A stretch of 64,000 nucleotides of DNA from positions 1-64,000 of the IMG/VR virus record IMGVR_UViG_3300020581_000010; one strand, 5' to 3'. How positions within the stretch are numbered: the stretch's first letter is position 1; each line of letters begins with the position of its first letter. The notes under the pieces are model-generated. The model made no database searches, was not told the origin of the DNA, and was given only the letters and a program-made list of their open reading frames with translations. This DNA is from a virus. Positions 1 through 64,000 of this stretch are shown in pieces. The position numbers and the translations under genes were made by a program.

Positions 1-63
1 CATGCCGTTAGACGGTGGCTGGGGCAGTGAGGCACCGCTGCCGATGGAGACTCCCATCCCCAT
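1..63 (-). CDS. possible N-terminus of a tail-region protein, cut by window edge
   Basis: An ATG at 63 on the minus strand opens a frame that stays open to the left edge and begins MGMGVSIGSGAS. It follows the small tail protein at 119-442 and has a similar Gly/Ser/Ala style. No convincing ribosome binding site precedes the ATG, so the start and even the gene are uncertain. Confidence 0.3.
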   Translation of the reverse strand, partial: MGMGVSIGSGASLPQPPSNGM

Positions 64-118
64 CGCTATGCCGAGACTACCGCGACGTTTTCGCCGACTT
101 ATCCGCACGCTCTCACCG

Positions 119-442
119 TTAGTAGTAGCCCACGATGCCCGTAGCCCCGGTCCCGGTGTTGTAGACCTTCGTGACGCACAGTGGGTGGATGATTCCGGCC
201 GCGAGGGCACCTGACGGGATGACGATGCCCGTACTTCCCCCGACGGTGTCCACTTTCAGGGCACCAGCTACGGCGAAGCTGATGCCGCGAGTCGTCGCCG
301 CGAGGTTCGCTCCGTCGTTGGGAGTTATGAGGAAGCAATTCGGTGCCGGCCCCGCTGGCTGGACGAACGGGTCCGCCGCTGTGCCGCTGCCGGCTTGGAG
401 GGAACTGTTGCCGCCGCTGGTGCCGATATTCGCCCCTGCCAT
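119..442 (-). CDS. small tail-region structural protein, unknown family
   Basis: A 107-residue protein rich in Gly, Ala, Thr and Ser without Lys-rich or DNA-binding character. GAGAGGTGAGAC before the ATG at 442 is a good ribosome binding site. It lies 10 bases after the LamG-domain tail protein and is transcribed with it. The composition (alternating small and beta-branched residues, a VDTVGGSTGIVIPSG stretch) fits a beta-rich virion decoration or tail-fibre accessory protein. I recognise no family, so the role is inferred only from position. Confidence 0.6.
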   Translation of the reverse strand: MAGANIGTSGGNSSLQAGSGTAADPFVQPAGPAPNCFLITPNDGANLAATTRGISFAVAGALKVDTVGGSTGIVIPSGALAAGIIHPLCVTKVYNTGTGATGIVGYY

Positions 443-452
443 GTCTCACCTC

Positions 453-1547
453 TCAGAGGATGGATGCGAAGTAAGCGTTCCACGCCGTGATCTGGGCAGG
501 AGAGAACGCATAGTTGAACAGTCCGAGTTGCCGTATCTTTGCCGCGAGGAACCCGGTCCCTCCGCTCGGTGCCCCCTGCCCGACGTAGACCGGGAGATTA
601 GCCGATGTCACTGTCAGCCCGGCCGGAGTTCCGCCGACTGACACCCCGTTGCGGTAGATAAGGTCGGTCCCAGAACCGTTGCGGGTGCATATCAGGTAGA
701 CCTGGCTAGAGATGTTCTCAGCCACCGAACTTGAGCAAATGCCAGAACCGGCAGTAGTCGTCGTCACTTGGTCAAGGCTGCCAGCGGTGTTGATAGTCAG
801 CGAAGCCCCGTTGTTTCCCGACTGCGTGTTGCCGAAGATGAGCGGACTGCTGCTGGCGAACCCGGTGAACTGCAAGAGAGCCGTGAACGTGTAGGCGTTC
901 CCGATAGGGTAGTTGTTCGACGACACCATGAAGTCGTCGGTGCCGTCAGACTGCAAGCATGGGTGCCCGTTGAGCCCGGCCGCGTGGTAGGTGAACTGAT
1001 CCGCCCCGACTGCTTGAGTGAACGGGTTGCCGAGCACGTCGGTCCACGTCGGCACTGCCGCCCCATCTGCCACGCCGACGCCCATGCTCGCGTCGAGGTA
1101 GAACAGCGGGTTGTAGGTGCTTGGGAAATACGGGGCCGGTGCGACCGTGATGCCGTTGTCAACCATGCAAGAGCCGTACAGGAAACGCAGGTTGACCGTG
1201 GCGTTCGACAGGATCAGGTCGTAGCTGTACTCCCCTGAAACCAGAGCCGAGAGCAGCGATTGAGCCGCGAGCAGCGTGATCGTGCCCGAAGCTCCCCCAA
1301 GCGTGATTGTCCCCTGCCCTGCCGATGGGGAAGATGAGAACGCGAACACCAGCGGAGAAGACTGCGATTGCCCATTGCGGATTTGCAGGAGTGCCGACGT
1401 GTAGCTGGTCAGGTCGAAAGGTGCCCCCAGGTTCAAGGCCGACGCTGGCAGGCTGTTCGCTGGAGGCGAGACGCAGTTGAGCACCAGCGAGAAATCGCCG
1501 TTGGCAACGATGATCGGGATGTCGAGGCGTCCTGCAAACATGCTCAC
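453..1547 (-). CDS. LamG/concanavalin-like tail protein, putative receptor binding
   Basis: About 364 residues. The first 140 residues resemble an N-terminal virion-attachment domain (a BppU-like beta module is possible but not certain). From about residue 145 the pattern FYLDAS, W.D..GN, LQSDGTDDFMV, FTALLQF and a closing IRQLGLFNYAFSPAQI is that of LamG/Laminin_G_3 jelly-roll domains, which bind sugars. The start is GTG at 1547 or ATG at 1541 behind GTAAGG. It lies at the downstream end of the tail operon, where receptor-binding proteins usually sit. The carbohydrate-binding role is inferred from the fold. Confidence 0.7.
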   Translation of the reverse strand: MSMFAGRLDIPIIVANGDFSLVLNCVSPPANSLPASALNLGAPFDLTSYTSALLQIRNGQSQSSPLVFAFSSSPSAGQGTITLGGASGTITLLAAQSLLSALVSGEYSYDLILSNATVNLRFLYGSCMVDNGITVAPAPYFPSTYNPLFYLDASMGVGVADGAAVPTWTDVLGNPFTQAVGADQFTYHAAGLNGHPCLQSDGTDDFMVSSNNYPIGNAYTFTALLQFTGFASSSPLIFGNTQSGNNGASLTINTAGSLDQVTTTTAGSGICSSSVAENISSQVYLICTRNGSGTDLIYRNGVSVGGTPAGLTVTSANLPVYVGQGAPSGGTGFLAAKIRQLGLFNYAFSPAQITAWNAYFASIL

Positions 1548-1582
1548 ACCTTACCGCTATCGCGGCACGAATTCCAGCACGA

Positions 1583-1705
1583 TCAACGGTATACCGTCAC
1601 CGTCACGGACGGATTGAGGACCACGACCAAGTAGACGGCCGTGGGCGTCGTGATGACGAGGTTGCCGAAAGGCCACTGCTTGACGGCCAGGTTAGGCTGG
1701 GGCAT
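1583..1705 (-). CDS. 40-residue small protein of the tail operon
   Basis: A short frame starting MPQPNLAVKQW, ending VTVTVYR, with CGAGGT nine bases before its ATG. It is hydrophobic and beta-prone (TAVYLVVVLNPSVTVTV) with no charged cluster. It sits between the prepilin-like gene on the other strand and the LamG tail protein, 35 bases before the latter. Possibly a minor virion peptide. No family recognised. Confidence 0.5.
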   Translation of the reverse strand: MPQPNLAVKQWPFGNLVITTPTAVYLVVVLNPSVTVTVYR

Positions 1706-1757
1706 GTCGGTTATACCTCGAAATACGCTTGTTCACTTCCGCTGTTGAAAATCCTTG

Positions 1758-1766
1758 TGGTACAAT
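1758..1766 (+). promoter_or_regulatory. extended -10 promoter for the prepilin-like gene
   Basis: TGGTACAAT is an extended -10 element (TGnTAnnnT) 37 bases before the ATG at 1803. No strong -35 is present at normal spacing. A gene-specific promoter facing against the surrounding tail operon is typical of phage morons. Confidence 0.45.
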
Positions 1767-1802
1767 TGGGGCGGCCAGCGTCAGCAAACAGGAGCCATTC
1801 TA

Positions 1803-2681
1803 ATGAAACGCCGTGCATTCACCCTCATCGAACTGCTCGTGGTCATTGCGATCATCGCCATCCTCGTCGGAATGCTGGTGCCGGCGGTCCAGTCCGTCCG
1901 CGTTGCTGCCGCCCGCACGCAGACGGTGAACAACCTCAAGACCTGTGCCCAGGCCAGCATCAACTTCCACATGCAGTACCGATTCCTGCCCTGCAACGGG
2001 TCGGTGGTGTCCAACAATTTCATCGTCTTCCAGAAAGTCGCCCCGAACAATTGGGCCTGTCAGTCCGACGTTGAGTCCGGTTCGTGGGCTTACCAGATAC
2101 TCCCATTTGCCGAGAATTCGCAGCTGTACGGCGTCCCCCACACCGGACCTTGGCTCCCGTCGTCAATGCCATACTTCCGGCTCCCGCAAGCGAGCGTGCA
2201 GTGGATGTCAACCAAGGTCTTCTGGCTCCTCGACCCTGTTCGCGGCCGGGCCGGTTCGTACACTTCCGGCCAGTTCCAAGGTAGCCAGACGGACTACGCC
2301 ATCAACGCTTGGCTCAACTCACCCACTGGAAATCTCGGCGACACTGACAGCCATCTATCACTCATGGGTATCAGGGACGGCACCAGCAACACTATCCTGA
2401 TCGGCATGGCGGGCATGTCAACCGACGACTACTATACCGGCGTTACCTCCGTCTGGAACCGAACTTGGTGGGTCGGCGGACTTGCAGGCACAGGTCGCAA
2501 TCTTCCAGTGAGCGAGATGGATGTCAAGGGTCCGAACTCCGCAGGCCAGTGGGGTTCCGGCTACTCGGGCACAATGCCGTGGTCCTTCTGCGATGCGTCC
2601 GTGCGGTCAATCGCTTACGGTGTCAACCTGCAATCGCTCCTCACCCCGAATGGTAACGATTCGATCCCGGCGATTGATTGA
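1803..2681 (+). CDS. DUF1559 (SBP_bac_10) prepilin-like protein
   Basis: 292 residues beginning MKRRAFTLIELLVVIAIIAI, the type IV prepilin leader: short basic leader, cleavage expected before Phe5, Glu at mature position 5, then a hydrophobic helix. The rest has the DUF1559 layout, ending with a MGIRDGTSNTILIG motif near residue 200 (the DG motif of the family) and a PWSFCDASVRS C-terminal block. CAGGAGCC precedes the ATG; an upstream in-frame start lacks a leader. The family is a hallmark of Planctomycetota, where dozens of copies per genome occur and are thought to be exported pseudopilins. Here it is the only plus-strand gene in the tail block, with its own promoter, so it reads as a moron acquired from the host. 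Its 3' end overlaps the convergent methyltransferase by 41 bases. Confidence 0.88.
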   Translation: MKRRAFTLIELLVVIAIIAILVGMLVPAVQSVRVAAARTQTVNNLKTCAQASINFHMQYRFLPCNGSVVSNNFIVFQKVAPNNWACQSDVESGSWAYQILPFAENSQLYGVPHTGPWLPSSMPYFRLPQASVQWMSTKVFWLLDPVRGRAGSYTSGQFQGSQTDYAINAWLNSPTGNLGDTDSHLSLMGIRDGTSNTILIGMAGMSTDDYYTGVTSVWNRTWWVGGLAGTGRNLPVSEMDVKGPNSAGQWGSGYSGTMPWSFCDASVRSIAYGVNLQSLLTPNGNDSIPAID

Positions 2682-3213
2682 GCCCTTTTCCCCAGAAGTA
2701 CAGGTCGTGATGGTCGCGGTCAATCTCGGCCGCGAATCGCTTGAACGCTCTACCTATCTCAATCGCCTGATTTATCGACAGCGGGCGATAGAAGTCCTGC
2801 CACCCCTCGCGTGCCGCCGTCCCAGGCGATGCGTCCGGGTCGTTCGCCACCGTGCCGTGTTCCGGCCTGCCATTCGCAGCACAAGTGAAGAGGAACAATC
2901 CGTCAGGCTTGAGCAGCTCGACGATCCTCTTGACGGACTGCTCAAGCCGCTTGTCGTGCTCGAATACCTCCGTGCAGATGATCGTGTCGTAGATTTCAAG
3001 CTGGCCCGGCAAGTACTCCTCAATCAGGCAGACTTGATCGACGTTTTCACCTTCCGCTAGGTCGATGCCGGTGTACTCGCAGTTTACGAATAGGCCGCGA
3101 TTCGTGCCGTTCACGTCCATCGACCCGCAGTCGAGTACTCGCTTGCCGACGAATGATCGTGGGAACACGGACTGAACTCGGCAGCAGAAATTCCGCTGTG
3201 CGTCATGAGCCAT
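2641..3213 (-). CDS. SAM-dependent methyltransferase
   Basis: About 190 residues, class I Rossmann methyltransferase. RVLDCGSMDVNG is motif I, YTGIDLAEG supplies the acidic residue of motif II, DTIICTEVFEHD is motif IV/post-II and LLKPDGLFLFTC is motif V. The size and the CTEVFEH signature match Methyltransf_11/25-type enzymes that act on small molecules or glycans rather than DNA. It is the last gene of a cassette with two glycosyltransferases and a dioxygenase, so a sugar or virion-glycan acceptor is likely. Its start lies inside the end of the glycosyltransferase-like gene at 3203-3934. Confidence 0.75.
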   Translation of the reverse strand: MAHDAQRNFCCRVQSVFPRSFVGKRVLDCGSMDVNGTNRGLFVNCEYTGIDLAEGENVDQVCLIEEYLPGQLEIYDTIICTEVFEHDKRLEQSVKRIVELLKPDGLFLFTCAANGRPEHGTVANDPDASPGTAAREGWQDFYRPLSINQAIEIGRAFKRFAAEIDRDHHDLYFWGKGLNQSPGSNRYHSG

Positions 3214-3934
3214 AGCTGAACCCTTCAACCTCGAATGGGAAGGTAAATATCTGCGGGCCTTCCCAGAGGAACCCGTTGCGACAGCAGAACGATTCGACGT
3301 GGTGCCACCCCTCCGACCCGAGCCACGTCTCGACGTACATCCGGTCCCGCCACGAATGCCCGGCCCATCGCATGTCTGGTCCGTGCCGCCGACGGTATTC
3401 TTCCGGACTCTGGAGGGAAGCTATCCAGTCACAGCGTGCCATCCAGAAGTTCCCGCAGAAGTGGGGGAAGTCTGGCAATTCCTGCCACGACACCCCGCAC
3501 ATATCGGCCACGGCGAGCAATTCGAGGTTCTTCCGCCAATCGGCGATTACGTGCTTTGCCATCACCCGCCGCCACTGCCGCTTGATAGGACACCCCTGGG
3601 CAGATACTCCCTTGGTGTGGAAGTACAGGACCGCCCTGTCTTGATTTTCTTGAGCGAACTTGTGGAGCTTGCACAGCGTCGGGCCTTCGTACAGGCTCAG
3701 GTCATCGTTTACATAGCGGACGAAGATTGAGACATCGAATGTCCTCGCAAAAGCCGTGAGCCACGTCGCGTCGGCTATCGTGCCGAGCACGCAAGCGGTC
3801 GCTCCCCTCAGCCCGACGTGTGCCATGAGCCGTAACTGCTCCTCGACCACTTGCTGCCAGTTCCCCATGCAGGAGACGTGGTAGAAGACGGAGAGCTGAC
3901 TCGGCGGTTTCAGATCGGCACGCCGCAAGGCCAT
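3203..3934 (-). CDS. glycosyltransferase-like protein
   Basis: 243 residues. LSVFYHVSCMGNWQQVVEEQ at the start and VLYFHTKGVS in the middle recall rhamnan-synthesis/DUF616-type and related sugar-transfer proteins, where the HTKG motif is conserved. FCGNFWMARCDWI and AGHSWRDRMYVETWLGS are the other conserved-looking blocks. The gene lies between a StrG-like dioxygenase and a methyltransferase in one co-directional cassette. The family call rests on motif memory, so the acceptor and donor are unknown. Confidence 0.6.
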   Translation of the reverse strand: MALRRADLKPPSQLSVFYHVSCMGNWQQVVEEQLRLMAHVGLRGATACVLGTIADATWLTAFARTFDVSIFVRYVNDDLSLYEGPTLCKLHKFAQENQDRAVLYFHTKGVSAQGCPIKRQWRRVMAKHVIADWRKNLELLAVADMCGVSWQELPDFPHFCGNFWMARCDWIASLQSPEEYRRRHGPDMRWAGHSWRDRMYVETWLGSEGWHHVESFCCRNGFLWEGPQIFTFPFEVEGFSYGS

Positions 3935-3953
3935 CCGGCTCTCAAACGCTTCC

Positions 3954-4598
3954 CTATTGTGGTAGTCGCTCGTAGTACCCTCCGATCAAGTGCGGCGTGC
4001 CTGTGTTGATGGACTTCCCGGGCCAGTGTGGGTCGTAGTCTTCCTCACGCATGACGCGGAAGTCGAGGGACACGCGGGTCTGGCCGGACTCGTTGATCTT
4101 GTTGCCGTGCTTCAGGTCCACGCCGGAGAAGATCGCGTATTCGCCAGGAGTGAGCAGCAATGGGTAGGCTTTCGGAGACTGCCGCTGCGATTCGACCCAT
4201 ACGGTGTTCTGCTCGTTCGTAGGCGTCAGCGGCAGCCAGACGTTCAAGGCTCTCGGCTGGTGCCCGTAATCGCGGTCGCGGTGCCACTCGCCCACAGCGA
4301 CATTGCCGGGGAAGTGTATGCGGATGTTAGGCGTCTTCTGGTAGACTAGCCTGCCGCCGCCGTCGATGTTGTGGGCTATCCTGTCCTCAAGGAACGAATG
4401 GTACAGTGGCAAGAGGTCAGCGATGCGGCTGTAGAACAGCTTGTGGAATTCCGTGCTCTGGTCGGTCGCTCTGGTCAGCGGAGCGTCCAAGAGGACTCGC
4501 GTATCGTAGTGCAGTCTGTGGAGGCAGTCTACGCCGAGCACGTCTTCGATGATGTCCGAGAATGGGTGTTTCTCCGAGTCGTACTTGAATCTCCGCAT
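3954..4598 (-). CDS. StrG-like 2-oxoglutarate/Fe(II) dioxygenase
   Basis: 214 residues. GEWHRDRDYGHQ gives the HxD iron ligands, LKHGNKINESGQTRVSLDFR the distal His and the 2-oxoglutarate-binding Arg; LNVWLPLTPTNEQNTVWVES lies between, as in proteins of the streptomycin StrG family and the phytanoyl-CoA dioxygenase fold. The start at MRRFKYDSEKHP is chosen because AGGAGGTAGGG precedes it; the frame upstream is low-complexity Arg-rich shadow. It probably hydroxylates or oxidises a sugar or an attached group made by the neighbouring glycosyltransferases. Confidence 0.72.
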   Translation of the reverse strand: MRRFKYDSEKHPFSDIIEDVLGVDCLHRLHYDTRVLLDAPLTRATDQSTEFHKLFYSRIADLLPLYHSFLEDRIAHNIDGGGRLVYQKTPNIRIHFPGNVAVGEWHRDRDYGHQPRALNVWLPLTPTNEQNTVWVESQRQSPKAYPLLLTPGEYAIFSGVDLKHGNKINESGQTRVSLDFRVMREEDYDPHWPGKSINTGTPHLIGGYYERLPQ

Positions 4599-4600
4599 CC

Positions 4601-5905
4601 CTACCTCCTGATTGTCGCCAGACACTCCTCGACCGTCCCCTTCGCCACGATGACATCGGCGTCGGTCGCCTGCCTCAGCATATCGGCAGTCACGCCATGA
4701 TGCCACACCACCGCGATGCCGTTGGCTATCCTCTCGCACTCCATTTGTAGCGTCTTGACGATTGTTCCGAGCTGGCCGATGTCTCTGCCGTTCGCTTCCC
4801 ACTCGCGGAGCCCGTTGTCGAGGTCCGTCACCGGGTCTCTCCAGTACCCGGTGTGCCACCCGTAGGAGCGTAGCTGTGAGGCTGTCGCACGGCCGGTTTC
4901 TAAGAGGACGATGAACCTCTTCGGGGCAGGAATCATCGGCCGCTTTATGCTGGCCTGAATCTGCTCACGTGCCTCCTTGATCGTCGGTGCCATGATGAGG
5001 ACCACCGGACCAGCCCAGAATCGCTTGACAAGTTCCACGGTGACTTGTGGGTGCCAGATTCCAAGGTAGACGTTCTCCTGCGAGACGCACTCCCATTGCA
5101 GGTCGTGCAGCCATCGCACGAAGGCGTTCAGGTCCGGCTTGTCCTCCTTGAAGACTGTCAAGAGCCCGTTGTCGATATCGGACGTTGGGTTCCGGTCGTA
5201 CCCGGTGTGGATGCCGGATTCGCGGAGTGCGGCGACAACTTCCTTTGGGCAGTCGAGCACGAAGACGTGTTCCTCACCCTTCGGGCTCTTCCAGAACTTC
5301 GTGGGATTCACCCTGCCGTTGATGTCGCTCTGGGACTTTACTTGCCCGAACAGGAACGGGTCCGGGGCGTAGACGTTATAGCCAGGTTGCAGTGGACCCA
5401 TGATATGGTCGCAGTGGGTCTGGCTTGAGGGGGCACGCCAGATTGAGTACAGGTCTCGCATGAACCGCCCGCGTATGGCGTAGGCGTGCGTCCGCTGACA
5501 GTTCATGCACCTGACAACCCCGTCGCTCACCTTGCGTGGGCCCTGGATATGCTGACCTCCGAGCATGAGCTGCTCCCAATCCGACGGCACGGCAGCGAAG
5601 AATCGCTCGCAGTCTTCAAGGAAAGTTGACATCACCGTAGCATCGTCTTCGAGGACCAGCAGCGACTTCACGTCGTCTAGGATGGCGGATTGGAGGATGG
5701 TGACGTGGGACTGGAGGCACCCGTATACGGCGTCGGTCGATTGCCACCCACGAGGAGTCGGCACGATCTTCCCATCGACGGCAGGGAATATCTCGGGATC
5801 ACGGAATGGCCAGCCCTTGGCGAGCACGTCAGTGCGGAACGCGGCAAGGCGGTCAGGCCGACGCCGCAGGTTGATGAGGCAAACACGGTCGAATAGGTCT
5901 CTCAT
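4601..5905 (-). CDS. GT25-type glycosyltransferase with a duplicated C-terminal domain
   Basis: 434 residues. The N-terminal 190 residues have the glycosyltransferase family 25 pattern: VCLINLRRRPDRL, FPAVDGK, CLQSHVTILQSA and LLVLEDDA, the last being the DxD-like metal site. Residues about 210-430 hold two copies of a 100-residue module, each with H-T-G-Y-x-R-(N/D)-P-x-(S/T)-D-(I/L)-D-N-G-L (near 233-248 and 351-366). This repeat is not part of GT25 and I do not recognise it. The start MRDLFDR overlaps the previous stop as ATGA. GT25 enzymes transfer hexoses in LPS or to protein hydroxylysine, so the enzyme may decorate virion proteins or host surface glycan. Confidence 0.75.
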   Translation of the reverse strand: MRDLFDRVCLINLRRRPDRLAAFRTDVLAKGWPFRDPEIFPAVDGKIVPTPRGWQSTDAVYGCLQSHVTILQSAILDDVKSLLVLEDDATVMSTFLEDCERFFAAVPSDWEQLMLGGQHIQGPRKVSDGVVRCMNCQRTHAYAIRGRFMRDLYSIWRAPSSQTHCDHIMGPLQPGYNVYAPDPFLFGQVKSQSDINGRVNPTKFWKSPKGEEHVFVLDCPKEVVAALRESGIHTGYDRNPTSDIDNGLLTVFKEDKPDLNAFVRWLHDLQWECVSQENVYLGIWHPQVTVELVKRFWAGPVVLIMAPTIKEAREQIQASIKRPMIPAPKRFIVLLETGRATASQLRSYGWHTGYWRDPVTDLDNGLREWEANGRDIGQLGTIVKTLQMECERIANGIAVVWHHGVTADMLRQATDADVIVAKGTVEECLATIRR

Positions 5906-6234
5906 TCTTTCCATTTGCCTAACGGACACTTCTGCTCTGCCCATCCGGCCTTGACATACATGCCGCACCCGCATTCCTTGCACGACAGGCGTTGCTGATC
6001 GAATCGGTCACACCCTTTGCAGATCGTGAGCCGCTGTTGCCTCATTTCTTCCGAGACTAGCTTCATGCCGCTGGTGACGTGTTGCCAAGTAGCTTTGCCA
6101 AGATTAATCGCCTTCTGGAATAGGCCGGGCTCTGGCCTATTTCCGATTGCATCCCAGTGCTTTCGGAAGCCCGGGTTATTGCGGTATCGGTCGCAGAAAA
6201 AGCAGTCAGGTTTATCGCAAAGACATGGTCTCAT
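5902..6234 (-). CDS. zinc-ribbon protein next to glycosyltransferases
   Basis: 110 residues with two Cys clusters: CLCDKPDCFFC at the start and ICKGC...SCKECGCGMY...KCPLGKW at the end. The CPLGKW ending after a CxxCGC knuckle is found in small phage proteins that accompany glycosyltransferase genes. It overlaps both neighbours by four bases (ATGA), so it is translationally coupled to the GT25 gene. The function is unknown; a zinc-binding accessory of the glycosylation cassette is an inference. Confidence 0.6.
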   Translation of the reverse strand: MRPCLCDKPDCFFCDRYRNNPGFRKHWDAIGNRPEPGLFQKAINLGKATWQHVTSGMKLVSEEMRQQRLTICKGCDRFDQQRLSCKECGCGMYVKAGWAEQKCPLGKWKE

Positions 6235-6986
6235 GATGTTATGATAGCGTCGTTGAATCCGACTGCACAAGGATCGCACACAGTAGTCCCGGCTCCTGGG
6301 CAAAATGTGCAAAGTGATATATCCGTCTGGCACGCTAGCGCACAACCCATGTCTCCATTGTTCGCGGCCGGTTCAATTGCATAGAAGGTTGCTGGATTTT
6401 GTGGAAGAGTCCAAGAAAACGGGACGCATGTAAACGAATCTCCGCTAGTCGTCTCTTGGTCACAAAATGTCGGGTTAACGCATTGCGTTTGACAAGAACC
6501 TTGGATTGCAAAGTCGCTATTTCCGATGCACTGCATGAATAAGGCTAGATACTCAGTACAATTGAAAGGCCCTGGTGGAGGTGTGTCGCTTGCATAGCAG
6601 GCGGAATACCATCCTGACTCAATGCCCCAAGGATTAGATGGATAGAATGGGTTTGTCAAGTGGTATATCAGAGGTATCGGATTCGGAAGCGTACTCCACG
6701 TCATTGCCCATCCTGCACATATAAAAGGCAAAGTTAATCCTGAATATGATAAGTATAGAGTCGGCGGGTTCTCGGCGAACGCTAAGCCGCACGCACCCGC
6801 CATGCAAGGATTATACGGACCTATCGACGATGCCGCACTTCCGGACGGATGTATGATGGAACCTGACCTGGCGATTGACCTAGAAGCACTTGATGAACTT
6901 GACGAAGAACTGCTCGATGACGACCCAGGACAGCAGCAAGAGCCGTCGTATGTCTTAGTTACCGTGTATATCTTTCCGGGCGTCAT
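6231..6986 (-). CDS. Ser-tract, Cys-rich virion-region protein
   Basis: 251 residues. A short N-terminus with CCCPG is followed by twelve consecutive Ser residues and more Ser-rich sequence up to about residue 55. The remaining 200 residues carry many Cys and aromatic residues, suggesting a disulfide-rich exported or virion-surface domain. The DNA is visibly more AT-rich than its neighbours, which hints at a separate origin. It lies directly before the glycosyltransferase cassette. The Ser tract may be a linker or an O-glycosylation acceptor. No family recognised. Confidence 0.6.
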   Translation of the reverse strand: MTPGKIYTVTKTYDGSCCCPGSSSSSSSSSSSSASRSIARSGSIIHPSGSAASSIGPYNPCMAGACGLAFAENPPTLYLSYSGLTLPFICAGWAMTWSTLPNPIPLIYHLTNPFYPSNPWGIESGWYSACYASDTPPPGPFNCTEYLALFMQCIGNSDFAIQGSCQTQCVNPTFCDQETTSGDSFTCVPFSWTLPQNPATFYAIEPAANNGDMGCALACQTDISLCTFCPGAGTTVCDPCAVGFNDAIITS

Positions 6987-6987
6987 A

Positions 6988-7473
6988 TCAGCAGTGACCT
7001 TGGCTTATCGTCGTGCCCGGTGGGAAGCACACGCAGATGTATGTCTCAGTGACTACAATTTGCCCGTTGACGCAAGCTGCCGTGACGCCGACGAGCAGAG
7101 ACGTACATACGTTAGAACTTGAACCGGACGACGTTGGTGGTGAGCCGCAGCAAGCATCGAATTCGTAGGTCGGATTTCCGCCGACCATTGTCTTGAACCG
7201 CATCCACCGAAAAGATGGGAACGGCACTAGGTTGTTATTCGCCTCAGTCGCTCCACCGCTGCCGATTGCTCCGGGCGTCCCAATAGTGACTGCCGCTGAC
7301 CCTGATCTTGCCCCCGCTTGAGGCTGTGGTGTTCCGGTAGCGTCGTAGACCTGTTCGTTCCAGTCGTAGACGTAGATGCCGTTGACGAGCGTAGCGGCAG
7401 TGATTTCGGCGAGGAATATTGCCTCAAACCACCCCGGCCCCTTGTCGTCGTCGTAGCTGCCGAGTCCGCTCAT
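6988..7473 (-). CDS. tail-tip region protein with Cys-rich C-terminus
   Basis: 161 residues. The first half (GPGWFEAIFLAEITA, NGIYVYDWNEQVYD) looks like a beta-structured tail protein. The second half has CCGSPPTSSGSSSNVC and CVCFPPGTT, similar in style to the Ser/Cys sequence of the next protein. It is three bases downstream of the 426-residue tail protein. Structural role inferred from position only. Confidence 0.6.
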   Translation of the reverse strand: MSGLGSYDDDKGPGWFEAIFLAEITAATLVNGIYVYDWNEQVYDATGTPQPQAGARSGSAAVTIGTPGAIGSGGATEANNNLVPFPSFRWMRFKTMVGGNPTYEFDACCGSPPTSSGSSSNVCTSLLVGVTAACVNGQIVVTETYICVCFPPGTTISQGHC

Positions 7474-7476
7474 GTC

Positions 7477-8757
7477 TCACCCATTGGCCGCACAGTTGAT
7501 CGCTACCGGACTGTCCGGGTCCATGAACAGCAATTCTACGGGGAACGACAGGTAGTAGGGTGGGCCGAGGTTCAGGACGTTGCTCGCCCCGAGCGTGACC
7601 TGGATCGAGTTCGCTACCGGCGTGCCGCTGCTCTGCATGTAGTTCGTGGCGTAGTAGTAGTTCCGGTCCTGCCACGGTAACAGGTTGTGTCCCCCGATGA
7701 TCCAGTTGTAGTTCCACGATCCCCAGGGTGCCGAGCCTGGTGGGGGGAAGTTCGGCGTCGGCAGGTTCGTCCCGATCCTTCGCGTCTCAAGGAAGATGAG
7801 GTCGATGTCAACCAGCTTCTCGGCCGTGAATATGCCTGTCGGTCCCGCTGCGGTCGGCCACGGCATGAGGCTCTGCGTAGGCTGGGTGTACGTCGTCGGC
7901 TTGTAACCCATGTAGAGCAGTTCGCCTGGATTCCAGTCCCACCAAGCGTACTGGTTGACCCGCCCCCGGTAGAACTGGAGGAAGCTGTTCGCGGACTGGA
8001 TGTATCGGTAGGGGACGTGCTCCCACCGCATCGTGACCAAGCTGTTCGGCAAGAGGAAGAAAGGTTGTCCGGGGAACACCGCACCGTTAGGCGGTTTCTT
8101 GACGTGCGTTGCGTCTAGTTGAGCGGCGAAATTTATCTGCCCCTGCTTGAAGTTGACGACATCCTCTTTCGGCAACCGCTCGTAGTTGCAGTACCTCCAC
8201 CACTCCGTAGGGGCGGTGTAGACGACCGACCCACCGCTCGGGGTGTAGTAGGTGTTCTCGATGGTGCTGATCGAACTGTCTTGAAACAGTGGATACTTGA
8301 GGTTCTGGAAGTCGAGTGTGATCTTCACGACCGGGTACAGCCAGAACTCAGGGACGCACGGAACTTCGAGGTCGCCTACAGTCGCCGTGAGTTCGGCACC
8401 GTCAGCAGCACCTGGCAGCGGCGGGTCAACCGCGTTCGGGTCCGACTTGGAACGGTTCATGATGAACTGGATGTCGTTGATCCCCACGCAATAGAGCCAC
8501 TGCATGATCGGGTGGGCCAGCGGCATGACGCGGTTCATGACGCCGGTCGCTGAGGGGAGCGGATTAGTAGACCCCATCACATCGTCCGGCAGGCTCGCCA
8601 TCTGTGCGGCGGTCAGTGCGGCGTAGACGGCAGGGGGGCCAGAGGATGTCTGGTAGACGGCGTAGTAGGGAACCGTGGCCCGCTGCTGCTGCCAGTTGAC
8701 GGTTATCTTGTTCGGCGAGACGGTGTCGCGGACTTCGATGTAGGTGAGGACGGTCAT
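7477..8757 (-). CDS. large tail-tip or baseplate-like protein, unknown family
   Basis: 426 residues, rich in Trp, Tyr and Pro, with a beta-rich look throughout and no recognisable enzymatic motif. It begins MTVLTYIEVRDTV and overlaps the stop of the tape measure gene (TGATG). The gene immediately after the tape measure in siphophages normally encodes the distal tail protein or tail-tip hub, so that is the best guess. Sequence alone does not confirm it. Confidence 0.6.
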   Translation of the reverse strand: MTVLTYIEVRDTVSPNKITVNWQQQRATVPYYAVYQTSSGPPAVYAALTAAQMASLPDDVMGSTNPLPSATGVMNRVMPLAHPIMQWLYCVGINDIQFIMNRSKSDPNAVDPPLPGAADGAELTATVGDLEVPCVPEFWLYPVVKITLDFQNLKYPLFQDSSISTIENTYYTPSGGSVVYTAPTEWWRYCNYERLPKEDVVNFKQGQINFAAQLDATHVKKPPNGAVFPGQPFFLLPNSLVTMRWEHVPYRYIQSANSFLQFYRGRVNQYAWWDWNPGELLYMGYKPTTYTQPTQSLMPWPTAAGPTGIFTAEKLVDIDLIFLETRRIGTNLPTPNFPPPGSAPWGSWNYNWIIGGHNLLPWQDRNYYYATNYMQSSGTPVANSIQVTLGASNVLNLGPPYYLSFPVELLFMDPDSPVAINCAANG

Positions 8758-10070
8758 CAGAATCCCCCTAGAGGATTCAGTCCGCGAAGAAAGCCGGCCC
8801 GTGCGTCCTGGAAGGCGTTGATTCCACCGGCCACAGCACCGGGGACGTTGCGAGGATTCAGCCCGGCGACTTCACGGAGGGCGTTGACGATGATCCGCTG
8901 CAACTCCGACGCGAGGTCTCTGTTCTGCACCGAGTCGATCCCCCTGAGGATGTCCGCCAGGTAGTCCTCCACTGCCCGCTGCTGACCACCGCCAGCCTGC
9001 ACTGACGCGATGGCGAGATTCTTGCTGATCTCCTCGAACCCGCTGATACGCACGTCCTGCACTGCAATCGGGGCTGGACTCCGCGGACCCGCCAATGCCT
9101 CGCGTATGCGGCCTACCAGTTCGCCCAGGCCGACGAACTTGAGTAACAGGGCGGCGAACGTCGCCAGCCCTTCAACGACGCGGTGGAGCGTTGCACGGAA
9201 CGCCTCCATGTCGCCAGCCCCACCGAAGAAGTTCCGCAGGATGTCGCTGAACGTCTTGATCATGACGGTGATGCCCGCATTGAGGGCACGCACCAGGGCG
9301 TCTATCGCCGGCCTCAACTCCTCGAAAATCTCCATAATCGGCCGCATCGCTTCTTGGAACAGCACCAGCGTAGCGAGTAGTCCGCCGCCGACCAGCGTAG
9401 CGATCACCTCGAACACTTGGGCCACTTGCGAGATGATGTCCGCGAGGAACTTGAACGACGGGATGAGCAGTTGGATGGCCGATGAGAACTGGCCGCCTAT
9501 CGTCACCATCAGCTCGCCGAATATCTCCGCGACCGCAGCAACGACTGGCGACAGGGCCTCCATCGCCGGGTACAGGATGCCGGCTATCTCGTTTGCGACT
9601 TTGCCGAGCACGTCGAACAGCGGCACGAACGCTACGCCGAGGGTCGCGTTGAGCTGCCTGACCGCGTAGTCGAACTGGAACAGCGTTGCTGGGCTGAGGG
9701 CTTCCACCCACTTGCGGGACTCGCTCACTGCTGACTGTACGATGTCAATCAGTCCCTCGAAAGCGATGGCAACGAGTGCGGCCGGCCCCGCAATGGCAGC
9801 GAGCCCGGCGTCAGCCCCGGCGGCAGCTACCCCTTCCGTCGCACCGCCAGCAGCAGCGGCGACGGGTTCCACGGCAGACGCGGTGGCAGAGCCTACTCCC
9901 TGGATTACTTGTGCGAGCCCGGTGGTGAAGTTCTTGAACAGGTCAACGGTCGCCGAGAACGTGCGGCTGAATTGGGCGAGCGAGTCTTGGAACGCACGCA
10001 CCGCCGGCGAGTCGAATATCTTGTCAAGAAAATCCGTATTCGTCGTCGGGCTATTTTGGACTTTGGCCAT
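8757..10070 (-). CDS. tape measure protein
   Basis: 437 residues, mostly long hydrophobic and amphipathic helices (AEPVAAAAGG-type region, then ALSPATLFQFDYAVRQLNAT, a motif common in tape measure proteins). The C-terminal quarter is Arg-rich with Gly-Phe repeats. It starts within the end of the gpGT extension, as in lambda-like tails. Tape measure length sets tail length, and 437 residues is short for the family, so a short siphovirus tail is expected. Confidence 0.75.
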   Translation of the reverse strand: MAKVQNSPTTNTDFLDKIFDSPAVRAFQDSLAQFSRTFSATVDLFKNFTTGLAQVIQGVGSATASAVEPVAAAAGGATEGVAAAGADAGLAAIAGPAALVAIAFEGLIDIVQSAVSESRKWVEALSPATLFQFDYAVRQLNATLGVAFVPLFDVLGKVANEIAGILYPAMEALSPVVAAVAEIFGELMVTIGGQFSSAIQLLIPSFKFLADIISQVAQVFEVIATLVGGGLLATLVLFQEAMRPIMEIFEELRPAIDALVRALNAGITVMIKTFSDILRNFFGGAGDMEAFRATLHRVVEGLATFAALLLKFVGLGELVGRIREALAGPRSPAPIAVQDVRISGFEEISKNLAIASVQAGGGQQRAVEDYLADILRGIDSVQNRDLASELQRIIVNALREVAGLNPRNVPGAVAGGINAFQDARAGFLRGLNPLGGF

Positions 10071-11006
10071 TGGTCTTCGCCGCGTATTTCGCCCTGAGGA
10101 AAGCCTTGTGCACTTCCGCCTGTGCCGGGGACAGCCCGATCATCTGGTTCGACACCAGCCCGTCGATGACCGCCAACTCCTCTTCCAGCGTCCAGCTATC
10201 CTTGACCGGCATCGGCCTCTCCGGCCACTTGAGGGAACCGTCCTTCGTGCGGGCGTGGAAGTACAGCTCGAACTTCTGGAAAGGGCTGAGTTCCGCGATT
10301 GCCTTTATTTCGAGCCTGACTTCCGTCGCAAGGTGGGCATAGATGGCCTTGCGGAAGAGGGCATTGAATCGCAGCACCTCAGCCGGGTCTAGTTTTTTGA
10401 GTCGTCCCCTTCCTTGAGCCTCTTGGGTGTGGCGAGCGATTGGTTCGTCACCAGGGCCAACATGCTCATGATCTCCGTGCCCTTCGCCTCCATGAGCTTG
10501 ATCATCTCAACGCGGTCCTTGCACCCGAGCATCTGCATCCCGAAGAAGATTCGCCCCGACGGAGTCTGCAAGTAACTCTGGCAGATCGGACCTTCAAAGC
10601 CGAACTCGCCCCGCTCGAACCGCTGGTTGCACGCCTTGAGTTCCTTGGCGTAGGCCGCGTCGTCAGGAGCCAGTGCGGATTCCGCAGTAAGCGTGATAGC
10701 GTCAGCGTAGCTCTTGAGCAAGCTGTTCCGCTTGGCGAGGTCCCCCACGTCAGTAGGGACCGGTTGTGCGAGGAGCCCGGCGTGCATCCGCCAGTTGTCG
10801 GCAATGACCTGCAAGGCCCTGACGTGCTGCTCGCGTCTGTCCTCGTAGGTCGCCTCGATCCGCCGCCGCTCGTTCTTGAACAGGTGAATCTCGAAGGCGT
10901 TCATGATGCGGTCGTTCAGGACGGAGAGCTTGTAGGTCTTGCCGTCGTACTCGATCGAGAACGCCTCGCCGCTGTTGCCGAGAATCTGCGTGAGTGTCGC
11001 GGTCAT
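10051..11006 (-). CDS. tail assembly chaperone fusion (gpGT-like), made by -1 frameshift
   Basis: The 205-residue gpG frame ends DDSKN-stop. A -1 slip on the in-frame A AAA AAC heptamer just before the stop continues as LDPAEVLRFNALFRKA for about 112 more residues to 10051. The layout is tail tube, then gpG, then a T extension, then tape measure, exactly as in lambda, where gpG and gpGT are made in a fixed ratio and chaperone the tape measure. The T part (EVRLEIKAIAELSPFQKFE...) has no credible independent start other than an internal GTG at 10377. Confidence 0.8.
10389..11006 (-). CDS. tail assembly chaperone gpG-like
   Basis: 205 residues, charged and helical, starting MTATLTQILGNSGEAF behind AAGGGGAAAGA. 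This is the unshifted product of the tail chaperone gene. It is expected in large excess over the frameshifted fusion. It follows the tail tube gene by 13 bases. Confidence 0.78.
   Translation of the reverse strand: MTATLTQILGNSGEAFSIEYDGKTYKLSVLNDRIMNAFEIHLFKNERRRIEATYEDRREQHVRALQVIADNWRMHAGLLAQPVPTDVGDLAKRNSLLKSYADAITLTAESALAPDDAAYAKELKACNQRFERGEFGFEGPICQSYLQTPSGRIFFGMQMLGCKDRVEMIKLMEAKGTEIMSMLALVTNQSLATPKRLKEGDDSKN
10392..10398 (-). other. programmed -1 frameshift slippery site
   Basis: Read on the minus strand the codons are TCA AAA AAC TAG. A AAA AAC is one of the most efficient X XXY YYZ heptamers and is in the right phase, one codon before the zero-frame stop. The -1 frame is open for 340 bases downstream. 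Confidence 0.85.
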
Positions 11007-11019
11007 TCTTTCCCCTTAG

Positions 11020-11388
11020 CTATGACAGGCTGATCGTGAAGGATCCGGACGTCTGGGCCGTAACCGCCATCATCGCTGCCCCTTCAATATCATCCTCAGG
11101 TTCCAGTGATTCGATCAGTGCCGTCACCTGCAAATTGATCATGCTGGTGATGCCGAGCGTGAACAGATAGCTGTTGCCGATAGTCATGGGCATGTTGCCC
11201 ACGTCGTAAGGCCCCGACAAACTCACGGTCGCGGAGAGCAAGCCGGTGACGAGCTGCTGGAACCCGCTGGTGAAGTTGTTCACCGGGACCAGCTTCGCCT
11301 TGTAGGACAGCTTCCATTTGGCGAAAGCATACGTCAAAGTCCCTAAAAGCGTTGATCCTTGCTTACCAGCGATGGGATTAAAAGCCAT
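11020..11388 (-). CDS. major tail (tube) protein
   Basis: 122 residues starting MAFNPIAGKQGSTLLGTLTY. The pattern of paired beta strands around FAKWKLSYKAKLVPVNNFTSGFQQLVTG and SATVSLSGPYDVG, with SYLFTLGIT, resembles the compact tail tube proteins of siphophages. It lies directly before the gpG/gpGT chaperone gene, the standard position of the tail tube gene. Confidence 0.68.
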   Translation of the reverse strand: MAFNPIAGKQGSTLLGTLTYAFAKWKLSYKAKLVPVNNFTSGFQQLVTGLLSATVSLSGPYDVGNMPMTIGNSYLFTLGITSMINLQVTALIESLEPEDDIEGAAMMAVTAQTSGSFTISLS

Positions 11389-11414
11389 GTTTTATTCCGG
11401 CTTTAGGCCGCTCC

Positions 11415-11924
11415 TTACGTTGTTGATCCGAATACGATTACCGTGAGGACTCCCGTGCTGCCGCCGTTGTTCGTCACCCGCAGAGTCCGGTGGGTCGCGT
11501 CTACCACTATGCCCGTCACCGTGTTGTTCTCCGCGTGCATCTCCATTGCTCCGGGATTCACCGTCACGCCGGCGGCCGGGAGGAACCACGCCGCGAGTCC
11601 GTTCGTCGTTCCGGGTGCCAAGAGAAACTGACCGGGATTTGCAGCGGCGGCTATCACGAGGATTGCGAACACGTGGGCGAACCCGGTCGCGTTCCCTACT
11701 TGGTCCGTGAACGAGAACAGGTCGAACTCATTGTGGGCACCGGCCGCGAGAGAGAACTGCTGGGCGAATGCGTCGTTGGGGATGCCGACCCCGGTCCCCT
11801 GCCAGTTGTAGTTGTTCTGCGAGGGTCCGAGCGTGGCGGGTCCAAACGGGCTGGCCGGGTTCGTCAGCGTGAAGTTCACGGCCGCCTGTAGTGAAATCGA
11901 ATTCGCGGCTACGTTTCCTGCCAT
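11415..11924 (-). CDS. tail-region beta protein, unknown
   Basis: 169 residues, beginning MAGNVAANSISLQAAVNF behind GAGGGGGGACGC. It is rich in Asn, Thr, Ala and Gly with alternating beta pattern (GFAHVFAILVIAAA, MEMHAENNTVTGIVVD, LRVTNNGGSTGVLTVIVFG). It sits between the tail completion protein and the tail tube. A second tube or decoration protein is plausible; no family recognised. Confidence 0.6.
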   Translation of the reverse strand: MAGNVAANSISLQAAVNFTLTNPASPFGPATLGPSQNNYNWQGTGVGIPNDAFAQQFSLAAGAHNEFDLFSFTDQVGNATGFAHVFAILVIAAAANPGQFLLAPGTTNGLAAWFLPAAGVTVNPGAMEMHAENNTVTGIVVDATHRTLRVTNNGGSTGVLTVIVFGSTT

Positions 11925-11934
11925 GCGTCCCCCC

Positions 11935-12423
11935 TCACGTAGTGCGGGTCTCGGCTACGTCGTAGTTGACTACCAGCCCTGTCAGGTCGTAGGTCGTGTT
12001 GCTCCACGCCGCCTCGCTGATAACGTCGTCCATGTCTATGCTCACGTCCCAAGGCCCCTTGCTGATCCCGTTCGGCAGCACAATCGGGTTCACCTGATAA
12101 ATCTGGTTGCGGATCGTCTGCCGCACGAACATCACCTGCTGCAAGTCGCTCAAGAGGTAAGCGTTCCCGGCACTGACGATGCCGATCACTATCGGGTACG
12201 ACCAGACGATGTTGTATTGCCCGTCGTTGCCGGGAAACGTCTGACCCGCCCCGCCCTTCCTTATCTTCTCTCCGGACTTGCCCGGTGCAAGGATGACCAT
12301 CGGCAGCAAGTCCTGGTCCAGCACGATTACTTTCTTGCGGACGACCACCTGCATCTGCGGGAGCACGCTTCCGAGCGTGTTCTCAAGCGAGACTAGTAGC
12401 CCCTCGTAGTTCGACAGGATCAC
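11935..12423 (-). CDS. tail completion/terminator-like protein
   Basis: 162 residues, GTG start overlapping the preceding stop as GTGA. Position (connector, stopper, then this, then tail tube) and the mixed alpha/beta look with NYEGLLVSLENTLGSVLP at the start match tail terminator proteins of HK97-like phages. VILAPGKSGEKIRKGGAGQTF is a basic loop. The call rests mainly on gene order. Confidence 0.55.
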   Translation of the reverse strand: MILSNYEGLLVSLENTLGSVLPQMQVVVRKKVIVLDQDLLPMVILAPGKSGEKIRKGGAGQTFPGNDGQYNIVWSYPIVIGIVSAGNAYLLSDLQQVMFVRQTIRNQIYQVNPIVLPNGISKGPWDVSIDMDDVISEAAWSNTTYDLTGLVVNYDVAETRTT

Positions 12424-12827
12424 GGTGTCGTCACCTCGACGGGTTTCCAGCCGGTGAACTTCTGCACCTCGCAGGAGAACTCCGCTTCCGCGAACTCGCT
12501 AGTCACGTCCACGATCAGCCAGCCGACGCCGTTCATGTCCTGGATGTAGTTCTGCTCTTGCGGACGGGGTGCTCCGCTCATCTGCAAGTTCTGCAAGTCG
12601 ATGTCGAACTTCGAGGTAGTCTGCACCAGCGACGACCCGTCAGCCCCCTGCCTGACCTGCTTGGTCTCATACTTCCGTGCTCGCGGGATGAAGTAGGACA
12701 CGAACTTATCCACCGTCCCGTTCGGCGAGCCGGCCTGCGTGTTCCGCACCAAGAGCCACACCGGCCTGACCTGCCCCTGCAAGTCGAGCAAGTTCCCGAG
12801 TTGGCCAGCGAGCGTGAAGTCGATCAT
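12420..12827 (-). CDS. head-tail joining (stopper-like) protein
   Basis: 135 residues starting MIDFTLAGQLGNLL, with AAGAGGATAGCGAT upstream and ATGA overlap with the connector gene. Beta-rich with RPVWLLVRNTQ and GVGWLIVDVTSEFAEAEFSCEV. The place between a gp6-like connector and a tail terminator suggests a stopper. No family identified by sequence. Confidence 0.55.
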   Translation of the reverse strand: MIDFTLAGQLGNLLDLQGQVRPVWLLVRNTQAGSPNGTVDKFVSYFIPRARKYETKQVRQGADGSSLVQTTSKFDIDLQNLQMSGAPRPQEQNYIQDMNGVGWLIVDVTSEFAEAEFSCEVQKFTGWKPVEVTTP

Positions 12828-13531
12828 ATCGCTATCCTCTTGGTCCGCTCCCGTGCCAAGGTGGACGCGATCTCCCGATTGAACAACCCCAGCCATTCCG
12901 AGTCCGGTACGCTGACGCTGACACCGCTCTTGCTCACGCTCGTAGGGTGCTGGCCGAATAGAGCTATCTGCCGCATCTTGCTCACCATCAGCTCGCACGC
13001 CTGCACGACCGACAGCGGCGGCGACTGCCCTGCCGTGTAGCTGACCTTGATATTCCCCGCCGGCGGTCCCGGATAGGACAGGACCAATCCCTGCACCCAC
13101 TCGGCCGGTCGTGCCCAGTACGTCCCCAGCCGCGTCAGCTTGCCCGTAGTGCTCTGGCTTCCCGGCCCGTTGTCCCAGTCGAGGCAGAAGTCAACGCCCT
13201 GGGTCAAGAGCGTGGTGGACGCGAACGACCCGCTGGTGTCCCCCGACGCCGCCGTGTCGTCCTCGTAGCACGACGTGATGGACAGGACGGGCGTAACCGA
13301 TAGCCAGATGAACGGCGTGTTGCACCCGCTCAGAATCTCGTTGCTCACCGTCTGCACGCTGTAGTCCGCGACGCCGATGTAGTCGAGGATGAGCGACGTA
13401 GCCCGTGCGATCCAGAGCCCTAGCTGGGCGTCGAACGTCGTGTCCTGAACGGTGAGACCCAGCAGGGTCTTCATGTTCTCGACAGACGTGAGTTGAGTCT
13501 GGCTCACTTGCCCCTCAAAGAAAAATGCCAT
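12824..13531 (-). CDS. gp6-like head-tail connector
   Basis: Up to 235 residues. LLGLTVQDTTFDAQLGLWIARATSLILDYIG near the start is the helical signature of Phage_connect_1/gp6-like connectors (LKxxLrI...DD..I...I..A...I..Y). VVQACELMVSKMRQIALFG is the typical later helix. The ATG at 13531 lies inside the 3' arm of a terminator-like hairpin and has no ribosome binding site. GTG at 13507 (after GAGGGG) or ATG at 13474 (MKTLLGL) may be the true start. Confidence 0.65.
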   Translation of the reverse strand: MAFFFEGQVSQTQLTSVENMKTLLGLTVQDTTFDAQLGLWIARATSLILDYIGVADYSVQTVSNEILSGCNTPFIWLSVTPVLSITSCYEDDTAASGDTSGSFASTTLLTQGVDFCLDWDNGPGSQSTTGKLTRLGTYWARPAEWVQGLVLSYPGPPAGNIKVSYTAGQSPPLSVVQACELMVSKMRQIALFGQHPTSVSKSGVSVSVPDSEWLGLFNREIASTLARERTKRIAI

Positions 13532-13556
13532 GCCAGGTGAAGGACTGGCATGGCAT
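13525..13556 (-). terminator. intrinsic terminator-like hairpin after the capsid genes
   Basis: Minus-strand arms ATGCCATGCCAG and CTGGCATGGCAT pair perfectly (12 bp) around an 8-base loop and are followed by TTTTTC. It comes 33 bases after the stop of the 185-residue gene that follows the capsid gene, so it probably limits read-through from the heavily expressed capsid genes into the connector and tail genes. Confidence 0.65.
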
Positions 13557-13588
13557 ACCTGGCGTAGCCGACCGTGCAGAAAGATCGC

Positions 13589-14146
13589 TTACAGTGTGTT
13601 CGGCAGACGGCTGTAACCGGCCGTCGTGTCCGACATCTTGGCCTGCTCGATGATGATGCCGGCAGTCACGAACACGGGCGACGTGCCGGCAGTCGTCGTC
13701 ATGTTCAGCCGGGCGTACCGCAGCACCCGGTTGCCGATCAAGCTGATGTACTGGTTGCTCGTGGTGACGCTGAACGTGGTGTTGCCAGCGATCACGGTGA
13801 AGGTGCCGTTGGTGGTGGCACACTCTTCGAGCTGCCCCGTCAACGAGGGTGACGTGCCGGTGACGGCCCCGATGATGACCACGGCGTTCGTCAAGTTCTC
13901 GGCCATGCTCATGTCGATGGCCGTGCCCGTGGTCGCGGTCGTGATGCCGGCCGTCGTCGGCTGGATGCTCGTGCCTTGGATGCACTGCGAGAGGTCCACG
14001 ACGATGGACGCTTCGTGCTCGGGGAACTCGGCTTCCTTCTCCCAGTTGTAGAGCACTTGCTCCAACTGCGGGGCGAGTTTCCGCGTGAGCGGCTTGCCGT
14101 CGAAGTCGAGTCCGGTGAGCCGGGGACGTTGGTCCAAAACGTGCAT
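13589..14146 (-). CDS. head decoration/capsid-associated protein, putative
   Basis: 185 residues beginning MHVLDQRPRLTGLDFDG behind AAGAGGACTCAGCA. The middle and end are Thr/Ala/Ile-rich beta sequence (VVIIGAVTGTSPSLTGQLEE, NRVLRYARLNMTTTAGTSP), the style seen in capsid cement proteins. It is the gene immediately after the major capsid gene and is followed by a terminator-like hairpin, so it is likely co-expressed at high level with the capsid protein. Role inferred from context. Confidence 0.6.
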   Translation of the reverse strand: MHVLDQRPRLTGLDFDGKPLTRKLAPQLEQVLYNWEKEAEFPEHEASIVVDLSQCIQGTSIQPTTAGITTATTGTAIDMSMAENLTNAVVIIGAVTGTSPSLTGQLEECATTNGTFTVIAGNTTFSVTTSNQYISLIGNRVLRYARLNMTTTAGTSPVFVTAGIIIEQAKMSDTTAGYSRLPNTL

Positions 14147-14185
14147 TGCTGAGTCCTCTTGTGAGTCTTCGGACTTCGCGTCCGC

Positions 14186-15736
14186 TTAGTTTCCAATCGT
14201 GGTCGGCAGCAACTGGTCCGCGTAGATGAACGCACCCGGATTCAGCGGTGCCCCATCGGCGGTCATGATCGCCCGCACGGCCGTCTGGTCGGCCTGGAAG
14301 ATCGCACCCTGGTTCGCCATTGCAAATTCGATGCTGCCGAACATGCCGATTCGCATGTTGCTCCACATCCCGCCGAAAAGCACTGTGAGGTTCGTGCCCG
14401 AAGACTTCACCCGGCCGTTCGGGACGTTGGAGCTGTTGACCACCTTGAAGCCGGCGAGGTAGTCGATCTGCTTCCCGTCCTCGAACCCGCGAGTCAGGTC
14501 GAACAGGAACAGACCGCCAGAGTCACCGACAGCGGCCACACCGGCACGCTTCGCCTGCATCGACCGGAGCAAGGTCGGGTAGATCAGCCAGCCCTCGAAC
14601 TTCGCGTTGGCGGCCTCAACGTTGCCAATCATGGTGTACGGGTCGCCGGGGGCGAGCGTGTAACCGTTCGTGGTCGTGGCCGAACCCGTGCCGTTGAACG
14701 ACTGGACGCCGGAGTAGCCGACGAGTCCCTGCGTGACGTTCTCGCTACCAGCACCGACCATCAGGTTCTGGTCGAACAGCAACGAGATCGAAATCATCAT
14801 GTCGTTGCGGAACAACTGCTCGACGATGGGTCCGCCGAAGCGGAGAAGCTCGTTGTTCGTGACGATGTACGCCCCGATCTTCTTGCCAGCGATTTCAATC
14901 TGGCCGGTGCCGACAGAGGACTGCGTGGTGTTCGCACCTTCGCCGACGTTGTAGGCGGTCGTCGGGGTCGTCTGCCGGGGGAACGTGATGCGGCCGGACG
15001 GAGGCAAGGGGAAGATCACCGCACCAGACGCGAGTACGGCCGAGTTGTTACGCAGCAAAGGGACCAGCGGCCCGAACTCAGGGAACGGCACCAAGGCACC
15101 GCCCAGGTTTTCTTGCAGGAAGCTCTGGGTCGAGCCGCCAACCTTTTGGGTGAAGCCCTGGTCGTTCCACTGCTGGTTCGTCTTCGTCACCAGAGCCGGA
15201 TTGACCAGTCCCTTCTGCACCATCCAAGAGGCGTATTCCGGGTCGTAGGCCGGCTGCGTGTCGAGCAGGCTCTTGACCTCGAAGGCCAGTTCCTTGTCGA
15301 TGCACGACAGGCGTGAGTCTTCCGAGTACAGGAAGTTCATCCCGAGCGGGCTGACGATGGTCTCTTTGTTGGTGTTGATCCCGTCCCGTTCGGTCGCCTC
15401 ACGCCAGCCGCCCTTGTGGTCGCGGAAGGATTTCTTGAGCCTGTCCGACATGTTGAATTCGAGCTGGGCGTCTTCGGGCCGGATGGCTCCATTTGCAAGG
15501 CCAGCCGCCTTGTGGAACATGTATCCACGGCTGCCCATCGTGTCTTCACCAGCACGGGCTGCCGGGGCCTGGTTCTGGCCGAGGATGCGGCTCTTTGCCG
15601 TGGCTACCGAGCCGCGTCCGGCGACCAGTTGCCTTTCTGGCAACGCCTCTCGCCGTGCGGCCGCGATTCGCTTGCGGGCCTTCTGCAAGAGGGCCAACTC
15701 TTCTTTGAGTGCCTGTGTCTTCGCGGTGATTGCCAT
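14186..15736 (-). CDS. major capsid protein, HK97 fold
   Basis: 516 residues. A 60-residue helical N-terminus (QALKEELALLQKARKRIAAA) resembles a delta/scaffolding segment removed by the prohead protease. The body shows the Phage_capsid pattern: an LGGALVPFPEFGPLVPLLR N-arm/E-loop region, VTNNELLRFGGPIVEQLFRND spine helix, then WLIYPTLLRSMQ and the C-terminal GSIEFAMANQGAIFQADQTAVRAIMTADG A-domain block. Length is larger than HK97 gp5 (385) mainly because of the N-terminal region. It lies downstream of the scaffold-like and protease genes. Confidence 0.88.
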   Translation of the reverse strand: MAITAKTQALKEELALLQKARKRIAAARREALPERQLVAGRGSVATAKSRILGQNQAPAARAGEDTMGSRGYMFHKAAGLANGAIRPEDAQLEFNMSDRLKKSFRDHKGGWREATERDGINTNKETIVSPLGMNFLYSEDSRLSCIDKELAFEVKSLLDTQPAYDPEYASWMVQKGLVNPALVTKTNQQWNDQGFTQKVGGSTQSFLQENLGGALVPFPEFGPLVPLLRNNSAVLASGAVIFPLPPSGRITFPRQTTPTTAYNVGEGANTTQSSVGTGQIEIAGKKIGAYIVTNNELLRFGGPIVEQLFRNDMMISISLLFDQNLMVGAGSENVTQGLVGYSGVQSFNGTGSATTTNGYTLAPGDPYTMIGNVEAANAKFEGWLIYPTLLRSMQAKRAGVAAVGDSGGLFLFDLTRGFEDGKQIDYLAGFKVVNSSNVPNGRVKSSGTNLTVLFGGMWSNMRIGMFGSIEFAMANQGAIFQADQTAVRAIMTADGAPLNPGAFIYADQLLPTTIGN

Positions 15737-15783
15737 TGCAGTCAGTCTCGTTAGGAAAAGTTCTGGCCCTGAAAAATCAGAGG

Positions 15784-16296
15784 TTATCGGGAAAGGCGTT
15801 CGATCTCTGCGAGTTCCCGCTGGATCGAACGACGCAATTGCTCTTCCGTGTCCGACCCGAGGCCGAGCGACTTCGCCGTCTCGGTCTCCATGTCCGTGCC
15901 GCCCTCGCCTGCTTCGTGTTCGTCGTCGAACGTCTCTTCCGTCTCGCCACCCTCCATGTCGTAGACCGGAAGGTCCTTGTAGGACTTGTGCTTGCCGTAG
16001 TTCTTCTCGTGGTGGGTGCGGAAGTGCGAGTCGAGCTTGTCCATGATGGACTTCGCGTCGTCGATGGGCTTCCGCATCGGCCCCTCGACGTGGTCGTGGG
16101 CACCGATCACGTCTTTCAGCCCGTGCAGTCCCGCCATGATCCGGTGAGCGGCTTTTGCCCCTTCGGGCATGCCTTCGAGCGGGTCTTCCTCGCCGGCGAT
16201 GTTCTCTTCGGTCTCTTCTTCGTGTGCGAGGTGTTCGGACCTGTCGGGGATGTCGCCGGGCTTGCGGGCGGGTTCGTCAACGACGTGTGCTGGCAT
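15784..16296 (-). CDS. acidic scaffold-like protein
   Basis: 170 residues, strongly acidic in the first 45 residues (EHLAHEEETEENIAGEEDP) and in the 110-150 region, with a charged C-terminal helix (EEQLRRSIQRELAEIERL). It lies directly before the capsid gene with GTGGAGAGCAAGTC as ribosome binding site. Composition and place fit a scaffolding or capsid-assembly protein. The capsid protein also carries a delta-like domain, so a separate scaffold is not certain. Confidence 0.5.
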   Translation of the reverse strand: MPAHVVDEPARKPGDIPDRSEHLAHEEETEENIAGEEDPLEGMPEGAKAAHRIMAGLHGLKDVIGAHDHVEGPMRKPIDDAKSIMDKLDSHFRTHHEKNYGKHKSYKDLPVYDMEGGETEETFDDEHEAGEGGTDMETETAKSLGLGSDTEEQLRRSIQRELAEIERLSR

Positions 16297-16374
16297 GACT
16301 TGCTCTCCACGGTGGATGCGACTACATGCTGTCCATCGTGCGAGAATCGTCTGGCGGGTTCAATCGCCGATTCA

Positions 16375-16707
16375 CTACTGAGAATTGACCTTGACCGCCC
16401 ACGGCCCGGAAGTGACGTGCCCCGAGTCGTCCATGAACTCCTCGCGGACCACGGCGACGGGGCGTCCCCTGTGGTCGGTCCAACGCCCCTCGCGGACGAA
16501 CTTCACCCCACCGTCAGCGTTGCCGAGTTCCGTGGTGGCTGACTTGGCACGCACTTCAGCGTCTGGGACAGTGCCGTCAAATTTGTCGTCGGCGACAATT
16601 TTGGCTGGCTCTTTCAGTGCCGCGAATGTATCGTCCGTCTGCTTGGTCCAGTCGGCGTTCTCGTCTGTAGCGTCAGGCGAAGGGAACTCACTTGTGGAAC
16701 TGCTCAT
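16375..16707 (-). CDS. small protein between the ART giant and capsid genes
   Basis: 110 residues starting MSSSTSEFPSPDATDENADW behind GGAGGGCCGACCT; the start lies within the end of the giant gene. The C-terminal part (VKFVREGRWTDHRGRPVAVVREEFMDDSGH) forms a compact beta-like module. No family recognised. Head morphogenesis cluster by position. Confidence 0.55.
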   Translation of the reverse strand: MSSSTSEFPSPDATDENADWTKQTDDTFAALKEPAKIVADDKFDGTVPDAEVRAKSATTELGNADGGVKFVREGRWTDHRGRPVAVVREEFMDDSGHVTSGPWAVKVNSQ

Positions 16708-19700
16708 AGGTCGGCCCTCCACTCTGTGATCCGGCAAAAGTGTTCGTGGCGAGATCAATCTTCGGTGCGATGTGAGTCCACGCTGCCGTGTTGCACTTGA
16801 TTTTTCCGCCGAGTACGACGCACTCGGCTTCGGTCAGGCACCCTGCCCCTGTTAAGGCTGTTGAGAACACTCTTTCGATTGGAACCCGCACGGCGATCAT
16901 CATGCAGTTTTTCTTGGAGTTGTTCCTTGAACTGTCCGCGAAATAATGGGCCGTGTCGAAACTCGTGCTGAATGACGACAGCGGTTGCAACGCTGTCTCA
17001 GCACCATCTTGCGATGTCCACTTCTCCTCAATCTTTCCGCCCTCAAGCTTCATGCCGCGATATAGGACTAGTTCCTTGATGCCTGCCTTCTTGAAAAACT
17101 CCTGCGTGTTCTCGTAAGTCGCTTCGAGATAAGCGTGGATGATGCCGCTGTACTTCTCACGCATCTCTTCCGTCTTGTCTTGCAACGCGATTTCCTTTTT
17201 GCTGCCGCTCGGCCCGACGTAATTGAAACTGTCCTTGACGTTGAAAAATTCCTTGGCTCCGCCTTGAATAGCACGCGACAAGGCATTGTGATCGTTGGAC
17301 GATTCCGCCCAGTTGTTGACGAGTACGGCGACGGCACCTTTGAGAGCGTCTTCTTCGTCTACCACGTCTTCCCAATGCTCCTCGTTGTACTCTTCGACAA
17401 GGGCTTCCGCTTCGGCCTCTACCGGAGTGCCAGCGTACTTTTTGCTGAGGATTTCAGCGATCTGCTGCGTCAGATTTGCTTTAGCGTGTGCTCTCATCCC
17501 ATGCGTTGCTTCAATGTTGCCCTTCGCGTCCACGGTGGATTCGTGGTCCCCTTCGTCTCTGGCGAATTTCTTGAACCACTCGCCCATGATCCGGTTCATC
17601 CCACCGTTAGACGATTGCTCTTTCAGTGATTGCAGGAAGGAAGCGTTCGTGTCGGGACTGCCTTCCGCCTTTTTTTTTTCGCTCGCCTCTTCCTTCTCCC
17701 CTCCCTTGCCTTGCTGCCGAGTCCAGATTTTGCCGCCCTTTGGGCCTTCGCCTGAGTAGGTCCAGCCTTCGCCGGGTGGAGTGGGGCCGTGGTACTCTTC
17801 GGCCTTGAGGGTGAAGCCGGCAGCTGATTTGTTGCTGGATTCGGTCCCGCGAAAAGCACCCTTATCTCTTTTCAGAATCCTAGCCGCGACAGAATCCTTG
17901 TCTCTCCAGTCCGAGACCCCGACATCTTTAGCCAGCTTCTCGCGTACACCCTTGGGTTGCGTGTCCAAGAGTTTGACAATCTGTGCATGCACGTCGGCGT
18001 CAGGCTCGCCCTTCTTCATGTCGTACTTGATGAAATCGTGCAGTGCCGTCCAAGTTTCCGGTAGCTTGCGAGGTGCGGGCGGTTGTTCGCGTTGTGGTGA
18101 AGGCTCAGGTTCCTTCTGTGCAATCTTGTTCCCGTGTTTGTCGTAGCCTTCTCCGAACGGATTGAATTCCTCTCGTTTGGTTCCGATGCCGTTTCTGCCC
18201 ATGAACTCGGCAGCAGCTTTACCGATAGACTCGGCGTTTGCCCCGCGTCCGATCATGACTGTCCCGTATGTGTTCTCTTTGTCGGACGGACTCATTTCCC
18301 GATGAACGTCCGACATGTTGCGGACTTCGTTCCACACCTTCAATTCGATTTGCTTCTGGTTAGCGAGAGAAATCAGGAGGCTTTTGAATTCCGTTGGCTT
18401 CATGTCGGGAGCAATCTTTCGCTTGAGTTCGGCATACAGATGGTCCGTCCTTGCCAGACCGTCACCGTGAACGTCTGACGCTGCGAATGCTCCGACTATT
18501 GATCGTCCTAAACTTTCGGCATCGTGAGGCTGGCCCTGTGATTGCTTTTTCTCGCCACTATGTTCGGCGGGTCCGCTTTCCGGCTCTCCCTGATGCTGCC
18601 AAATTTTGCCGCCTTTTGGGCCTTCACCCGTCTGCACCCATCCTTCGCCGGGCGGATTAGGCCCATGATACTCCGCTGCCTTCCACCCCTTCCGCACCTC
18701 GACAGGCTTCCGCGAGTCCATGCTGATCGTGCTGCCGTTCGACAAGTGCAGGATGATCGTGTTCTGCTTGCGTTCCCGCTGCGTCACCTTGGCGAACTCG
18801 CCCGTCTTCGGGTCTTTCACGTCGTTCCCCGCCCGCACGTTGTTGATGTGCGTGGACACCGGCCTCGGCTTCGGAGTCACTGAAGAAGTCTGCGGCAACG
18901 GCGGAACGGCTGTCGGTTCAGGCGTCTTCGCCGTGCCGGGCATGGCTGCTTGCTGCCTCTCGGCGACGGCCTTGTCCCGCTTGGCCTTGAGGGCTTTCTG
19001 CAAGAGGTCGCGGTTCAGGGAAGTGTTCGCCACCTGATTGCTGCCCCACGAGTGCGGGTTGCTCTCCCTCAGCGTCACGCCTAAACGCTTGGCGAACTGG
19101 TTGAACTCGCCGTGGCTCAGTCCTTCCGAACTCTTGACGATGCCGTCGATGTCATGGTCCGTCACCTGAGACGGTCGTGCCGCCAGCTTGTTCCGCAGTG
19201 CGTCCGCATGGTCAATGGCGAATGGCACAGGAGAGTCATTGCGTCTCAGCGGCGCCTTCTGCCAGTCGTGCCGCTGCCTCAAGTGTGGGTACTTGTTGAG
19301 GATCGCGTCGGGGACGGGGATGCCTTCCTTGACCGCCTCATACGCTGAAATTTTCTCGGCCTGAATGTCTATCTCACGCTGAGTCGGGGGATGGTCGTAG
19401 GTCGCTACCCTGACATTGCCACGCATAAGCACGTTAGGCTTGTCGGGGTTGACCGATAGGCCGATCTGATGCGGCGACTTGAGCCACGGTTTCACCGGCG
19501 GCGGGTGCTCCTGCTCGCGGGCCTGCTCCTCAGGTGTGCCGGTGGGAACCTGTCGTTCCCGCTCGTAGAGATTGGATTCGGGGTCTTGCGGTGGCTCTGG
19601 CAACGGCACGCGGGGTCCGCCGCCGCCGTACTTGGCAGCATTCGGGTGCGTGTGCAGCAACGCACGTGGGGCGGGTTCTCTCTCTGGTTCAGGCGTGCCT

Positions 19701-21406
19701 AGCGGCCTGTCCCCTGCTTCGCGTGCCCGCTCGTCTTCCTGACGCTGCCGCTGCTCTTGGAACTTCCTTTCGGCCTCCGGGTCTTCCTTGACGGGATTGA
19801 GTTCCAGCCGACGCCTGCCGAGTTCGTTGTTCACGATGTCGCGTGCGGTCAGGACGACGTTCTGGTCCTTATCGTTGCCGTACCACCCCTCGACGCCTAA
19901 CTCCCTGCCGGCCTTCTGGAGGGCGTCTCCCGACAGTCCCCTGAGAGCGGCTTGCACCTTGACCTGCAACTCGCGGATGGTGCCGCTTATCAGCCCTTCC
20001 TCCGTCCCCTTGTTAGCTGAGAGTATGCCCCGCACGTCCTCCGCGACGCCGGGGACGGTCTTGGTCGGTGCCGCTGGCTTCTCGCCTTGTGGTTGCCCGC
20101 TGTGCCGCCACAGCTTGCCGCCTCGCGGTCCCTCTCCAGCGAATTCCCATCCTTCGCCGGGGGATTCGGGCTGGTGCCTCACTTCGTCCTTGAGTGTGAA
20201 GGACTTCGCCGTGATACCTTCGCTCCCTTGCTCCCACTCCGCGAGCAAGTCCTTGACTAGCTGCTCGGCCAACTCGTTGATCTGTGCGTCCGTCAGTCGG
20301 TCGAATCCCTTGGTAGACATCGACTCGCGGGCACGCTTGTAGACTTCGGCGATCACGATGAACGGGACGGCCGTCAGTGCAGTTTGACCAGGCACCCATA
20401 CGGGCACGCCGAACGCTGCACCTACTCCGGTCACTCCCCACGACAGGATGTTAGCCGCCCCGAAGATTCCGAGAGCTTGGCGACGACCATAACGAGCCTC
20501 CAGCCTCTTGAACATGCCAGCCGATACTGACCGCATCTTGCGTCCTGCCGCACCGGCCGCACGCATGGTCTTCTTGCCGCCCTCGACTATCTTCGCGGCG
20601 ATGTCGTCCGCGTGGTGCATAGCGTTGCGGATGCGTGGAGAGCGGCGGATAGCTGACGCCATGCTCCACTGGTGCTTGCCGTTGCTCTTGGGTTGTTTGC
20701 CGGGGGACCAGATTTTCCCGCCGCGTGGTCCTTCGCTCACGAGGTGCCAGTTGTCGCCCGGCGGCTTGGGTCCGTGGTACTCGGCAGACTTCGCGGTGAA
20801 GGATTTTGCAGTCTTCCGCTGTCTCTTTACGGCAGTCCACTTGCCCCACTCGTTGTTCCACGCGAGTTGGAACTTACTCCCGTCGTCCGCCATCTCCTTG
20901 TTAGCGACCGCGATGTCTTCGGCAGTGTAGTCCCTGAATTCAGGGTCGTTGAATGTCTGGACATAGGATGCCGAGATGGTGTCACCTACCATCTTGCGGG
21001 CCTGCTCAAAGTATTCACGGTCGCCCATGTCGGGCTTTCCCGTCAGAGGGTTCGTGACCAGCACTGACCGTTCGCCGACGAGACTTCCGAGGTCTCGCAA
21101 GTGCATCGCGTTCCAGCCACCCTTGCCATCGGGAACAAGGCGGAATTTGCTGCCGTCGTCGCGGAGTTTCTGGTTCGCCTCGCGGGCGTCCTTAGCTGTT
21201 GCCATCGGGTTCTTGCGGAAGGATTCGACAGCAGCATTAACCGGATCATCTGCGGGTGGCTTTTTGAGCGTCGGCTCGCCGCCGGGGATAGAATCTGTCC
21301 GTTTCCAAATCTTGCCGCCCTTCGGTCCTTCCCCAGACAATACCCATCCCTCACCAGGCGGGGTCGGCCCGTGATACTCGGCAGCTTTTTCGATAGTTGC
21401 GAGCAC
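16688..21406 (-). CDS. 1572-residue repeat protein with C-terminal ADP-ribosyltransferase
   Basis: Five copies of a 25-residue motif (E-Y-H-G-P-x-P-P-G-E-G-W ... G-E-G-P-(K/R)-G-G-K-(I/L)-W) start near residues 10, 209, 408, 912 and 1204 and divide the protein into five modules. Between them: two related DDGSKF modules (60-105, 155-195), a hydrophobic segment (310-360), Pro/Glu-rich linkers (540-650), and winged-helix-like segments (965-1070). Residues about 1410-1560 form an R-S-E class mono-ADP-ribosyltransferase: LVLYRG (Arg1450), SSFSTS (STS at 1480-1482) and LTEAECVVL (Glu1526, Glu1528, the ExE catalytic turn). GTG start two bases after the protease stop. A location between protease and capsid suggests packaging into the head and injection, as with T4 Alt. 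Family of the repeat not recognised. Confidence 0.82.
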   Translation of the reverse strand: MLATIEKAAEYHGPTPPGEGWVLSGEGPKGGKIWKRTDSIPGGEPTLKKPPADDPVNAAVESFRKNPMATAKDAREANQKLRDDGSKFRLVPDGKGGWNAMHLRDLGSLVGERSVLVTNPLTGKPDMGDREYFEQARKMVGDTISASYVQTFNDPEFRDYTAEDIAVANKEMADDGSKFQLAWNNEWGKWTAVKRQRKTAKSFTAKSAEYHGPKPPGDNWHLVSEGPRGGKIWSPGKQPKSNGKHQWSMASAIRRSPRIRNAMHHADDIAAKIVEGGKKTMRAAGAAGRKMRSVSAGMFKRLEARYGRRQALGIFGAANILSWGVTGVGAAFGVPVWVPGQTALTAVPFIVIAEVYKRARESMSTKGFDRLTDAQINELAEQLVKDLLAEWEQGSEGITAKSFTLKDEVRHQPESPGEGWEFAGEGPRGGKLWRHSGQPQGEKPAAPTKTVPGVAEDVRGILSANKGTEEGLISGTIRELQVKVQAALRGLSGDALQKAGRELGVEGWYGNDKDQNVVLTARDIVNNELGRRRLELNPVKEDPEAERKFQEQRQRQEDERAREAGDRPLGTPEPEREPAPRALLHTHPNAAKYGGGGPRVPLPEPPQDPESNLYERERQVPTGTPEEQAREQEHPPPVKPWLKSPHQIGLSVNPDKPNVLMRGNVRVATYDHPPTQREIDIQAEKISAYEAVKEGIPVPDAILNKYPHLRQRHDWQKAPLRRNDSPVPFAIDHADALRNKLAARPSQVTDHDIDGIVKSSEGLSHGEFNQFAKRLGVTLRESNPHSWGSNQVANTSLNRDLLQKALKAKRDKAVAERQQAAMPGTAKTPEPTAVPPLPQTSSVTPKPRPVSTHINNVRAGNDVKDPKTGEFAKVTQRERKQNTIILHLSNGSTISMDSRKPVEVRKGWKAAEYHGPNPPGEGWVQTGEGPKGGKIWQHQGEPESGPAEHSGEKKQSQGQPHDAESLGRSIVGAFAASDVHGDGLARTDHLYAELKRKIAPDMKPTEFKSLLISLANQKQIELKVWNEVRNMSDVHREMSPSDKENTYGTVMIGRGANAESIGKAAAEFMGRNGIGTKREEFNPFGEGYDKHGNKIAQKEPEPSPQREQPPAPRKLPETWTALHDFIKYDMKKGEPDADVHAQIVKLLDTQPKGVREKLAKDVGVSDWRDKDSVAARILKRDKGAFRGTESSNKSAAGFTLKAEEYHGPTPPGEGWTYSGEGPKGGKIWTRQQGKGGEKEEASEKKKAEGSPDTNASFLQSLKEQSSNGGMNRIMGEWFKKFARDEGDHESTVDAKGNIEATHGMRAHAKANLTQQIAEILSKKYAGTPVEAEAEALVEEYNEEHWEDVVDEEDALKGAVAVLVNNWAESSNDHNALSRAIQGGAKEFFNVKDSFNYVGPSGSKKEIALQDKTEEMREKYSGIIHAYLEATYENTQEFFKKAGIKELVLYRGMKLEGGKIEEKWTSQDGAETALQPLSSFSTSFDTAHYFADSSRNNSKKNCMMIAVRVPIERVFSTALTGAGCLTEAECVVLGGKIKCNTAAWTHIAPKIDLATNTFAGSQSGGPTYEQFHK
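17723..21379 (-). repeat. five EYHGP...GEGPKGGKIW motif repeats in the giant gene
   Basis: Copies at about 21305-21379, 20708-20782, 20108-20185, 18599-18673 and 17723-17797. Invariant or nearly so: Gly-Pro-(K/R)-Gly-Gly-Lys-(I/L)-Trp, preceded by P-G-(E/D)-x-W. Copies 2, 3 and 5 are preceded by a Lys-Ser/Phe-Thr stretch (AKSFTAK, AKSFTLK, GFTLK). The regular placement at domain borders suggests processing sites, packaging tags or small folded linkers. Confidence 0.8.
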
Positions 21407-21407
21407 G

Positions 21408-23036
21408 TTACACCGTCAGACTGGATTCAGCTTCGGTGAGAAAATCCGCCGCCTTCGCCGTGATTGCTTCGTGTACCTTCCCCTTGCCGTCGTCACGTAC
21501 CACGTCACCCTCTTTGTTACCGTGGTTCACCCCGCAACCCGCGAGCGTTGACCTTGCCCACACGTAGAGCCGGTGCTGGCGGTAGGGGGTAACGAGCGTC
21601 TGCCGTCCGTCGTCCGCGACGTGCAGGAAGTGGTGGTGTTTCTTCTCGGCGTCGGTCAGTTCCAACGCCCCTTCAAGTGCGACCGTCGCGGGTTTCTGCT
21701 CCTTGCTGGTGATGGACTTCTCTTGCTTGGGAAGTTCCGCGATGTTGGCGGTCAGCGGGTAGGTGAGGACTTCGTTGCCGTCCCACTTCGCGGGCTTCGT
21801 CTTGTCCCACGGGTAGGGGAACGAGAACTTGCCGGCAGCGGTCTGGATGTCCAAGACCCCAGCTTTCTTGTCGCGGCTGACGACTTGGATTTCCTGCGGC
21901 TGGAGGGACGTGTTGCCGCCCATCCACAGTTGCAAATTGTCGTAGTCCCAGTTCTCGCGGGGTCGGACAACGAGAACCACCTTGTCTCCGAAGTGTCCGC
22001 AATACTCGGCCTGCATGTCGTCCGGCAGTCCGTCAATGGAGAACTGTCCCGCGATGTTCACTTGGGGGATGCTGTTGCGTGGGACGCCGTTGCGGGCACG
22101 CGGCATGTCTCCGGAGGGGCCGGCAGCTCCCATGCTGCGGTCGAGGGAGTCGCGTGCGAGGTCGATGGTGCGGTTCGGGTTCGATGGTTCCATTGGGATG
22201 CTCTTTTGGGTGATACCTGGGACTGAGACGGATACGGGGCGGTTCAGGTGGTAGCCGAGCTGCTCGAAGGACTTTCGGATCACGGGGTCGAGCGGGTCGC
22301 CCTCAAGTTTCTTGCGGCCCAGCAGAGTCAGCACGGCGTCAGGGTTCATGCCTGCCGGAACCCACGATCCCTCGACCATCGCACATCGCTCGATGAACCG
22401 GCCCGGCTTCGGCAGCCCGGCGTCCGGTTCGGGCGGCAGCTTGCGGACGATCAAGTCCTTGAAGGCGATGCTGTTCGCCCTGAGTACGCGGGCCTTGACC
22501 AGCGAGTAGCACTGCACGGCGAACGCGGTCTTGTTGTGGAAAAAAGTCTTCTGCGTGATGACCTGGGAATCGACATCCTTCCAGACGCAGTACTTGCCGT
22601 CCGGCGATTCGCTGACCCCCACTGGGAACGGGGACCACTTGCCGTGGTCGTACAGGATGATCGGGTTACTCTGATGTTCGGTGGTGACGACCCCGCCAAC
22701 GTCTACCACGTCGCCCACCCAATCGCGGCGGTTCGTGCAGAGGATGCCGATGGCGGACATCTCCCCGTCGTCGGTGGACACGTCCATGAGGTCGCTGTTG
22801 AGGCTGACCAGCCCGTCTACTTCCGACTCTTCGGAGGTGTTGTAGAGCTTGTAGGTGTAGGCCTTGACCGACTGAACGTCGTGGCACCCGCAGGCCGACT
22901 TGGCGGTGACGGAGGCGAGTCCCCATAACTGGTTGCACAGGGCTGTGCGGTCCTCTGCCGACAGTCCAGCGAGTTCAGGATGCAATTGGCACCTCGACAA
23001 AAACTGGTGCGGAGTCTCATCGGGCAATCGCTGCAT
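21408..23036 (-). CDS. prohead protease (S78/U35-like) with long C-terminal extension
   Basis: 542 residues. Residues 100-215 carry the HK97 prohead protease pattern: DWVGDVVDVGGV, NPIILYDHGKWSPFPVG (catalytic His in LYDH) and VLRANSIAFKDLIVRKLP (the Ser in the position of the VSIGF/VSI motif). Typical proteases are about 200-230 residues, so over 300 residues follow, including RPRENWDYDNLQLWMGG and a His-rich KKHHHFLH segment whose role is unknown. CAGCGGAGGCGAC precedes the ATG. It is immediately upstream of the giant ART gene and may process it as well as the capsid protein. Confidence 0.75.
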   Translation of the reverse strand: MQRLPDETPHQFLSRCQLHPELAGLSAEDRTALCNQLWGLASVTAKSACGCHDVQSVKAYTYKLYNTSEESEVDGLVSLNSDLMDVSTDDGEMSAIGILCTNRRDWVGDVVDVGGVVTTEHQSNPIILYDHGKWSPFPVGVSESPDGKYCVWKDVDSQVITQKTFFHNKTAFAVQCYSLVKARVLRANSIAFKDLIVRKLPPEPDAGLPKPGRFIERCAMVEGSWVPAGMNPDAVLTLLGRKKLEGDPLDPVIRKSFEQLGYHLNRPVSVSVPGITQKSIPMEPSNPNRTIDLARDSLDRSMGAAGPSGDMPRARNGVPRNSIPQVNIAGQFSIDGLPDDMQAEYCGHFGDKVVLVVRPRENWDYDNLQLWMGGNTSLQPQEIQVVSRDKKAGVLDIQTAAGKFSFPYPWDKTKPAKWDGNEVLTYPLTANIAELPKQEKSITSKEQKPATVALEGALELTDAEKKHHHFLHVADDGRQTLVTPYRQHRLYVWARSTLAGCGVNHGNKEGDVVRDDGKGKVHEAITAKAADFLTEAESSLTV

Positions 23037-23253
23037 GTCGCCTCCGCTGTGGAAAGATGCAATCGGCGAAATGATCGGCAGACACGCCTAGGGCCTTGGC
23101 TATTCTCAGTCCGATTGACAGGCTCGGGGCCTTGCTCCCCATTTCGAGGTAGCACAGGTGCGAGCGGGAGCAGCCTGCCAGCCGTGCGAGGTCTTTCTGC
23201 TGGAGGCCACGGTCTTCGCGTAACTTGCGGAGTTTCGCACAATAGGCAATCAT
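23017..23253 (-). CDS. XRE-family HTH repressor (leftward)
   Basis: 78 residues. LRKLREDRGLQQKDLARLAGCSRSHLCYLE is a Cro/C1-type helix-turn-helix, followed by the usual SIGLRIAKALGVSADHF. It is the first gene of the leftward head operon and overlaps the protease start by 20 bases. With the rightward XRE gene at 23670 it brackets a divergent regulatory region, as in lysis-lysogeny switches. Confidence 0.82.
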   Translation of the reverse strand: MIAYCAKLRKLREDRGLQQKDLARLAGCSRSHLCYLEMGSKAPSLSIGLRIAKALGVSADHFADCIFPQRRRHAAIAR

Positions 23254-23355
23254 TCCCGAAGCCTATCGCAAACGGCAGCGGAATTCCAGCATGATCAGAA
23301 GATAGCCAACACTAACATAACTTTGACAATTCCGCAAGAATCCTTGTGGGCACGC

Positions 23356-23384
23356 TTGACTATATGGACAACCTAGTCTATATT
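23356..23384 (+). promoter_or_regulatory. rightward sigma70-type promoter
   Basis: TTGACT, 17 bases, TATATT. This is the best consensus promoter in the window. The predicted transcript begins near 23391 and carries the 23430 gene (GGGGATGGACG ribosome site) and the second XRE gene. The spacer and flanks are AT-rich compared with surrounding DNA, and repressor sites are likely here. Confidence 0.8.
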
Positions 23385-23429
23385 TGAGTGTGTGAGGGGA
23401 ACGATACTCAAACGCGAAGGGGATGGACG

Positions 23430-23663
23430 ATGCAAACGCTGATGCCACCAATCGGAACTTCTGTTCAATGCTGGTTCGGGTCGCACACCTATCGCGGCGT
23501 GGTCAGCAAGAATGGGAAGGTCGCACCGCATGTCAGATTCAAACTCAAGAATGGACGTGTAATCGAAGGCAGGGCGACAATTTTACCTCACGGTGCTGCG
23601 ACCGGAGTTGCCTACCGTGGCTATTTGGCCCAAATGTATCATCCGACCTCTTACGGAAAGTAG
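23430..23663 (+). CDS. small early protein, SH3-like beta barrel likely
   Basis: 77 residues starting MQTLMPPIGTSVQCWFGSHT. The strand pattern (SVQCWFGSHTYRGVVSKNGKV, VRFKLKNGRVIEGRATIL) looks like a small SH3-type barrel with basic residues. First gene behind the strong rightward promoter, just before a repressor gene. Function unknown. Confidence 0.6.
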   Translation: MQTLMPPIGTSVQCWFGSHTYRGVVSKNGKVAPHVRFKLKNGRVIEGRATILPHGAATGVAYRGYLAQMYHPTSYGK

Positions 23664-23669
23664 AACCCA

Positions 23670-23885
23670 ATGCCCGAATCCATCGGCCAGCGTCTCAAGC
23701 GACTGCGGCTCGCGTCCAAGCTGAGTCAGGCTAAGGTGGCCAAGGCGTCCGGCCTGTGCCTCAAGACCCTGTGCCGCATCGAACGAGATGAGAACGTCCC
23801 CACCATCTACTCGGCACGAGCGATTGCTGGGGTGCTGGGGATCGGACTTGAGGAATTTGTTGGAGAGCGTGAACTGGTGCAGTAG
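23670..23885 (+). CDS. XRE-family HTH repressor (rightward)
   Basis: 71 residues. GQRLKRLRLASKLSQAKVAKASGLCLKTLCRIERDE is a complete Cro/C1 helix-turn-helix with the standard IERDENVPTIYSARAIAGVLGI continuation. Lies seven bases after the preceding gene and is co-transcribed from the promoter at 23356. It probably represses the head operon, its own promoter, or both. Confidence 0.82.
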   Translation: MPESIGQRLKRLRLASKLSQAKVAKASGLCLKTLCRIERDENVPTIYSARAIAGVLGIGLEEFVGERELVQ

Positions 23886-23899
23886 TCAGGAGTCTACCC

Positions 23900-24601
23900 A
23901 TGATCGCTATCGAACGCCGTCGCAACATGAAAGCCGAGAGCTGTAGGGCTTGCGGGAAATTCTGCGAAGCTGGCGATGGATTCCTTTACAGGGACACCCA
24001 TACGCATCGTCGCAATCGCTACACCGGACGCTTTCTTTGGTTCGTCAAGTGCGTGGATTGCCATGAAGGCAACAAGACCAAGGGAATCGTTGCGGCCGAA
24101 AAATATGCGGCCGCTCACGCGAGCGACCCGGTCGTTCGTCCGTGGTCATTGTCCCAAGTTAGGAAGTGGAGCGTGGAGCGAATTGAACACAAAGACGATG
24201 TTGCCATACGAATTGAATCAGCGACTTTTGCCGGGATCATCAGCTATCGGGACCGGATCAACAGCAGCTTTCGTGCCCCGACTGGCTACGCGATGGAGCA
24301 ATACGAATTCGCTGGAAAGCCTCTTTCCCGCAATGCGGCTGACGAGTTGACGAATCGCGTCCTTCCGATCATCAACGCGGTCAACAGTGAGGAGCGGGCG
24401 TCCGGAGAAATCGCCGCCGCGAAACTGGTTGCTGCTGGTGCCGTAGTTTCCAAGCATTGCTGCGGATTTTGCTGGAACGTCGAATTCAAGGGCGGAAGAT
24501 TTACCCTTTGGGGGTGCGTCAACGGCAACAACAAAATGTCTGGGATCATCAACGGCAAATGGGTCGAAACGACGGCCGAAAATCTGATTAGGGTTGAATA
24601 G
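23900..24601 (+). CDS. early zinc-finger protein, unknown
   Basis: 233 residues behind AGGAGTCTACCC. The N-terminus has CRACGKFC...CVDC, a likely zinc site, and the C-terminal part has HCCGFCWNVEFKGG. The middle is mixed alpha/beta. Same early operon as the XRE gene. No family recognised. Confidence 0.62.
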   Translation: MIAIERRRNMKAESCRACGKFCEAGDGFLYRDTHTHRRNRYTGRFLWFVKCVDCHEGNKTKGIVAAEKYAAAHASDPVVRPWSLSQVRKWSVERIEHKDDVAIRIESATFAGIISYRDRINSSFRAPTGYAMEQYEFAGKPLSRNAADELTNRVLPIINAVNSEERASGEIAAAKLVAAGAVVSKHCCGFCWNVEFKGGRFTLWGCVNGNNKMSGIINGKWVETTAENLIRVE

Positions 24602-24622
24602 TCCGGTCACTTAAACAAAACA

Positions 24623-24656
24623 GCCCCCGGTTTATCCGCCAAGACTCACCGGGGGC
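24623..24656. terminator. GC-rich hairpin after the 233-residue gene
   Basis: Arms GCCCCCGGT and ACCGGGGGC pair over 9 bp with a 16-base loop. On the plus strand no T run follows. On the minus strand it is followed by TGTTTTGTTT, so it could stop antisense transcription or act on both strands. It lies between 24601 and the next gene at 24676. Confidence 0.4.
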
Positions 24657-24675
24657 CTAACAGGAGTGTCACGAG

Positions 24676-24843
24676 ATGTCATTATGCAAGCACAACTACT
24701 CCGAAGCAATCGAAAACCAGCCTGCCGATGAAACTGTCGACGCCGAGTGGCAAGCGTTCCAGCAGCAGCAGGCGGAAGAGATGTTCGCGGACGCGGCGTA
24801 TGTCGAGGAGATGGAACGGCACTTTAACAAGATTGGATGGTGA
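24676..24843 (+). CDS. 55-residue acidic early protein
   Basis: Starts MSLCKHNYSEAIENQ with AGGAG upstream and ends ERHFNKIGW. Highly acidic and Gln-rich (WQAFQQQQAEEMFADAAYVEEME), helical. Three bases before the next gene. Small acidic early phage proteins often act as inhibitors or DNA mimics, but nothing here proves that. Confidence 0.6.
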   Translation: MSLCKHNYSEAIENQPADETVDAEWQAFQQQQAEEMFADAAYVEEMERHFNKIGW

Positions 24844-24846
24844 ACC

Positions 24847-25233
24847 GTGGCCGAACGAAACCCGATGCAACCGATTGTCGTGAGCAATGACGTTGTTCGC
24901 TTCAAGGCAAACCGGATCGTGCGGAAGTTGTTGGATGTCGCAACCAGAGCCGGCGTATACGACCTGAACCACATCGCGGCGGACAGGGAGTTCTCGCAAG
25001 ACGACCGGGCTCAATTCGCCCAGCTGATCGGCTACAGTGTGACCGGCTACCACGAACTTAGTCACATCAGCGACCAACATTGCAAGGAAGCGACTGACGC
25101 CGCACAAGCTAAATGGCCCGGCTTCAAGGCGTGCCGAGACATGGGGTGCAAAATCCACTGCGGCGTTGAACTTGAGGTCCGTGGAAGCGTGATTGAGCCA
25201 TCGAAAATGTTACTCGGCGAATGCGACGATTGA
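24847..25233 (+). CDS. early protein, unknown
   Basis: 128 residues with GTG start (MAERNPMQPIVVSN). Helical in the first 80 residues (RFKANRIVRKLLDVATRAG, FSQDDRAQFAQLIGYSVTGYHEL), Cys-containing C-terminal part (ACRDMGCKIHCGVELEV). It ends six bases before a convergent minus-strand gene. No family recognised. Confidence 0.6.
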   Translation: MAERNPMQPIVVSNDVVRFKANRIVRKLLDVATRAGVYDLNHIAADREFSQDDRAQFAQLIGYSVTGYHELSHISDQHCKEATDAAQAKWPGFKACRDMGCKIHCGVELEVRGSVIEPSKMLLGECDD

Positions 25234-25238
25234 TCCCG

Positions 25239-25400
25239 TCACTTCTTCTTCGGCGGTGGCGGGTTCTTCCCGCCGCCTGCCGAACGTCTCGCCTGACTGT
25301 ACGCGATGGCTGCCGCGACATCCGGCCTTTTCCCAGCCGCGATTTCACGTCTGATGTTCTCGCTGATCGTGTCCCTGCTCTTGCCAGGTTTCAATGGCAT
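25239..25400 (-). CDS. 53-residue basic phage protein (MPLKPGKS... type)
   Basis: Starts MPLKPGKSRDTISENIRREI and ends in a Lys/Pro tail (GGGKNPPPPKKK). The opening MPLKPGKSxxTISENI with an AAIAYSQAR helix recurs in many phages in the early or head region, usually annotated as hypothetical. The stop is six bases from the convergent plus gene. Confidence 0.62.
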   Translation of the reverse strand: MPLKPGKSRDTISENIRREIAAGKRPDVAAAIAYSQARRSAGGGKNPPPPKKK

Positions 25401-25409
25401 GGCCTCACC

Positions 25410-25628
25410 TCACAGTTTGATACCCCGTTCGTTCACCAGCATGGTAAACAACTCTTGAGCCACGGCGGACGACTCCAGCCCCTCCACCTTCGCCAGCACT
25501 TCGTCGGCCGTGAGTGAGCCTCCCCACACCGCGTTGACTCCCCTGATGAAAGAGGCGGTCCCCTTGGACATGGCGGCGATGTCGCCTTCGGATTGGGTGG
25601 CCGGAACGGGTGCGACTGCTAACGGCAT
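25410..25628 (-). CDS. 72-residue helical protein
   Basis: Starts MPLAVAPVPATQSEGD behind GGAGTCCCC; TADEVLAKVEGLESSAVAQELFTMLVNERG forms two helices. Pairs with the next small gene ten bases downstream. Starts divergently from the JAMM gene. Function unknown. Confidence 0.6.
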   Translation of the reverse strand: MPLAVAPVPATQSEGDIAAMSKGTASFIRGVNAVWGGSLTADEVLAKVEGLESSAVAQELFTMLVNERGIKL

Positions 25629-25649
25629 GGGGACTCCAGAAAAATTCGG

Positions 25650-25678
25650 TTCGCTATTGACACGTCTGCGGCTATTCT
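25650..25678 (+). promoter_or_regulatory. possible leaderless promoter for the JAMM gene
   Basis: TATTCT ends six bases before the ATG at 25685, which would put the transcription start at or next to the ATG. The -35 at 17-base spacing (TTCGCT) is weak; a TTGACA at 25657 is too close to the -10. Same -10-to-ATG distance as the leaderless HTH gene at 59982. Confidence 0.35.
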
Positions 25679-25684
25679 AGCGGT

Positions 25685-26152
25685 ATGGACGCCACGGACG
25701 CAATAACCCTTTCAGACGAAGCCCTGCAATCGCTCACGACGAACTACCGCGACCACCACGCGGGGCCGTACCATGACCGCGAAATGGCGTGGGTGCTGCT
25801 CGGCACAGGGCATCACGTCGTGAGGGCGTTCCCAGACTGGTCATACCAGAGCGAAAAGACGCGGTTCAAGTTCGGGAAGACGGTCGGGACTGCCATTGCC
25901 AAGCTGATCGCTGATGATCCGGCGAGGTGCGTTCTCGGCACGGTCCACACCCACCCGCGAGGGCCGAACATCCTCAGCCCGTTCGACCAACGCGAGTGCG
26001 GCGAGTGGGTGGCACGACAGGAGATGTTTGAAGGACTGTTCGGGATCGTGTCCCGCGTGCAGGGCGGCATAGCGATAGGCGGTGGGGCGTGGTGTCAGTT
26101 CTTTTGGGTCAACCGGGTCGGCTACTTCCGGCCTGCGGAGGTCCGCTCATGA
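25685..26152 (+). CDS. JAMM/MPN+ metalloprotease
   Basis: 155 residues. VLGTVHTHPRGPNILSPFD matches the JAMM zinc motif H-x-H-(x7)-S-x2-D exactly (His88, His90, Ser98, Asp101), and REMAWVLLG supplies the upstream Glu (Glu33). Stand-alone bacterial and phage JAMM proteins cleave isopeptide or peptide bonds, in tail assembly or in ubiquitin-like pathways. Here the gene is not in the tail cluster. It is coupled by ATGA overlap to an HTH protein gene, so a processing or regulatory role is more likely than tail-tip hydrolysis. Confidence 0.8.
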   Translation: MDATDAITLSDEALQSLTTNYRDHHAGPYHDREMAWVLLGTGHHVVRAFPDWSYQSEKTRFKFGKTVGTAIAKLIADDPARCVLGTVHTHPRGPNILSPFDQRECGEWVARQEMFEGLFGIVSRVQGGIAIGGGAWCQFFWVNRVGYFRPAEVRS

Positions 26153-26652
26153 GTCCCCGCCCTGACTTCGTGTCACCCGTCGAGGCGTCCGACATACTCG
26201 GCGTCAGCGTCATGGAAGTGAGGGACTTGGTCTCTTCGGGACTCATCGCCAGGGACGCCCGCTACGTCCGCCGCTTCAAGGTCTCTCTGTTCGGCCTGTA
26301 CCGCTACGCCCGTGCGAACCACCTCTCCATCCAGTCGCCGTGGCCTCAGCTCTACCCCGTGCTCGCCGTGGGGTTCCCCGCAGCGTTCATCGAGCAGCTA
26401 GACGACGCGGTGGGCAGTGAGCAACTGAGGTTGTTCGACGCATCGGTGGTGAACTTCCGCGAGGTGTTCGAGGAGCACGCCCCCTTAGCCGTGGTGGTTG
26501 ACACCAGCGTCAGGGGGCTATCGTTGCAAGAGGCGAGGATGGTGGCGGCTCAACTGGACTTCTGGCAGGCCGAGCCGGCGAGGACGGTGCGGACGGTCGG
26601 CGAAGTGATAAGCGACATGTACTCGCGGTGGCCTGGGAGCAATGGGGACTAG
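26149..26652 (+). CDS. HTH protein coupled to the JAMM protease
   Basis: 167 residues starting MSPRPDFVSPVEASDILG. Residues 8-55 (VSPVEASDILGVSVMEVRDLVSSGLI) form a MerR/excisionase-type winged helix-turn-helix. The 110-residue C-terminal part is an unrecognised globular domain with FREVFEEHAPLAVVVDTSV. The ATG overlaps the JAMM stop. The pair could be a protease and its DNA-binding substrate or regulator. Confidence 0.65.
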   Translation: MSPRPDFVSPVEASDILGVSVMEVRDLVSSGLIARDARYVRRFKVSLFGLYRYARANHLSIQSPWPQLYPVLAVGFPAAFIEQLDDAVGSEQLRLFDASVVNFREVFEEHAPLAVVVDTSVRGLSLQEARMVAAQLDFWQAEPARTVRTVGEVISDMYSRWPGSNGD

Positions 26653-26897
26653 TTGGCTTCGATTTGATCCTTCACGTCTTTGTCGATCATGGTCTTCAAT
26701 CTCTCTTCGTGTTCTTTGTGCCCCTCTTTTTCTTTTTCGGAATACGGCCCGTGAGCCTCATCGTATTCCTTGACCTTGTCGTCGATGAACTTCTTGCAGT
26801 CCTTGCAAAACGCTAAGTGGTCGGCAAATGTCAGCCTCTCTGCGGACGACATTTCTTCCGGCCATCGCAAATTCGATCGGAACTCTTCGCATGTCAT
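26649..26897 (-). CDS. zf-HC2-like small protein, MTC family copy 1
   Basis: 82 residues. MTCEEFRSNL at the start and HLAFCKDCKKFI (H-x3-C-x2-C) resemble the zinc-binding anti-sigma domain zf-HC2. The C-terminal half is a highly charged helix. It overlaps the portal stop (ATGA) and converges on the HTH gene. A related protein is encoded at 56594-56842. Confidence 0.55.
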   Translation of the reverse strand: MTCEEFRSNLRWPEEMSSAERLTFADHLAFCKDCKKFIDDKVKEYDEAHGPYSEKEKEGHKEHEERLKTMIDKDVKDQIEAN

Positions 26898-28498
26898 TTT
26901 CCGTTTGCCGTTGCCGACACCCTCCCATTCGCATGGACTTCTTTTGCACGCCCACGCCTCTTGAGAATTTCCAGCACTTCCTCAATTGTCTCGCCATCGG
27001 TCCAAGCCTTCTTGGTGTGGCTTTTCAATCCGAGATCGGCAGGTCCAACTTGTGCCGCTTCCTTGTCACCTTGGCCAAGTGCTGCCGTCATCGGGTCGGA
27101 CGGCACCATTGCCCCACCGCCCGTGCCCGGTTGCTGGCCGGTTCCGCCGATCCATTCCTTGTCCCTGTCCGACGGCTTCAGCCCGACAAGCTGTCTGAAT
27201 TCGCCGACCGTAATTACGCCCGGTTTCGACGCTGCCGCGTTCGCTCGTTCGAGATCGAACTTCTCATCGCTCGGCTTCTTGCCGTGCAAGTGCAGATGAA
27301 CGTCTTCGCTGTACCACGGATGAATCAGACCGACTGTCAACGCACTTGCGAACTTCGCCAACATTGGGTCTAAGCTGCTGTAATGGAAGCTCATGATCGA
27401 AGCGTGGTCGGTCGCAAAGTTGTCGTGGCCAGAAAGGCCGGCAATCGCTTTGTTCAGGCCGAATGCCGCGAGCGTGAATTCTAACAACTGATCCCAAGAT
27501 TTTTCCCAGCCCATTTCTGCCGGGCTGTTCGTGAACGGGGTCAGTTTGCTGAACGGCGGGGCGACGAACGGGATTCCAGAATTCTCTGCCCCACCGTAGA
27601 TGTTGACCAACTGCTCCCTCAGCCTCTCCATGTCCTTCGCCGATGGCTGAAACGCCAAACTGTCGAAACTCAACATAAACCGCTGTTTCAGCCCCTGCTT
27701 CATCTCGTTCGCCCGGCTCAAATCCATCTGCCTCACCACGTCCGTCTGTGCAGCAATCGCAAAGAGGCAGGCATATCCCGTCCACCGGAAGAACGGGTGA
27801 GGGTCTTTGACCATCACGATCTGCTCGGCGGGGACCACCGTCCCGACCCCCTGCTGGACTGGAATCTGTGCGTATGGTCCTGCGGGTAGCCACGGCTGCA
27901 CCAGCCATGCCCCGTTAGGCCACAGGGGGCTGATGGGCTGCGGGATCAACGACGCAGTGGAGAGGACGTAGGCTTCCTGCGGGCGGTCCCATTCGATGTC
28001 CAGTTCCCAAGGCGTCCAGATGGGGGCCATGCCAGTGAGGCACTTCTGCAAGTTTCCCTGTTCAAGGATGTCAGCCAGCGTTTCCTTGGGGTTCGGATGG
28101 CTGAGGAATTCGACCACCTCGTCCTTGGGGTAGACGGGGATTCGCCTGTCGGGTTCTCGCGGGTCCAATTCGTAGAACTCGGCCTCAGCCTGGTAGAAAT
28201 GGCGGTTCAGCGTGTTGATGGCCAAGAACACTTGAGAGAAGTACTGCCGGCTGAGCTGGAACCAATTCTGATCGGCGTAGCCTGGGGCGTTGACCCTCTG
28301 GGCAGACCAGAAGAATCGGTAGGCATCGAACGTGCTGAGGACGTTCTGGCTGCCATAGTCGGCGATGTCCGTGAGCGGCTGGACGCGATTCGGTGGGCCG
28401 GTGTCCCTCCACCGTCGCCACCACGCCGAGCTGTTGCTGGACATGCTCGGAGCTGCGAGCGATTGGGCTTTCTGGTTAGCGGAGCAAGTGTAGGGCAT
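26894..28498 (-). CDS. portal protein
   Basis: 534 residues. The order fits HK97-type portals: wing region with NRHFYQAEAEFYELDP, FLSHPNPKETLADILEQG, a VPAEQIVMVKDPHPFFRWTGYACL block, then LSRANEMKQGLKQRFML clip/stem region and FTNSPAEMGWEKSWDQLLEFTLAAFGL, which is the typical LaQ..GVP.h-type late motif. The C-terminal 100 residues are hydrophilic. It is separated from the capsid cluster by the early region, an unusual arrangement. Confidence 0.78.
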   Translation of the reverse strand: MPYTCSANQKAQSLAAPSMSSNSSAWWRRWRDTGPPNRVQPLTDIADYGSQNVLSTFDAYRFFWSAQRVNAPGYADQNWFQLSRQYFSQVFLAINTLNRHFYQAEAEFYELDPREPDRRIPVYPKDEVVEFLSHPNPKETLADILEQGNLQKCLTGMAPIWTPWELDIEWDRPQEAYVLSTASLIPQPISPLWPNGAWLVQPWLPAGPYAQIPVQQGVGTVVPAEQIVMVKDPHPFFRWTGYACLFAIAAQTDVVRQMDLSRANEMKQGLKQRFMLSFDSLAFQPSAKDMERLREQLVNIYGGAENSGIPFVAPPFSKLTPFTNSPAEMGWEKSWDQLLEFTLAAFGLNKAIAGLSGHDNFATDHASIMSFHYSSLDPMLAKFASALTVGLIHPWYSEDVHLHLHGKKPSDEKFDLERANAAASKPGVITVGEFRQLVGLKPSDRDKEWIGGTGQQPGTGGGAMVPSDPMTAALGQGDKEAAQVGPADLGLKSHTKKAWTDGETIEEVLEILKRRGRAKEVHANGRVSATANGK

Positions 28499-28926
28499 TA
28501 AGCCACCTTGACAGATTCATTCTTGACGAAAACGCCGTCCTTCATGGTCCCGATGGGTTCCGCCTTGTACTTGCTAGCCAAGTAGACGTTGTTGTCCTCA
28601 TCTGCCACGATGGCGTCCGCCCGGAAAGGCAAGCCACGGAGTGGATATTCCCCGTCCTCAATCTTGCCCCAGTCTGGGCTTTCGAGGTACAGGAGGATGG
28701 TTTTGCCCGCGTCCCACGGTTGCCATTCGACTACCTTGGCATTCTTGAAGTGGTCGCACCACAACGTCCCGACGCTGAGTTTCTTGTTGCTGAGGCTTAC
28801 GAACAAGTCGAGGACCAGCTCGGGAGTGATGACGAATCCCTGCACGCTTCGCCCGACGAATCTCTTCGCATGGGCAATCTCCTCAGGTGTCATCTGGGAA
28901 ACAATCGCTGCTAGTTCATCTGTCAT
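28498..28926 (-). CDS. head-region protein, unknown
   Basis: 142 residues starting MTDELAAIVSQMTPEEIAHAKRF behind GAGGACAGACA. Mixed alpha/beta with WQPWDAGKTILLYLESPDWG and FRADAIVADEDNNVYLAS. Stop overlaps the portal start (TAATG), so it is coupled to portal synthesis. No family recognised. Confidence 0.6.
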   Translation of the reverse strand: MTDELAAIVSQMTPEEIAHAKRFVGRSVQGFVITPELVLDLFVSLSNKKLSVGTLWCDHFKNAKVVEWQPWDAGKTILLYLESPDWGKIEDGEYPLRGLPFRADAIVADEDNNVYLASKYKAEPIGTMKDGVFVKNESVKVA

Positions 28927-28994
28927 TGTCTGTCCTCAAAGTGGCCCGCCGGGCCGTTTTCAATCTAAATTGAAACATGCCCCAGGGGCAGATT

Positions 28995-29441
28995 TCACTT
29001 CCCCGCCTTCGCCAGTTCCTTCTTCGGTTCTGCCTTGGGTTCGACTTTCGGTTCCGGCAACAGCCCCATCCTGATCTTGTTGTCGCGGATCGTGGTGACG
29101 ACTTTCTGAGTCTGGAACCACTTCCGCATCTCGGCTTCCACCGCCTGCTTGTGCTCCGGCTTCAGCAGAGACAGCTTGGCCTGGGCGTTCTGCTCGTTGC
29201 CCTTCGGTCGCTCGATGCTCTCGATCCGTGCTGCGGACTCCGGCAGGTCGGCGTGCAGGTAGAACAGGATTAAGGCGTACGCAGCGTGGGCCATCGTGGG
29301 GAACGTCGGGGCGTTCTCAAGCATCTCCCCGTTGTCGAACTCCGGCAGCGGCTGGAAGGCACGGTGCGGGGCGAAGTATTTCACCCCCGGAAAGAAGATG
29401 GATTGCCCATTGACGACGTGCGGCGGTTTCTCGTTCGGCAT
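28995..29441 (-). CDS. head-region protein with Lys/Pro tail
   Basis: 148 residues starting MPNEKPPHVVNGQSIFFPGV behind GGAGCGAGTC. The C-terminus is a Lys/Pro/Glu repeat (EPKVEPKAEPKKELAKAGK). First gene of the portal operon under the promoter at 29481-29509. Unknown function; the charged tail suggests DNA or protein contact. Confidence 0.6.
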   Translation of the reverse strand: MPNEKPPHVVNGQSIFFPGVKYFAPHRAFQPLPEFDNGEMLENAPTFPTMAHAAYALILFYLHADLPESAARIESIERPKGNEQNAQAKLSLLKPEHKQAVEAEMRKWFQTQKVVTTIRDNKIRMGLLPEPKVEPKAEPKKELAKAGK

Positions 29442-29480
29442 GACTCGCTCCAGGTTTGCAGTTGCAATCTCTCGCTTTAA

Positions 29481-29509
29481 AGAATACGCTTTCTGATGGA
29501 CACGTACAA
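29481..29509 (-). promoter_or_regulatory. promoter for the portal operon
   Basis: Minus strand: TTGTAC, 17 bases, TATTCT, about 40 bases before the ATG at 29441. An overlapping plus-strand candidate, TTGCAA (29462-29467), 17 bases, TACGCT (29485-29490), would drive the terminase genes. The two face outwards from the same 48 bases. Confidence 0.55.
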
Positions 29510-29539
29510 GCGTTATCACTCCAATGGAGGGTTTCTGCC

Positions 29540-30235
29540 ATGTCTACCGCCGTCGTTGAACCTGTCGAACCGAAAGCGAAGCCCATCGACCCGGCACCGC
29601 CCGCCGATCCGCTTTTCGCAAGGATCGTTGCCAAGTACACCACGGCCTACCGTGCCCTGTCCGCCAAGGTCAGGGCCGGTACGAAGGAAGTGTTCGGAGA
29701 CCTGTGGAGCCTTGAGCAAGAGGCGTCCGCAGCGATCAGGGCAATGAGTCCTGCTGCCTACTACGACTTCGTGTCTGAAGCGAACATCGAACCCCACCAC
29801 GACAGCAACCGACCGATCACCCCAGCGATGATCGACAAGGCGTCCGAGATATGCCAGGCCCGCATCGACTCGCTGACCCGCGTCGTCGGCGGCACGGTCG
29901 AGAAGAAAAAGACTGTCGTCAAGCCCGAAGACTACGAGGTCAACACCACCATCGTCGCACCGACCCTGACCGGCGTGCAGGCCGTGAAGCCCGCGAAGAT
30001 GGACGGCATCAAGGTAGCCAGTTCGGTTGACGTTGACCTCGACTCCCCTGACTGGGAGCGGGTGACGCCCACCATCGTTGACCCGCTGACGGGCACGTTC
30101 ACCGCGAGGTTCTTCAAGGAGCACAAGGCGGGTGCCAAGCTGACGCGGGTGAAGGTGGCGGCACCGCACGAGGCAGTGATCGAGGACCCGAACGCGAAGC
30201 CGCTTGAGAAAACTGGCGAACCGAAACCCGTTTAA
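29540..30235 (+). CDS. packaging-region protein, unknown
   Basis: 231 residues starting MSTAVVEPVEPKAKPIDP behind GGAGGG. Helical first half (FARIVAKYTTAYRALSAKVRAGTKEVF), then a beta-rich part with DLDSPDWERVTPTIVDPLTG. Lies 28 bases before the small terminase gene. It might assist packaging, but no family is recognised. Confidence 0.6.
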   Translation: MSTAVVEPVEPKAKPIDPAPPADPLFARIVAKYTTAYRALSAKVRAGTKEVFGDLWSLEQEASAAIRAMSPAAYYDFVSEANIEPHHDSNRPITPAMIDKASEICQARIDSLTRVVGGTVEKKKTVVKPEDYEVNTTIVAPTLTGVQAVKPAKMDGIKVASSVDVDLDSPDWERVTPTIVDPLTGTFTARFFKEHKAGAKLTRVKVAAPHEAVIEDPNAKPLEKTGEPKPV

Positions 30236-30262
30236 CCCGTTTTTTGACGGCTGGAAAACGGA

Positions 30263-30871
30263 ATGAGCGAGCGAACAGAGAAGGGGACATTCGCGGCCGG
30301 CAACAAGGGCGGACCCGGCAGGCCACGCAAGAAGGACGACGAACGCAAGAGGTACATCGAAGCCTTCCGCGAGACCGTCACCGTAGACGACTGGATCGCC
30401 ATCGTCCAGCAAGCCGTGACCCACGCCAAGAGCGACGACGCCAAGGAAGCCCACCAAGCCCGCGAGTGGCTGGCGAACTACCTCATCGGCAAAGACCCGT
30501 TCACCGTGATCGACCTCGCCGAGAAGATCGAAGGACTCGAAGAGGTGATCGCCAGCATCCAGAACAAGCCAATAGGTGCAAATGGACAGGCGGAATTTCC
30601 TGACAGTGACGACGGGGGCGATAACCCTCCACCAGCTGGGCCAGAGGGCCCAGGGCCTGTACCAGTGGCTCCCGCAACCGGCGAACCCGGTGGTCGAGCA
30701 AATCCGCCAGAGGCCCGAAGCGGTGATGACGCTGGCAGGGATGAAACCGGACCCGTGGCAGGTGAACCTGCTCCGCTCCAAGGCCGAGACGGTGTACGCC
30801 AACACGACACGCCAAGGCGGGAAAAGCCTGGTAGCTGGGGCGGTCGCCCTCCAGGTGGCATTGACTTCTGA
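30263..30871 (+). CDS. small terminase subunit, putative
   Basis: 202 residues. FAAGNKGGPGRPRKKDDERKR is the basic opening seen in many small terminases, followed by a helical domain (IEAFRETVTVDDWIAIVQQAV, EAHQAREWLANYLIGKDP). From residue 105 to the end it is a Pro/Gly-rich low-complexity tail that is read in a different phase from the large terminase start. The overlap with the ATPase gene is about 290 bases, far more than normal. Confidence 0.62.
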   Translation: MSERTEKGTFAAGNKGGPGRPRKKDDERKRYIEAFRETVTVDDWIAIVQQAVTHAKSDDAKEAHQAREWLANYLIGKDPFTVIDLAEKIEGLEEVIASIQNKPIGANGQAEFPDSDDGGDNPPPAGPEGPGPVPVAPATGEPGGRANPPEARSGDDAGRDETGPVAGEPAPLQGRDGVRQHDTPRREKPGSWGGRPPGGIDF

Positions 30872-31451
30872 CGGCTCAACAACGCTCATCGTCAGCCCCT
30901 CGGAACGCCAGTCAATCGAACTGCTCCAAGAGAAGATTCTCCCTCTCTACCGCAAGCTGGGCCGACCCCTGGGTCTCCTCCGCGACAGCCAGACCTCCGT
31001 GCGGTTCGGCAACGGCTCACGCATCGTGGCCCTGCCCGGCAAGGAAGAGACCATCCGGTCCTTCTCGGCCGTTTCCTTGCTCATCCTTGACGAAGCCGCA
31101 CGCATACCGGACCCGCTGTTCTACTCAGTCGGTGCGTTCCTCGCGGTGAGTCACGGGCGGATGCTGGCGATGTCCACCCCTTTCGGGCAGCGGGGATGGT
31201 TCTACGAGGAGTGGAGGGGGGCAGGTGCGTACGAGCGGTTCGAGGTTCCGGCGTCGATGTGCCCACGCATCCCCGCGAAGTTCCTTGAGGAAGAGCGTAG
31301 GAAGATGGGGCCGCGATGGTTCGCTCAGGAGTACGGCAATTCCTTTGAGGCAGCGACGGGCAGTGTGTTCAACCCCGAAGACGTGGACGCCATGTTCGAC
31401 TTGGACGACCTGCCTGAAGGCGTGAGCCCTGAACAACTCGCCGGGGTGTAG
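30582..31451 (+). CDS. large terminase, ATPase half
   Basis: About 289 residues. PDPWQ is the Q-motif, NTTRQGGKS the Walker A loop (Lys near 81), SLLILDEAARI Walker B (Asp170/Glu171), and LAMSTPFGQRGWFYEEW the coupling motif. The protein stops at 31451 right after the ATPase domain. The ATG at 30582 has AGG five bases upstream; ATG at 30726 (MTLAGMKPDPWQ) would also keep all motifs and shorten the overlap with the small terminase. The nuclease domain is the next gene. Confidence 0.82.
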   Translation: MDRRNFLTVTTGAITLHQLGQRAQGLYQWLPQPANPVVEQIRQRPEAVMTLAGMKPDPWQVNLLRSKAETVYANTTRQGGKSLVAGAVALQVALTSDGSTTLIVSPSERQSIELLQEKILPLYRKLGRPLGLLRDSQTSVRFGNGSRIVALPGKEETIRSFSAVSLLILDEAARIPDPLFYSVGAFLAVSHGRMLAMSTPFGQRGWFYEEWRGAGAYERFEVPASMCPRIPAKFLEEERRKMGPRWFAQEYGNSFEAATGSVFNPEDVDAMFDLDDLPEGVSPEQLAGV

Positions 31452-31453
31452 CC

Positions 31454-32389
31454 GTGGAGTGGATCGTCAGCATCGACCTGGGGAAGATCAACGACTACAC
31501 CGCGTTCATCTGTGCGAGGAAGGCCGAGACGAACCCGCCTATCTACCTTGTCGAACACATCGAGCGGTTTGAAATTGGTCTGCCCACACTCTACCCCTCA
31601 GTCGTTCGTCGCATGAGGAAGGTACTCGGCAGCGAGAAGATGGAGGGAGCGAGGTTCATCGCGGACGGCACCGGCGTAGGCATGGCCGTGGTGGACATGT
31701 TCCGCGAGCACCAAGAGACACGCGGCGTCATCCCCATCAGTATCACTTGCGGCAAGCATGCTACTTGGAACCAAGAGGGCAACGCCTGGCATGTCCCAAA
31801 GCTGGAACTCATCTCCGTGATGCAATCGCTACTGCCGAGCAAGCGAGTGAAGATCAACGACGGCTCTGGTAGGACTGACAAGGCACACCCTGACGTGGAC
31901 CTCGGCCCGGTGCTGGCAAAGGAGATGAAGAGCTTTGACTGGACCCGCAAGCACAAGACCGACGACAGCCAAATGACTCTGGAGTTGTGGCGAGAAAAGA
32001 CGAACGATGACACCGTCCTCGCACTGGCCATGCTCCTGTGGTACGGCGAACGCGGCCGTGGCATCAACTACAACCTCGAACTAATTGGCGAGCGAATAGC
32101 CGCTGCGACCGACGAAGTGGTCAAGTACCCGTTCATCCGATTCTTCCGGCCCCACAAGACGTTCCAGCCCGTGCCAAAGGTCAACGGCCAGGAAGTACTC
32201 GGATGCCTTGGATACGACACCCAAGAGGAGGCGTTGCTGTTCTCCCTCGAACTGCTCAAGAGGGCAGGGGAACGGGTGAAGTTTGAGGCACCTGAGGACG
32301 TGCGGGAACTGGACGAACGGAAAAGGGCGAAGGTACTGGAGGACGTGGTCAGGATGATGGGGCAGAGGGGGATTGCGGTGAGGCGTTAG
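31454..32389 (+). CDS. large terminase, nuclease half (separate gene)
   Basis: 311 residues. RNase H-like nuclease: VSIDLGKINDYTAF (first Asp), ARFIADGTGVG (second acidic residue) and NDDTVLALAMLLW (third, with the typical D.vdALAla helix). Begins with GTG two bases after the ATPase stop, in the -1 phase relative to it. No slippery heptamer is present in the 19-base region where both phases are open, so two polypeptides are expected. An 80-residue C-terminal extension (PFIRFFRPHKTFQPV onward) is unassigned. Confidence 0.82.
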   Translation: MEWIVSIDLGKINDYTAFICARKAETNPPIYLVEHIERFEIGLPTLYPSVVRRMRKVLGSEKMEGARFIADGTGVGMAVVDMFREHQETRGVIPISITCGKHATWNQEGNAWHVPKLELISVMQSLLPSKRVKINDGSGRTDKAHPDVDLGPVLAKEMKSFDWTRKHKTDDSQMTLELWREKTNDDTVLALAMLLWYGERGRGINYNLELIGERIAAATDEVVKYPFIRFFRPHKTFQPVPKVNGQEVLGCLGYDTQEEALLFSLELLKRAGERVKFEAPEDVRELDERKRAKVLEDVVRMMGQRGIAVRR

Positions 32390-32660
32390 ATTCTGCTCTC
32401 TCCACATCGCGTTTGCATTCAGCAATTACGGCGTCTATCACGTCTAGAGGCTTGGCCGTGCTCTCCAAAAGGTGAACGCTTATCTGCCGACGCGTTCCGA
32501 AACTGTCATGCCAGAACCTAACGTCGATGACGTAGTTTTGTGGATCAAACGGGTCATTGGGTGACACCTGCACGTCTTGTACGGTGGCCAAAGTATTCCA
32601 GCCAGGACATGCCGTCCGCATCCGTTTGTTGATGGTATCTGCCCAAGCGACGGGGTTCAT
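32349..32660 (-). CDS. small protein of the leftward middle operon
   Basis: 103 residues starting MNPVAWADTINKRM. Contains VIDVRFWHDSFGTRRQISVHLLES, a beta-hairpin-like core. Overlaps the terminase end by 41 bases on the other strand and is the last gene of the long leftward run 44.3-32.3 kb. Unknown. Confidence 0.55.
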   Translation of the reverse strand: MNPVAWADTINKRMRTACPGWNTLATVQDVQVSPNDPFDPQNYVIDVRFWHDSFGTRRQISVHLLESTAKPLDVIDAVIAECKRDVERAESNASPQSPSAPSS

Positions 32661-32944
32661 TGCTTGCCCTTTCCTACACTGACATTCCCCTTCTCATCGA
32701 CCGTCAGGCATTCGTCAGCCTTGACCTCTTGGATTGCTAATTGAGCGTGGCCTAGTTCGCGTACCACTTCGGCAACCTTCTCCAGTCCGTCCTTCTCAGG
32801 GAATAGCTGGACGTAGGCCGTGACGACGCTGCCGCAAGAAATGTCGAGCACGATGCGATGGACTCCATCAGCTTTCAGGCCGAGAGCCTCAGCGATTTTC
32901 CGGCAGGAATTGTCCCAGCCGCCGACTGGCAGGAACGCCATCAC
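32657..32944 (-). CDS. small protein, unknown
   Basis: 95 residues starting MMAFLPVGGWDNSC. GVHRIVLDISCGSVVTAYVQLFPE suggests a beta-sheet core, as in several neighbours that look like variants of one fold (see 32941-33264). ATGA-type overlaps on both sides. Confidence 0.55.
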   Translation of the reverse strand: MMAFLPVGGWDNSCRKIAEALGLKADGVHRIVLDISCGSVVTAYVQLFPEKDGLEKVAEVVRELGHAQLAIQEVKADECLTVDEKGNVSVGKGKQ

Positions 32945-33264
32945 TCGCCCTCCACGATGATCGGTTGCGGGTCGTCCACGTCGGCATATTCAAGCGTCAC
33001 TTTGTCGACGCCGAACGCTTTGTAAACGAAGTCCATGAGATTGCACCACTTATCGATCCATCTTTGCTTCTCTTCCTTCGTCATTCCCTTGACGGGCTTG
33101 ATCGTCACGCCCGGTGTCGGCTTGAACGTGAACAGCATGGGTTTGCCGTAGATCGCCTTGCCTTCCTCGTGGAGCTGCCTGATACGTTCGGCGATATTGC
33201 CGGGAACAAGAATGCCGCCATCCGATGAGCGAAGCAACGGAAACGGTTCGCCGTGTTCTATCAT
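32941..33264 (-). CDS. small protein, unknown
   Basis: 107 residues starting MIEHGEPFPLLRSSDG. GKPMLFTFKPTPGVTIKPVKG and KVTLEYADVDDPQPIIVEGE; the ending is shared in style with the 35896-36357 protein (KPVIVEARE). Chosen start overlaps the preceding stop by four bases. Confidence 0.55.
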   Translation of the reverse strand: MIEHGEPFPLLRSSDGGILVPGNIAERIRQLHEEGKAIYGKPMLFTFKPTPGVTIKPVKGMTKEEKQRWIDKWCNLMDFVYKAFGVDKVTLEYADVDDPQPIIVEGE

Positions 33265-33581
33265 CGTCTTTTGACCATCCCTTCCTGCATGGCCTTCTGT
33301 TGTGCCAATCCGTACTTGTCCACGATAGCACACGCCGCCTTCATGGAGGCTTCCATCGCCGGCCCACGGAAGTATTCTACGCCCTGCGTGACGCCCTCAG
33401 ACAGCAAGAAAACAGCGATCCCTTCCTCTGTCCCCACTTCCTTGAGGAAGCACTGTACGCTGTCCCTGACCTTGCCCCGCCAGAGGCAGTCTTCGAGCGT
33501 GGCCAGGTCATCGTCTGGAACGCCGTCGATTGCGAGACCGAAGACTTGGGTGCAGAGGGGGAACTTGTGGTGGTCGGTCAT
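33261..33581 (-). CDS. small protein, unknown
   Basis: 106 residues starting MTDHHKFPLCTQVFGLAIDG. Helical end (MEASMKAACAIVDKYGLAQQKAMQEG). Overlaps both neighbours by four bases. No family recognised. Confidence 0.55.
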   Translation of the reverse strand: MTDHHKFPLCTQVFGLAIDGVPDDDLATLEDCLWRGKVRDSVQCFLKEVGTEEGIAVFLLSEGVTQGVEYFRGPAMEASMKAACAIVDKYGLAQQKAMQEGMVKRR

Positions 33582-33805
33582 GAATCGTTCCTCTCTTCCG
33601 TCCACGGATTCTTCAAGTGCTCCCATGCGTCATCAAACTTCCGCATGGCTTCGTCGGCGGTCTCGCCCTGTGCGTAAATGTCTCCATATCGTGCGTGCCA
33701 AAATGCTTTCGCTCCTTCGTGCGATGACGATAGCCGCAATTCCGGCCTGAACAAGACGCTCGGCCTGCATCGCTGGGATTCGGCGTAGGCGTTGGAATCG
33801 GTCAT
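33578..33805 (-). CDS. small protein, HicB-like trace
   Basis: 75 residues starting MTDSNAYAESQRC. WHARYGDIYAQGETADEAMRKFDDAW resembles the strand-helix of HicB-like antitoxins (Y.v.lp.l...GdT.eEAl.N), but no HicA toxin is adjacent and there is no DNA-binding tail. Probably just the small alpha/beta fold. Confidence 0.5.
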   Translation of the reverse strand: MTDSNAYAESQRCRPSVLFRPELRLSSSHEGAKAFWHARYGDIYAQGETADEAMRKFDDAWEHLKNPWTEERNDS

Positions 33806-34539
33806 CTCCCATTCCTCTGTGCCACCAGCCCGTCCAGAAACGCCCGCCCCTTCTCGTCGTTCAGCATCCACCGCCCCGCAATCGCTGCCAGGGCCTCCGG
33901 GAACTCATCCGTCTGCAACTCAGGCTTGTTGATCGTCCGCCCCTTCCAGTGCCCTGACCAGTGGTCCCAGTCGCACCAGAGGGCCAGCCCTGCCTCGTGG
34001 CACTTCTGGTGGAACACCGTATCCTCTCCGCCTTCGAGCTGCGTCCCGCGGTCATTGTACACGTAGTGGAACCACGGCGGTGACATCCTCTTGAAGACTG
34101 ACGGGTGGTAGGCAACGGTGTGGGTGCCGATGTTGCCGATCCGCGTCAGGCCGGTCATCGTCGCGGCCTGGGCCTCTGTGTAACGCTTGGCGTCAACGTC
34201 CCACACGCAGGGGTTCTCGTTCGATGCGAGGTAGGGGAAGCCGAGAATGTCGGCCCTCCTAATGTGTTGCGTGGGATAGAACATCAGACAGACATTCTCT
34301 ATCGTCCCCACCGCCGGCACCGCGTCGTCGTCCACCATGATCAGCGGCACGTCCAGAGTCAGGCAAGCGTCCGCGAGCTGGTTCCGGGCCTGCGGTGTGT
34401 TCCGATGCGGCACGGGCATCACCAAGAGCCTGCCCCAGCCGTGGATGGACGCAAGCTCCTCAGCGAGCCACTTGAGCTGGTCAGTGCGGGACCATCCTGA
34501 GTAGGTAGGTAGGCCGAGAATGGCGAAAGGTTTGGTCAT
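33802..34539 (-). CDS. GT-A glycosyltransferase-like protein
   Basis: 245 residues. MPVPHRNTPQARNQLADACL, PLIMVDDDAVPA (DxD metal motif), FPYLASNENPCVWD and a late GGEDTVFHQKCHEAGLALWCDWDHWSGHW block. This layout matches the N-terminal half of the 673-residue protein at 36362-38383 (ARN, LDDDMGP, ASEDIFCHQQ, DNWSSHFK), so the two are paralogous. Likely uses a nucleotide sugar; the acceptor is unknown. Confidence 0.7.
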   Translation of the reverse strand: MTKPFAILGLPTYSGWSRTDQLKWLAEELASIHGWGRLLVMPVPHRNTPQARNQLADACLTLDVPLIMVDDDAVPAVGTIENVCLMFYPTQHIRRADILGFPYLASNENPCVWDVDAKRYTEAQAATMTGLTRIGNIGTHTVAYHPSVFKRMSPPWFHYVYNDRGTQLEGGEDTVFHQKCHEAGLALWCDWDHWSGHWKGRTINKPELQTDEFPEALAAIAGRWMLNDEKGRAFLDGLVAQRNGR

Positions 34540-34724
34540 TCCTCTTTCCGCTCCACAAGATCGTAGCTCTCAAGCAACCACGAGACGAAATACCCCATCG
34601 GCGTCTTCCAGGAATCGACCGTCTCAAGCATGGCCTTGAAAACGTCCGGCAGTTCCTTCTTGGCGAACCCGTGGAACTTCTCCATGAGTTCCTGCGATGC
34701 AACCTCGAATTCTTCGTCGCTCAT
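34536..34724 (-). CDS. 62-residue acidic helical protein
   Basis: MSDEEFEVASQELMEKFHG start; amphipathic helices throughout with GYFVSWLLESYDLVERKEE end. Four-base overlap with the glycosyltransferase gene and ATG overlapping the exonuclease stop. Unknown. Confidence 0.52.
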   Translation of the reverse strand: MSDEEFEVASQELMEKFHGFAKKELPDVFKAMLETVDSWKTPMGYFVSWLLESYDLVERKEE

Positions 34725-35338
34725 CAAAACTCCGGCACCCAAGGTTTCACATCCGGCAGCGGTGGAACAGCCAACTGCTCCGCCCGTGCCCGTTTCGCCG
34801 CGAAGTACACTTCCTTGCACGCCACCACGTCAGCCATCGCGTCGTGGGCTCCTGTCAACGCTTTGCCGCAGATCATCTCGTATGCCTCTGCCAGCTTCGG
34901 CCACTTGTAGCCATATTTGCCCGGCAGCTTGCATATCGGGGTGGCCATCTCCATGACGCAAACCTGCACCGGGGGATAGGTCAACGACATGCCCGCTAGC
35001 GTAGCCTCTCGGATGAGTAGGTTGCGGTCGAATGAGAGGTTGTAGACGGCCAAGGTTCCTGACGCTGGCATCATGCTCTGGAGATGCTTCAAGGCATCGG
35101 CCATCGGTATGCCGTCTTGCTCGCACTTCTCCGTGGTGATGCCGTGGACCGCAGTCGCTTCCGGTGGGATGGTCCAGCCATCGGGCTTGATGAACAGCTT
35201 GCACGATCCGACCGGTTCACCCTCGCCGTCAACCAGCATTGCCGCGAGCTGGACGATGCGAGGCTGGTGCGGTGCGTCGTCAGGGGAGTGATAGTCCCAT
35301 AGGGATGTCGTTTCTGTGTCCACGAAAGTCGTGCTCAT
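34724..35338 (-). CDS. DnaQ-like 3'-5' exonuclease (DEDDh)
   Basis: 204 residues. FVDTETTSL gives the first two acidic residues (Asp7, Glu9), VHGITTEKCE the exonuclease spacer, LAVYNLSFDRNLL the third acidic residue and TGAHDAMADV the DEDDh His-Asp pair. Size matches stand-alone epsilon/RNase T-type exonucleases. It may proofread, trim replication ends or provide nucleotides. Ends in a Pro-rich tail. Confidence 0.82.
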   Translation of the reverse strand: MSTTFVDTETTSLWDYHSPDDAPHQPRIVQLAAMLVDGEGEPVGSCKLFIKPDGWTIPPEATAVHGITTEKCEQDGIPMADALKHLQSMMPASGTLAVYNLSFDRNLLIREATLAGMSLTYPPVQVCVMEMATPICKLPGKYGYKWPKLAEAYEMICGKALTGAHDAMADVVACKEVYFAAKRARAEQLAVPPLPDVKPWVPEF

Positions 35339-35639
35339 GCTGCACCTCTTCGCCCAAGAGAATCACCATCCTCGGAGCAACGCCGTCGCTGTCTAGAACC
35401 CCAAGGAAGTAGTCACGCCACGCCGAACTGTCCACCATTATCCCATCGACCTTGTACGTCTTGCCGTCCTTGCACTTCATTGTCTTCGGGAGGCATTCCG
35501 TCTTGACCACCCGCATCCCGAGTACCGAATCCCTGGTTGCTTCCTTCAGCTTGCCCATCGCGTTCAGGATTTCCGGAACGTTCGGCGGTGGCATGTTTAT
35601 GCTAGCACAGTACGTGTGCGGGTCGTTCAGCCAGCTCAT
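35280..35639 (-). CDS. small protein, unknown
   Basis: 119 residues starting MSWLNDPHTYCASINMPP. Overlaps the exonuclease start by 59 bases. MKCKDGKTYKVDGIMVDSSAWRDYF is a compact hairpin. No family recognised. Confidence 0.55.
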   Translation of the reverse strand: MSWLNDPHTYCASINMPPPNVPEILNAMGKLKEATRDSVLGMRVVKTECLPKTMKCKDGKTYKVDGIMVDSSAWRDYFLGVLDSDGVAPRMVILLGEEVQHEHDFRGHRNDIPMGLSLP

Positions 35640-35896
35640 TTGATGGTCAACTCCTCAGTAGTCCCCAATAGCTTTCCGCCGCAGTAGATTTTCGCTGGCC
35701 CTAAAACGACAGGCTTCCCGCCGAGCATGGCCTTGTCCCTCCTGATCTTGTCTGACAGCCACCTATCGGACTCTGCCTTCTGCGGTGGGGAGAGCAGAGA
35801 TAGCTGGCAATCGTATGACCACAGAGGCAAGCCAGCGAAGATTACCGGCCTTCCTCGTGCGTCGGCAAGCAACCGTGCGTCGCGTTTGTCGCTCAT
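35636..35896 (-). CDS. small protein, unknown
   Basis: 86 residues starting MSDKRDARLLADARGRPVIF. Contains WSYDCQLSLLSPPQKAESDRWLSDKIRRD. Resembles the small alpha/beta proteins around it. Overlaps on both sides. Confidence 0.52.
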   Translation of the reverse strand: MSDKRDARLLADARGRPVIFAGLPLWSYDCQLSLLSPPQKAESDRWLSDKIRRDKAMLGGKPVVLGPAKIYCGGKLLGTTEELTIK

Positions 35897-36357
35897 CACT
35901 CCCTCGCTTCCACGATCACGGGTTTCAGTTCGCACGTCGTTACTTCCTCCATGTCAATCCAAGTGCGGATGTCCAACGCTTGCGGATGGCTCCACCACAA
36001 CAATGCCGTATGCCACTTGCCGTCGTCTGGTACGTCTCGGGCCTTCACGAACATTTTGGTGACTGAACTTTTAAAGGCCTCTGGCGGAAGCATGCCCGAT
36101 CCGATGGCAGTGTCAAAAAACGTCTTTGGCCTCGCCTTTTCTTTCTCGTCGTAGGTCGTGACAATCTCTTGTCCGACTCGTTTGACTTGGGATGAAACCG
36201 TGCGTCCTCGATCTATCAGCAGTTCTTTCAGTCGCTCTTGTTCCTTGGCTTCCTCAAGAGCGGTGTCCCAAATCCTCCTCAGGTTCGCCACGTGGTCGCT
36301 TGTTAGCCGTGACACGCAAGGGTGCACCTCGGCCAAGCATTCCTCAAACGTCTTCAT
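35896..36357 (-). CDS. protein of unknown function
   Basis: 153 residues starting MKTFEECLAEVHPCVSRLTS. Helical first half (VANLRRIWDTALEEAKEQERLKELLIDRG) and beta second half ending KPVIVEARE. The same ending style is seen at 32941. Start chosen at the first in-frame ATG downstream of the 36362 stop. Confidence 0.55.
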   Translation of the reverse strand: MKTFEECLAEVHPCVSRLTSDHVANLRRIWDTALEEAKEQERLKELLIDRGRTVSSQVKRVGQEIVTTYDEKEKARPKTFFDTAIGSGMLPPEAFKSSVTKMFVKARDVPDDGKWHTALLWWSHPQALDIRTWIDMEEVTTCELKPVIVEARE

Positions 36358-36361
36358 GCTA

Positions 36362-38383
36362 TCACCCCTTCGGCTTCCGCCACACCCAGCAATCTCCCCT
36401 GACCGCCGCTGGCGTATCCCTGAACGTCCCGTCCACCGCCTCCACCACACCGGGGAACGCTGCCGTGTAGTCGTGCCCCGCAAGGATGCCGCCCGGCTTC
36501 ACCTTCGGAAGCCACGCCTGGATGTCCTGCACGACAGACTGGTAGTCGTGCGATGCGTCGATGAACACGAAGTCCAGGCAGTTGTCGAGGATAGCCCCGG
36601 CAACGTCCGCACTCTTCCCTTCCTTGACCTGCACCAGCTTTGACACCCCGGCCCGGCGTAGGTTCTCGTCGAACGCCTGACGCAATGTCTTGCCCCCGAG
36701 CTTGCTGATGATCTCCCGGTGGACCTGCTCATCCGATCCCTGGAAGTGGTCCACGGCATACAGGAACCAGTGCTGTTTTGGGTACTGCTGCGTGGCCCTG
36801 GCGAGTACGGTGATTCCCTGGCCAAGCAGACTGCCCACCTCGACCAGCGACCCGCCACCGCTGACGGCCAAGTCCCTGACTACCTCGTGGTACAGCTCCC
36901 GCATGGGCTTGGTGCAGTAGCCGAACGGTTCCCAAAAGGGGTCGGGCTTAGCATACGGTTCGACGATTGCCCGTTGTGATTCGGTCAGGTGGTGCTTCTC
37001 GCCTGTCGATTCTAACGGCTCTCGTGATGGTAGCCCGAGATGATTCGGCCTCGACTGCTCTGGAACATTCTGGCTTTTCTTCATCGCTTCAACGGCGGTG
37101 AGTCTTTCCCACACGGTGACACCGCCATTGATAGCCCTTGTCTCGTATTTCTTCGGAACCGGAAACAGCACGTCCGGTATGCTCTCAATCGTGAAATGGT
37201 TCGTGAAAACGGCATTGATGCGGGATTCCTCAGCCGACTTGTGGAAGCATCCGACGCCGTTCCTTGTGAACCACACCGGAGCATCCACCTTCACCCATTC
37301 GGCACGCTCGAAGGACGCTGCGATCCGGTTCGCCGCCGGCCTCAGTGCCTCCGTGGCCTCAGCAATGGCCGCTGTGCCCTTGCTGGCCACTGACGCCGCA
37401 ACGTCCTGCATCGTGTCGAACGTCGCCTCTGCTGGCGGTCCTGCCGCGACTCCGCACCCTTGCGTGAGGGATTCGGCCAAATCCGTAAGTCCCGGAATGT
37501 GAATCCTTTCCGGTTTCAAATCGGACGCTGCGTCCGTTTTGGCCACCCCATTCTTCGCCGTCCGCTCCTTCTCCTCTCGCATCCTCAGAATCGAGTACAT
37601 CTTCTCCCTGAACGTGTCCACCTGAGAGGGGTGCAGTATCTTCGGCTGAGTGATCTCCCCCACCTTGAAGTGGCTCGACCAGTTGTCGAAGTCGGCGAAG
37701 ATGTGGACGTTCGCCGCCCTCATCTGCTGGTGGCAGAAGATGTCCTCGCTGGCCTTCATGATCGTGTGTGCATCGTCTGCCCACATGAACTCGTAGTACG
37801 GCTTCTTGATCAGCGAGAATGCCCGCATGTCGTAGGCTATGCACCCCGGCCCGACGTTCTCCACCTCGACCAGCCCCCTCTCTGCCGCCGCTTCCTCGCG
37901 GGTGTAGCGGGACATCTGGAAGCCGCTGTTCTCGTAGTTGTTCTTGTTGGTGCGGTATCGGAACACCAGCGGGTCTTCCTTCTCTCCCCCGGTGCAGTAG
38001 GGGGAAGCGATCACGATGGGGGGCCTGCCCTTCTGCAAGTTCAGCCAGATTTCCTTGACCGCCTCGTCGAACCACCGCGTGACCGGACCCATGTCGTCGT
38101 CGAGCATCACCAGCACGTCCGCCCCCCGCTGCTGGGCTTCGTCCACGGCGATGTTCCGGGCTGCCGAGTGCGGGACCACGTTGCCGAACACGGCGATGCT
38201 CGTGACCAGTCCCTTGATGCCAGCGAGGCACGGACCACCAGCTAGGGCGATTGCACCCATGCTCTGGACGTGGGCCTGGAAGCCGACCAGCTCTTGGCGG
38301 ACCATGCCGCTAGCCGTGATGATCGCACTAAGGACTTTGAACGGCCTTGGTGGCGTCTCGCTCTGACTCTGTTGCGGCTGCAC
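36362..38383 (-). CDS. GT-A glycosyltransferase fused to class I methyltransferase
   Basis: 673 residues, GTG start behind GGAGGAACACC. Residues 60-260: SAARNIAVDEAQ, DVLVMLDDDMGPV, ASPYCTGG, MKASEDIFCHQQM and FDNWSSHF form a GT-A domain related to the protein at 33802. A linker (270-460) with HIPGLTDL-type sequence follows. Residues 500-670: SLVEVGSLLGQGITVLA (motif I), YAVDHFQGSDEQ, FVFIDASHDYQSVVQDI and KPGGILAGHDYTAAFPGV, a Methyltransf_24 domain. The fused enzyme would add and methylate a sugar on one acceptor, a common way of capping glycans. Confidence 0.78.
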   Translation of the reverse strand: MQPQQSQSETPPRPFKVLSAIITASGMVRQELVGFQAHVQSMGAIALAGGPCLAGIKGLVTSIAVFGNVVPHSAARNIAVDEAQQRGADVLVMLDDDMGPVTRWFDEAVKEIWLNLQKGRPPIVIASPYCTGGEKEDPLVFRYRTNKNNYENSGFQMSRYTREEAAAERGLVEVENVGPGCIAYDMRAFSLIKKPYYEFMWADDAHTIMKASEDIFCHQQMRAANVHIFADFDNWSSHFKVGEITQPKILHPSQVDTFREKMYSILRMREEKERTAKNGVAKTDAASDLKPERIHIPGLTDLAESLTQGCGVAAGPPAEATFDTMQDVAASVASKGTAAIAEATEALRPAANRIAASFERAEWVKVDAPVWFTRNGVGCFHKSAEESRINAVFTNHFTIESIPDVLFPVPKKYETRAINGGVTVWERLTAVEAMKKSQNVPEQSRPNHLGLPSREPLESTGEKHHLTESQRAIVEPYAKPDPFWEPFGYCTKPMRELYHEVVRDLAVSGGGSLVEVGSLLGQGITVLARATQQYPKQHWFLYAVDHFQGSDEQVHREIISKLGGKTLRQAFDENLRRAGVSKLVQVKEGKSADVAGAILDNCLDFVFIDASHDYQSVVQDIQAWLPKVKPGGILAGHDYTAAFPGVVEAVDGTFRDTPAAVRGDCWVWRKPKG

Positions 38384-39080
38384 GGTGTTCCTCCGTTATG
38401 GGGATGGTGGTGAATGTCTGGCGGTCGCTGCCGGTCATGGAAATCAATCTGGCCGTGGCGTTCGCACGGGCAGTCACGAGTCCGTCGATTGCGTGACACG
38501 TCTCTTGCCGCCATGCTTGAAGGGCCCTGGTTTCGCGTTCAATCCGGCCGCTTTCAGCGACTTTCTTTGCCAGATTGGAATTCGCGTCTTTGAGCACGGC
38601 CACCTCGGCCTCAAGTGCCGTCACTTCGTGTTCGCATTGCTCGTACATCCCACGCAGGTCAGCGTTCACTTCCTCAAGCGTCTTGATTGCTTCGCCCCTC
38701 CGTCCTACCTCGTCGGCCAGCTTGGCGTTCTCGGCGAGGGCCTCGGCCAATTGCTTTGGCCCGGCGTTTTCTTCACGCCGCTTCAGGTCGAGGAGTTCTC
38801 CTGCCATCCGGTCCCGCTCGGCAAGCAAGTTGGTGTAGGTGTCCAACAGAGTTTTGCTTTCAGCTACCAGCCTGTTGCAAGAATGCTGAAGGAATGCACA
38901 AACCTGTTTGCTCCACAACTCGAAAGCAAGCATATCCTCCACGGTTTTGGTGGAGCCGCACAGCTTGCAGTGGAATTGATACTTCGTAGGTCCGAGTCCG
39001 AACCACGGCCGGACAGCGTCCCGATAACCCCATTGATGCTCGCACGTCCTCACGTCCCTGCCGCTGCCGTTATCCGCCAT
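38328..39080 (-). CDS. zinc-finger coiled-coil protein
   Basis: 250 residues. N-terminal CEHQW...CKLCGST is a possible zinc site. Residues 85-200 are a long coiled coil (LAERDRMAGELLDLKRREEN, EVNADLRGMYEQCEHEVTALEAEVAVLKDANSNL). Its end overlaps the glycosyltransferase start and its start overlaps the J-domain gene end. The pairing with a J-domain protein may be functional. Confidence 0.6.
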   Translation of the reverse strand: MADNGSGRDVRTCEHQWGYRDAVRPWFGLGPTKYQFHCKLCGSTKTVEDMLAFELWSKQVCAFLQHSCNRLVAESKTLLDTYTNLLAERDRMAGELLDLKRREENAGPKQLAEALAENAKLADEVGRRGEAIKTLEEVNADLRGMYEQCEHEVTALEAEVAVLKDANSNLAKKVAESGRIERETRALQAWRQETCHAIDGLVTARANATARLISMTGSDRQTFTTIPITEEHRAAATESERDATKAVQSP

Positions 39081-39685
39081 TGGAATACGCTCCCTTGGTT
39101 GTTCTCTGCCCCGTCCCGCCTGTACCGATGCAGCTTGATAACCGCTATCGCCGACTCGTTCAGTTCGACCACCTTCTCAAGCATCGCCACTTGCTGCTGT
39201 GCGGCGTGGACATGCTGCTCGGCTACCATCTTCAAGAGGTTCGCCCCATCGTCCGTCTCGAACCGTGCCGCGATGTCCCGCATCTCTTCGAGGTTCCGCT
39301 TGACCGTGGCCATCTGCTGCTTGGCGTCCCTGACCGTCACTTCGATGGCCTGTATCATCTCCCGCACCACGTCGTTCCGCTTCGTGCCCCTGCCAGTCAC
39401 GGTGAGCAGCTGCACGACTTGAAGGAACGCCTGCGAGATGATCGCAAGTTCCTGCCCGTTGTCCTTCTCGGGTGCCTTCTCCCACTCGCCCGTCTCGTCG
39501 TACTTCGCTCGCCTCGCGGGGTCGCTGAGCACGTCCCAGGCCAGCTTGACCCGCTCGAACTCCTCCTGTGATCCACCACGGTCAGGATGGGTTGCGAGGG
39601 ACCGCTTGCGGAACGCTGCCTTGATGGCCTCAGCGGTCGCGGTCTTGCGGACCTTCAACACTTTGTAGGGGTCAAACGGCTTCAT
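39050..39685 (-). CDS. J-domain (DnaJ-like) protein
   Basis: 211 residues. FDPYKVLKVRKTATAEAIKAAFRKRSLATHPDRGGSQ with the HPD tripeptide and ERVKLAWDVLSDPARRAKYDE is a full J domain in residues 1-70. No G/F, zinc or client-binding domain follows; instead there is a 130-residue coiled-coil-like region (VRDAKQQMATVKRNLEEMRDI). Such type C J proteins recruit host DnaK to a chosen target, here probably phage replication or assembly complexes. Confidence 0.85.
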   Translation of the reverse strand: MKPFDPYKVLKVRKTATAEAIKAAFRKRSLATHPDRGGSQEEFERVKLAWDVLSDPARRAKYDETGEWEKAPEKDNGQELAIISQAFLQVVQLLTVTGRGTKRNDVVREMIQAIEVTVRDAKQQMATVKRNLEEMRDIAARFETDDGANLLKMVAEQHVHAAQQQVAMLEKVVELNESAIAVIKLHRYRRDGAENNQGSVFQWRITAAAGT

Positions 39686-39945
39686 TGTCTGGCCCTTATC
39701 AGCATGTTCAAGATTTCCGTCGCTGCATCACCATCGTAATCGGCGTCCTCGACCTTGCGAACTACTGACACCTTGACACCGATCAGCTTTGCCGACTGCC
39801 TTTGGGATAGATTGCCTCTCATGCGGATGTCATAAAACTGCTGGGCGATGTTGGCCTTGCGTTCTTCCTCAGCGACCGCCTTGACCAATTCCTGGTCGGC
39901 CTCAAGCTGTCGCCTGATAACATCGGCAAAGTTCTTGGTTTTCAT
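39682..39945 (-). CDS. HigA-like XRE protein
   Basis: 87 residues starting MKTKNFADVIRRQLEADQEL. RMRGNLSQRQSAKLIGVKVSVVRKVEDADYDG is a helix-turn-helix as in HigA/antitoxin-type XRE proteins. No RelE/HigB toxin gene is adjacent (the neighbours are HNH and J-domain proteins), so it probably acts as a regulator. Confidence 0.65.
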   Translation of the reverse strand: MKTKNFADVIRRQLEADQELVKAVAEEERKANIAQQFYDIRMRGNLSQRQSAKLIGVKVSVVRKVEDADYDGDAATEILNMLIRARQ

Positions 39946-40226
39946 GGAAGCATCCTTGGGACAGCGTCCCTGTTCATCGGTAACGCTTGCCACGACTTTT
40001 CTACCGGCACCTTGTCACCCTTCTCCAGATTACACCCCTCGCACGCCAGCTTCCGGTTCTCCGGCGTATCGTCACCGCCCCTTGACAATGGAACCACGTG
40101 GTCGATAGTCGCGGAGTCGAACGTGAGCCGTTTTTGGCAGATGTAGCACTTGTTATCCTCCCTGAGCATGGCCCGCACGATGAAGTGCCGGTGGTTGTTG
40201 AAATTGAACTTCCGCTTGCGTTTCAT
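39942..40226 (-). CDS. HNH endonuclease
   Basis: 94 residues. CYICQKRL, ATIDHVVPLSRGGDDTPENRKLACEGCNLEKGDK contains the complete HNH motif with two CxxC zinc knuckles. Compact, with a basic N-terminus (MKRKRKFNFNNHRH). Could be a homing/mobile nuclease or a packaging-associated HNH, though it is far from the terminase. Confidence 0.8.
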   Translation of the reverse strand: MKRKRKFNFNNHRHFIVRAMLREDNKCYICQKRLTFDSATIDHVVPLSRGGDDTPENRKLACEGCNLEKGDKVPVEKSWQALPMNRDAVPRMLP

Positions 40227-40456
40227 GGGTTGCGGCCCTCGCTGATCATCACGCCATACCTCTCTGCGATGAACGACTGGATTTGCCCAACATAGTTTGG
40301 ATTGCTAGACACCAGATCGGCATCGTGGCAAATCATGGTAACCACTTTCCCTTTAGGGAAATCTTTAACCCATCGGATCAGGTCACGCCACTGCCGCCGC
40401 TCGTCGCGTGCCTTGCGTCGTTTTCTGGCCTGTCGGTTGTCACGGCATTTAGGCAT
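40223..40456 (-). CDS. small basic protein
   Basis: 77 residues starting MPKCRDNRQARKRRKARDERR, then GKVVTMICHDADLVSSNPNYVGQIQSFIAERYG. The basic N-terminus could bind nucleic acid. No family recognised. Confidence 0.52.
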   Translation of the reverse strand: MPKCRDNRQARKRRKARDERRQWRDLIRWVKDFPKGKVVTMICHDADLVSSNPNYVGQIQSFIAERYGVMISEGRNP

Positions 40457-40646
40457 GGTCTGAACCCTCGCCTCTCGGTCGGTTGTCCAGCTTGCACCCT
40501 TCCGTCTTGCAGTTCTGGCACAGGAACCACCAGTAGGGAGGCTCGTCGCCATCAGCCATCGCATACCCGAAAGAGATGTTAGTCCCGCTGCACTTCGGGC
40601 AAGCATGATTTTCTGACCAAGACTCCCAGCGTTCTTGCTGATTCAC
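40449..40646 (-). CDS. zinc-ribbon protein (restriction-alleviation-like pattern)
   Basis: 65 residues, GTG start in a GTGA overlap. ACPKCSGTNISFGY...WWFLCQNCKTEG is the CxxC...CxxC pattern of Lar-like restriction alleviation proteins and similar phage zinc ribbons. The assignment to Lar is tentative. Confidence 0.55.
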   Translation of the reverse strand: MNQQERWESWSENHACPKCSGTNISFGYAMADGDEPPYWWFLCQNCKTEGCKLDNRPRGEGSDHA

Positions 40647-40831
40647 GGCTTGCGGCCCTCGCTGTCCTTTTTGGTGAACCCGTCCGTCGTCTGCTCCTCT
40701 TGCTGAAGGAACTTGCTCAACAGCACCTTGACGTTGTGGGCTGACACCATGCGGCCATCGCCCGCGATGTTGTATCCGTAGGACATGTCGATTGCGGTGC
40801 AAATCTGCTCATACTCTTGCGGGGTCAGCAT
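40643..40831 (-). CDS. 62-residue protein, unknown
   Basis: MLTPQEYEQICTAIDMSYG start, VKVLLSKFLQQEEQTTDG end. Helical. ATG touches the preceding stop. Unknown. Confidence 0.5.
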   Translation of the reverse strand: MLTPQEYEQICTAIDMSYGYNIAGDGRMVSAHNVKVLLSKFLQQEEQTTDGFTKKDSEGRKP

Positions 40832-41091
40832 TACGGGTCTTTCGGTTTGAGGTATTCCCTGCACTGTCTCGTAAGCGTGGCCTCAATCTGCCACCCGTCC
40901 CCGTCATCGACTTCCGCCACCACGTCCATGAGCACCGATCCCCACAGCTTGTCGATGTGGGAGCGGATCGTGCGTAGCTGCTGCTCCGGTATGGCGTCGT
41001 AGACCGCAACCCGCTCAACGTCGGTGTAGCGGACTGACCGCTCCTCGGCACCCTTGCGGCCTTTCAGCGTCAGGAGAATCGAGGTGTTCAT
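40831..41091 (-). CDS. small protein, unknown
   Basis: 86 residues starting MNTSILLTLKGRKGAEERS. VDDGDGWQIEATLTRQCREYL near the end. Beta-rich. Unknown. Confidence 0.5.
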   Translation of the reverse strand: MNTSILLTLKGRKGAEERSVRYTDVERVAVYDAIPEQQLRTIRSHIDKLWGSVLMDVVAEVDDGDGWQIEATLTRQCREYLKPKDP

Positions 41092-41345
41092 CTCGGCCTC
41101 GCAATCTCCACCGGCCACCACTCTGCCGAATCCCTGCACTGGTCTAGAGGGAACTCCACCCCGTCCGGTGCCGCGAACATCAGTTGCACGCATCCCCGGA
41201 AGTAGCTGGCCACTACCTTGACGATTGCCCCGCCCTGACACCACTCGTCCCTGTACCAATAGTACCCTGCCCCAATCGGGGGCTCCGTTGACCAGTGGCG
41301 GTCAGCTATGAGGACGTAGGGGATGGTGTTGCCGTTAGTGTGCAT
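41088..41345 (-). CDS. small protein, unknown
   Basis: 85 residues starting MHTNGNTIPYVLIADRHW. Trp/Tyr-rich (GAGYYWYRDEWCQGG, SAEWWPVEI), probably a compact beta domain. Unknown. Confidence 0.5.
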   Translation of the reverse strand: MHTNGNTIPYVLIADRHWSTEPPIGAGYYWYRDEWCQGGAIVKVVASYFRGCVQLMFAAPDGVEFPLDQCRDSAEWWPVEIARPR

Positions 41346-41541
41346 TGCCGATGCTCTCCAACGCTGCCGCCTCGGTCATGACCTTGCCGTCCGCCTTGCG
41401 TCTCCACGTCGCCTCACCCTTGCCCCTGGCGTGAATCTCGAACCCCATCTTGCGGAGCGTGGCGTCCTTGCTGTGCCGCCTGGTGTGGTCCTGAGAGCGG
41501 TGGGCTGATTCAGCTTTCGCTTGCGGGCTGATGTTGGCCAT
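41335..41541 (-). CDS. basic small protein
   Basis: 68 residues starting MANISPQAKAESAHRSQDH. Strongly basic (TRRHSKDATLRKMGFEIHARGKGEATWRRK). A nucleic-acid-binding role is possible. Unknown family. Confidence 0.5.
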   Translation of the reverse strand: MANISPQAKAESAHRSQDHTRRHSKDATLRKMGFEIHARGKGEATWRRKADGKVMTEAAALESIGNAH

Positions 41542-41761
41542 CGTTCGCCCTCCGTTTCGCTTCCTTGACATCTTCAAGAAACCTTAGCGAACGCACTATT
41601 TCTACTGCACCGCTGCCATAGAATGGAGGGTACTGGTTCGGGTGGTCGTATCTGTCGCCCTTCTTCCAGTACAGGTGTTCTCCGCTGCCAGAAGGTATCG
41701 GTTGCCACCCATCGACGACCATCTGGACCATGCGGTCATAGACCAACTCGCGATGCGTCAT
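41510..41761 (-). CDS. small protein, unknown
   Basis: 83 residues starting MTHRELVYDRMVQMVVDGWQ. IPSGSGEHLYWKKGDRYDHPNQYPP in the middle. Overlaps the next gene by 32 bases. Unknown. Confidence 0.5.
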   Translation of the reverse strand: MTHRELVYDRMVQMVVDGWQPIPSGSGEHLYWKKGDRYDHPNQYPPFYGSGAVEIVRSLRFLEDVKEAKRRANDGQHQPASES

Positions 41762-41988
41762 TTCCCTGCCCTCTCCGTCGGCCCCATCGCTTCCCACTTC
41801 AACCGTGCGAGTACGGGGTCGAGGTGTTCGCCGATCCCGGCACGGATGGACTTCGCTTCGATCCACGCTTCGTGTTCGCTCCTGTCGGTCACTTCGTCAA
41901 GGTTCCTGGCACACGCCTCCAGCCATCCCTTGAGGGCAAGTAGGTGCTGCTCGTTTGTCATCGTCGTGGATGCTGGCTTGACGGTCAT
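41758..41988 (-). CDS. small helical protein, unknown
   Basis: 76 residues starting MTVKPASTTMTNEQHLLAL. Helical throughout (LKGWLEACARNLDEVTDRSEHEAW). Four-base overlaps on both sides. Confidence 0.5.
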   Translation of the reverse strand: MTVKPASTTMTNEQHLLALKGWLEACARNLDEVTDRSEHEAWIEAKSIRAGIGEHLDPVLARLKWEAMGPTERAGK

Positions 41989-42281
41989 CGCTTCGCACCT
42001 TTCGCATTGCGGACGGCCTTCCTTTCTTTCCTCAAGTACGAGTCAAAGTAGGTCGCTTCGGCACACTTGCGACCGCCAATGTCTGCCGCGTCATTTTGAG
42101 CATTTGACATGCAGTGAACGGCACCGATCAGTGCCTCTAAAATCTCATCGGCGTAGTGGTGCAACGGGCACCAGTGAATTCCATCGTCGGACGTGGTGTA
42201 GTGGCACCCGCAGTCACGGAATATCCCTTCCGTCGTCGGCTTCTCGTTAGCGTACCTTGAGTAGAATTTCTGCTCGCTCAT
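41985..42281 (-). CDS. Cys/His-rich small protein
   Basis: 98 residues starting MSEQKFYSRYANEKPTTEG. IFRDCGCHYTTSDDGIHWCPLHH forms a probable zinc site, then a helical part with AVHCMSNAQNDAADIGG. Unknown. Confidence 0.52.
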   Translation of the reverse strand: MSEQKFYSRYANEKPTTEGIFRDCGCHYTTSDDGIHWCPLHHYADEILEALIGAVHCMSNAQNDAADIGGRKCAEATYFDSYLRKERKAVRNAKGAKR

Positions 42282-42607
42282 CCCCAAATCTCCTCTATCG
42301 CCGCAGGCACCATCTCCTGCGGCAGTGAGTCCCACCCACGCATGAAAGCCGTCACCGCCGCTTGCTGGCACACCCCGCCCGCGAACTGCTGCCACAGCCT
42401 GGGACGCTGGCTGATAGACCGCTTGTGCAGGCCCATCGCACACACCCAGCACTCCTCGAATGGCGTGCCCCTGTCAGTGTCGTGGTGCGTCCACCGTGGG
42501 AGCGTTGTGGACCCGTCGAACTTGCACAGGGCAGGAACCTCAGGCTTCCGCACTTCACGACGTAGGACAGCGACAACGGGTTCGGCTGAGGGTGGGAAGA
42601 TGCTCAC
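42278..42607 (-). CDS. protein of unknown function
   Basis: 109 residues, GTG start overlapping the ParB-like stop (GTGA). CWVCAMGLHKRSISQRPRLWQQFAGGVCQQAA is a Cys-containing helical region. Unknown. Coupled to the ParB-like gene. Confidence 0.52.
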   Translation of the reverse strand: MSIFPPSAEPVVAVLRREVRKPEVPALCKFDGSTTLPRWTHHDTDRGTPFEECWVCAMGLHKRSISQRPRLWQQFAGGVCQQAAVTAFMRGWDSLPQEMVPAAIEEIWG

Positions 42608-43200
42608 GCCATCACCACCTTCATCCTGATTGCCTTGCCGGACCTGACCGCCTTCAAGATCACTCGCGGGTCTTGCATGTATTCCATGAACCATTCGAGG
42701 ATGCTGGAAATCGTTTCTGGTTCCTCGGCATCACAGTAGGACGCCACTTGCTTTGCCAAGATGAACGCCGCACGGGACAGGCCGCACTTGTACATCCTCT
42801 TCATGAGCGGACGGCCGATGGTATCCTCCATGATCTTGAAATTACTTCCGGTTCTCGGCATCACGGCCCGCTCGTTCTGAAGCCAGACCCCAAGGGCGTC
42901 GTTGCCTGACATCGGCCGCATGGTGACGTTGACTGACGCATAAATCTGTGCGAGGTCAGTGTCAGCCGGGAAGACATTAGCCTCAATTTCCTTCCAGCCG
43001 AGTTGTTTGGCTGCCGCCCATCGGCGGTGCCCTTCGATGATCGTGTAGTCCTCCATGATCGAAATCGGCTGGAGCAATCCAAACGCCTCCATCGAATCGG
43101 CCAGCTTAGAAATGTTGGCCTTGTCGGTTCGTCGTGGAGGATTGTGCGGTGCCGGCTTGAGTCTGGACAGCGGTACGATACGACGGTCTTTCAGTTGCAT
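42604..43200 (-). CDS. ParB-like N-terminal domain protein
   Basis: 198 residues starting MQLKDRRIVPLSRLKPAPHNP. The ParB/Srx fold signature is clear: IVPLSRLKPAPHNPP, ISKLADSMEAFGLLQPISI and IIEGHRRWAAAKQLGW (the GHRRxxA box). A helical C-terminal domain without a clear ParB helix-turn-helix follows. Phage proteins of this type act as DNA-binding CTPases or nucleases, or regulate replication. No ParA is present, so plasmid-style partition is not indicated. Confidence 0.75.
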   Translation of the reverse strand: MQLKDRRIVPLSRLKPAPHNPPRRTDKANISKLADSMEAFGLLQPISIMEDYTIIEGHRRWAAAKQLGWKEIEANVFPADTDLAQIYASVNVTMRPMSGNDALGVWLQNERAVMPRTGSNFKIMEDTIGRPLMKRMYKCGLSRAAFILAKQVASYCDAEEPETISSILEWFMEYMQDPRVILKAVRSGKAIRMKVVMA

Positions 43201-43412
43201 GGTCTTTTCTCCCTCACCGTAGGCTGAATCTTTATCAGGCACGAGTGCGGCACCCTTCGTCCGCCCATCCTCAGAATCTTCTCCACCTGCTTGTCGTCAG
43301 CGTGCCACGCCGTGCTTGCCCTCCGTGTGGAGCAGAGGCCGAGCAGGACAGCTACGCCGCCACCAAGTAGTACGGGCATGACCTCGATTGCCAGAGCGGT
43401 TAGAAGGGACAT
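43191..43412 (-). CDS. single-pass membrane protein
   Basis: 73 residues starting MSLLTALAIEVMPVLLGGGV behind GGAGGAACCCC. Residues 3-27 form a transmembrane helix, followed by a basic cytoplasmic-type tail. Overlaps the ParB start by ten bases. Unknown function. Confidence 0.55.
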   Translation of the reverse strand: MSLLTALAIEVMPVLLGGGVAVLLGLCSTRRASTAWHADDKQVEKILRMGGRRVPHSCLIKIQPTVREKRPCN

Positions 43413-43430
43413 GGGGTTCCTCCGTGAAGG

Positions 43431-43667
43431 CTAGATGCTGTAATCGAAAGCCGGTTCGGACTTCTCCAAAGCCGCGTATCTGAATTTCTGGCACGATTTG
43501 ACGGTGAAGATTCGTCCCGTGACGACATTGAGACACCGCCATGCCGTCCACCCGGTGCAGGAGTTTCCATTGAACTCCTCAGTAGCGGACAGCACTTTAA
43601 CTTGAATGGTGTCGCCGTTCCATCTCAGCCAATACGCCTTTCCGACCTGAATATCCCTGGCTTTCAT
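43431..43667 (-). CDS. small SH3-like protein under operator control
   Basis: 78 residues starting MKARDIQVGKAYWLRW. GDTIQVKVLSATEEFNGNSCTGWTAWRCLNVVTGRIFTVKS has the strand spacing of a small barrel. The ATG at 43667 has AAAGGTGCAAG upstream and lies 36 bases after the predicted start of the promoter at 43710-43738. Confidence 0.58.
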   Translation of the reverse strand: MKARDIQVGKAYWLRWNGDTIQVKVLSATEEFNGNSCTGWTAWRCLNVVTGRIFTVKSCQKFRYAALEKSEPAFDYSI

Positions 43668-43709
43668 CTCTTGCACCTTTCAGTTAGACTCGTTGCCTCA
43701 CTCCCTTAA

Positions 43710-43738
43710 TCTATACCCCACGGGTAATAGTTTGGCAA
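43710..43738 (-). promoter_or_regulatory. promoter with HTH-1 operator copy (downstream)
   Basis: Minus strand TTGCCA, 17 bases, TATAGA. The block gggtaatagtttggcaa (plus strand, 43722-43738) differs at one position from the block in the HTH gene's own promoter. The CTAT...ATAG dyad begins in the spacer and its right arm runs into the -10. Confidence 0.72.
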
Positions 43739-43763
43739 TCTCAATCTGGCGGAATTTCCCAAG

Positions 43764-44069
43764 TTAGCGTACGCTATCGTTTGCCGGGCTCATATCGGCT
43801 TCCCGTTCGTCACCGCCTGCCAGCACCGCCGTCATTCGCGTGCGTTCAGTGCCATCCTTGTTCATCTGGATTCCGCCGTCTTCGTCCAAGATGTTGATGC
43901 ACTTGATACTGATGTCCTCTACCGGAAGAATCACGGCTCCGTCGCTTTCGAGTGCGTGCGAGAACGATACCTTGTTGACGCACACCGGCTCCCTGCCGTG
44001 GCCTTCAGCGATCAGTTTTCCGATGATGCGATACAGCCTATTAAGCGTCATGGTCTTCGGCTTACTCAT
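43764..44069 (-). CDS. small protein, coupled to HTH-1
   Basis: 101 residues starting MSKPKTMTLNRLYRIIGKLI. IAEGHGREPVCVNKVSFSHALESDGAVILPVEDI is a mixed core. It overlaps the HTH-1 stop by four bases and is transcribed from the HTH-1 promoter. Unknown; could modulate the regulator. Confidence 0.55.
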   Translation of the reverse strand: MSKPKTMTLNRLYRIIGKLIAEGHGREPVCVNKVSFSHALESDGAVILPVEDISIKCINILDEDGGIQMNKDGTERTRMTAVLAGGDEREADMSPANDSVR

Positions 44070-44284
44070 GTTTTTGCCTTTCGTTTCGGCCTGCCCGTCG
44101 GCCTCACCCTGACCGCCTCAAGGTCGCCTGGTGCAATCCGCCACGCCTTGCCCCTCGGGTACTCAGACAGCACAGCGAGCAACCGACCTGACTTGATGAG
44201 CTGCCGTACGCGGTGGACGCTGACGCCCAGCTCGCGTGCCGCCTCTGCGGTGCCTATCGTGCCATTTTCTTTCCGCCGACTCAT
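44066..44284 (-). CDS. excisionase/MerR-type HTH regulator 1
   Basis: 72 residues starting MSRRKENGTIGTAEAAREL behind GAAGGGGACGG. TAEAARELGVSVHRVRQLIKSGRLLAV is the winged helix-turn-helix, and the end APGDLEAVRVRPTGRPKRK is nearly the same as in the second regulator at 59785 (DLESVRVRPKGRPR). Autoregulation is likely, because a dyad operator lies in its promoter and a near copy in the next downstream promoter. Confidence 0.78.
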   Translation of the reverse strand: MSRRKENGTIGTAEAARELGVSVHRVRQLIKSGRLLAVLSEYPRGKAWRIAPGDLEAVRVRPTGRPKRKAKT

Positions 44285-44337
44285 TGCTTTTCCGTCCCCT
44301 TCCGTGATACTATAACCGATGGGTAATAGTTTGACAA
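44284..44337 (-). promoter_or_regulatory. divergent promoter region with HTH-1 operator
   Basis: Minus promoter: TTGTCA (44332-44337), 17 bases, TATAGT (44309-44314). Dyad CTATTACC/GGTTATAG spans the spacer and -10. An overlapping plus promoter has extended -10 TGATACTAT and TTGCTT upstream, directed at the 44356 operon. Repressor bound at the dyad would block both directions. Confidence 0.7.
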
Positions 44338-44355
44338 GACAGGAGGGCAACACGC

Positions 44356-44550
44356 ATGAGCAAGAAATGGCTAGTCCCCTGCAACGTGAAGCAAGCAACT
44401 GGAATCCAATGGTGGGAAGTTGTTGCCGACACCGCCGCAATGGCTCTTTCTAAGTTGAAGCAGGGGGAAGGCACCTGCACGAATGAGGAGATCGAGGTTG
44501 TCGATCTCGGCTATCCCAGAGTGGACGAAGTGACGCAAGTCGAGGAGTGA
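44356..44550 (+). CDS. small protein, first gene of the ClpC-N operon
   Basis: 64 residues starting MSKKWLVPCNVKQATGIQWW behind AGGAGGGCAACACGC. ADTAAMALSKLKQGEG and an acidic end. Under the divergent operator-controlled promoter. Unknown. Confidence 0.58.
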   Translation: MSKKWLVPCNVKQATGIQWWEVVADTAAMALSKLKQGEGTCTNEEIEVVDLGYPRVDEVTQVEE

Positions 44551-44554
44551 ACCC

Positions 44555-44827
44555 ATGCCGACCCCAACCGACACCGTGACTCCGCTGGTCTGCGAACGCC
44601 TCATGGTATGCCTGGTTGACATGCTCGGCATATCCCTATCGGTCGCCTACTGTGGAACCCCACCGCAAGAGGAGCATGGGCCGAACGTGCAGTTCTTCAA
44701 GAATCTCGAAGACAACGTGCAGGGCAACCGTGGCAACGGGCTGGATTTGTCGCACTTGACGTGGGGCGATGCGAAACTCTTGCTTGAGGCAACCATGAAG
44801 AAGGCACAGGAGATTTTGGACAAATGA
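44555..44827 (+). CDS. small protein, unknown
   Basis: 90 residues starting MPTPTDTVTPLVCERLMVCL. Helical ends; LTWGDAKLLLEATMKKAQEIL. Co-transcribed with the LexA-like gene (ATGA overlap). Unknown. Confidence 0.55.
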   Translation: MPTPTDTVTPLVCERLMVCLVDMLGISLSVAYCGTPPQEEHGPNVQFFKNLEDNVQGNRGNGLDLSHLTWGDAKLLLEATMKKAQEILDK

Positions 44828-45057
44828 CCGCCATCCGCCAGACCCGCCTCCGCATCCTGGGCGTCTTCCTGAGTCGCCGTATGCAGGGCAAGCCTCCTCC
44901 GTCAGTCCGCGACCTGTGCAAGATGCTGGGCCACTGGCCTAACAGCGTCCACGGCCACATCCGAGCGTTGCAGCGTGATGGGTTGATAGACGTGGGGACG
45001 GCAAGCAGCAGGGCGGTGGAGACGAAGTGCAGGTTCATTCCTGTGGAGGCGTTGTGA
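44824..45057 (+). CDS. LexA-type winged-helix protein
   Basis: 77 residues. RQTRLRILGVFLSRRMQGKPPPSVRDLCKMLGHWPNSVHGHIRALQRDGLID matches the LexA DNA-binding domain (PS.reL...LG..s..sv...l.aL...G.I). No protease domain follows, so it is a stand-alone DNA-binding module, perhaps competing with LexA at SOS boxes or acting on phage promoters. Confidence 0.72.
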   Translation: MTAIRQTRLRILGVFLSRRMQGKPPPSVRDLCKMLGHWPNSVHGHIRALQRDGLIDVGTASSRAVETKCRFIPVEAL

Positions 45058-45245
45058 CCGAATCCCAGCTCCACATCCTCTCAAACCTCTTCTCAGGCCG
45101 TGAAGCCCTGTCAGGGTTCGACCGATGGAAACACGGTGGCCTCACTCGCACGCTGAGGATGATGGAGCAGCGTGGCTGGCTCAAGGAAGGTGCGATCACG
45201 GCAGAGGGGCGGAAGGCGTTGGCAGTGGCAGGCAACCCAGAATAG
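45054..45245 (+). CDS. small winged-helix-like protein
   Basis: 63 residues, GTG start in a GTGA overlap. LTRTLRMMEQRGWLKEGAITAEGRKAL is a recognition-helix plus wing pattern. Possibly partner of the LexA-like protein. Family not certain. Confidence 0.58.
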   Translation: MTESQLHILSNLFSGREALSGFDRWKHGGLTRTLRMMEQRGWLKEGAITAEGRKALAVAGNPE

Positions 45246-45254
45246 GGAGCGACC

Positions 45255-45863
45255 ATGTACGAGCGATTTACCGACCGGGCACGCAAGGTCATGCAACTTG
45301 CGAATCAGGAATGTCAACGGTTTAACCACGAGTACATCGGCACGGAGCACCTGTTGATCGGTCTAGCCAAAGAGGGTTCTGGTGTTGCGTCGAACGTCCT
45401 GAAAAACATGGGCGTGAGTCTCGCTGCCGCGAGGGTGGAAGTCGAGAAGATCATCATCGCGGGACCGCAAGGGCAGATGATGATGGGCAAGATTCCTCAT
45501 TCGCCACGACTCAAGAAAGTCATCGAATACGCCATTGACGAGGCCAAACTGCTGAACCACAACTACGTCGGCACAGAGCACCTTCTTCTCGGCCTCGTCC
45601 GCGAGAAGGAAGGCGTAGCCGCTCAAGTGCTGTTCAATCTCGGCGTCAAGCTGGAGGATGTGCGGCAAGCGATCCTCGACTTGCTCAATCCGAAAAAGGA
45701 CGAAGCCGACAAGCTGGAGGACGCACGAGATGAAGCGATCCAGGTGGCGGCAAATGCCCTGATGATGGCACGCCTAGCAATCGACAGTTGCTTGCGGGTT
45801 CTTGGCGTCAGCGAGCGACAAGTGGCAGAGTGGGCGGTGAAGCTGGAAGTGAAGAAGGACTAG
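45255..45863 (+). CDS. stand-alone ClpC N-terminal domain protein
   Basis: 202 residues. Two Clp_N repeats: MYERFTDRARKVMQLANQE...YIGTEHLLIGLAKEG and SPRLKKVIEYAIDEAKLLNHNYVGTEHLLLGLVREKEGVAAQVL. Both GTEH motifs are kept (Glu31, Glu108), the positions that bind phospho-arginine degron tags in Bacillus ClpC. Where ClpC would continue into the AAA+ ring, this protein has only about 55 residues of helix (150-202). The N-terminus reads like planctomycete ClpC, so the gene was probably captured from the host. It could sequester adaptors or tagged substrates and so inhibit ClpCP, or redirect it. RBS AGGGAGCGACC. Confidence 0.9.
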   Translation: MYERFTDRARKVMQLANQECQRFNHEYIGTEHLLIGLAKEGSGVASNVLKNMGVSLAAARVEVEKIIIAGPQGQMMMGKIPHSPRLKKVIEYAIDEAKLLNHNYVGTEHLLLGLVREKEGVAAQVLFNLGVKLEDVRQAILDLLNPKKDEADKLEDARDEAIQVAANALMMARLAIDSCLRVLGVSERQVAEWAVKLEVKKD

Positions 45864-45938
45864 CCCCTCACCGATTTAGCCAGGGCCTCGAAGCCCTCGC
45901 TTTCGAGCCAGTCGGCAAAGGCAAATTCATCTTAGTCT

Positions 45939-47036
45939 TCATTCCCCGGAACCTTCATCAAACAAACCATGCTCAATTGGTGCCGCAACCGTCTCATCGG
46001 CTTCCGACCAGCCACGCGGATACACCTTATCTTCCCAGCACTTCCTGATGAATGCTTCGTCCTCCGGCGTCACCAGGACAATGCCTGCCCGACGCTGAAT
46101 GTCCATGATGCGGTCGAACATTCTTTTGCGGGCTTCAAGTTTGATCGGCCCGTAGCCGTCTTTTTTGCCTTTGCCCTTAGCCTGCCCAGAGCGGAAGCAG
46201 CGATTGATTCGGCGGCGGGACTCAAACCAAACGTCGTAAAGCTCGTTCAGCGGAGATTCCTTGCCGTATCGCTTTGAGACCGCTTTCGGGGCGTGTGCTT
46301 TAGATTGGATCGCCGGGCAACCGATGCAACCGAACCTTGCTGCCGTCACGACAGGATCAGACCATTCAAAAACGTCCTTGTCTACCTGCACATCGTAGAT
46401 GTCAGCGAGCCTCTTGGTGATTGCGAAAACATCCTGCATCTTGTCGGCCACGATGGGCCTGACGTGCCCGCAGAGCCAGTCAATGACGTGACAGGTCCGC
46501 CAGTGCAGAATCGGGCTGTAAGTGCGATCCGACGGATCAGGTATGCCGCATTCTCCCCCTGCCGAGCAGCCCTTGCGTTTGATCTTGCCGTCACGCATTG
46601 CCGACTCGCCGAGCCTCAAGCCAGTCAGAGTCACCCCTATCGAATTCTTCTCTCGCCACCGCTCCATCGGGTCGATCTTCGTCGCCCGCGTACACCACCG
46701 CATTGATCGGACGCCTGGGTGTATCGGAGAGACGCCGATGCCCAAAATGCGGTTGTACAGCTTCTCATTGATTCGCGGCTCAACAACAGCACAATCCCAC
46801 CCGCACGTTCGCAACAGGACCATCATGTCGCGGGAGATTGCCTGCAACTGGGGATATTCGACGGTAGTGTCCGACTGGACAAGCTGTGGCCGTTCGACGG
46901 TAATCCATCCGGTTCGTCGCATCCATTCAATCCACGTCACAAGCGAAGTCGAATCCTTGCCGCCGCTGAACGAGGCACACCACGGACCTTGCAAGCGTTC
47001 GAGGTGCTCAGCTGTCGGTTCATAGAATGATGCCAT
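45939..47036 (-). CDS. DndC/CysH-like PP-loop enzyme
   Basis: 365 residues. ASFSGGKDSTSL is the PP-loop ATP-pyrophosphatase motif. MRWCTRATKIDP, GLRLGESAMRDG, KGCSAGGECG, YSPILHW and FGCIGCPAIQSK follow, with Cys residues placed to bind an iron-sulfur cluster as in DndC (DNA phosphorothioation) and PAPS reductases. In phages such proteins are usually called PAPS reductase-like. The GLR-GES and CxxC pattern favours the DndC side. No DndA, B, D or E is nearby. A sulfur or nucleoside modification of DNA or RNA is possible. Confidence 0.72.
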   Translation of the reverse strand: MASFYEPTAEHLERLQGPWCASFSGGKDSTSLVTWIEWMRRTGWITVERPQLVQSDTTVEYPQLQAISRDMMVLLRTCGWDCAVVEPRINEKLYNRILGIGVSPIHPGVRSMRWCTRATKIDPMERWREKNSIGVTLTGLRLGESAMRDGKIKRKGCSAGGECGIPDPSDRTYSPILHWRTCHVIDWLCGHVRPIVADKMQDVFAITKRLADIYDVQVDKDVFEWSDPVVTAARFGCIGCPAIQSKAHAPKAVSKRYGKESPLNELYDVWFESRRRINRCFRSGQAKGKGKKDGYGPIKLEARKRMFDRIMDIQRRAGIVLVTPEDEAFIRKCWEDKVYPRGWSEADETVAAPIEHGLFDEGSGE

Positions 47037-47052
47037 TCCTCACCCCTTTCCG

Positions 47053-47232
47053 CTAAGACTCTCCGCCGATGTCGGTGTAAAGGGCCTCGATTTCAGCTTC
47101 ACGCTGGGCAATCTCCAACAAATACCAGCGGGCTTTGTTCCTTACAGTCCAGGTGTATTTGTACCACCAAGGCCAGAGCAGATAGGAGCGATAAGCTTGC
47201 GGCAATCGGCGAATCAGGTTCCACCAATTCAC
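47053..47232 (-). CDS. 59-residue Trp-rich protein
   Basis: GTG start in a GTGA overlap; MNWWNLIRRLPQAYRSYLLW, then PWWYKYTWTVRNKARWYLLE and an acidic end. Amphipathic and aromatic, could be membrane-associated. Directly upstream of the PP-loop gene by 17 bases. Unknown. Confidence 0.58.
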   Translation of the reverse strand: MNWWNLIRRLPQAYRSYLLWPWWYKYTWTVRNKARWYLLEIAQREAEIEALYTDIGGES

Positions 47233-47483
47233 TGTCGGTCCTCCTTTGACAGCTCTTTTACAAGCCGATCACATTCGGCCTTTTGGCGTTGCAGGGATTT
47301 CACAACCGGCAAGTGGAATGACTTCTGTATGTATCCTGGGTCGTTCATTAGCCGTAGTCTTCGCGTGAGGCGGAATCTGTATCGCTTGAGCATTTCAATA
47401 GCCGTCTCCGTGCTGTCTATGCCATCCACCAGGAAAAGCAATTCTCTTGCTTGGTCAAGTGGACTCAAAACGCTGTCAGCCAT
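47229..47483 (-). CDS. small helical protein
   Basis: 84 residues starting MADSVLSPLDQARELLFLVD. Helical and basic (RYRFRLTRRLRLMN). Unknown. Coupled to the next gene. Confidence 0.55.
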   Translation of the reverse strand: MADSVLSPLDQARELLFLVDGIDSTETAIEMLKRYRFRLTRRLRLMNDPGYIQKSFHLPVVKSLQRQKAECDRLVKELSKEDRQ

Positions 47484-47558
47484 TTTCGGTCCTCAGTTAC
47501 TCTTGCGGGGCGTGGGTTAGATGAAAAACTCTTTCCCACACCTTCGTAATGCGGCATG

Positions 47559-47819
47559 TCAATCTCCCTTCATGGCGGACGACTTTTTGTGTTTTGGATG
47601 CACGCGATAGAGCCCGCGTATTCTCTTGCGACATTCCCCGCAAATATTGAGCAGCCTAGTTTCACGATCCCCGTAAGCATTCGTTCCTGTGATGAGGACA
47701 GAGGCAAGATCGTCAACGCGAGGCGTATTTTTTGTCGGCCTGCTTTGTCGGCTTTTCAATCGCCTATCTTCGGTGTCGCCGGAACAATAATCGCAGGTGC
47801 CGGAAAAGAGGTTTTTCAC
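47559..47819 (-). CDS. zinc-ribbon protein
   Basis: 86 residues, GTG start, MKNLFSGTCDYCSGDTEDRR; a second pair ICGEC lies near residue 63, giving a CxxC...CxxC zinc ribbon, then a basic tail (KRIRGLYRVHPKHKKSS). Probably nucleic-acid-binding. Confidence 0.55.
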   Translation of the reverse strand: MKNLFSGTCDYCSGDTEDRRLKSRQSRPTKNTPRVDDLASVLITGTNAYGDRETRLLNICGECRKRIRGLYRVHPKHKKSSAMKGD

Positions 47820-47824
47820 TCGTC

Positions 47825-48064
47825 TTATCCCTTCATGGCGGACAGGATGGCGCGGCACTCCCAAGAATTCAGCGTTACGCAATGCTCCTCATTGGCCTGG
47901 AACAGATGTTTGTTCTGGACCTGTTTTTTCACCGGCTCCAGCGCTCCTCTCAGGGCAGCGTTTTCCGCTCGCAGGCGGTCTAGCTCGATGTCTGCTTCCG
48001 CTTTCAAGGCACCACCGTTTCTTGCTTGCACATCAAACCGACCTCCAAAGAATCTCCGGCCCAT
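47825..48064 (-). CDS. coiled-coil small protein
   Basis: 79 residues starting MGRRFFGGRFDVQARNGGAL behind AAGGTATTCGGA. ADIELDRLRAENAALRGALEPVKKQVQN is a clear heptad coiled coil. Its start lies within the end of the winged-helix gene. Unknown. Confidence 0.55.
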   Translation of the reverse strand: MGRRFFGGRFDVQARNGGALKAEADIELDRLRAENAALRGALEPVKKQVQNKHLFQANEEHCVTLNSWECRAILSAMKG

Positions 48065-48278
48065 TCCGAATACCTTCGGCCAGGCCCATCTTGCCGAGTG
48101 CCGTCAGGAGGTTGTTTGCCGTCGATGCCTTAATCCCCAGCAGTCTGGCAAGCCTTGTCCCGCTGATCGGCTGGTTGCGTTTGAGTACCGAAAGCGTCTC
48201 ATCGCACTTCAGCGTCAGCGGCTCTTTTCCGGTCCCAGCACACTTTCGGCACTTGCGAGTAGTCCGCATGTCTTTCAT
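48033..48278 (-). CDS. zinc-finger plus winged-helix regulator
   Basis: About 81 residues starting MKDMRTTRKCRKCAGTGKEP (or MRTT at 48269). CRKCAGTGK is a zinc knuckle as in DnaJ CxxCxGxG repeats; LSVLKRNQPISGTRLARLLGIKASTANNLLTALGKMGLAEG is a winged-helix. Preceded by an unusually long noncoding leader of about 550 bases. Confidence 0.58.
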   Translation of the reverse strand: MKDMRTTRKCRKCAGTGKEPLTLKCDETLSVLKRNQPISGTRLARLLGIKASTANNLLTALGKMGLAEGIRNGPEILWRSV

Positions 48279-48826
48279 GCTAGCACGTGAAAGGCCGAAG
48301 TCTGGCTTATCCCCCCGCTGGTTGTTTAGCGTGTCCGCAAAGTTCCCCCGGAAAATCCGGTTCCTCAACACGTCTCAACTGATTGCTCGTTGCGTGGCGA
48401 TGCTCGACCGCCGACCCCGAGCCACGAAGGGAATGGTGACGGTTTTTGAGGCTTCCCGCACTGGACGATTGCAGGAATCCAGCCTGTGCCTTACCCCTTT
48501 AGGTTCAGCTCGACTCACTCGCCGAACTGCCCCGGCCCGCTGTCAGGCGGTTTGGCCTGGAAGCCCCGGTAATCTCCCTCTGCCCTGGGCGGCTTGTGGA
48601 GCGGAGCCCCGTACCTGTCGGATTTAGCCCGAGGACCGTTCTCGGACGTTGTACACTGGCCGTGTCCGTCTTGTGTTTCGGGGGACACTTACCGCCGCGA
48701 AGAGAAGCTCACGTGATTCGGTGATAATGACTTGTTCCACAGAGGTGCATTCTGATATGATGCCTCTATGGATACTTGTTTGGACGGGGGCCTCTCTTCG
48801 CGGGGACGGCCCTCTTCCATTTCCAC
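48279..48826 (-). ncRNA. candidate structured leader or ncRNA (gene-free 548 bases)
   Basis: The only long gene-free stretch in the window. On the minus strand it can form several local stems: GTGTCC/GGACAC near 48660-48690, CCGAG/CTCGG near 48630, GTTCGGC/GCTGAAC near 48520, and AGGCT/AGCCT enclosing TTCC..GCA/TGC.GGAA near 48450-48490. A promoter precedes it (48827-48855). No known RNA family was recognised. It may be a regulatory leader of the winged-helix gene, a free small RNA or a replication origin. Confidence 0.4.
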
Positions 48827-48855
48827 AGCGTAGCCGAATCGGTTCTGCTGGTCAA
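48827..48855 (-). promoter_or_regulatory. promoter before the structured leader
   Basis: Minus strand TTGACC (48850-48855), 17 bases, TACGCT (48827-48832). Transcription would begin near 48820 and run through the gene-free stretch into the winged-helix gene. It overlaps the stop codon of the nuclease gene at 48852. Confidence 0.5.
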
Positions 48856-49253
48856 GAACGACCTGAAAATGCCCTCTTGAGCAAAGCAAACACCGCCCCG
48901 CTCTTCACGTCGTCTGGCGTGCAGTGGAACACGCGGTATCCCATCAAGACAGCCTCATTCCTCTTGTGCTGGTCCTCGATGAATCCCTTCCCTCGCGTGT
49001 GCCTGCCTTGCGTCCAGGCTCCTCCGTCGATCTCCAAGGCTATGGGAATTGCAAGATGCGGCCAGCACACGTCAAATTTCCACTCCCTCGTATCGTGGAA
49101 CTCGTGCTCGAAGATCGGCGTCGGCAGGCCGTGCCCTACGCACATTGCCACGAACAGCTCGCGGTTGAACTTGCCCCGCTTGACCTTGGCTGTCCGCTTT
49201 TGGGGTGGGGTGACGATGCCGAGTGCATTGGCGTCTTTGGAGGAGAGTTTCAC
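48852..49253 (-). CDS. PD-(D/E)XK-type nuclease
   Basis: 133 residues, GTG start in a GTGA overlap. WKFDVCWPHLAIPIALEIDGGAWTQGRH with D-x13-E-I-D pattern is the PD-(D/E)XK core of Holliday junction resolvase-like or VRR-type phage nucleases; HKRNEAVLMGYRVFHCTPDDV is the usual following helix-strand. N-terminal basic segment. Likely resolves recombination intermediates made by the Bet system. Confidence 0.7.
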   Translation of the reverse strand: MKLSSKDANALGIVTPPQKRTAKVKRGKFNRELFVAMCVGHGLPTPIFEHEFHDTREWKFDVCWPHLAIPIALEIDGGAWTQGRHTRGKGFIEDQHKRNEAVLMGYRVFHCTPDDVKSGAVFALLKRAFSGRS

Positions 49254-49654
49254 GGCCTGGCCTCGTTAGTTGCGTTGTCGCCGCTTGTTTCGTGGCTCTC
49301 GGTGTGTTCTGGGTAGCCGTAATGACACGCTTCGCACCATTGCTCATCGCTGCCATCCTGCTTGTAGGCATGAAAGCATCCGTCAGGTTTCGGCCCGTCG
49401 ATCCGCCGCCGCTTGCAGTTCTCGCAGATGTCGGCCCCTTGGAACCAACGCCCTTGCGATACGCCGTCGCTCATGACCTTGACCCGAACTTCGACCTTGC
49501 GTTGCCAGAGCATCTTGAGCCAGTCCCACAGGCTCCACTCGATGATGACGGTCGTGTGGTGGAACGGGTCTTCGACAGGGATTTCACTCGTGGTCTTGTT
49601 GTCGATTTGCGTCCTGATTGACAGGTGCCGCTTCATGTGTTCAGTGTCTCGCAT
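49250..49654 (-). CDS. protein with zinc-binding Cys pairs
   Basis: 134 residues starting MRDTEHMKRHLSIRTQIDNK. WSLWDWLKMLWQRK suggests membrane or protein contact; ICENCKRRR...QWCEACHYGYPEH gives two CxxC pairs. Overlaps the HNH gene start region by 22 bases. Unknown. Confidence 0.55.
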   Translation of the reverse strand: MRDTEHMKRHLSIRTQIDNKTTSEIPVEDPFHHTTVIIEWSLWDWLKMLWQRKVEVRVKVMSDGVSQGRWFQGADICENCKRRRIDGPKPDGCFHAYKQDGSDEQWCEACHYGYPEHTESHETSGDNATNEARP

Positions 49655-50025
49655 GTCGCTCTCCTCTCAAGAATCTCCCTCAGTTGCCCCATCGCCCACG
49701 TCCGCTCATCCGTCAACGCTGACCGTCCCCCGATGCCGTGCCTGCGTACCAAGTGGACCAGCTCGGTTATGTCCTCTGGCGTCACCCGCTCGCGTGCGGC
49801 GGCTTTGGCCAAGAGCTGGTCTACAGATGGCTCGTTGCCATCATGCTGCGATTGGTGGCACAGCCGGCACAGACCAATCAGGTTTGCCGGGTGGTCCACT
49901 TGGCCGCTCCCCTTGGCGTGGATGTGGCAGCACTCGGCCGGCACAAAGAGGAATTGCGTGCGGCACCACTCGCACCGTGGACGAATGCGGACAGCCTGGC
50001 GTGCGTCTGGATCGTCAAGGATCAC
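49633..50025 (-). CDS. HNH endonuclease
   Basis: 130 residues, GTG start in a GTGA overlap. CEWCRTQFLFVPAECCHIHAKGSGQVDHPANLIGLCRLCHQSQHDG has CxxC, a His-Ile-His core and NLIGLCRLCHxxxH, a complete HNH motif. The C-terminal 60 residues are helical. Co-directional with the C5 methylase; together they could be a small restriction-modification-like pair. Confidence 0.75.
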   Translation of the reverse strand: MILDDPDARQAVRIRPRCEWCRTQFLFVPAECCHIHAKGSGQVDHPANLIGLCRLCHQSQHDGNEPSVDQLLAKAAARERVTPEDITELVHLVRRHGIGGRSALTDERTWAMGQLREILERRATCETLNT

Positions 50026-50738
50026 TGGTCGCCCTCAACGAAGCCGATTAATTGTCGCCCAACGAATTCAGTGTACGCTGGCGGGATTGCCTGGCTAAGT
50101 TCATCGCGGCTCATCCAATCAATGCCCATTGCCTTCCTGCCCATGTCCGTGCCAACGTGTTTTCTGTGGATGATCGGTTCGCCTTTGGCTGTCGTCCCAA
50201 TTTGCTTTCCCCTCTCAAGAACCGTGTGTCCAAATACTAAAAGCCAGTCACCCTTGTGAGTTCTCGGGCAAGTAGTCCCGAACAGGAATCGGTTGCTTTC
50301 AAAAAGCCGGTGCCTTTTTACTCCGCAGCCAAGAGCTAGCCCGCATACCAAAGCTGGGCATTCGAGCGGAGCTCCTGGGACGTTTTCGATCACCCACGGT
50401 TTTCCGGTTTTGTGCAACAATTCCCTTGTTCGAACGATCAAGTCGGGATGATCGGTGCGGCCGTGGATGTTGTTGGCCTGGCTATACGCTTGGCATGGTG
50501 GGCTGGCGTGAATGGCCGCAATGTCCTCAAGCCAGTAATTCGGCCCACTCGGAGCAATGTGGAACTTGCCGCCACGGAGCAAGCATTCGAGCAGTTCAAG
50601 GGCATCGCCTTCGACGAACGGAAACGGATAGTTTTTCTGAGGCTTGATGTCGCACCCAACCACGTCGAACCCGGCACGGTTGTACCCGACCGAACAGCCG
50701 CCAGCACCGCAAAACAGGTCTAGCAAAAGCGGCCTCAC
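50022..50738 (-). CDS. C5-cytosine DNA methyltransferase
   Basis: 238 residues starting at GTG (MRPLLLDLFCGAGG). DLFCGAGGCSVGYNRAGFDVVGCDI is motif I/II, HASPPCQAYSQ motif IV with catalytic Cys, WVIENVPGAPL motif VI, LFGTTCPRTHKG a late block, and AIPPAYTEFVGRQL motif X. It is shorter than bacterial Dcm enzymes because the target recognition region is small. It probably protects phage DNA from host restriction. Confidence 0.82.
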   Translation of the reverse strand: MRPLLLDLFCGAGGCSVGYNRAGFDVVGCDIKPQKNYPFPFVEGDALELLECLLRGGKFHIAPSGPNYWLEDIAAIHASPPCQAYSQANNIHGRTDHPDLIVRTRELLHKTGKPWVIENVPGAPLECPALVCGLALGCGVKRHRLFESNRFLFGTTCPRTHKGDWLLVFGHTVLERGKQIGTTAKGEPIIHRKHVGTDMGRKAMGIDWMSRDELSQAIPPAYTEFVGRQLIGFVEGDQ

Positions 50739-50926
50739 TTCTTCTCCCTCCCGCTGGCAATCTGCCTCAGCTTCGCCACGCTCACCTTGTCCAGCCTGTC
50801 CCGGCACTTGTCACACAAGCCCACCAATCCGCCCTCGAATTCGACTACGTTGAGCAAGAGAATCTGCGGCTTGAGGCATAGCTCGCAGTTCAGCAGACAG
50901 CGGATGGTCGAGGGGTCGGAGGTCAT
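50735..50926 (-). CDS. small zinc-finger protein
   Basis: 63 residues starting MTSDPSTIRCLLNCELCLKP. CELC...GLCDKC gives two CxxC pairs. Four-base overlaps with both the nucleotidase and methylase genes. Unknown. Confidence 0.55.
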   Translation of the reverse strand: MTSDPSTIRCLLNCELCLKPQILLLNVVEFEGGLVGLCDKCRDRLDKVSVAKLRQIASGREKK

Positions 50927-51459
50927 GGCTTCACGGTCTCTTCCAACGCTCCTGCAAGGTACGGCACCGCCTCAATCCCCCGGTTCGTGTTCCACGGTCT
51001 CGGCACCAGTATCGCCTGACCGCCAGCGTCTCGGAAGGCGTCCACGTTCTTGTCGTAGTCGTCAACCAGCACCGCGTCAGGTCGTGCGAAAAACTGCTTG
51101 GCTGACCCGATGAAAAACCGCCGACGGTAATTTGGCAGGCACGCCGCTATCCAGGCGTGCTTTGCTGACGAACACTGCGGGTCTCTTGCCGGCGAGGTTA
51201 GGATGCAGACGTTCTCGCGGCCGAAAGCCGATTCGACGTGCAGCAAGATTTCGTGGGCGTCCGGCATCCTTGCGAGCTGTGCCCAGAAGTGGTAGTCCAT
51301 CGGTGCCCAAAACTGCTCCGGCGTCATGCCCCAGATTTTGTCCATGTCGAACTCTTTTGCTGGCGTCGGCCCGGCGTAAGGGTTCGGCCGCTTGTGGGCT
51401 TTGCACGCACCCCCTACGAAGTCCGCAATCACTCCGTCGAGGTCAAGGAAGCATTTCAT
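50923..51459 (-). CDS. 5'(3')-deoxyribonucleotidase (HAD family)
   Basis: 178 residues. CFLDLDGVIADFVGG is HAD motif I (DxDG), VCILTSPARDPQ motif II, and AVLVDDYDKNVDAFRDAGG motif IV. Size and motif I match the NT5C family that dephosphorylates deoxynucleoside monophosphates. Phages use these to shape nucleotide pools. Confidence 0.8.
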   Translation of the reverse strand: MKCFLDLDGVIADFVGGACKAHKRPNPYAGPTPAKEFDMDKIWGMTPEQFWAPMDYHFWAQLARMPDAHEILLHVESAFGRENVCILTSPARDPQCSSAKHAWIAACLPNYRRRFFIGSAKQFFARPDAVLVDDYDKNVDAFRDAGGQAILVPRPWNTNRGIEAVPYLAGALEETVKP

Positions 51460-51710
51460 TCGTCCATCTCCTCAGCCATCTCGTAGGGCAACTCCTCTTC
51501 GTCAAGGTAGTCGCCGCGTGCCATCTTCTCCACGGTTTCCTTGAGGTTGCGGACGGACTGCCGAAAGTAGCTCGACTTGAGTTCAACGCCCACGCCTTTC
51601 CGACCGTTCAGGACGGCCCCAGCTACTTCACTGCCGACACCGCAGAACGGAGTCAATACTGTCTCGCCTGGGTTCGACCAGAGGTCCGCCGTGGAAGTGC
51701 AACAATTCAA
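51456..51710 (-). pseudogene. C-terminal fragment of an N4/N6 DNA methylase
   Basis: 84 residues with TTG start. DLWSNPGETVLTPFCGVGSEVAGAVLNGRKGVGVELKSSYF is the C-terminal SAM-binding block (PGd.VlDPF.GsGt...Aa...R..iGiE). The catalytic (D/N)PPY motif and target recognition part are absent, and the upstream DNA encodes an unrelated membrane protein. It may be a remnant, or a SAM-binding fragment that has kept a role. Confidence 0.6.
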
Positions 51711-51901
51711 ACCCCCTTCCTGTCAGGCACGAGCATCAGGAAGAACGCCACGCTGAACCCGCAGAAGAACCACCCGATTGCGGACGGCGGCTGCCAGAGG
51801 ACGGGATTCTCCACAGGAAACGCTGCCCCGTATCCGAGCACGATTGCCGCCGACAGGTGATACCACCACCGCGTTATGAGCCACAAAAGACGCTCATTCA
51901 T
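51707..51901 (-). CDS. two-helix membrane protein
   Basis: 64 residues starting MNERLLWLITRWWYHLSAAI. Two hydrophobic segments (residues 5-27 and 38-60) separated by a short polar loop, ending LVPDRKGV. Compact double-TM proteins of this size include holins, but it is far from any lysis gene. Unknown. Confidence 0.6.
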   Translation of the reverse strand: MNERLLWLITRWWYHLSAAIVLGYGAAFPVENPVLWQPPSAIGWFFCGFSVAFFLMLVPDRKGV

Positions 51902-52401
51902 CACTTCACCCCATTCGCCTTCGGCCTGTCCAAGAACCCGTACCGTTTTAGCTGTGCCTCTACCGCCGCCGTCGTTGACCTGATTGCCGCTATCCGCTTG
52001 CCGATGCTTTCCTCTAAGGCCCTGACGTATTTGTTCGCCTTGCCCATCCGAGAGGCCAGCTTGGTCAGCGTCTTGTTCAGCTCCGCAGACTGCCACGCCA
52101 TGTCGGCCAGTAGCCCCTCGACCTTGCGGGCCTCGTCGTACAGGGCCGAGACCTTGGCCGACGCCTTGGCCGACGCCTCCGCTTGCTGCTCCCAGATTCG
52201 CGTGAGGACGATCATCTGACGCTTGCCGCATTCGTCGATGGCCGAGAGGTCGAACACCTTCCCAAGGGCCTCCCTGACCCGCTCGGGGTGGTACTCGCAG
52301 GCGTGCTCGATGTCTCTTGCCAGGCGGTCGGCGGAGTCTCGGTCGCGGGCCTTGATGGCCGCTTCGCGGCGGTCTTCAGGAGTGAAGGGGTCGTCAGGCA
52401 T
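51901..52401 (-). CDS. helical protein next to the helicase
   Basis: 166 residues starting MPDDPFTPEDRREAAIKARD. Entirely helical with Ala/Glu/Lys-rich coiled coil (EQQAEASAKASAKVSALYDEARKVEGLLADM). Start chosen eight bases after the stop of the helicase +1 extension (52409). Unknown. Confidence 0.55.
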   Translation of the reverse strand: MPDDPFTPEDRREAAIKARDRDSADRLARDIEHACEYHPERVREALGKVFDLSAIDECGKRQMIVLTRIWEQQAEASAKASAKVSALYDEARKVEGLLADMAWQSAELNKTLTKLASRMGKANKYVRALEESIGKRIAAIRSTTAAVEAQLKRYGFLDRPKANGVK

Positions 52402-52408
52402 GGGCAGC

Positions 52409-52520
52409 TCAAAAGGGGATGGCTTCACTCGGATCATCGGCGAATCCGTAAGGCACGCAGGCGTCTTTCTCATCTAGCGTGTCGAAAACACTTCCTGCCG
52501 GCGGAGGAATTTTCGGCGGC
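52409..52520 (-). other. +1-frame extension of the helicase with SSB-like tail
   Basis: In the +1 phase relative to the helicase, reading continues through its stop as EPPKIPPPAGSVFDTLDEKD...DDPSEAIPF. The Pro-rich linker and acidic end with terminal Ile-Pro-Phe resemble the C-terminal tip of SSB proteins. No start codon with ribosome site lies inside, and the next gene begins right after its stop, which suggests it is translated, by frameshift at GCG TGA or because of an indel. Confidence 0.45.
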
Positions 52521-54140
52521 TCACGCCTGCACCTTCTTTCGATTCTTTGCGACGTACTGCGGGAACAGTTCGGCCACTGGCAGGGACCACAACTGTTCCC
52601 CTCTGGCTGGCATGTTCGGCATGTCTTGGAACTCCCACGGCCCCTTGCCGTTCATCTCACGCTTGAACCTTCCAGCCGCTGCTCCGGCGGTCCTTCCGGT
52701 GTTCGCCGCCCACCCCAGGCACGCTTTCCACTTCCGCACGGCCGACTCGTTTTGCGTGCCGTTCGTCGCCAGCGGATCGTCGATTTCAATGAGGATGCCG
52801 TTTTCCTGGTTGATGTTCTTCGGCTGTGCCGCTTCAGGCTTCGTACTGTGTCCGCACGCCGGGCACACGCTGCCGCTGTAGAGTGCGTGGCACTTCGGGC
52901 AGTGGAGGATAGACGGTGCGTCCGGCTTCACCTTGTCTTGAATCGTTTCGCCAGGTTTGAGCTGCCAGTCGATGTCCCAGTTAGGCATATGTTTGAAGAA
53001 GTGCACGCAGCCCGCATGGTCAATGAGGATAGCTTCTTTCTTTCCCTCTGCCGGCCTCATGACGCGACCGATCATCTGCATGAACTGCACGAAGGATTGC
53101 GTCGGTTTGGCTAGGATACACACCTCGGCGTCGGGACAATCGAACCCTGCGGTGAGCACGTTGCAGTTCGTGAGTACAAGCGTCTCGCCCCGCTGGAACC
53201 GGCACAGCATCCCGTCCCGCACATCGTCTTCCGTCGTTCCGTCGAGGTGTTCGCACTTCACCCCAGCCGCCTGGAACTGTTCAAGGATGGCCATGCTGTG
53301 GGACACACCGGACGCGAACACGATGGTCTTCTTGCCTTCCGCCAGTCGCTTCCAGTGGTCCACGATGTCGCCTACGAGTTTCGGCTTGTTCATCCGCTTT
53401 TCGAGTTCTTCCCTTACGTACTCGCCTGTTTCTGGATTGACCCTCATTCCCGCGAGGTCCGGCTGATATGGGCCGAACACGCGAGTATGCACGAGGAACC
53501 CGTCGGCGATGAGCTGCGAGGTCTTCACGGCCTGGATCATCCCGTTGAAGTCGCCTCCCAAAGTCTGCCCGTTGCCCTTCGCCGGGGTCGCGGTCAGGCC
53601 GACTACTACGGCATTGGGGAACATGCGGATGAGCATCTTCCACGTCGGAGCAGTAGACAGATGCGCCTCGTCAGGCACAATTAGGTGGAATTCTGGCAAC
53701 TCAAGGGCCATCTCCCGCCAGCGTTCGATGTTCTTGTGAGCCCGTGCTGAGTCCTGCATCGACAGAGTGCCTGAGTCCAGCCTCGCCTGCCACTCCCTGA
53801 TTTTCTTCGGGATGTTGATCACGCGGGATAGGAGCGTGTCTTTGGTTGCGACTTGGACCGGGTGTTCGAGGTCGTAGCCGCGACCAGACATGATGATGCC
53901 GTGTGGAACGTCGAGCCGCCGCAGCTTGTCGCTGCACTGCGTCACCAGTTCTCGGGATGGTGCGAGGAACAGGCAGCGTTTCTGCTTGGCGACGAGTCCG
54001 TGGATGATGTGTGCCGCCATGATCGTCTTGCCGGCCCCGCAGCTCGCCTGCAAGATTGCCCGCCGTTCTCCGGCTGGCATTTCCGAGAGCAGTTTGCGTA
54101 GCCTGTCCACGGCGTCAACTTGATATGGCCTGAGTTCCAT
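52521..54140 (-). CDS. SF2 DNA helicase (Rad25/UvsW-like) with zinc ribbon
   Basis: 539 residues. RPYQVDAV is the Q-like motif, ASCGAGKT Walker A (35-39), LIVPDEAHLS the DEAH box (157-160), GLTATPAKG motif III, LTNCNVLTAGFDCPDAEVCIL and FVQFMQMIGRVMRPAEGK motifs V and VI. A zinc ribbon (CPKCHALYSGSVCPACG) lies near residue 420 and a further 100 residues follow. Likely remodels replication forks or recombination intermediates. Confidence 0.85.
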   Translation of the reverse strand: MELRPYQVDAVDRLRKLLSEMPAGERRAILQASCGAGKTIMAAHIIHGLVAKQKRCLFLAPSRELVTQCSDKLRRLDVPHGIIMSGRGYDLEHPVQVATKDTLLSRVINIPKKIREWQARLDSGTLSMQDSARAHKNIERWREMALELPEFHLIVPDEAHLSTAPTWKMLIRMFPNAVVVGLTATPAKGNGQTLGGDFNGMIQAVKTSQLIADGFLVHTRVFGPYQPDLAGMRVNPETGEYVREELEKRMNKPKLVGDIVDHWKRLAEGKKTIVFASGVSHSMAILEQFQAAGVKCEHLDGTTEDDVRDGMLCRFQRGETLVLTNCNVLTAGFDCPDAEVCILAKPTQSFVQFMQMIGRVMRPAEGKKEAILIDHAGCVHFFKHMPNWDIDWQLKPGETIQDKVKPDAPSILHCPKCHALYSGSVCPACGHSTKPEAAQPKNINQENGILIEIDDPLATNGTQNESAVRKWKACLGWAANTGRTAGAAAGRFKREMNGKGPWEFQDMPNMPARGEQLWSLPVAELFPQYVAKNRKKVQA

Positions 54141-55147
54141 TACGGCTGATTCTCCAGTTCGACCTTACGCCACTTGGTTATCCACCCGGTCCCACGGCAT
54201 TCCGAGCACCCCTTGCCGTCGCAATCGCGGTGGACGATGTAGGGCTTGCCGAATTCGACGTGCTTGCACGCTTCCTCAAGGGCGGGAACGATGAGAGATA
54301 GGTTCGTCCACGGATAGAGCGTCTGGTTGTTCTTGAGGTGCTTGACGATGCCTTTGAGGGCCGCTGCGGAGTCTGACAGGAATGTGTCGCCGAACGTGTC
54401 GCGGAGCTTCTTGGGGACCACGTAGCCTTCGCCGTCTCGCGGGACTTTGGCGTCCTTCTCGGCAGCCTTCTCAGAATCGCTAGGAGGCTCCCAGGCGTCA
54501 CCGGCGTCTGGCGGTGGCGTGTCGGCCTTCTTCGGCTTCCCGTTGCCGCTGTGAGCCTTGCCATTGCTTTCGTGGACCTTGCTGCCGTGACTTGTGCCGT
54601 TGGCCGATGGGGTCGGGATGTCGTCCTCGTCGTCTTCTTCGTCGGGGTCGGTCTTGGATGTTCCTGCCGCGATCTGAATAGCTGGTGCTGGCATGGGAGG
54701 AGCAGCGTTGCTCTTTTTTCGTTCGCCTTGGATCGTCGCACAGGCATTGCATCCCTTGACGGCTGGTGCTGGACGAAGGTTGTTGCACTTGTTGCAACGG
54801 ATGTCGTCTGATTGGGCTTCGTCTTCGTCCGGAACGTCAGGACCATCATGGATTCGCTGCCAAAGAGCAATGAGTTCATCCTTCAAAATGGCCCCCGGGG
54901 CCATTTTGGCAAGCTGCATGTACTTACGGGACTGGCGGTAAGAGCAAGGCATGGCCTTTTCCGCGAGGGCCTTAAACTGGCCGTGAGGGCAACCAGATTT
55001 GGCAACCAAGAGCCACTTTCCAGATTCGAGAGCGTTGTTTGCTCTGGCGAATTCGCTCAGCTGCGACTTGTTGTGGAACCCAGCGGCTTTTTTGAATGCT
55101 GCCTTGACATCCACGTTCGCCTTGACGATTGCCGATGCTGCCTGCAT
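54140..55147 (-). CDS. DUF3102-like protein with zinc knuckle
   Basis: 335 residues. GCPHGQFKALAEKAMPCSYRQSRKYMQLAK resembles the HG.F......f..s...A..YM..a pattern of DUF3102 phage proteins. CNKCNN...GCNACATIQG is a zinc knuckle near 120-145. A long hydrophilic Pro/Asp/Ser linker (150-235) follows, then a second folded part ending in DCDGKGCSECRGTGW, a CxGxG-type zinc repeat as in DnaJ. Upstream of the helicase and coupled to it (TAATG). Confidence 0.6.
   Translation of the reverse strand: MQAASAIVKANVDVKAAFKKAAGFHNKSQLSEFARANNALESGKWLLVAKSGCPHGQFKALAEKAMPCSYRQSRKYMQLAKMAPGAILKDELIALWQRIHDGPDVPDEDEAQSDDIRCNKCNNLRPAPAVKGCNACATIQGERKKSNAAPPMPAPAIQIAAGTSKTDPDEEDDEDDIPTPSANGTSHGSKVHESNGKAHSGNGKPKKADTPPPDAGDAWEPPSDSEKAAEKDAKVPRDGEGYVVPKKLRDTFGDTFLSDSAAALKGIVKHLKNNQTLYPWTNLSLIVPALEEACKHVEFGKPYIVHRDCDGKGCSECRGTGWITKWRKVELENQP
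54884..54908. repeat. 25-base perfect palindrome inside a gene
   Basis: CAAAATGGCCCC, a central C, then GGGGCCATTTTG. It lies in the DUF3102-like gene, where it encodes KMAPGAIL. With A-rich left and T-rich right flanks it resembles a bidirectional terminator or a protein-binding dyad. Confidence 0.6.
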
Positions 55148-55165
55148 TGCTGACTCCTAAAAGGG

Positions 55166-55492
55166 TTATTTCTTGGAGAGACCTTCCAAAAGGAACTTGT
55201 GGACCTCGTTGCACCGTGCTTCGCCGTATATCCTTTTGAACCTGGTGAAAAGCAAGATGAAGTCGATTTTGCAATTGCCGCAATAATCGGCGTGCATCCT
55301 TATGGCTTCCCGTTCGGCAATGGACAAACGGCGATGGGATTTGCGGAGTTTCTTGACTTGTTCGCAGTTGAGAGTGCCACCGGCTTTGAGGTAGCGAACC
55401 CTGGCCTTGGCTTCCGATAGCTCAATTTTCTTGAAAATCTTGTTGAGTTCAGCGAATTGGGCTTCAAGAGCGGGAGATATTTCGGGCTCCAT
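55166..55492 (-). CDS. small helical protein, first gene of the helicase operon
   Basis: 108 residues starting MEPEISPALEAQFAELNKIF. Helical with a basic middle (RYLKAGGTLNCEQVKKLRKSHRRL) and a HADYCGNCKIDF Cys pair. Ribosome site GGTGAAGC. It follows the pseudoknot-like leader. Unknown. Confidence 0.58.
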   Translation of the reverse strand: MEPEISPALEAQFAELNKIFKKIELSEAKARVRYLKAGGTLNCEQVKKLRKSHRRLSIAEREAIRMHADYCGNCKIDFILLFTRFKRIYGEARCNEVHKFLLEGLSKK

Positions 55493-55511
55493 GCTTCACC
55501 AGAAAAGGCCA

Positions 55512-55609
55512 GCCGTCTCGGTCAGGGTTTGTATTCACCTGCCACAGCGAAATGTTCCCTGGCGAGACGGCGTGGATCAAATTGTTTTTGGTGTCACTTG
55601 TGGCAGGTG
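55512..55609 (-). promoter_or_regulatory. 5' leader with interleaved inverted repeats (pseudoknot-like)
   Basis: Four blocks on the plus strand: GCCGTCTCG (55512-55520), CACCTGCCACA (55536-55546), CGAGACGGC (55563-55571), TGTGGCAGGTG (55599-55609). The first pairs with the third (9 bp) and the second with the fourth (11 bp), both perfectly. The interleaved order is that of an H-type pseudoknot. The whole element lies in the leader transcribed from 55613 to the ATG at 55492. Confidence 0.65.
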
Positions 55610-55619
55610 ACTCCAGATA

Positions 55620-55647
55620 AGGATACTGTCACGGCGTGACGTGTCAA
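55620..55647 (-). promoter_or_regulatory. promoter with palindromic operator for the helicase operon
   Basis: Minus strand TTGACA (55642-55647), 16 bases, TATCCT (55620-55625). The spacer holds the perfect palindrome GTCACGGCGTGAC (55628-55640). The -35 overlaps the stop codon of the MazG-like gene, marking the operon border. Confidence 0.72.
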
Positions 55648-55937
55648 GCGGGATTCTTGGTCTTTTTCGGCTTTGAGAATCGCATGTTGAGTTTCTCAAT
55701 GAGCGTGCTTTCGATCAGTTCCATCGGCCACCCTTGCTTGATGCAGTAGTGGATCAGAATGCCCATGATGTCCGCAAGTTCATAGCAGTCGTCGGGGTAC
55801 TCTTTGAGTTCATTCAGCTCGTCTTGTGCGTGGCCAAGAATGAAGGGCGGCTGAACCTCCGACAAGTTGAAGTGTTTGCGATTGTGGACGTAGCCCTCGC
55901 GGACCATGCGTTCGATTTTCTTCCATGCCTTTTTCAT
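55644..55937 (-). CDS. MazG-like nucleotide pyrophosphohydrolase
   Basis: 97 residues starting MKKAWKKIERMVREGYVHNR. LGHAQDELNELKE with the following CYELADIMGILIHY gives the E..E and E..AD metal-binding helices of the MazG/all-alpha NTP-PPase superfamily. Phage versions hydrolyse dNTPs or lower (p)ppGpp. ATGA overlap with the upstream gene. Confidence 0.68.
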   Translation of the reverse strand: MKKAWKKIERMVREGYVHNRKHFNLSEVQPPFILGHAQDELNELKEYPDDCYELADIMGILIHYCIKQGWPMELIESTLIEKLNMRFSKPKKTKNPA

Positions 55938-56122
55938 GATGCGTCCTTTTCTACCGTCTTCTCGGCCAGCTTTTCCAGCACCCTCTTTGCGACGTACAGA
56001 TAGCGGTCTATCGACCATTTCGGGAGATCGTCCCACGAGTCTCGCATCCGCCGCTTTGTTTGCAAGCCGTCCCATTCGAGGGCGGATTCGTGCAGGAATC
56101 GGGCGAGCTGTTCGGCGGTCAT
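55934..56122 (-). CDS. small helical protein
   Basis: 62 residues starting MTAEQLARFLHESALEWDGL; start chosen because ATGA overlaps the previous stop. DDLPKWSIDRYLYVAKRVLEKLAE. Unknown, coupled to the MazG-like gene. Confidence 0.55.
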   Translation of the reverse strand: MTAEQLARFLHESALEWDGLQTKRRMRDSWDDLPKWSIDRYLYVAKRVLEKLAEKTVEKDAS

Positions 56123-56592
56123 CGCCATACGTTCCCCCACATGTCTGCCAGGTATCCGTTCGTCACCAGTTCTGGGAACATGATGCGAGCCTTTTTCCAG
56201 TAACGCTTGGTTTCCTTCCGGTCGCTGTTACTCAGGGATTCGATCAGTTCGCCAAGCATGGGACGACTTTCATTGCGACCGCAACCGGCCTCGATCTCTG
56301 CGGCCTCGATTGCCTGCAAAAACTTGTGGCAATCTAGGCAGGTGTTTTCTTCGTAGGTTTCGCCGATCGACGGTTCCTCACACTTGCAGCATTCGTCCGT
56401 GTCGCAGCACTGGCACTCCGACTGCTCGCAGTCGCGGCAGAATTCCCACTCCTGCATGTAGGTGTGAGCGTATGGCGTGCCCGGAAAAATCTTGGTGCAG
56501 CACTCGTTGCAGGTTTTCGTTTTGGCGGAAGCAACAATTCTTACTTCGTATACGCTCGCTCGCCAGTCGCAATCGCCTTGGTAAAAGCACAT
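56119..56592 (-). CDS. Cys-rich multi-zinc protein
   Basis: 157 residues starting MCFYQGDCDWRASVYEVRIV behind CGGAGG. Numerous Cys pairs (CNECC, CRDCEQSECQCCDTDECCKCEE, CLDC) indicate several zinc sites in residues 30-95. The C-terminal 60 residues are helical. Unknown. Confidence 0.58.
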   Translation of the reverse strand: MCFYQGDCDWRASVYEVRIVASAKTKTCNECCTKIFPGTPYAHTYMQEWEFCRDCEQSECQCCDTDECCKCEEPSIGETYEENTCLDCHKFLQAIEAAEIEAGCGRNESRPMLGELIESLSNSDRKETKRYWKKARIMFPELVTNGYLADMWGNVWR

Positions 56593-56593
56593 A

Positions 56594-56842
56594 TCATGCC
56601 TCCGGGTCAATGGTCCACGCAATCACCATCTTCTCCCACAAAATGCCCCTGGTGTGAGCCCGCTCGGGTTCGGTTGCTCCGGAGGACACCAATTCGTCAA
56701 CAGCTTGTGCCGTCATCCATTCCCGGCACGCATCGCATGAGCTGTAGTGCTTTGCCCCAGCGAGCAGTTCAGAGCCGGAAACCTGGTCGGCTTGGCGGGA
56801 GCACAGGCTGATGGTCTGATCGTGGAATTCTTGGCAGGTCAT
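56594..56842 (-). CDS. zf-HC2-like small protein, MTC family copy 2
   Basis: 82 residues starting MTCQEFHDQTISLCSRQADQ behind GGAGGCGAC. HYSSCDACREWM (H-x3-C-x2-C) matches the zinc-binding anti-sigma-type motif, as in the copy at 26649. Overlaps the following gene start. Confidence 0.58.
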   Translation of the reverse strand: MTCQEFHDQTISLCSRQADQVSGSELLAGAKHYSSCDACREWMTAQAVDELVSSGATEPERAHTRGILWEKMVIAWTIDPEA

Positions 56843-57010
56843 GTCGCCTCCGGGTCGGTCGCAATGAATTCGTCGATCTTCCTGCGGATCGGTGCGGCTT
56901 TCGCTTCCTCGCGTTCGAGCGTTTCCCTGTCGAACCGGGTAAAACTCCGTCCAAAACCAGCACGCAGGGCACGTCCCGTTGTGGTTGCGGCAAGCTGCCA
57001 GTTCGGTCAT
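56839..57010 (-). pseudogene. frame-disrupted small gene
   Basis: Starts MTELAACRNHNGTCPACWFW in one phase. From about 56930 the plausible coding continues in the +1 phase (FDRETLEREEAKAAPIRRKI...FIATDPEAT) and ends in an ATGA overlap with the next gene. The two halves read naturally as one protein of about 56 residues with one base too many between them. Either a frameshifted gene or a recoding site. Confidence 0.4.
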
Positions 57011-57069
57011 TGAAATGTCTCCGGTGCTTTGCCGCTGATGACCATGAGGCGATAGTCGTGGCAGGTCAT
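57007..57069 (-). CDS. 20-residue MTC-type peptide
   Basis: MTCHDYRLMVISGKAPETFQ behind GAGGTGATGCA, its stop overlapping the next ATG. The first six residues resemble the start of the two MTC-family proteins, so it may be an eroded copy or a translational leader. Confidence 0.35.
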   Translation of the reverse strand: MTCHDYRLMVISGKAPETFQ

Positions 57070-57138
57070 TGCATCACCTCAAAAGCACCATGCGGGACTG
57101 GCCTCTCCAAACCAGCCCGCACGGTGCGACGAAAGGGA

Positions 57139-57540
57139 TCACTTGAGCCACGTACTGTCAGACGCCAGGTCGAACAACCCGAACTTCTCAGCGAACGCCG
57201 CATCGTGGCACGCTGCACACCGGAGAACGCGGGCGTCGAATTGTTTGCCGTCTGGGGGAACGGCTGGCAGGCTCTTGGGGACGTAGGGCACATGCTCGGC
57301 TACCTCCATGATCTGTTCGGGGGCGTCCTTCGGATTGCGGTTTTGCTTGACCATCTCGGCTTGAGACTTCGCTACAGCGTCGGCCCGCTCAAAGAGCTTG
57401 TCCAGCCTGTCGTGCATTTCCTCGCGGTCTCTATTCAGACGCGAGGTGTCGAATTGAATCGAGACGACGACTATCGCAAGCAGCATTGCGTACACACCAG
57501 AGGCCACTTTGAAGAAACTGGGCACGTCGTCGTCTCTCAT
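57139..57540 (-). CDS. single-pass membrane protein with CXXCH motif
   Basis: 133 residues starting MRDDDVPSFFKVASGVYAML. Residues 12-30 form a transmembrane helix; 35-70 are a coiled coil (DREEMHDRLDKLFERADAVAKSQAE). Near the end LRCAACHDAAFAEKFG contains CAACH, the covalent heme c attachment motif. If the C-terminus is exported it could carry heme. A Met axial ligand is not obvious, so chance is possible. Start chosen at the ATG behind AGGGGGAGAGC. Confidence 0.6.
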   Translation of the reverse strand: MRDDDVPSFFKVASGVYAMLLAIVVVSIQFDTSRLNRDREEMHDRLDKLFERADAVAKSQAEMVKQNRNPKDAPEQIMEVAEHVPYVPKSLPAVPPDGKQFDARVLRCAACHDAAFAEKFGLFDLASDSTWLK

Positions 57541-57608
57541 GCTCTCCCCCTTGAAGAAACGCCGCACGGGGCAGCCCCTCCCGAAACCACCCCGCACGGC
57601 AACGAGAT

Positions 57609-58532
57609 TTAGACACCAGCCGCGACGGGCGGCAGCTTGACGAACCGCTTCAAGTCCTTGTCCCATGGGAAGCCCTCAGCCCGCCCCACCGACTGAAAGA
57701 AGTTGCCGATCTCCTTGCGGATTTCCTTCTCGCTCACCGCGACCCTGACTTCCTCCCACAGGGCGGTCAGGTTGTCAGCGTTCAGCTTGCCGTCCTTCTT
57801 GAGACCGTCCACGCGAAGCCCCCACGCCTTTAGGACGGACACAGGAGCGGCGGGTTCCGGCTTCGGCGGTGCTGTTTGCTCTTCTTCCGGTGGCGAGTCC
57901 TGATACTCAACCTCGCGTGTCGGTTCGGCGTCACGCGGCGGATCGACCTGTGGTGCCCGATTGTCCGCTTGACCCATCTCGTCGCTGGTGTAGAGCCCGC
58001 TGAGTTCCTGTGGGAACGCCTTGCGGAGTGCGAGGGCTTCGGCGGTCTTCGACAGCATCAACGCTGGCATCTTCGCCCACATAAAGGACGTGTTGCCTTG
58101 CTTGTCGAGCTGGACGTACTCCGACCAGAGGGCGACGGCCGACAGCGGCTTGTCGAAGTCCTTGCGGAGCACGCGGACCTTGGCAGCGGCGGGCGGTTCC
58201 TTCTCAAGCCACACGTCCCGCCACACGCCGTCTTCCCCGCACCACTGCGGCTCATCTTGCCCGGCGTACTTCTGGCTCCGATCAGCAATGAGCCGGAAGC
58301 CGTCGATGCTGGTCTGGATAATCATCACCTCGCGGCGTTGCTGTGAGTTCCACCGCTTGACCGGGTAGATTTGCCTGGCAAACGGGTCAAGGCCGGTCCT
58401 CTCGCATTGCCAGAGGAACATCGTCAGCTCGTCAGGCGTGGCCCCGGCACAGAGCGTCCGCCGAATCACGTCGATCTGCGATTCGGTGAACTTGTTGTGC
58501 TGAACCGTCACCAATTCTCCGTTGGTCGTCAT
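57609..58532 (-). CDS. bet: Bet-family single-strand annealing recombinase
   Basis: 307 residues starting [20 protein letters not shown] behind [42 protein letters not shown] and [17 protein letters not shown] are the hallmark blocks of lambda Bet/RecT-like Bet proteins; [30 protein letters not shown] closes the core. The C-terminal 110 residues include a Pro-rich linker and a small domain. It anneals single strands during recombination-dependent replication. No Exo partner was recognised nearby; the DnaQ-like or PD-(D/E)XK nuclease may fill that role. Confidence 0.88.
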
Positions 58533-58630
58533 CGTTCGTCCCTTTCGTAAAGTTTGTCCCTTAGTGTCGCTGCCACAATGGAGAGGACAGCGAGCCACAA
58601 CGCGAATTCAAGCCAGTCCGTGGCGGACAT
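58529..58630 (-). CDS. 33-residue membrane peptide upstream of Bet
   Basis: [20 protein letters not shown], then a short basic tail. One transmembrane helix. ACGGAGGCACG precedes the ATG, and the stop overlaps the Bet start (ATGA). Small membrane peptides of this kind are common in phage early regions and are usually missed. Confidence 0.6.
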
Positions 58631-58719
58631 CGTGCCTCCGTGAAAAATGCGGCAGGCTGGTAGGCACTTTCGATGGTTCTGATGGTACACCGCCAGTTCC
58701 TGCCGCTATCGCATCTCGC

Positions 58720-59355
58720 TCACTTGCCGGACATCGACCGGACTTCTTCGGGAGTGTATTCGTTGCTCACGCTCTGGCCTGTCAGTCCGCAAGCCCGCAT
58801 CCGGCTTACATTGCCAGCCGCCGCTGCGAAAGCCGACTTCGCGGTCGTCGGAGTGTAATTGGCCGCTGCCCCCTTGATGCCAAGACCGCCGGCTTCGGCG
58901 AATGCGTCCTGATTAGCACCGAGGAAAGTGAATTGCCACTTGTAAACGTCCTGCTGGTGCTGGATCATCGCCTTGATCCGCTCCTTGGTGAACTCCTTGC
59001 TGGAGTTCTCATAGCCATCCGTGATGATGACGAACACCACCAAGCCGGGACGGTCCTTTTCGTCCATCTTGCTGAGCCGGTCGCCTGTCTCGGCAATACC
59101 GCGTCCGACCGCGTCCAAGAGGGCCGTCATTCCGCGAGGCACCAGAGGACAGTGCGGGACTTCGCCGATGGGTTTCGCACGGTGGACGAACTCGTATTCG
59201 GTGTCGAACTGAATCAGCGTGAAAAGTGCACGTCCGGGCTGTTTCTTCTGCTGTTCAATGAAACTGTTCAAACCGCCCTCAGCGTCGGTCTTGCACGAAG
59301 ACATCGAGCCGCTGCGGTCAAGGACGATGACGATTTCAGAAAGGTCTTGCTGCAC
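58720..59355 (-). CDS. von Willebrand factor A domain protein
   Basis: 211 residues, GTG start behind AAGGAGTTTTTCC. IVIVLDRSGSMSS (DxSxS, 13-17), PRGMTALLDAV (Thr77) and VIITDGYEN (Asp113) complete the MIDAS metal site. SFIEQQKKQPGRALFTLIQFD and KWQFTFLGANQDAFAEAGGLGI are typical of this VWA subfamily. It lacks a MoxR AAA partner here. Probably a metal-dependent scaffold for protein contacts. Confidence 0.82.
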   Translation of the reverse strand: MQQDLSEIVIVLDRSGSMSSCKTDAEGGLNSFIEQQKKQPGRALFTLIQFDTEYEFVHRAKPIGEVPHCPLVPRGMTALLDAVGRGIAETGDRLSKMDEKDRPGLVVFVIITDGYENSSKEFTKERIKAMIQHQQDVYKWQFTFLGANQDAFAEAGGLGIKGAAANYTPTTAKSAFAAAAGNVSRMRACGLTGQSVSNEYTPEEVRSMSGK

Positions 59356-59388
59356 GGAAAAACTCCTTGGAATAGGGCGAATGATTGG

Positions 59389-59559
59389 CTACTGCACCTG
59401 GCTCACAAACGAGCAGATGTACGCTGACACCCTCCGCTTCGCAGCTTCGTCGAGGGATTCCAGTTCCCAGATTATCCTTTGCATCACGCGGAGTTCCGGG
59501 TGCTGCTTGCGGCGTTCGGTCTGCTCGGTCTCTTCCGGTTCGGTCGGTTGTGCGGACAT
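59389..59559 (-). CDS. small helical protein under operator control
   Basis: 56 residues starting MSAQPTEPEETEQTERRKQH behind AAGGAGCCACACC. PELRVMQRIIWELESLDEAAKRRVSAYIC. First gene after the HTH-2-type operator promoter at 59747, with a leader of about 180 bases. Confidence 0.58.
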   Translation of the reverse strand: MSAQPTEPEETEQTERRKQHPELRVMQRIIWELESLDEAAKRRVSAYICSFVSQVQ

Positions 59560-59746
59560 GGTGTGGCTCCTTAAAAGTGCCCGTCTCTCCGGGCTGTCCC
59601 GACAGCGTATCGGTAGCAGGAAGTGGTGCGATTCGTGCGTCACCGCTGGTCGCATTCCAAAAGTCGGCTGCTTACCCTGGTCACGGCGTCAGATGGTGCC
59701 TGACAACACCGCCGCCCTATGCTCTCTCGTGTTTCCTCATGACATA

Positions 59747-59775
59747 ATCCTACGCTTCGGCGAAGCATTTGTCAA
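59747..59775 (-). promoter_or_regulatory. promoter with HTH-2 operator copy (downstream)
   Basis: Minus strand TTGACA (59770-59775), 17 bases, TAGGAT (59747-59752). The spacer holds the palindrome GCTTCGGCGAAGC (plus strand). The 14-base block TACGCTTCGGCGAA (59751-59764) is repeated exactly in the HTH gene's own promoter. Confidence 0.78.
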
Positions 59776-59784
59776 CAAGAAAAA

Positions 59785-59982
59785 CTAGACCCGCGTGCGA
59801 GGTCGCCCCTTCGGCCTGACCCGCACGCTCTCAAGGTCCGTGCGTCGAATGGCGTAGTCGTGGCCGAATCGTTCGTGCCTTAGCTTGCCGGTCTTGCACA
59901 GGAGCTGCACGCTTCGCCGCGTCAGGCCGAGTTCGTCGGCGGCTTGCTGTGTCGTCAATATGCCGTTGAGTTTTTGAGCCAT
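59785..59982 (-). CDS. excisionase/MerR-type HTH regulator 2
   Basis: 65 residues. GILTTQQAADELGLTRRSVQLLCKTGKLRHERFGHDYAIRRTDLE is a winged helix-turn-helix of the excisionase (HTH_17) type, ending DLESVRVRPKGRPR as in regulator 1 at 44066. No ribosome site precedes the ATG at 59982; the -10 lies six bases upstream, so the mRNA is probably leaderless. Confidence 0.8.
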   Translation of the reverse strand: MAQKLNGILTTQQAADELGLTRRSVQLLCKTGKLRHERFGHDYAIRRTDLESVRVRPKGRPRTRV

Positions 59983-59988
59983 GCCGAA

Positions 59989-60017
59989 ATGATACGCTTC
60001 GGCGAAATGCCAGTCAA
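59989..60017 (-). promoter_or_regulatory. HTH-2 own promoter, leaderless
   Basis: Minus strand TTGACT (60012-60017), 17 bases, TATCAT (59989-59994), six bases before the ATG. The 14-base block shared with the downstream promoter lies at 59993-60006, between -35 and -10. The -35 overlaps the stop of the 30-residue membrane peptide. Confidence 0.78.
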
Positions 60018-60106
60018 TCCTTCTCCCTCGACTGCAACCACTTCACAAGAGCCCCAAGTGCGGCAATGGTAGCGATCCAGATGAGGATAAATATGGTGGG
60101 GTGCAT
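60014..60106 (-). CDS. 30-residue membrane peptide
   Basis: MHPTIFILIWIATIAALGAL, then KWLQSREKD. One transmembrane helix with basic/acidic tail. GGGGGCTGAC upstream, immediately after the HNH stop. Unknown; similar in layout to the peptide before Bet. Confidence 0.5.
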   Translation of the reverse strand: MHPTIFILIWIATIAALGALVKWLQSREKD

Positions 60107-60107
60107 G

Positions 60108-60488
60108 TCAGCCCCCGGTCTCGCCTGACAGGCTGTTCTTGATGCTCTCCTTCTCACGCTCCCGCATCGTGGCACAGTCATCAACGACGTACGGGTTCCA
60201 CCCCTTCCAATGCCAGTTGTGCCCGAACGTGAGGTGGCAGTTTTTCGACGGGTGCTCGCAGAGGGTCACGAGATTGGCGTCTACCAGCTCCAGCTCGGGA
60301 TGCGTGTGGTAGGGAAGCTTGTGGTGGACCTGCAAATCCTCAGTCCCGCCGCACGCCTGGCAAACCGGCTCTTTCAGTAGGTGGGCTTTCCTGACAGCTG
60401 GCCAGTGCGGAGAGCGTGCCTTGCCGTTGACCGTGGCAGGAGCGGCATTGGGATTGGCAGAGAACAAGGCAAGGATGCGGTCGAGCAT
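60108..60488 (-). CDS. HNH endonuclease
   Basis: 126 residues starting MLDRILALFSANPNAAPAT behind AGAGAGGCC. VCQACGGTEDLQVHHKLPYHTHPELELVDANLVTLCEHPSKNCHLTFGH contains the complete HNH motif with zinc Cys residues. Third HNH gene of the window. Could nick DNA for packaging or mobility. Confidence 0.78.
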   Translation of the reverse strand: MLDRILALFSANPNAAPATVNGKARSPHWPAVRKAHLLKEPVCQACGGTEDLQVHHKLPYHTHPELELVDANLVTLCEHPSKNCHLTFGHNWHWKGWNPYVVDDCATMREREKESIKNSLSGETGG

Positions 60489-60584
60489 GTCGGCCTCTCT
60501 GAAAGATTCCCCCGCCACTGGCAGCGTTTGCCCATCGCTCCGTCATTCGCAAGCCAGCCGACGGGGGAAGTCCTCTGTCAAAGG

Positions 60585-61844
60585 TCACTCGGCAGAAACG
60601 TCGTGCACGTCAGCCGACGCGGGCACGAGCGGGTTCAACGCCCACTTGCCAGCCTGCATCGGTCGCGGTGCCCCGAATGACACCCTGCCGCCCGTTGGGA
60701 TCGGCCTTGAAAGCGTCAGGATGATGTACGGAAGCGTCGGAACCGGGGTCGGCGTGGGAGTAGGTGTCGGGGTAGGCGTTGGAACCGGAGTCGGCACCGT
60801 GCCCTGCCCCTGAATGACCGCCGCGACAAACTTCGCATTGCACACGCCTAGGCCGGTACATTCGTCCCAGCCCGGCCTCGCCGTGTACGCTCCGTTGCTT
60901 CCGCTGGTGATGTCCGTGAGGTCATTCAGGGCATAGACGAGCGATTGCGTGAATGCGATCTTCTTACCGACCTCAGCGTCGATCAATGCCTTGAGTGCCG
61001 CCCACATCGGGCTCACTGCCGATGTCCCGCCGAACGTCTGAGACTGCCCCGCGATGAGCACCGCGTAGCCGGTATTGGCGTCCGCATCCGCACTCACGTC
61101 AGGCACGCCACGCTGAGCGTTCGTGTTGCCTGCCTGCCAGGTCGGCTTGGTGAAGAGTTTCGAGTAACCGCCCCCGCCGTAGCTCCAAGCCGTCTCAACG
61201 CTCGCGGACGGGCAGCTCGTGCCACCGCAGCCGAATATGTACGGACTGCTCGCGGGGAAGTCCGTGTTGTTGCCCGTGCCGCCGTCAGTCGATCCGTCGT
61301 CACCGCTGGACGCGAAGCAAGCCATGTTCGCGGCTACGCACGCCTGGATGCCATCGTTCGTTGCGGACACGCTGGCAGCGTCCCAGCCGGCCTCATTCTG
61401 TCCCCACGAAACGCTCACGGCACTCGCCCTGCCGTCCGCCGCTGCCGCCTTGAACCCGTCCGCGATGCCCGTGGCGTCGTTCGGTGCCCAGATCATCAGT
61501 AGCCCGATGTTTCCCCCGGTTGCCCCAGCGATCACCTGCATGTCGAGGGCCACTTCCCCATCGGCACTTGACGGGTCGCCGGTGTAGCTGTTCGTCGCCC
61601 CTCGAACGCTGATCTCAGCGATAGGTGGGACCGGGATGCCGAGCTGAGAGCAGTAGGCTTGCATGTCGGCCAGAGAATAACCGCCACCGAGTTCGATGAC
61701 GGCTATCCACAGCTTGGTAGGCCCGCTGAGGACAGGGTAGCCGTATCGCTTGGCGAGTTGGGCTGACGTGTAGGTCTGCTGAAGCCTCGCGGCATTCGGG
61801 CGGCGAATTCTCAGGACGCAAGATGATTTGGCGAATCCTGACAT
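60585..61844 (-). CDS. sedolisin-type serine-carboxyl protease (S53)
   Basis: 419 residues starting MSGFAKSSCVLRIRRPN. Catalytic triad Glu97 and Asp101 (DGEVALDMQ), Ser275 (FGGTSAVSP); oxyanion Asp182 (ASSGDDG). The calcium site is formed by DLTDITSG and GYDECTGLG-like GWDECTGLG near 309-333. There is no signal peptide or propeptide, unlike most S53 enzymes. A (PT)n linker at 345-365 leads to a C-terminal 50-residue tail. A phage sedolisin could act at entry or lysis on the protein-rich planctomycete envelope, or process virion proteins. Confidence 0.85.
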   Translation of the reverse strand: MSGFAKSSCVLRIRRPNAARLQQTYTSAQLAKRYGYPVLSGPTKLWIAVIELGGGYSLADMQAYCSQLGIPVPPIAEISVRGATNSYTGDPSSADGEVALDMQVIAGATGGNIGLLMIWAPNDATGIADGFKAAAADGRASAVSVSWGQNEAGWDAASVSATNDGIQACVAANMACFASSGDDGSTDGGTGNNTDFPASSPYIFGCGGTSCPSASVETAWSYGGGGYSKLFTKPTWQAGNTNAQRGVPDVSADADANTGYAVLIAGQSQTFGGTSAVSPMWAALKALIDAEVGKKIAFTQSLVYALNDLTDITSGSNGAYTARPGWDECTGLGVCNAKFVAAVIQGQGTVPTPVPTPTPTPTPTPTPVPTLPYIILTLSRPIPTGGRVSFGAPRPMQAGKWALNPLVPASADVHDVSAE

Positions 61845-61872
61845 GGGTACTCCGATGGGTGAGAGGCGGAAG

Positions 61873-62163
61873 TTACTTGGAATTGACGATGAGACTCCAT
61901 AGGGCTTCGTCTGCTGGCGGACTCAGCTTGCCTGGCAGTTCGTCCAAGAGGGCTTGGAGTTGGGCGACTTCGCTTCGTTTCCTGCGGATCAGTTGTTTCA
62001 GGGAATTCTTAGCAGACATTCGTCCGCAGCAATCGTCCGACGTGTCTTTTTCTGGGCTTCCTTTTAGCTCGTGGTAGACGCGACCGCCTGAAGGTTTGTC
62101 AGTTTCTGGCATTGCTTCGCCTTCGTCGTATCCTTCCGTTTCACGGTCTCTATCGCTGTGCAT
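61873..62163 (-). CDS. small helical protein
   Basis: 96 residues starting MHSDRDRETEGYDEGEAMPE. Acidic N-terminus, then SLKQLIRRKRSEVAQLQALLDEL coiled coil. GGAGAAGAC ribosome site. Unknown. 28 bases before the protease gene. Confidence 0.55.
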   Translation of the reverse strand: MHSDRDRETEGYDEGEAMPETDKPSGGRVYHELKGSPEKDTSDDCCGRMSAKNSLKQLIRRKRSEVAQLQALLDELPGKLSPPADEALWSLIVNSK

Positions 62164-62241
62164 GTCTTCTCCAAGAAAAAAGGGCGGTGCTGGTGTAAGC
62201 AGACACCGCCCCCGCGTTGGGGAAAGCGACGGACAGGAGAA

Positions 62242-62619
62242 TCAAGAGCCGGCACCACCGACCCCGCCGATGACCGGGCCGAGTCCTTGGAGGATGCCGA
62301 GAATCAACTGTACCCACTGCAACCACGACATGCCTGCCGGCACAGCCGAAGCGTGAGCCGTGGCCAGACCCTTCGCACCGATCATCTTGCGGCACACGTC
62401 GGCCGCTTGGGCGTGAGTCATTGCTGGTCCTGAATGCGGTGAGCCAGCAGCTAAGACGCCGGTCGCCGGGTCAGGGAATGCCTGGCCGAGACCGAACGCC
62501 ACGCCGTCTTCGAGGCAGTGGATTGAATGGGCGTCGGGCTTCTTTGCCCCCTCGATCACGGCCAGCATTTCCTGCCAGATTGCCATGTCGAGTGAAGTTG
62601 GATATGGACGGAGAGCCAT
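62242..62619 (-). CDS. protein with hydrophobic C-terminus
   Basis: 125 residues starting MALRPYPTSLDMAIWQEMLA. Helical body, then a hydrophobic C-terminal segment (SWLQWVQLILGILQGLGPVI) and Gly-rich tail, possibly a membrane anchor. It might be a holin-like or capsid-associated protein. No family recognised. Confidence 0.55.
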   Translation of the reverse strand: MALRPYPTSLDMAIWQEMLAVIEGAKKPDAHSIHCLEDGVAFGLGQAFPDPATGVLAAGSPHSGPAMTHAQAADVCRKMIGAKGLATAHASAVPAGMSWLQWVQLILGILQGLGPVIGGVGGAGS

Positions 62620-62713
62620 GTTGAACCTTTCAGAGTGAGAGAGAAAATCCGCCGCCCCCTTGAACATTCCCAGTGCTACCTAAGTGTCGGGGGACGGCGG
62701 TAAGAGACCACGA

Positions 62714-63118
62714 TCAACGACGACGCCCACCGACGAAGAATCTGCCGCCCCCGAAGCCTACGCCCCGGAAGCCGACACCGATCCCGCCAAAGCCGATGCC
62801 ACCGAAACCGACGCGAGAACCGAAGAACCCGCCCCGGAAGCCGACGGTGTTGAACCCGAAGCCACCGAAATAGGGATTGACAGCCAGCGAGTTGAACGCG
62901 AGGCCGTTCACGCCGCAACCACCTGCCGCATAGCCGCTGAAAGCAGGTGCGAAGTTGGCGACGACACCGCCACCGCACGTCGGGGCCGCTGCGAACATCT
63001 GCACTTGCGGCTGGGCAATGACGGTCGTGGTCTGCTGGGAAAAGTACTGTGCCTGTGACGTGCTGGCGAGGGCCAGAATCACGGCGATTGATGCGATGAA
63101 CTTCTTCAAGGAAATCAC
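62714..63118 (-). CDS. secreted Gly/Phe-rich protein
   Basis: 134 residues. MISLKKFIASIAVILALAST...AQA-type signal peptide with likely cleavage after SQA (about residue 23). The mature part is Gly/Phe/Val repeats (VGFGGIGFGGIGVGF) with two separated Cys. Low complexity, cohesive style like planctomycete surface proteins. Second exported host-like protein of the window. Confidence 0.65.
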   Translation of the reverse strand: MISLKKFIASIAVILALASTSQAQYFSQQTTTVIAQPQVQMFAAAPTCGGGVVANFAPAFSGYAAGGCGVNGLAFNSLAVNPYFGGFGFNTVGFRGGFFGSRVGFGGIGFGGIGVGFRGVGFGGGRFFVGGRRR

Positions 63119-63165
63119 CTAACCTTTCAAGTTAGAGAATCAGGGTTTCCCCTGTCATTGTACGC

Positions 63166-63867
63166 CTACGGGCGAGTTATTGGCGTCCCCGGCTTGATGA
63201 CAATTCCGACTGCGGGTCCGCCAGTCACGTCGCACGGTAGCACGAACGAGAACGGTCCCGGCACCGTCTGGGCGGGAACCGGGTTCCACGTCGCGGTCGC
63301 CGTGATCTGCACCGGCGTCCCCGGCACGCTCGGCTTCAGACCGTGCATCTTGAACGTCATGCCCACGGGCGGGTCAAGCGAGATGGTCGAGGGGTCCGAA
63401 GATGTCGGCACGGGCGTCAGCGTGGCGACGGAGCTGATGTCCACGGTCGCACCGCCAGCGTCGATGCCCATGACGGTGACGGTGTCATCTTCGTTGTCAA
63501 CGAACACGAAGTCACTGACGGACTTCGAGCCGGCCGCTTTGGCTGTCATCTTGCCGAGAGCGGATTTCTTGGTGAGCCGAATGGTCGGAGTCGTCATTGA
63601 AGACATAGTGGTCTCCTTTCGGGGGACGGGCGATGAAGTTTCTGCTGTGATCCCTGTTATTCTACGGTTTGCGTCGAGGAGTTCCTGCATTCCGGCGAGA
63701 AGAGCGTCCAGTTTACACTCGATCCGCTCTTTCCATTGCCTGAATTCTTCGTCAGCGAATAGGTTGCCGCTCATGTCATGCACCGCCGATACTAAGAGAG
63801 CGAACAAGCCGAGTAGGGTTAGGGCGAATCCGCAGAGGTACAGGGCGATTGCGGGGGCCTCATTCAT
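63166..63867 (-). CDS. membrane-anchored Ig-like protein with possible internal start
   Basis: 233 residues. Residues 1-30 are a transmembrane helix (LYLCGFALTLLGLFALLVSA), 40-70 a coiled coil. From residue 88 (ATG at 63606) a strong ribosome site, CGAAAGGAG, lies inside the frame, and the following 146 residues form a beta-sandwich domain (DFVFVDNEDDTVTVMGIDAGG..., VQITATATWNPVPA). Two products from one frame are likely: a membrane-bound form and a free Ig-like domain, perhaps a virion decoration. Confidence 0.62.
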   Translation of the reverse strand: MNEAPAIALYLCGFALTLLGLFALLVSAVHDMSGNLFADEEFRQWKERIECKLDALLAGMQELLDANRRITGITAETSSPVPRKETTMSSMTTPTIRLTKKSALGKMTAKAAGSKSVSDFVFVDNEDDTVTVMGIDAGGATVDISSVATLTPVPTSSDPSTISLDPPVGMTFKMHGLKPSVPGTPVQITATATWNPVPAQTVPGPFSFVLPCDVTGGPAVGIVIKPGTPITRP

Positions 63868-64000
63868 TCCATCCCTTGCCCGCCGGTGCTACTTCCGGTA
63901 TCGGCCTGACCTGCTCCGGTCCCGTCACCTGGTGCCACAGTTGGAGCGTAGCCGCGTCCAGCGGTGGGCCTGCCTTGCCGTCCGCCGTGCGGGGCATTCG
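63860..64000 (-). CDS. C-terminal end of a protein cut by the window edge
   Basis: The frame enters at the right edge and ends GPEQVRPIPEVAPAGKGWNE, eight bases inside the next gene. About 46 residues visible, polar, with DAATLQLWHQVTG helix. Not enough for identification. Confidence 0.55.
   Translation of the reverse strand, partial: RMPRTADGKAGPPLDAATLQLWHQVTGPEQVRPIPEVAPAGKGWNE

What the first reader, a model, noticed from the sequence alone, without database searches (positions are those of the whole stretch)
16688..21406. Giant repeat protein with a C-terminal ADP-ribosyltransferase: candidate head-borne, processed effector
Seen: 1572 residues, five copies of an EYHGP..PGEGW..GEGPKGGKIW motif at domain borders, and a complete R-S-E ADP-ribosyltransferase triad (Arg1450, STS 1480-1482, ExE 1526-1528). 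The gene lies between prohead protease and capsid. Known: phage ADP-ribosyltransferases such as T4 Alt are packaged and injected. Inference: the motif marks processing or packaging sites, so one gene would deliver several effectors. I do not recognise the repeat from any described system.
Basis: partly seen in the sequence, partly recalled or inferred. Interest (0 to 1): 0.9.

Follow-up and report, generated by a model that had tools for sequence, protein, structure and literature searches.

The report
Tag-bordered multi-cargo phage head protein
A virus of bacteria carries, among its head genes, one giant protein made of five different pieces, each introduced by the same small tag and ending in a predicted host-modifying enzyme; it probably rides in the virus head into the next cell, possibly cut into separate proteins first.

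Summary
In detail: 16688-21406 (minus strand) encodes 1572 residues with five copies of a ~25-residue motif. The C-terminus is an ADP-ribosyltransferase (ART): Arg1450, Glu1526 and Glu1528 are invariant in seven relatives; the conserved serine is Ser1478, not 1480.

The ART family is fused to the MuF minor-head domain beside the portal in three other phages, which supports head-borne delivery. The motif is predicted to be a three-stranded mini-sheet. In exact-pattern scans it occurs in only three other virus contigs, always on proteins at the portal/MuF genes, and a shortened form starts neighbouring amine oxidases. It therefore behaves as a cargo tag, not as a cleavage site.

New here: TAKS is the only four-letter word present in protease, giant protein, 170-aa protein and capsid (0 occurrences in 19,812 other residues). 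HK97 cuts K/S. K-S sites precede three of four internal motif copies by 3-11 residues. I therefore propose an effector polyprotein cut by the prohead protease, each fragment starting with its tag. A fourth phage has the same layout with an unrelated tag and several ARTs.

Polyvalent head proteins are known; tag-bordered, trans-cleaved ones appear new. Virion presence, cleavage and activity are untested.

The parts
16688..21406 (-). Giant multi-cargo protein gene, 1572 aa, five motif-headed units
21305..21379 (-). Motif copy 1 (residues 10-34)
20708..20782 (-). Motif copy 2 (residues 209-233)
20108..20182 (-). Motif copy 3, diverged (residues 409-433)
18599..18673 (-). Motif copy 4 (residues 912-936); no K-S pair upstream
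17723..17797 (-). Motif copy 5 (residues 1204-1228), heads the ART unit
20801..20812 (-). Candidate protease site TAK/S, residues 199-202, before motif 2
   Evidence: inference by analogy with HK97 K103/S104 (PMC10275583)
20786..20797 (-). Candidate protease site TAK/S, residues 204-207, directly before motif 2
   Evidence: inference
20201..20212 (-). Candidate protease site TAK/S, residues 399-402, before motif 3
   Evidence: inference
17825..17833 (-). Candidate protease site NK/S, residues 1192-1194, before motif 5
   Evidence: inference
16772..17374 (-). ART domain, about residues 1345-1545 (R1450, S1478, E1526, E1528)
20348..20449 (-). Two hydrophobic segments (residues 320-353) in unit 2; unit resembles the one after the motif in the L011 portal fusion
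21408..23036 (-). Predicted prohead protease, 542 aa; TAKS at 44, TSKE at 443, TAKA at 526
15784..16296 (-). 170-aa acidic protein of the head cluster, TAKS at 140
14186..15736 (-). Major capsid protein (HK97 fold from residue ~211), TAKT at 4 and TAKS at 46 in the N-terminal region
26894..28498 (-). Portal protein

Best explanation
The gene encodes a polyvalent head-cargo protein: five unrelated cargo units in one chain, each introduced by the same small folded tag (motif). The tags (inferred) help load the chain into the prohead through contact with portal, scaffold or capsid interior. During maturation the prohead protease cuts at TAK/S-type sites just upstream of most tags, the same sites it would use in itself, the 170-aa protein and the capsid. 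This yields tagged fragments of about 1-206, 207-401, 402-1193 and 1194-1572 (roughly 23, 21, 87 and 42 kDa). The fragments leave with the DNA, and the C-terminal one, an R-S-ExE ART related to DRAT, modifies a host protein early in infection, probably on arginine. Shown by sequence: the ORF, the five tags and their conservation, the ART family and its MuF fusions, the tag on portal/MuF-locus proteins elsewhere, and TAKS confined to head genes. Inferred: loading, cutting, injection, target. My separate odds: ART enzyme 0.9; carried in the virion 0.75; tag as a loading element 0.5; cut by the prohead protease at these sites 0.5.
For: ART relatives found in six virus contigs. In L025, L029 and L030 the ART is C-terminal to Phage_Mu_F, next to a portal gene. 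Motif HG..PPG.GW.....GP.GGK.W in three other contigs: a MuF protein directly after a portal gene (L008), the protein directly after a portal gene and before a MuF gene (L010), and the extended C-terminus of a portal fused to a 2H phosphoesterase (L011). A short form of the motif begins amine oxidases directly after the MuF genes in L008 and L010. One cargo stretch (residues 1109-1185) is shared with L008 at 39%, E 7e-11. Motif predicted as a 3-stranded mini-sheet, core pLDDT 86-89. TAKS is the only 4-mer in all four head-cluster proteins; a 4-mer shared by all four appears in 3 of 3000 shuffles; TAKS 5 times (6 with the 170-aa ORF) in head ORFs against 0 in 19,812 aa elsewhere. K-S pairs lie within 10 residues upstream of three of four internal motifs, p=0.0005 for random placement. 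HK97 protease cuts K103/S104 (PMC10275583). Parallel design with an unrelated tag in G005: terminase-portal-then nine tag copies heading several ARTs.
Against: No virion proteomics. Motif copy 4 has no K-S upstream (GWKAAEYHGP). The TAKS pattern was chosen after looking at the sequences. The protease assignment is weak by profile. The capsid's TAKS at 46 lies ~150 residues before the HK97 fold, so it cannot be the final maturation cut there. No close relative of this phage was found in which to test conservation of the sites. The three motif-bearing relatives show no TAKS before their motif.
Confidence: 0.45

Rival explanations
1. Head-borne polyvalent effector that stays in one piece: the motif is a folded spacer or docking knob between cargo domains, and TAKS is an unrelated head-protein interaction word or a chance word.
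For: Known precedents are packaged uncut, e.g. N4 virion RNAP (PMC5512222). The motif is a folded mini-sheet. Copy 4 lacks a K-S site. Relatives with the motif lack TAKS before it.
Against: TAKS restricted to head genes and placed before 3 of 4 internal motifs. A tag at or near the N-terminus of single-cargo genes elsewhere fits separable units.
Confidence: 0.35
2. The protein is a scaffold or core component of the prohead (or a protease substrate that is degraded), and the ART only joins assembly or is released inside the producing cell.
For: Position between protease and capsid; candidate protease sites; acidic and proline-rich linkers.
Against: The ART keeps its full catalytic set across seven homologues, which scaffolding alone would not require; the same ART family is on MuF minor-head proteins.
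Confidence: 0.12
3. Not a virion protein: a late-expressed polymorphic-toxin-like protein acting in the infected cell or against competitors, with interchangeable C-terminal toxins.
For: MuF polymorphic toxins of temperate phages end in varied toxins (PMC5576092, title and abstract only).
Against: No immunity gene recognised downstream; cargo units lie all along the chain rather than only at the C-terminus; gene order is that of head assembly.
Confidence: 0.08

Closest known systems
Polyvalent proteins of phages and conjugative elements (PMC5512222)
   Same: Large multidomain proteins encoded with head genes, ARTs among the commonest domains, proposed to be packaged and injected, sometimes processed by peptidases
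   Different: Processing there is assigned to metallopeptidase or assemblin-like domains in the same protein; here the candidate protease is the separate prohead protease, and a repeated tag borders every unit
MuF-ART minor head proteins (PMC9503650; L025, L029, L030 here)
   Same: Same ART family, same gene neighbourhood (portal/head)
   Different: No MuF domain found in the window protein; tag units instead
T4 Alt and internal proteins with a capsid-targeting sequence cleaved by gp21 (PMC7411985)
   Same: ART carried in the head and injected; N-terminal targeting stretch removed by the prohead protease
   Different: T4 tag is a short removed propeptide, one per protein; here the tag would stay on the fragment and is present five times in one chain; no detected sequence match to Alt
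SPN3US jumbo-phage ejection proteins (PMC10052503)
   Same: Head proteins cut several times by one prohead protease at a shared word
   Different: There the cuts remove propeptides; no multi-effector chain
DRAT, dinitrogenase reductase ADP-ribosyltransferase (PF07357)
   Same: Remote profile match over the catalytic half (E 1e-4, below the curated cut-off) in 4 of 7 members
   Different: Phage head context, extra helical domain, no nitrogenase link

Membership tests
R-S-E ADP-ribosyltransferase superfamily | Conserved Arg, Ser and Glu (ExE) in the right order | tested here: met
   R1450, S1478, E1526, E1528 invariant in 7 sequences
R-S-E ADP-ribosyltransferase superfamily | ART fold | tested here: inconclusive
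   Model pTM 0.69, helical bundle then beta-sandwich; best PDB matches are almost all PARP catalytic domains but E 0.03-0.5, prob <=0.5
R-S-E ADP-ribosyltransferase superfamily | NAD-dependent transferase activity | not testable with these tools
   needs biochemistry
DRAT (PF07357) | Score above the curated cut-off | tested here: not met
   22.0 bits against 25; related, not filed as a member
MuF minor head proteins | Phage_Mu_F domain | tested here: not met
   No Phage_Mu_F in the window protein, although its ART relatives have it
Polyvalent proteins | Several unrelated effector-type domains in one chain, encoded with virion genes | tested here: met
   Five dissimilar units, ART, hydrophobic unit, shared cargo stretch with a MuF protein; head-gene neighbourhood. 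Only the ART has an assigned activity
Polyvalent proteins | Packaged in the virion and injected | not testable with these tools
   needs virion mass spectrometry
Prohead-protease substrates | Shares a cut-site word with protease and capsid of the same phage | tested here: met
   TAKS in all four head-cluster proteins, none elsewhere; actual cutting untested
WW or other known small domains | Match to a Pfam model or solved fold | tested here: not met
   0 Pfam families at E<=10 for ten motif sequences; PDB fold matches E>=5

The most novel reading that the evidence does not exclude
Phages use dedicated small tag domains to make head-delivered effector polyproteins: each tag heads one cargo, and the prohead protease separates the cargos inside the head. 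At least two unrelated tags serve this (HG..PPG.GW..GP.GGK.W here and KGG.GSG..GH.GRPG.RGGS in G005/G006), so tags could be used to read off a phage's injected arsenal.
Probability: 0.3. Interest if true: 0.82.

Novelty: new variant of a known kind. Interest (0 to 1): 0.62.

Why it matters
Which proteins a phage carries in its head and injects is usually unknown without proteomics. A tag that borders each cargo would allow prediction from sequence, would reveal unknown effectors (units 1-4 match no family), and would give a modular handle for loading foreign proteins into phage heads. A prohead protease that also releases effectors would link capsid maturation to arming the virion.

Tried and rejected
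Whole-protein and portal searches of IMG/VR found no relatives. The profile search with the five window copies found none because it asked for EGP. L007, L009, L012 and the four genome hits L013-L016 are chance: antisense or short spurious frames, or an unrelated protein. A looser scan gave 88 stretches, none a new motif member by profile. No convincing motif match in cultured phages or plasmids; low-complexity masking may hide some. I considered a WW-domain identity by eye; Pfam and fold search gave nothing. The five units as tandem duplicates of one domain: rejected. Motif as the cleavage site itself: disfavoured, since it is a folded element that also occurs unrepeated. Tag 2 in ~600 Bacillota and Actinomycetota genomes: none. 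No PDB relatives of ART, protease or terminase by sequence.

Full report
WHAT IS THERE. The window is bases 1-64000 of a 75,252-bp virus record. ORF 16688-21406 on the minus strand encodes 1572 aa and begins one base after the stop of a 542-aa ORF. Gene order, all on the minus strand: portal (26894-28498), predicted prohead protease (21408-23036), giant protein, 127-aa and 170-aa ORFs, capsid (14186-15736), head-tail adaptor, and later the tape measure protein. The protease is recognised only weakly (phrog_80 E 0.0026). A weak collinear alignment to a protease-like head-cluster ORF (L030:4036-5016, identified by eye) runs GDVV...DHG...PVGV...SIAF.

THE MOTIF. Five copies lie at residues 10-34, 209-233, 409-433, 912-936 and 1204-1228, and nowhere else in the record. 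Copies 1 and 5 agree at 23 of 25 residues, yet 15 of the shared residues use different codons, so selection acts on the protein sequence. The stretches between are not repeats of each other. An alignment of ten copies gives a predicted three-stranded mini-sheet with core pLDDT 86-89. It matches no Pfam model and no solved fold.

WHERE ELSE THE MOTIF OCCURS. Exact-pattern scans of 2.9 million virus contigs found it in three further contigs, all at portal/MuF loci. In L008 it lies near the N-terminus of a MuF protein directly after the portal. In L010 it lies near the N-terminus of the protein between portal and an intein-bearing MuF. In L011 it lies in a portal extended by a hydrophobic unit and a 2H phosphoesterase. 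In L008 and L010 the next gene, a flavin amine oxidase, starts with a shortened motif (HYGSEPPTGSGWTASGPGRW, HFGSESPGIGWTQAGEGRW). Scans of 85,000 bacterial and archaeal genomes gave only chance frames. A looser viral scan added none. So the motif is a rare, mobile border or header element of virion-locus proteins. It occurs once on single-cargo proteins and five times here.

THE C-TERMINAL ENZYME. Pfam gives a sub-threshold DRAT match (E 1e-4). The same match appears in 4 of 7 family members. Relatives are phage SP-15 and five IMG/VR contigs. Invariant residues include Arg1450-Gly, Ser1478, Glu1526, Glu1528 and a signature YE.TQE. The model is a helical bundle plus beta-sandwich; its best PDB matches are mostly PARP catalytic domains but not significant. 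In L025, L029 and L030 the ART is fused to Phage_Mu_F next to a portal gene. MuF-ART fusions are held to be head-packaged (PMC9503650). This is the strongest evidence that the window protein is head-borne.

CANDIDATE CUT SITES. TAKS occurs in the protease (44), the giant protein (199, 204, 399), the 170-aa protein (140) and the capsid (46). It is the only 4-mer common to all four; 3 of 3000 shuffles give any such word. Over mechanically chosen ORFs of the whole record it occurs 5 times in 2,630 head residues (6 with the 170-aa protein, which that ORF choice displaced) and 0 times in 19,812 others. TAK followed by S, A or T occurs 8 against 1. K-S pairs lie within 10 residues before internal motifs 2, 3 and 5 (TAKS, TAKS, NKS); p = 0.0005 against random motif positions. 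Motif 4 has none. HK97, whose capsid fold this phage shares, is cut at K103/S104 (PMC10275583). These are post-hoc patterns, but they converge. Cutting there would leave each released piece beginning with its tag, as in the one-cargo proteins of other phages.

A PARALLEL CASE. G005 (L027, L120), found through the ART, runs terminase-like ORF (by eye), portal, then four ORFs with nine copies of an unrelated tag, KGG.GSG..GH.GRPG.RGGS. These tags head DRAT-like ARTs, an ART-PolyVal domain and other units. Its 1623-aa ORF crosses ambiguous bases and may be two genes. In G006 three neighbouring ORFs begin with that tag, one of them with a second copy before a second ART. The same design with another tag argues that tag-plus-cargo is a recurring unit.

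MECHANISM AND STATUS. Shown: ORF, tags, ART residues, family contexts, word distribution. Inferred: tag loads cargo into the prohead; prohead protease separates cargos; pieces are injected; ART modifies a host protein. Polyvalent head proteins, MuF-ARTs and multiply cut ejection proteins are known (PMC5512222, PMC9503650, PMC10052503). I found no description of a tag-bordered effector chain cut by the prohead protease, within the literature I could search.

Noticed in passing
L027, L120 (G005) and L028 (G006): Arrays of a second, unrelated tag (KGG.GSG..GH.GRPG.RGGS), 9 and 4 copies, heading ART and other cargo ORFs, in G005 directly behind the portal.
   Followed up: partly
L008:3541-5469, L010:8960-10321: Flavin amine oxidase gene directly after the MuF gene in two phages, each starting with a shortened form of the motif; a possible head-carried oxidase.
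   Followed up: partly
L010:6597-8969: Intein-splicing domain inserted in the MuF minor head protein.
   Followed up: no
window 30576-32389 (+): Terminase large subunit appears split in two abutting ORFs (ATPase match 30576-31451, then 31454-32389), on the opposite strand to the head genes.
   Followed up: no
window residues ~69-101 and ~162-194 of the giant protein: Unit 1 seems to hold an internal duplication (TA.D...AN....DDGSKF.L......G.W.A); seen by eye, not tested.
   Followed up: no
window 45939-47036 (-) and 36362-38383 (-): PAPS-reductase-like protein (E 2e-4) and a 673-aa protein with a C-terminal methyltransferase; possible DNA or base modification genes.
   Followed up: no
L010 4159-6132 residues ~285-310, L011 7588-11121 residues ~915-935: Another shared short element (GG.GW....TGEIRYQ) in two of the motif-bearing proteins.
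   Followed up: no
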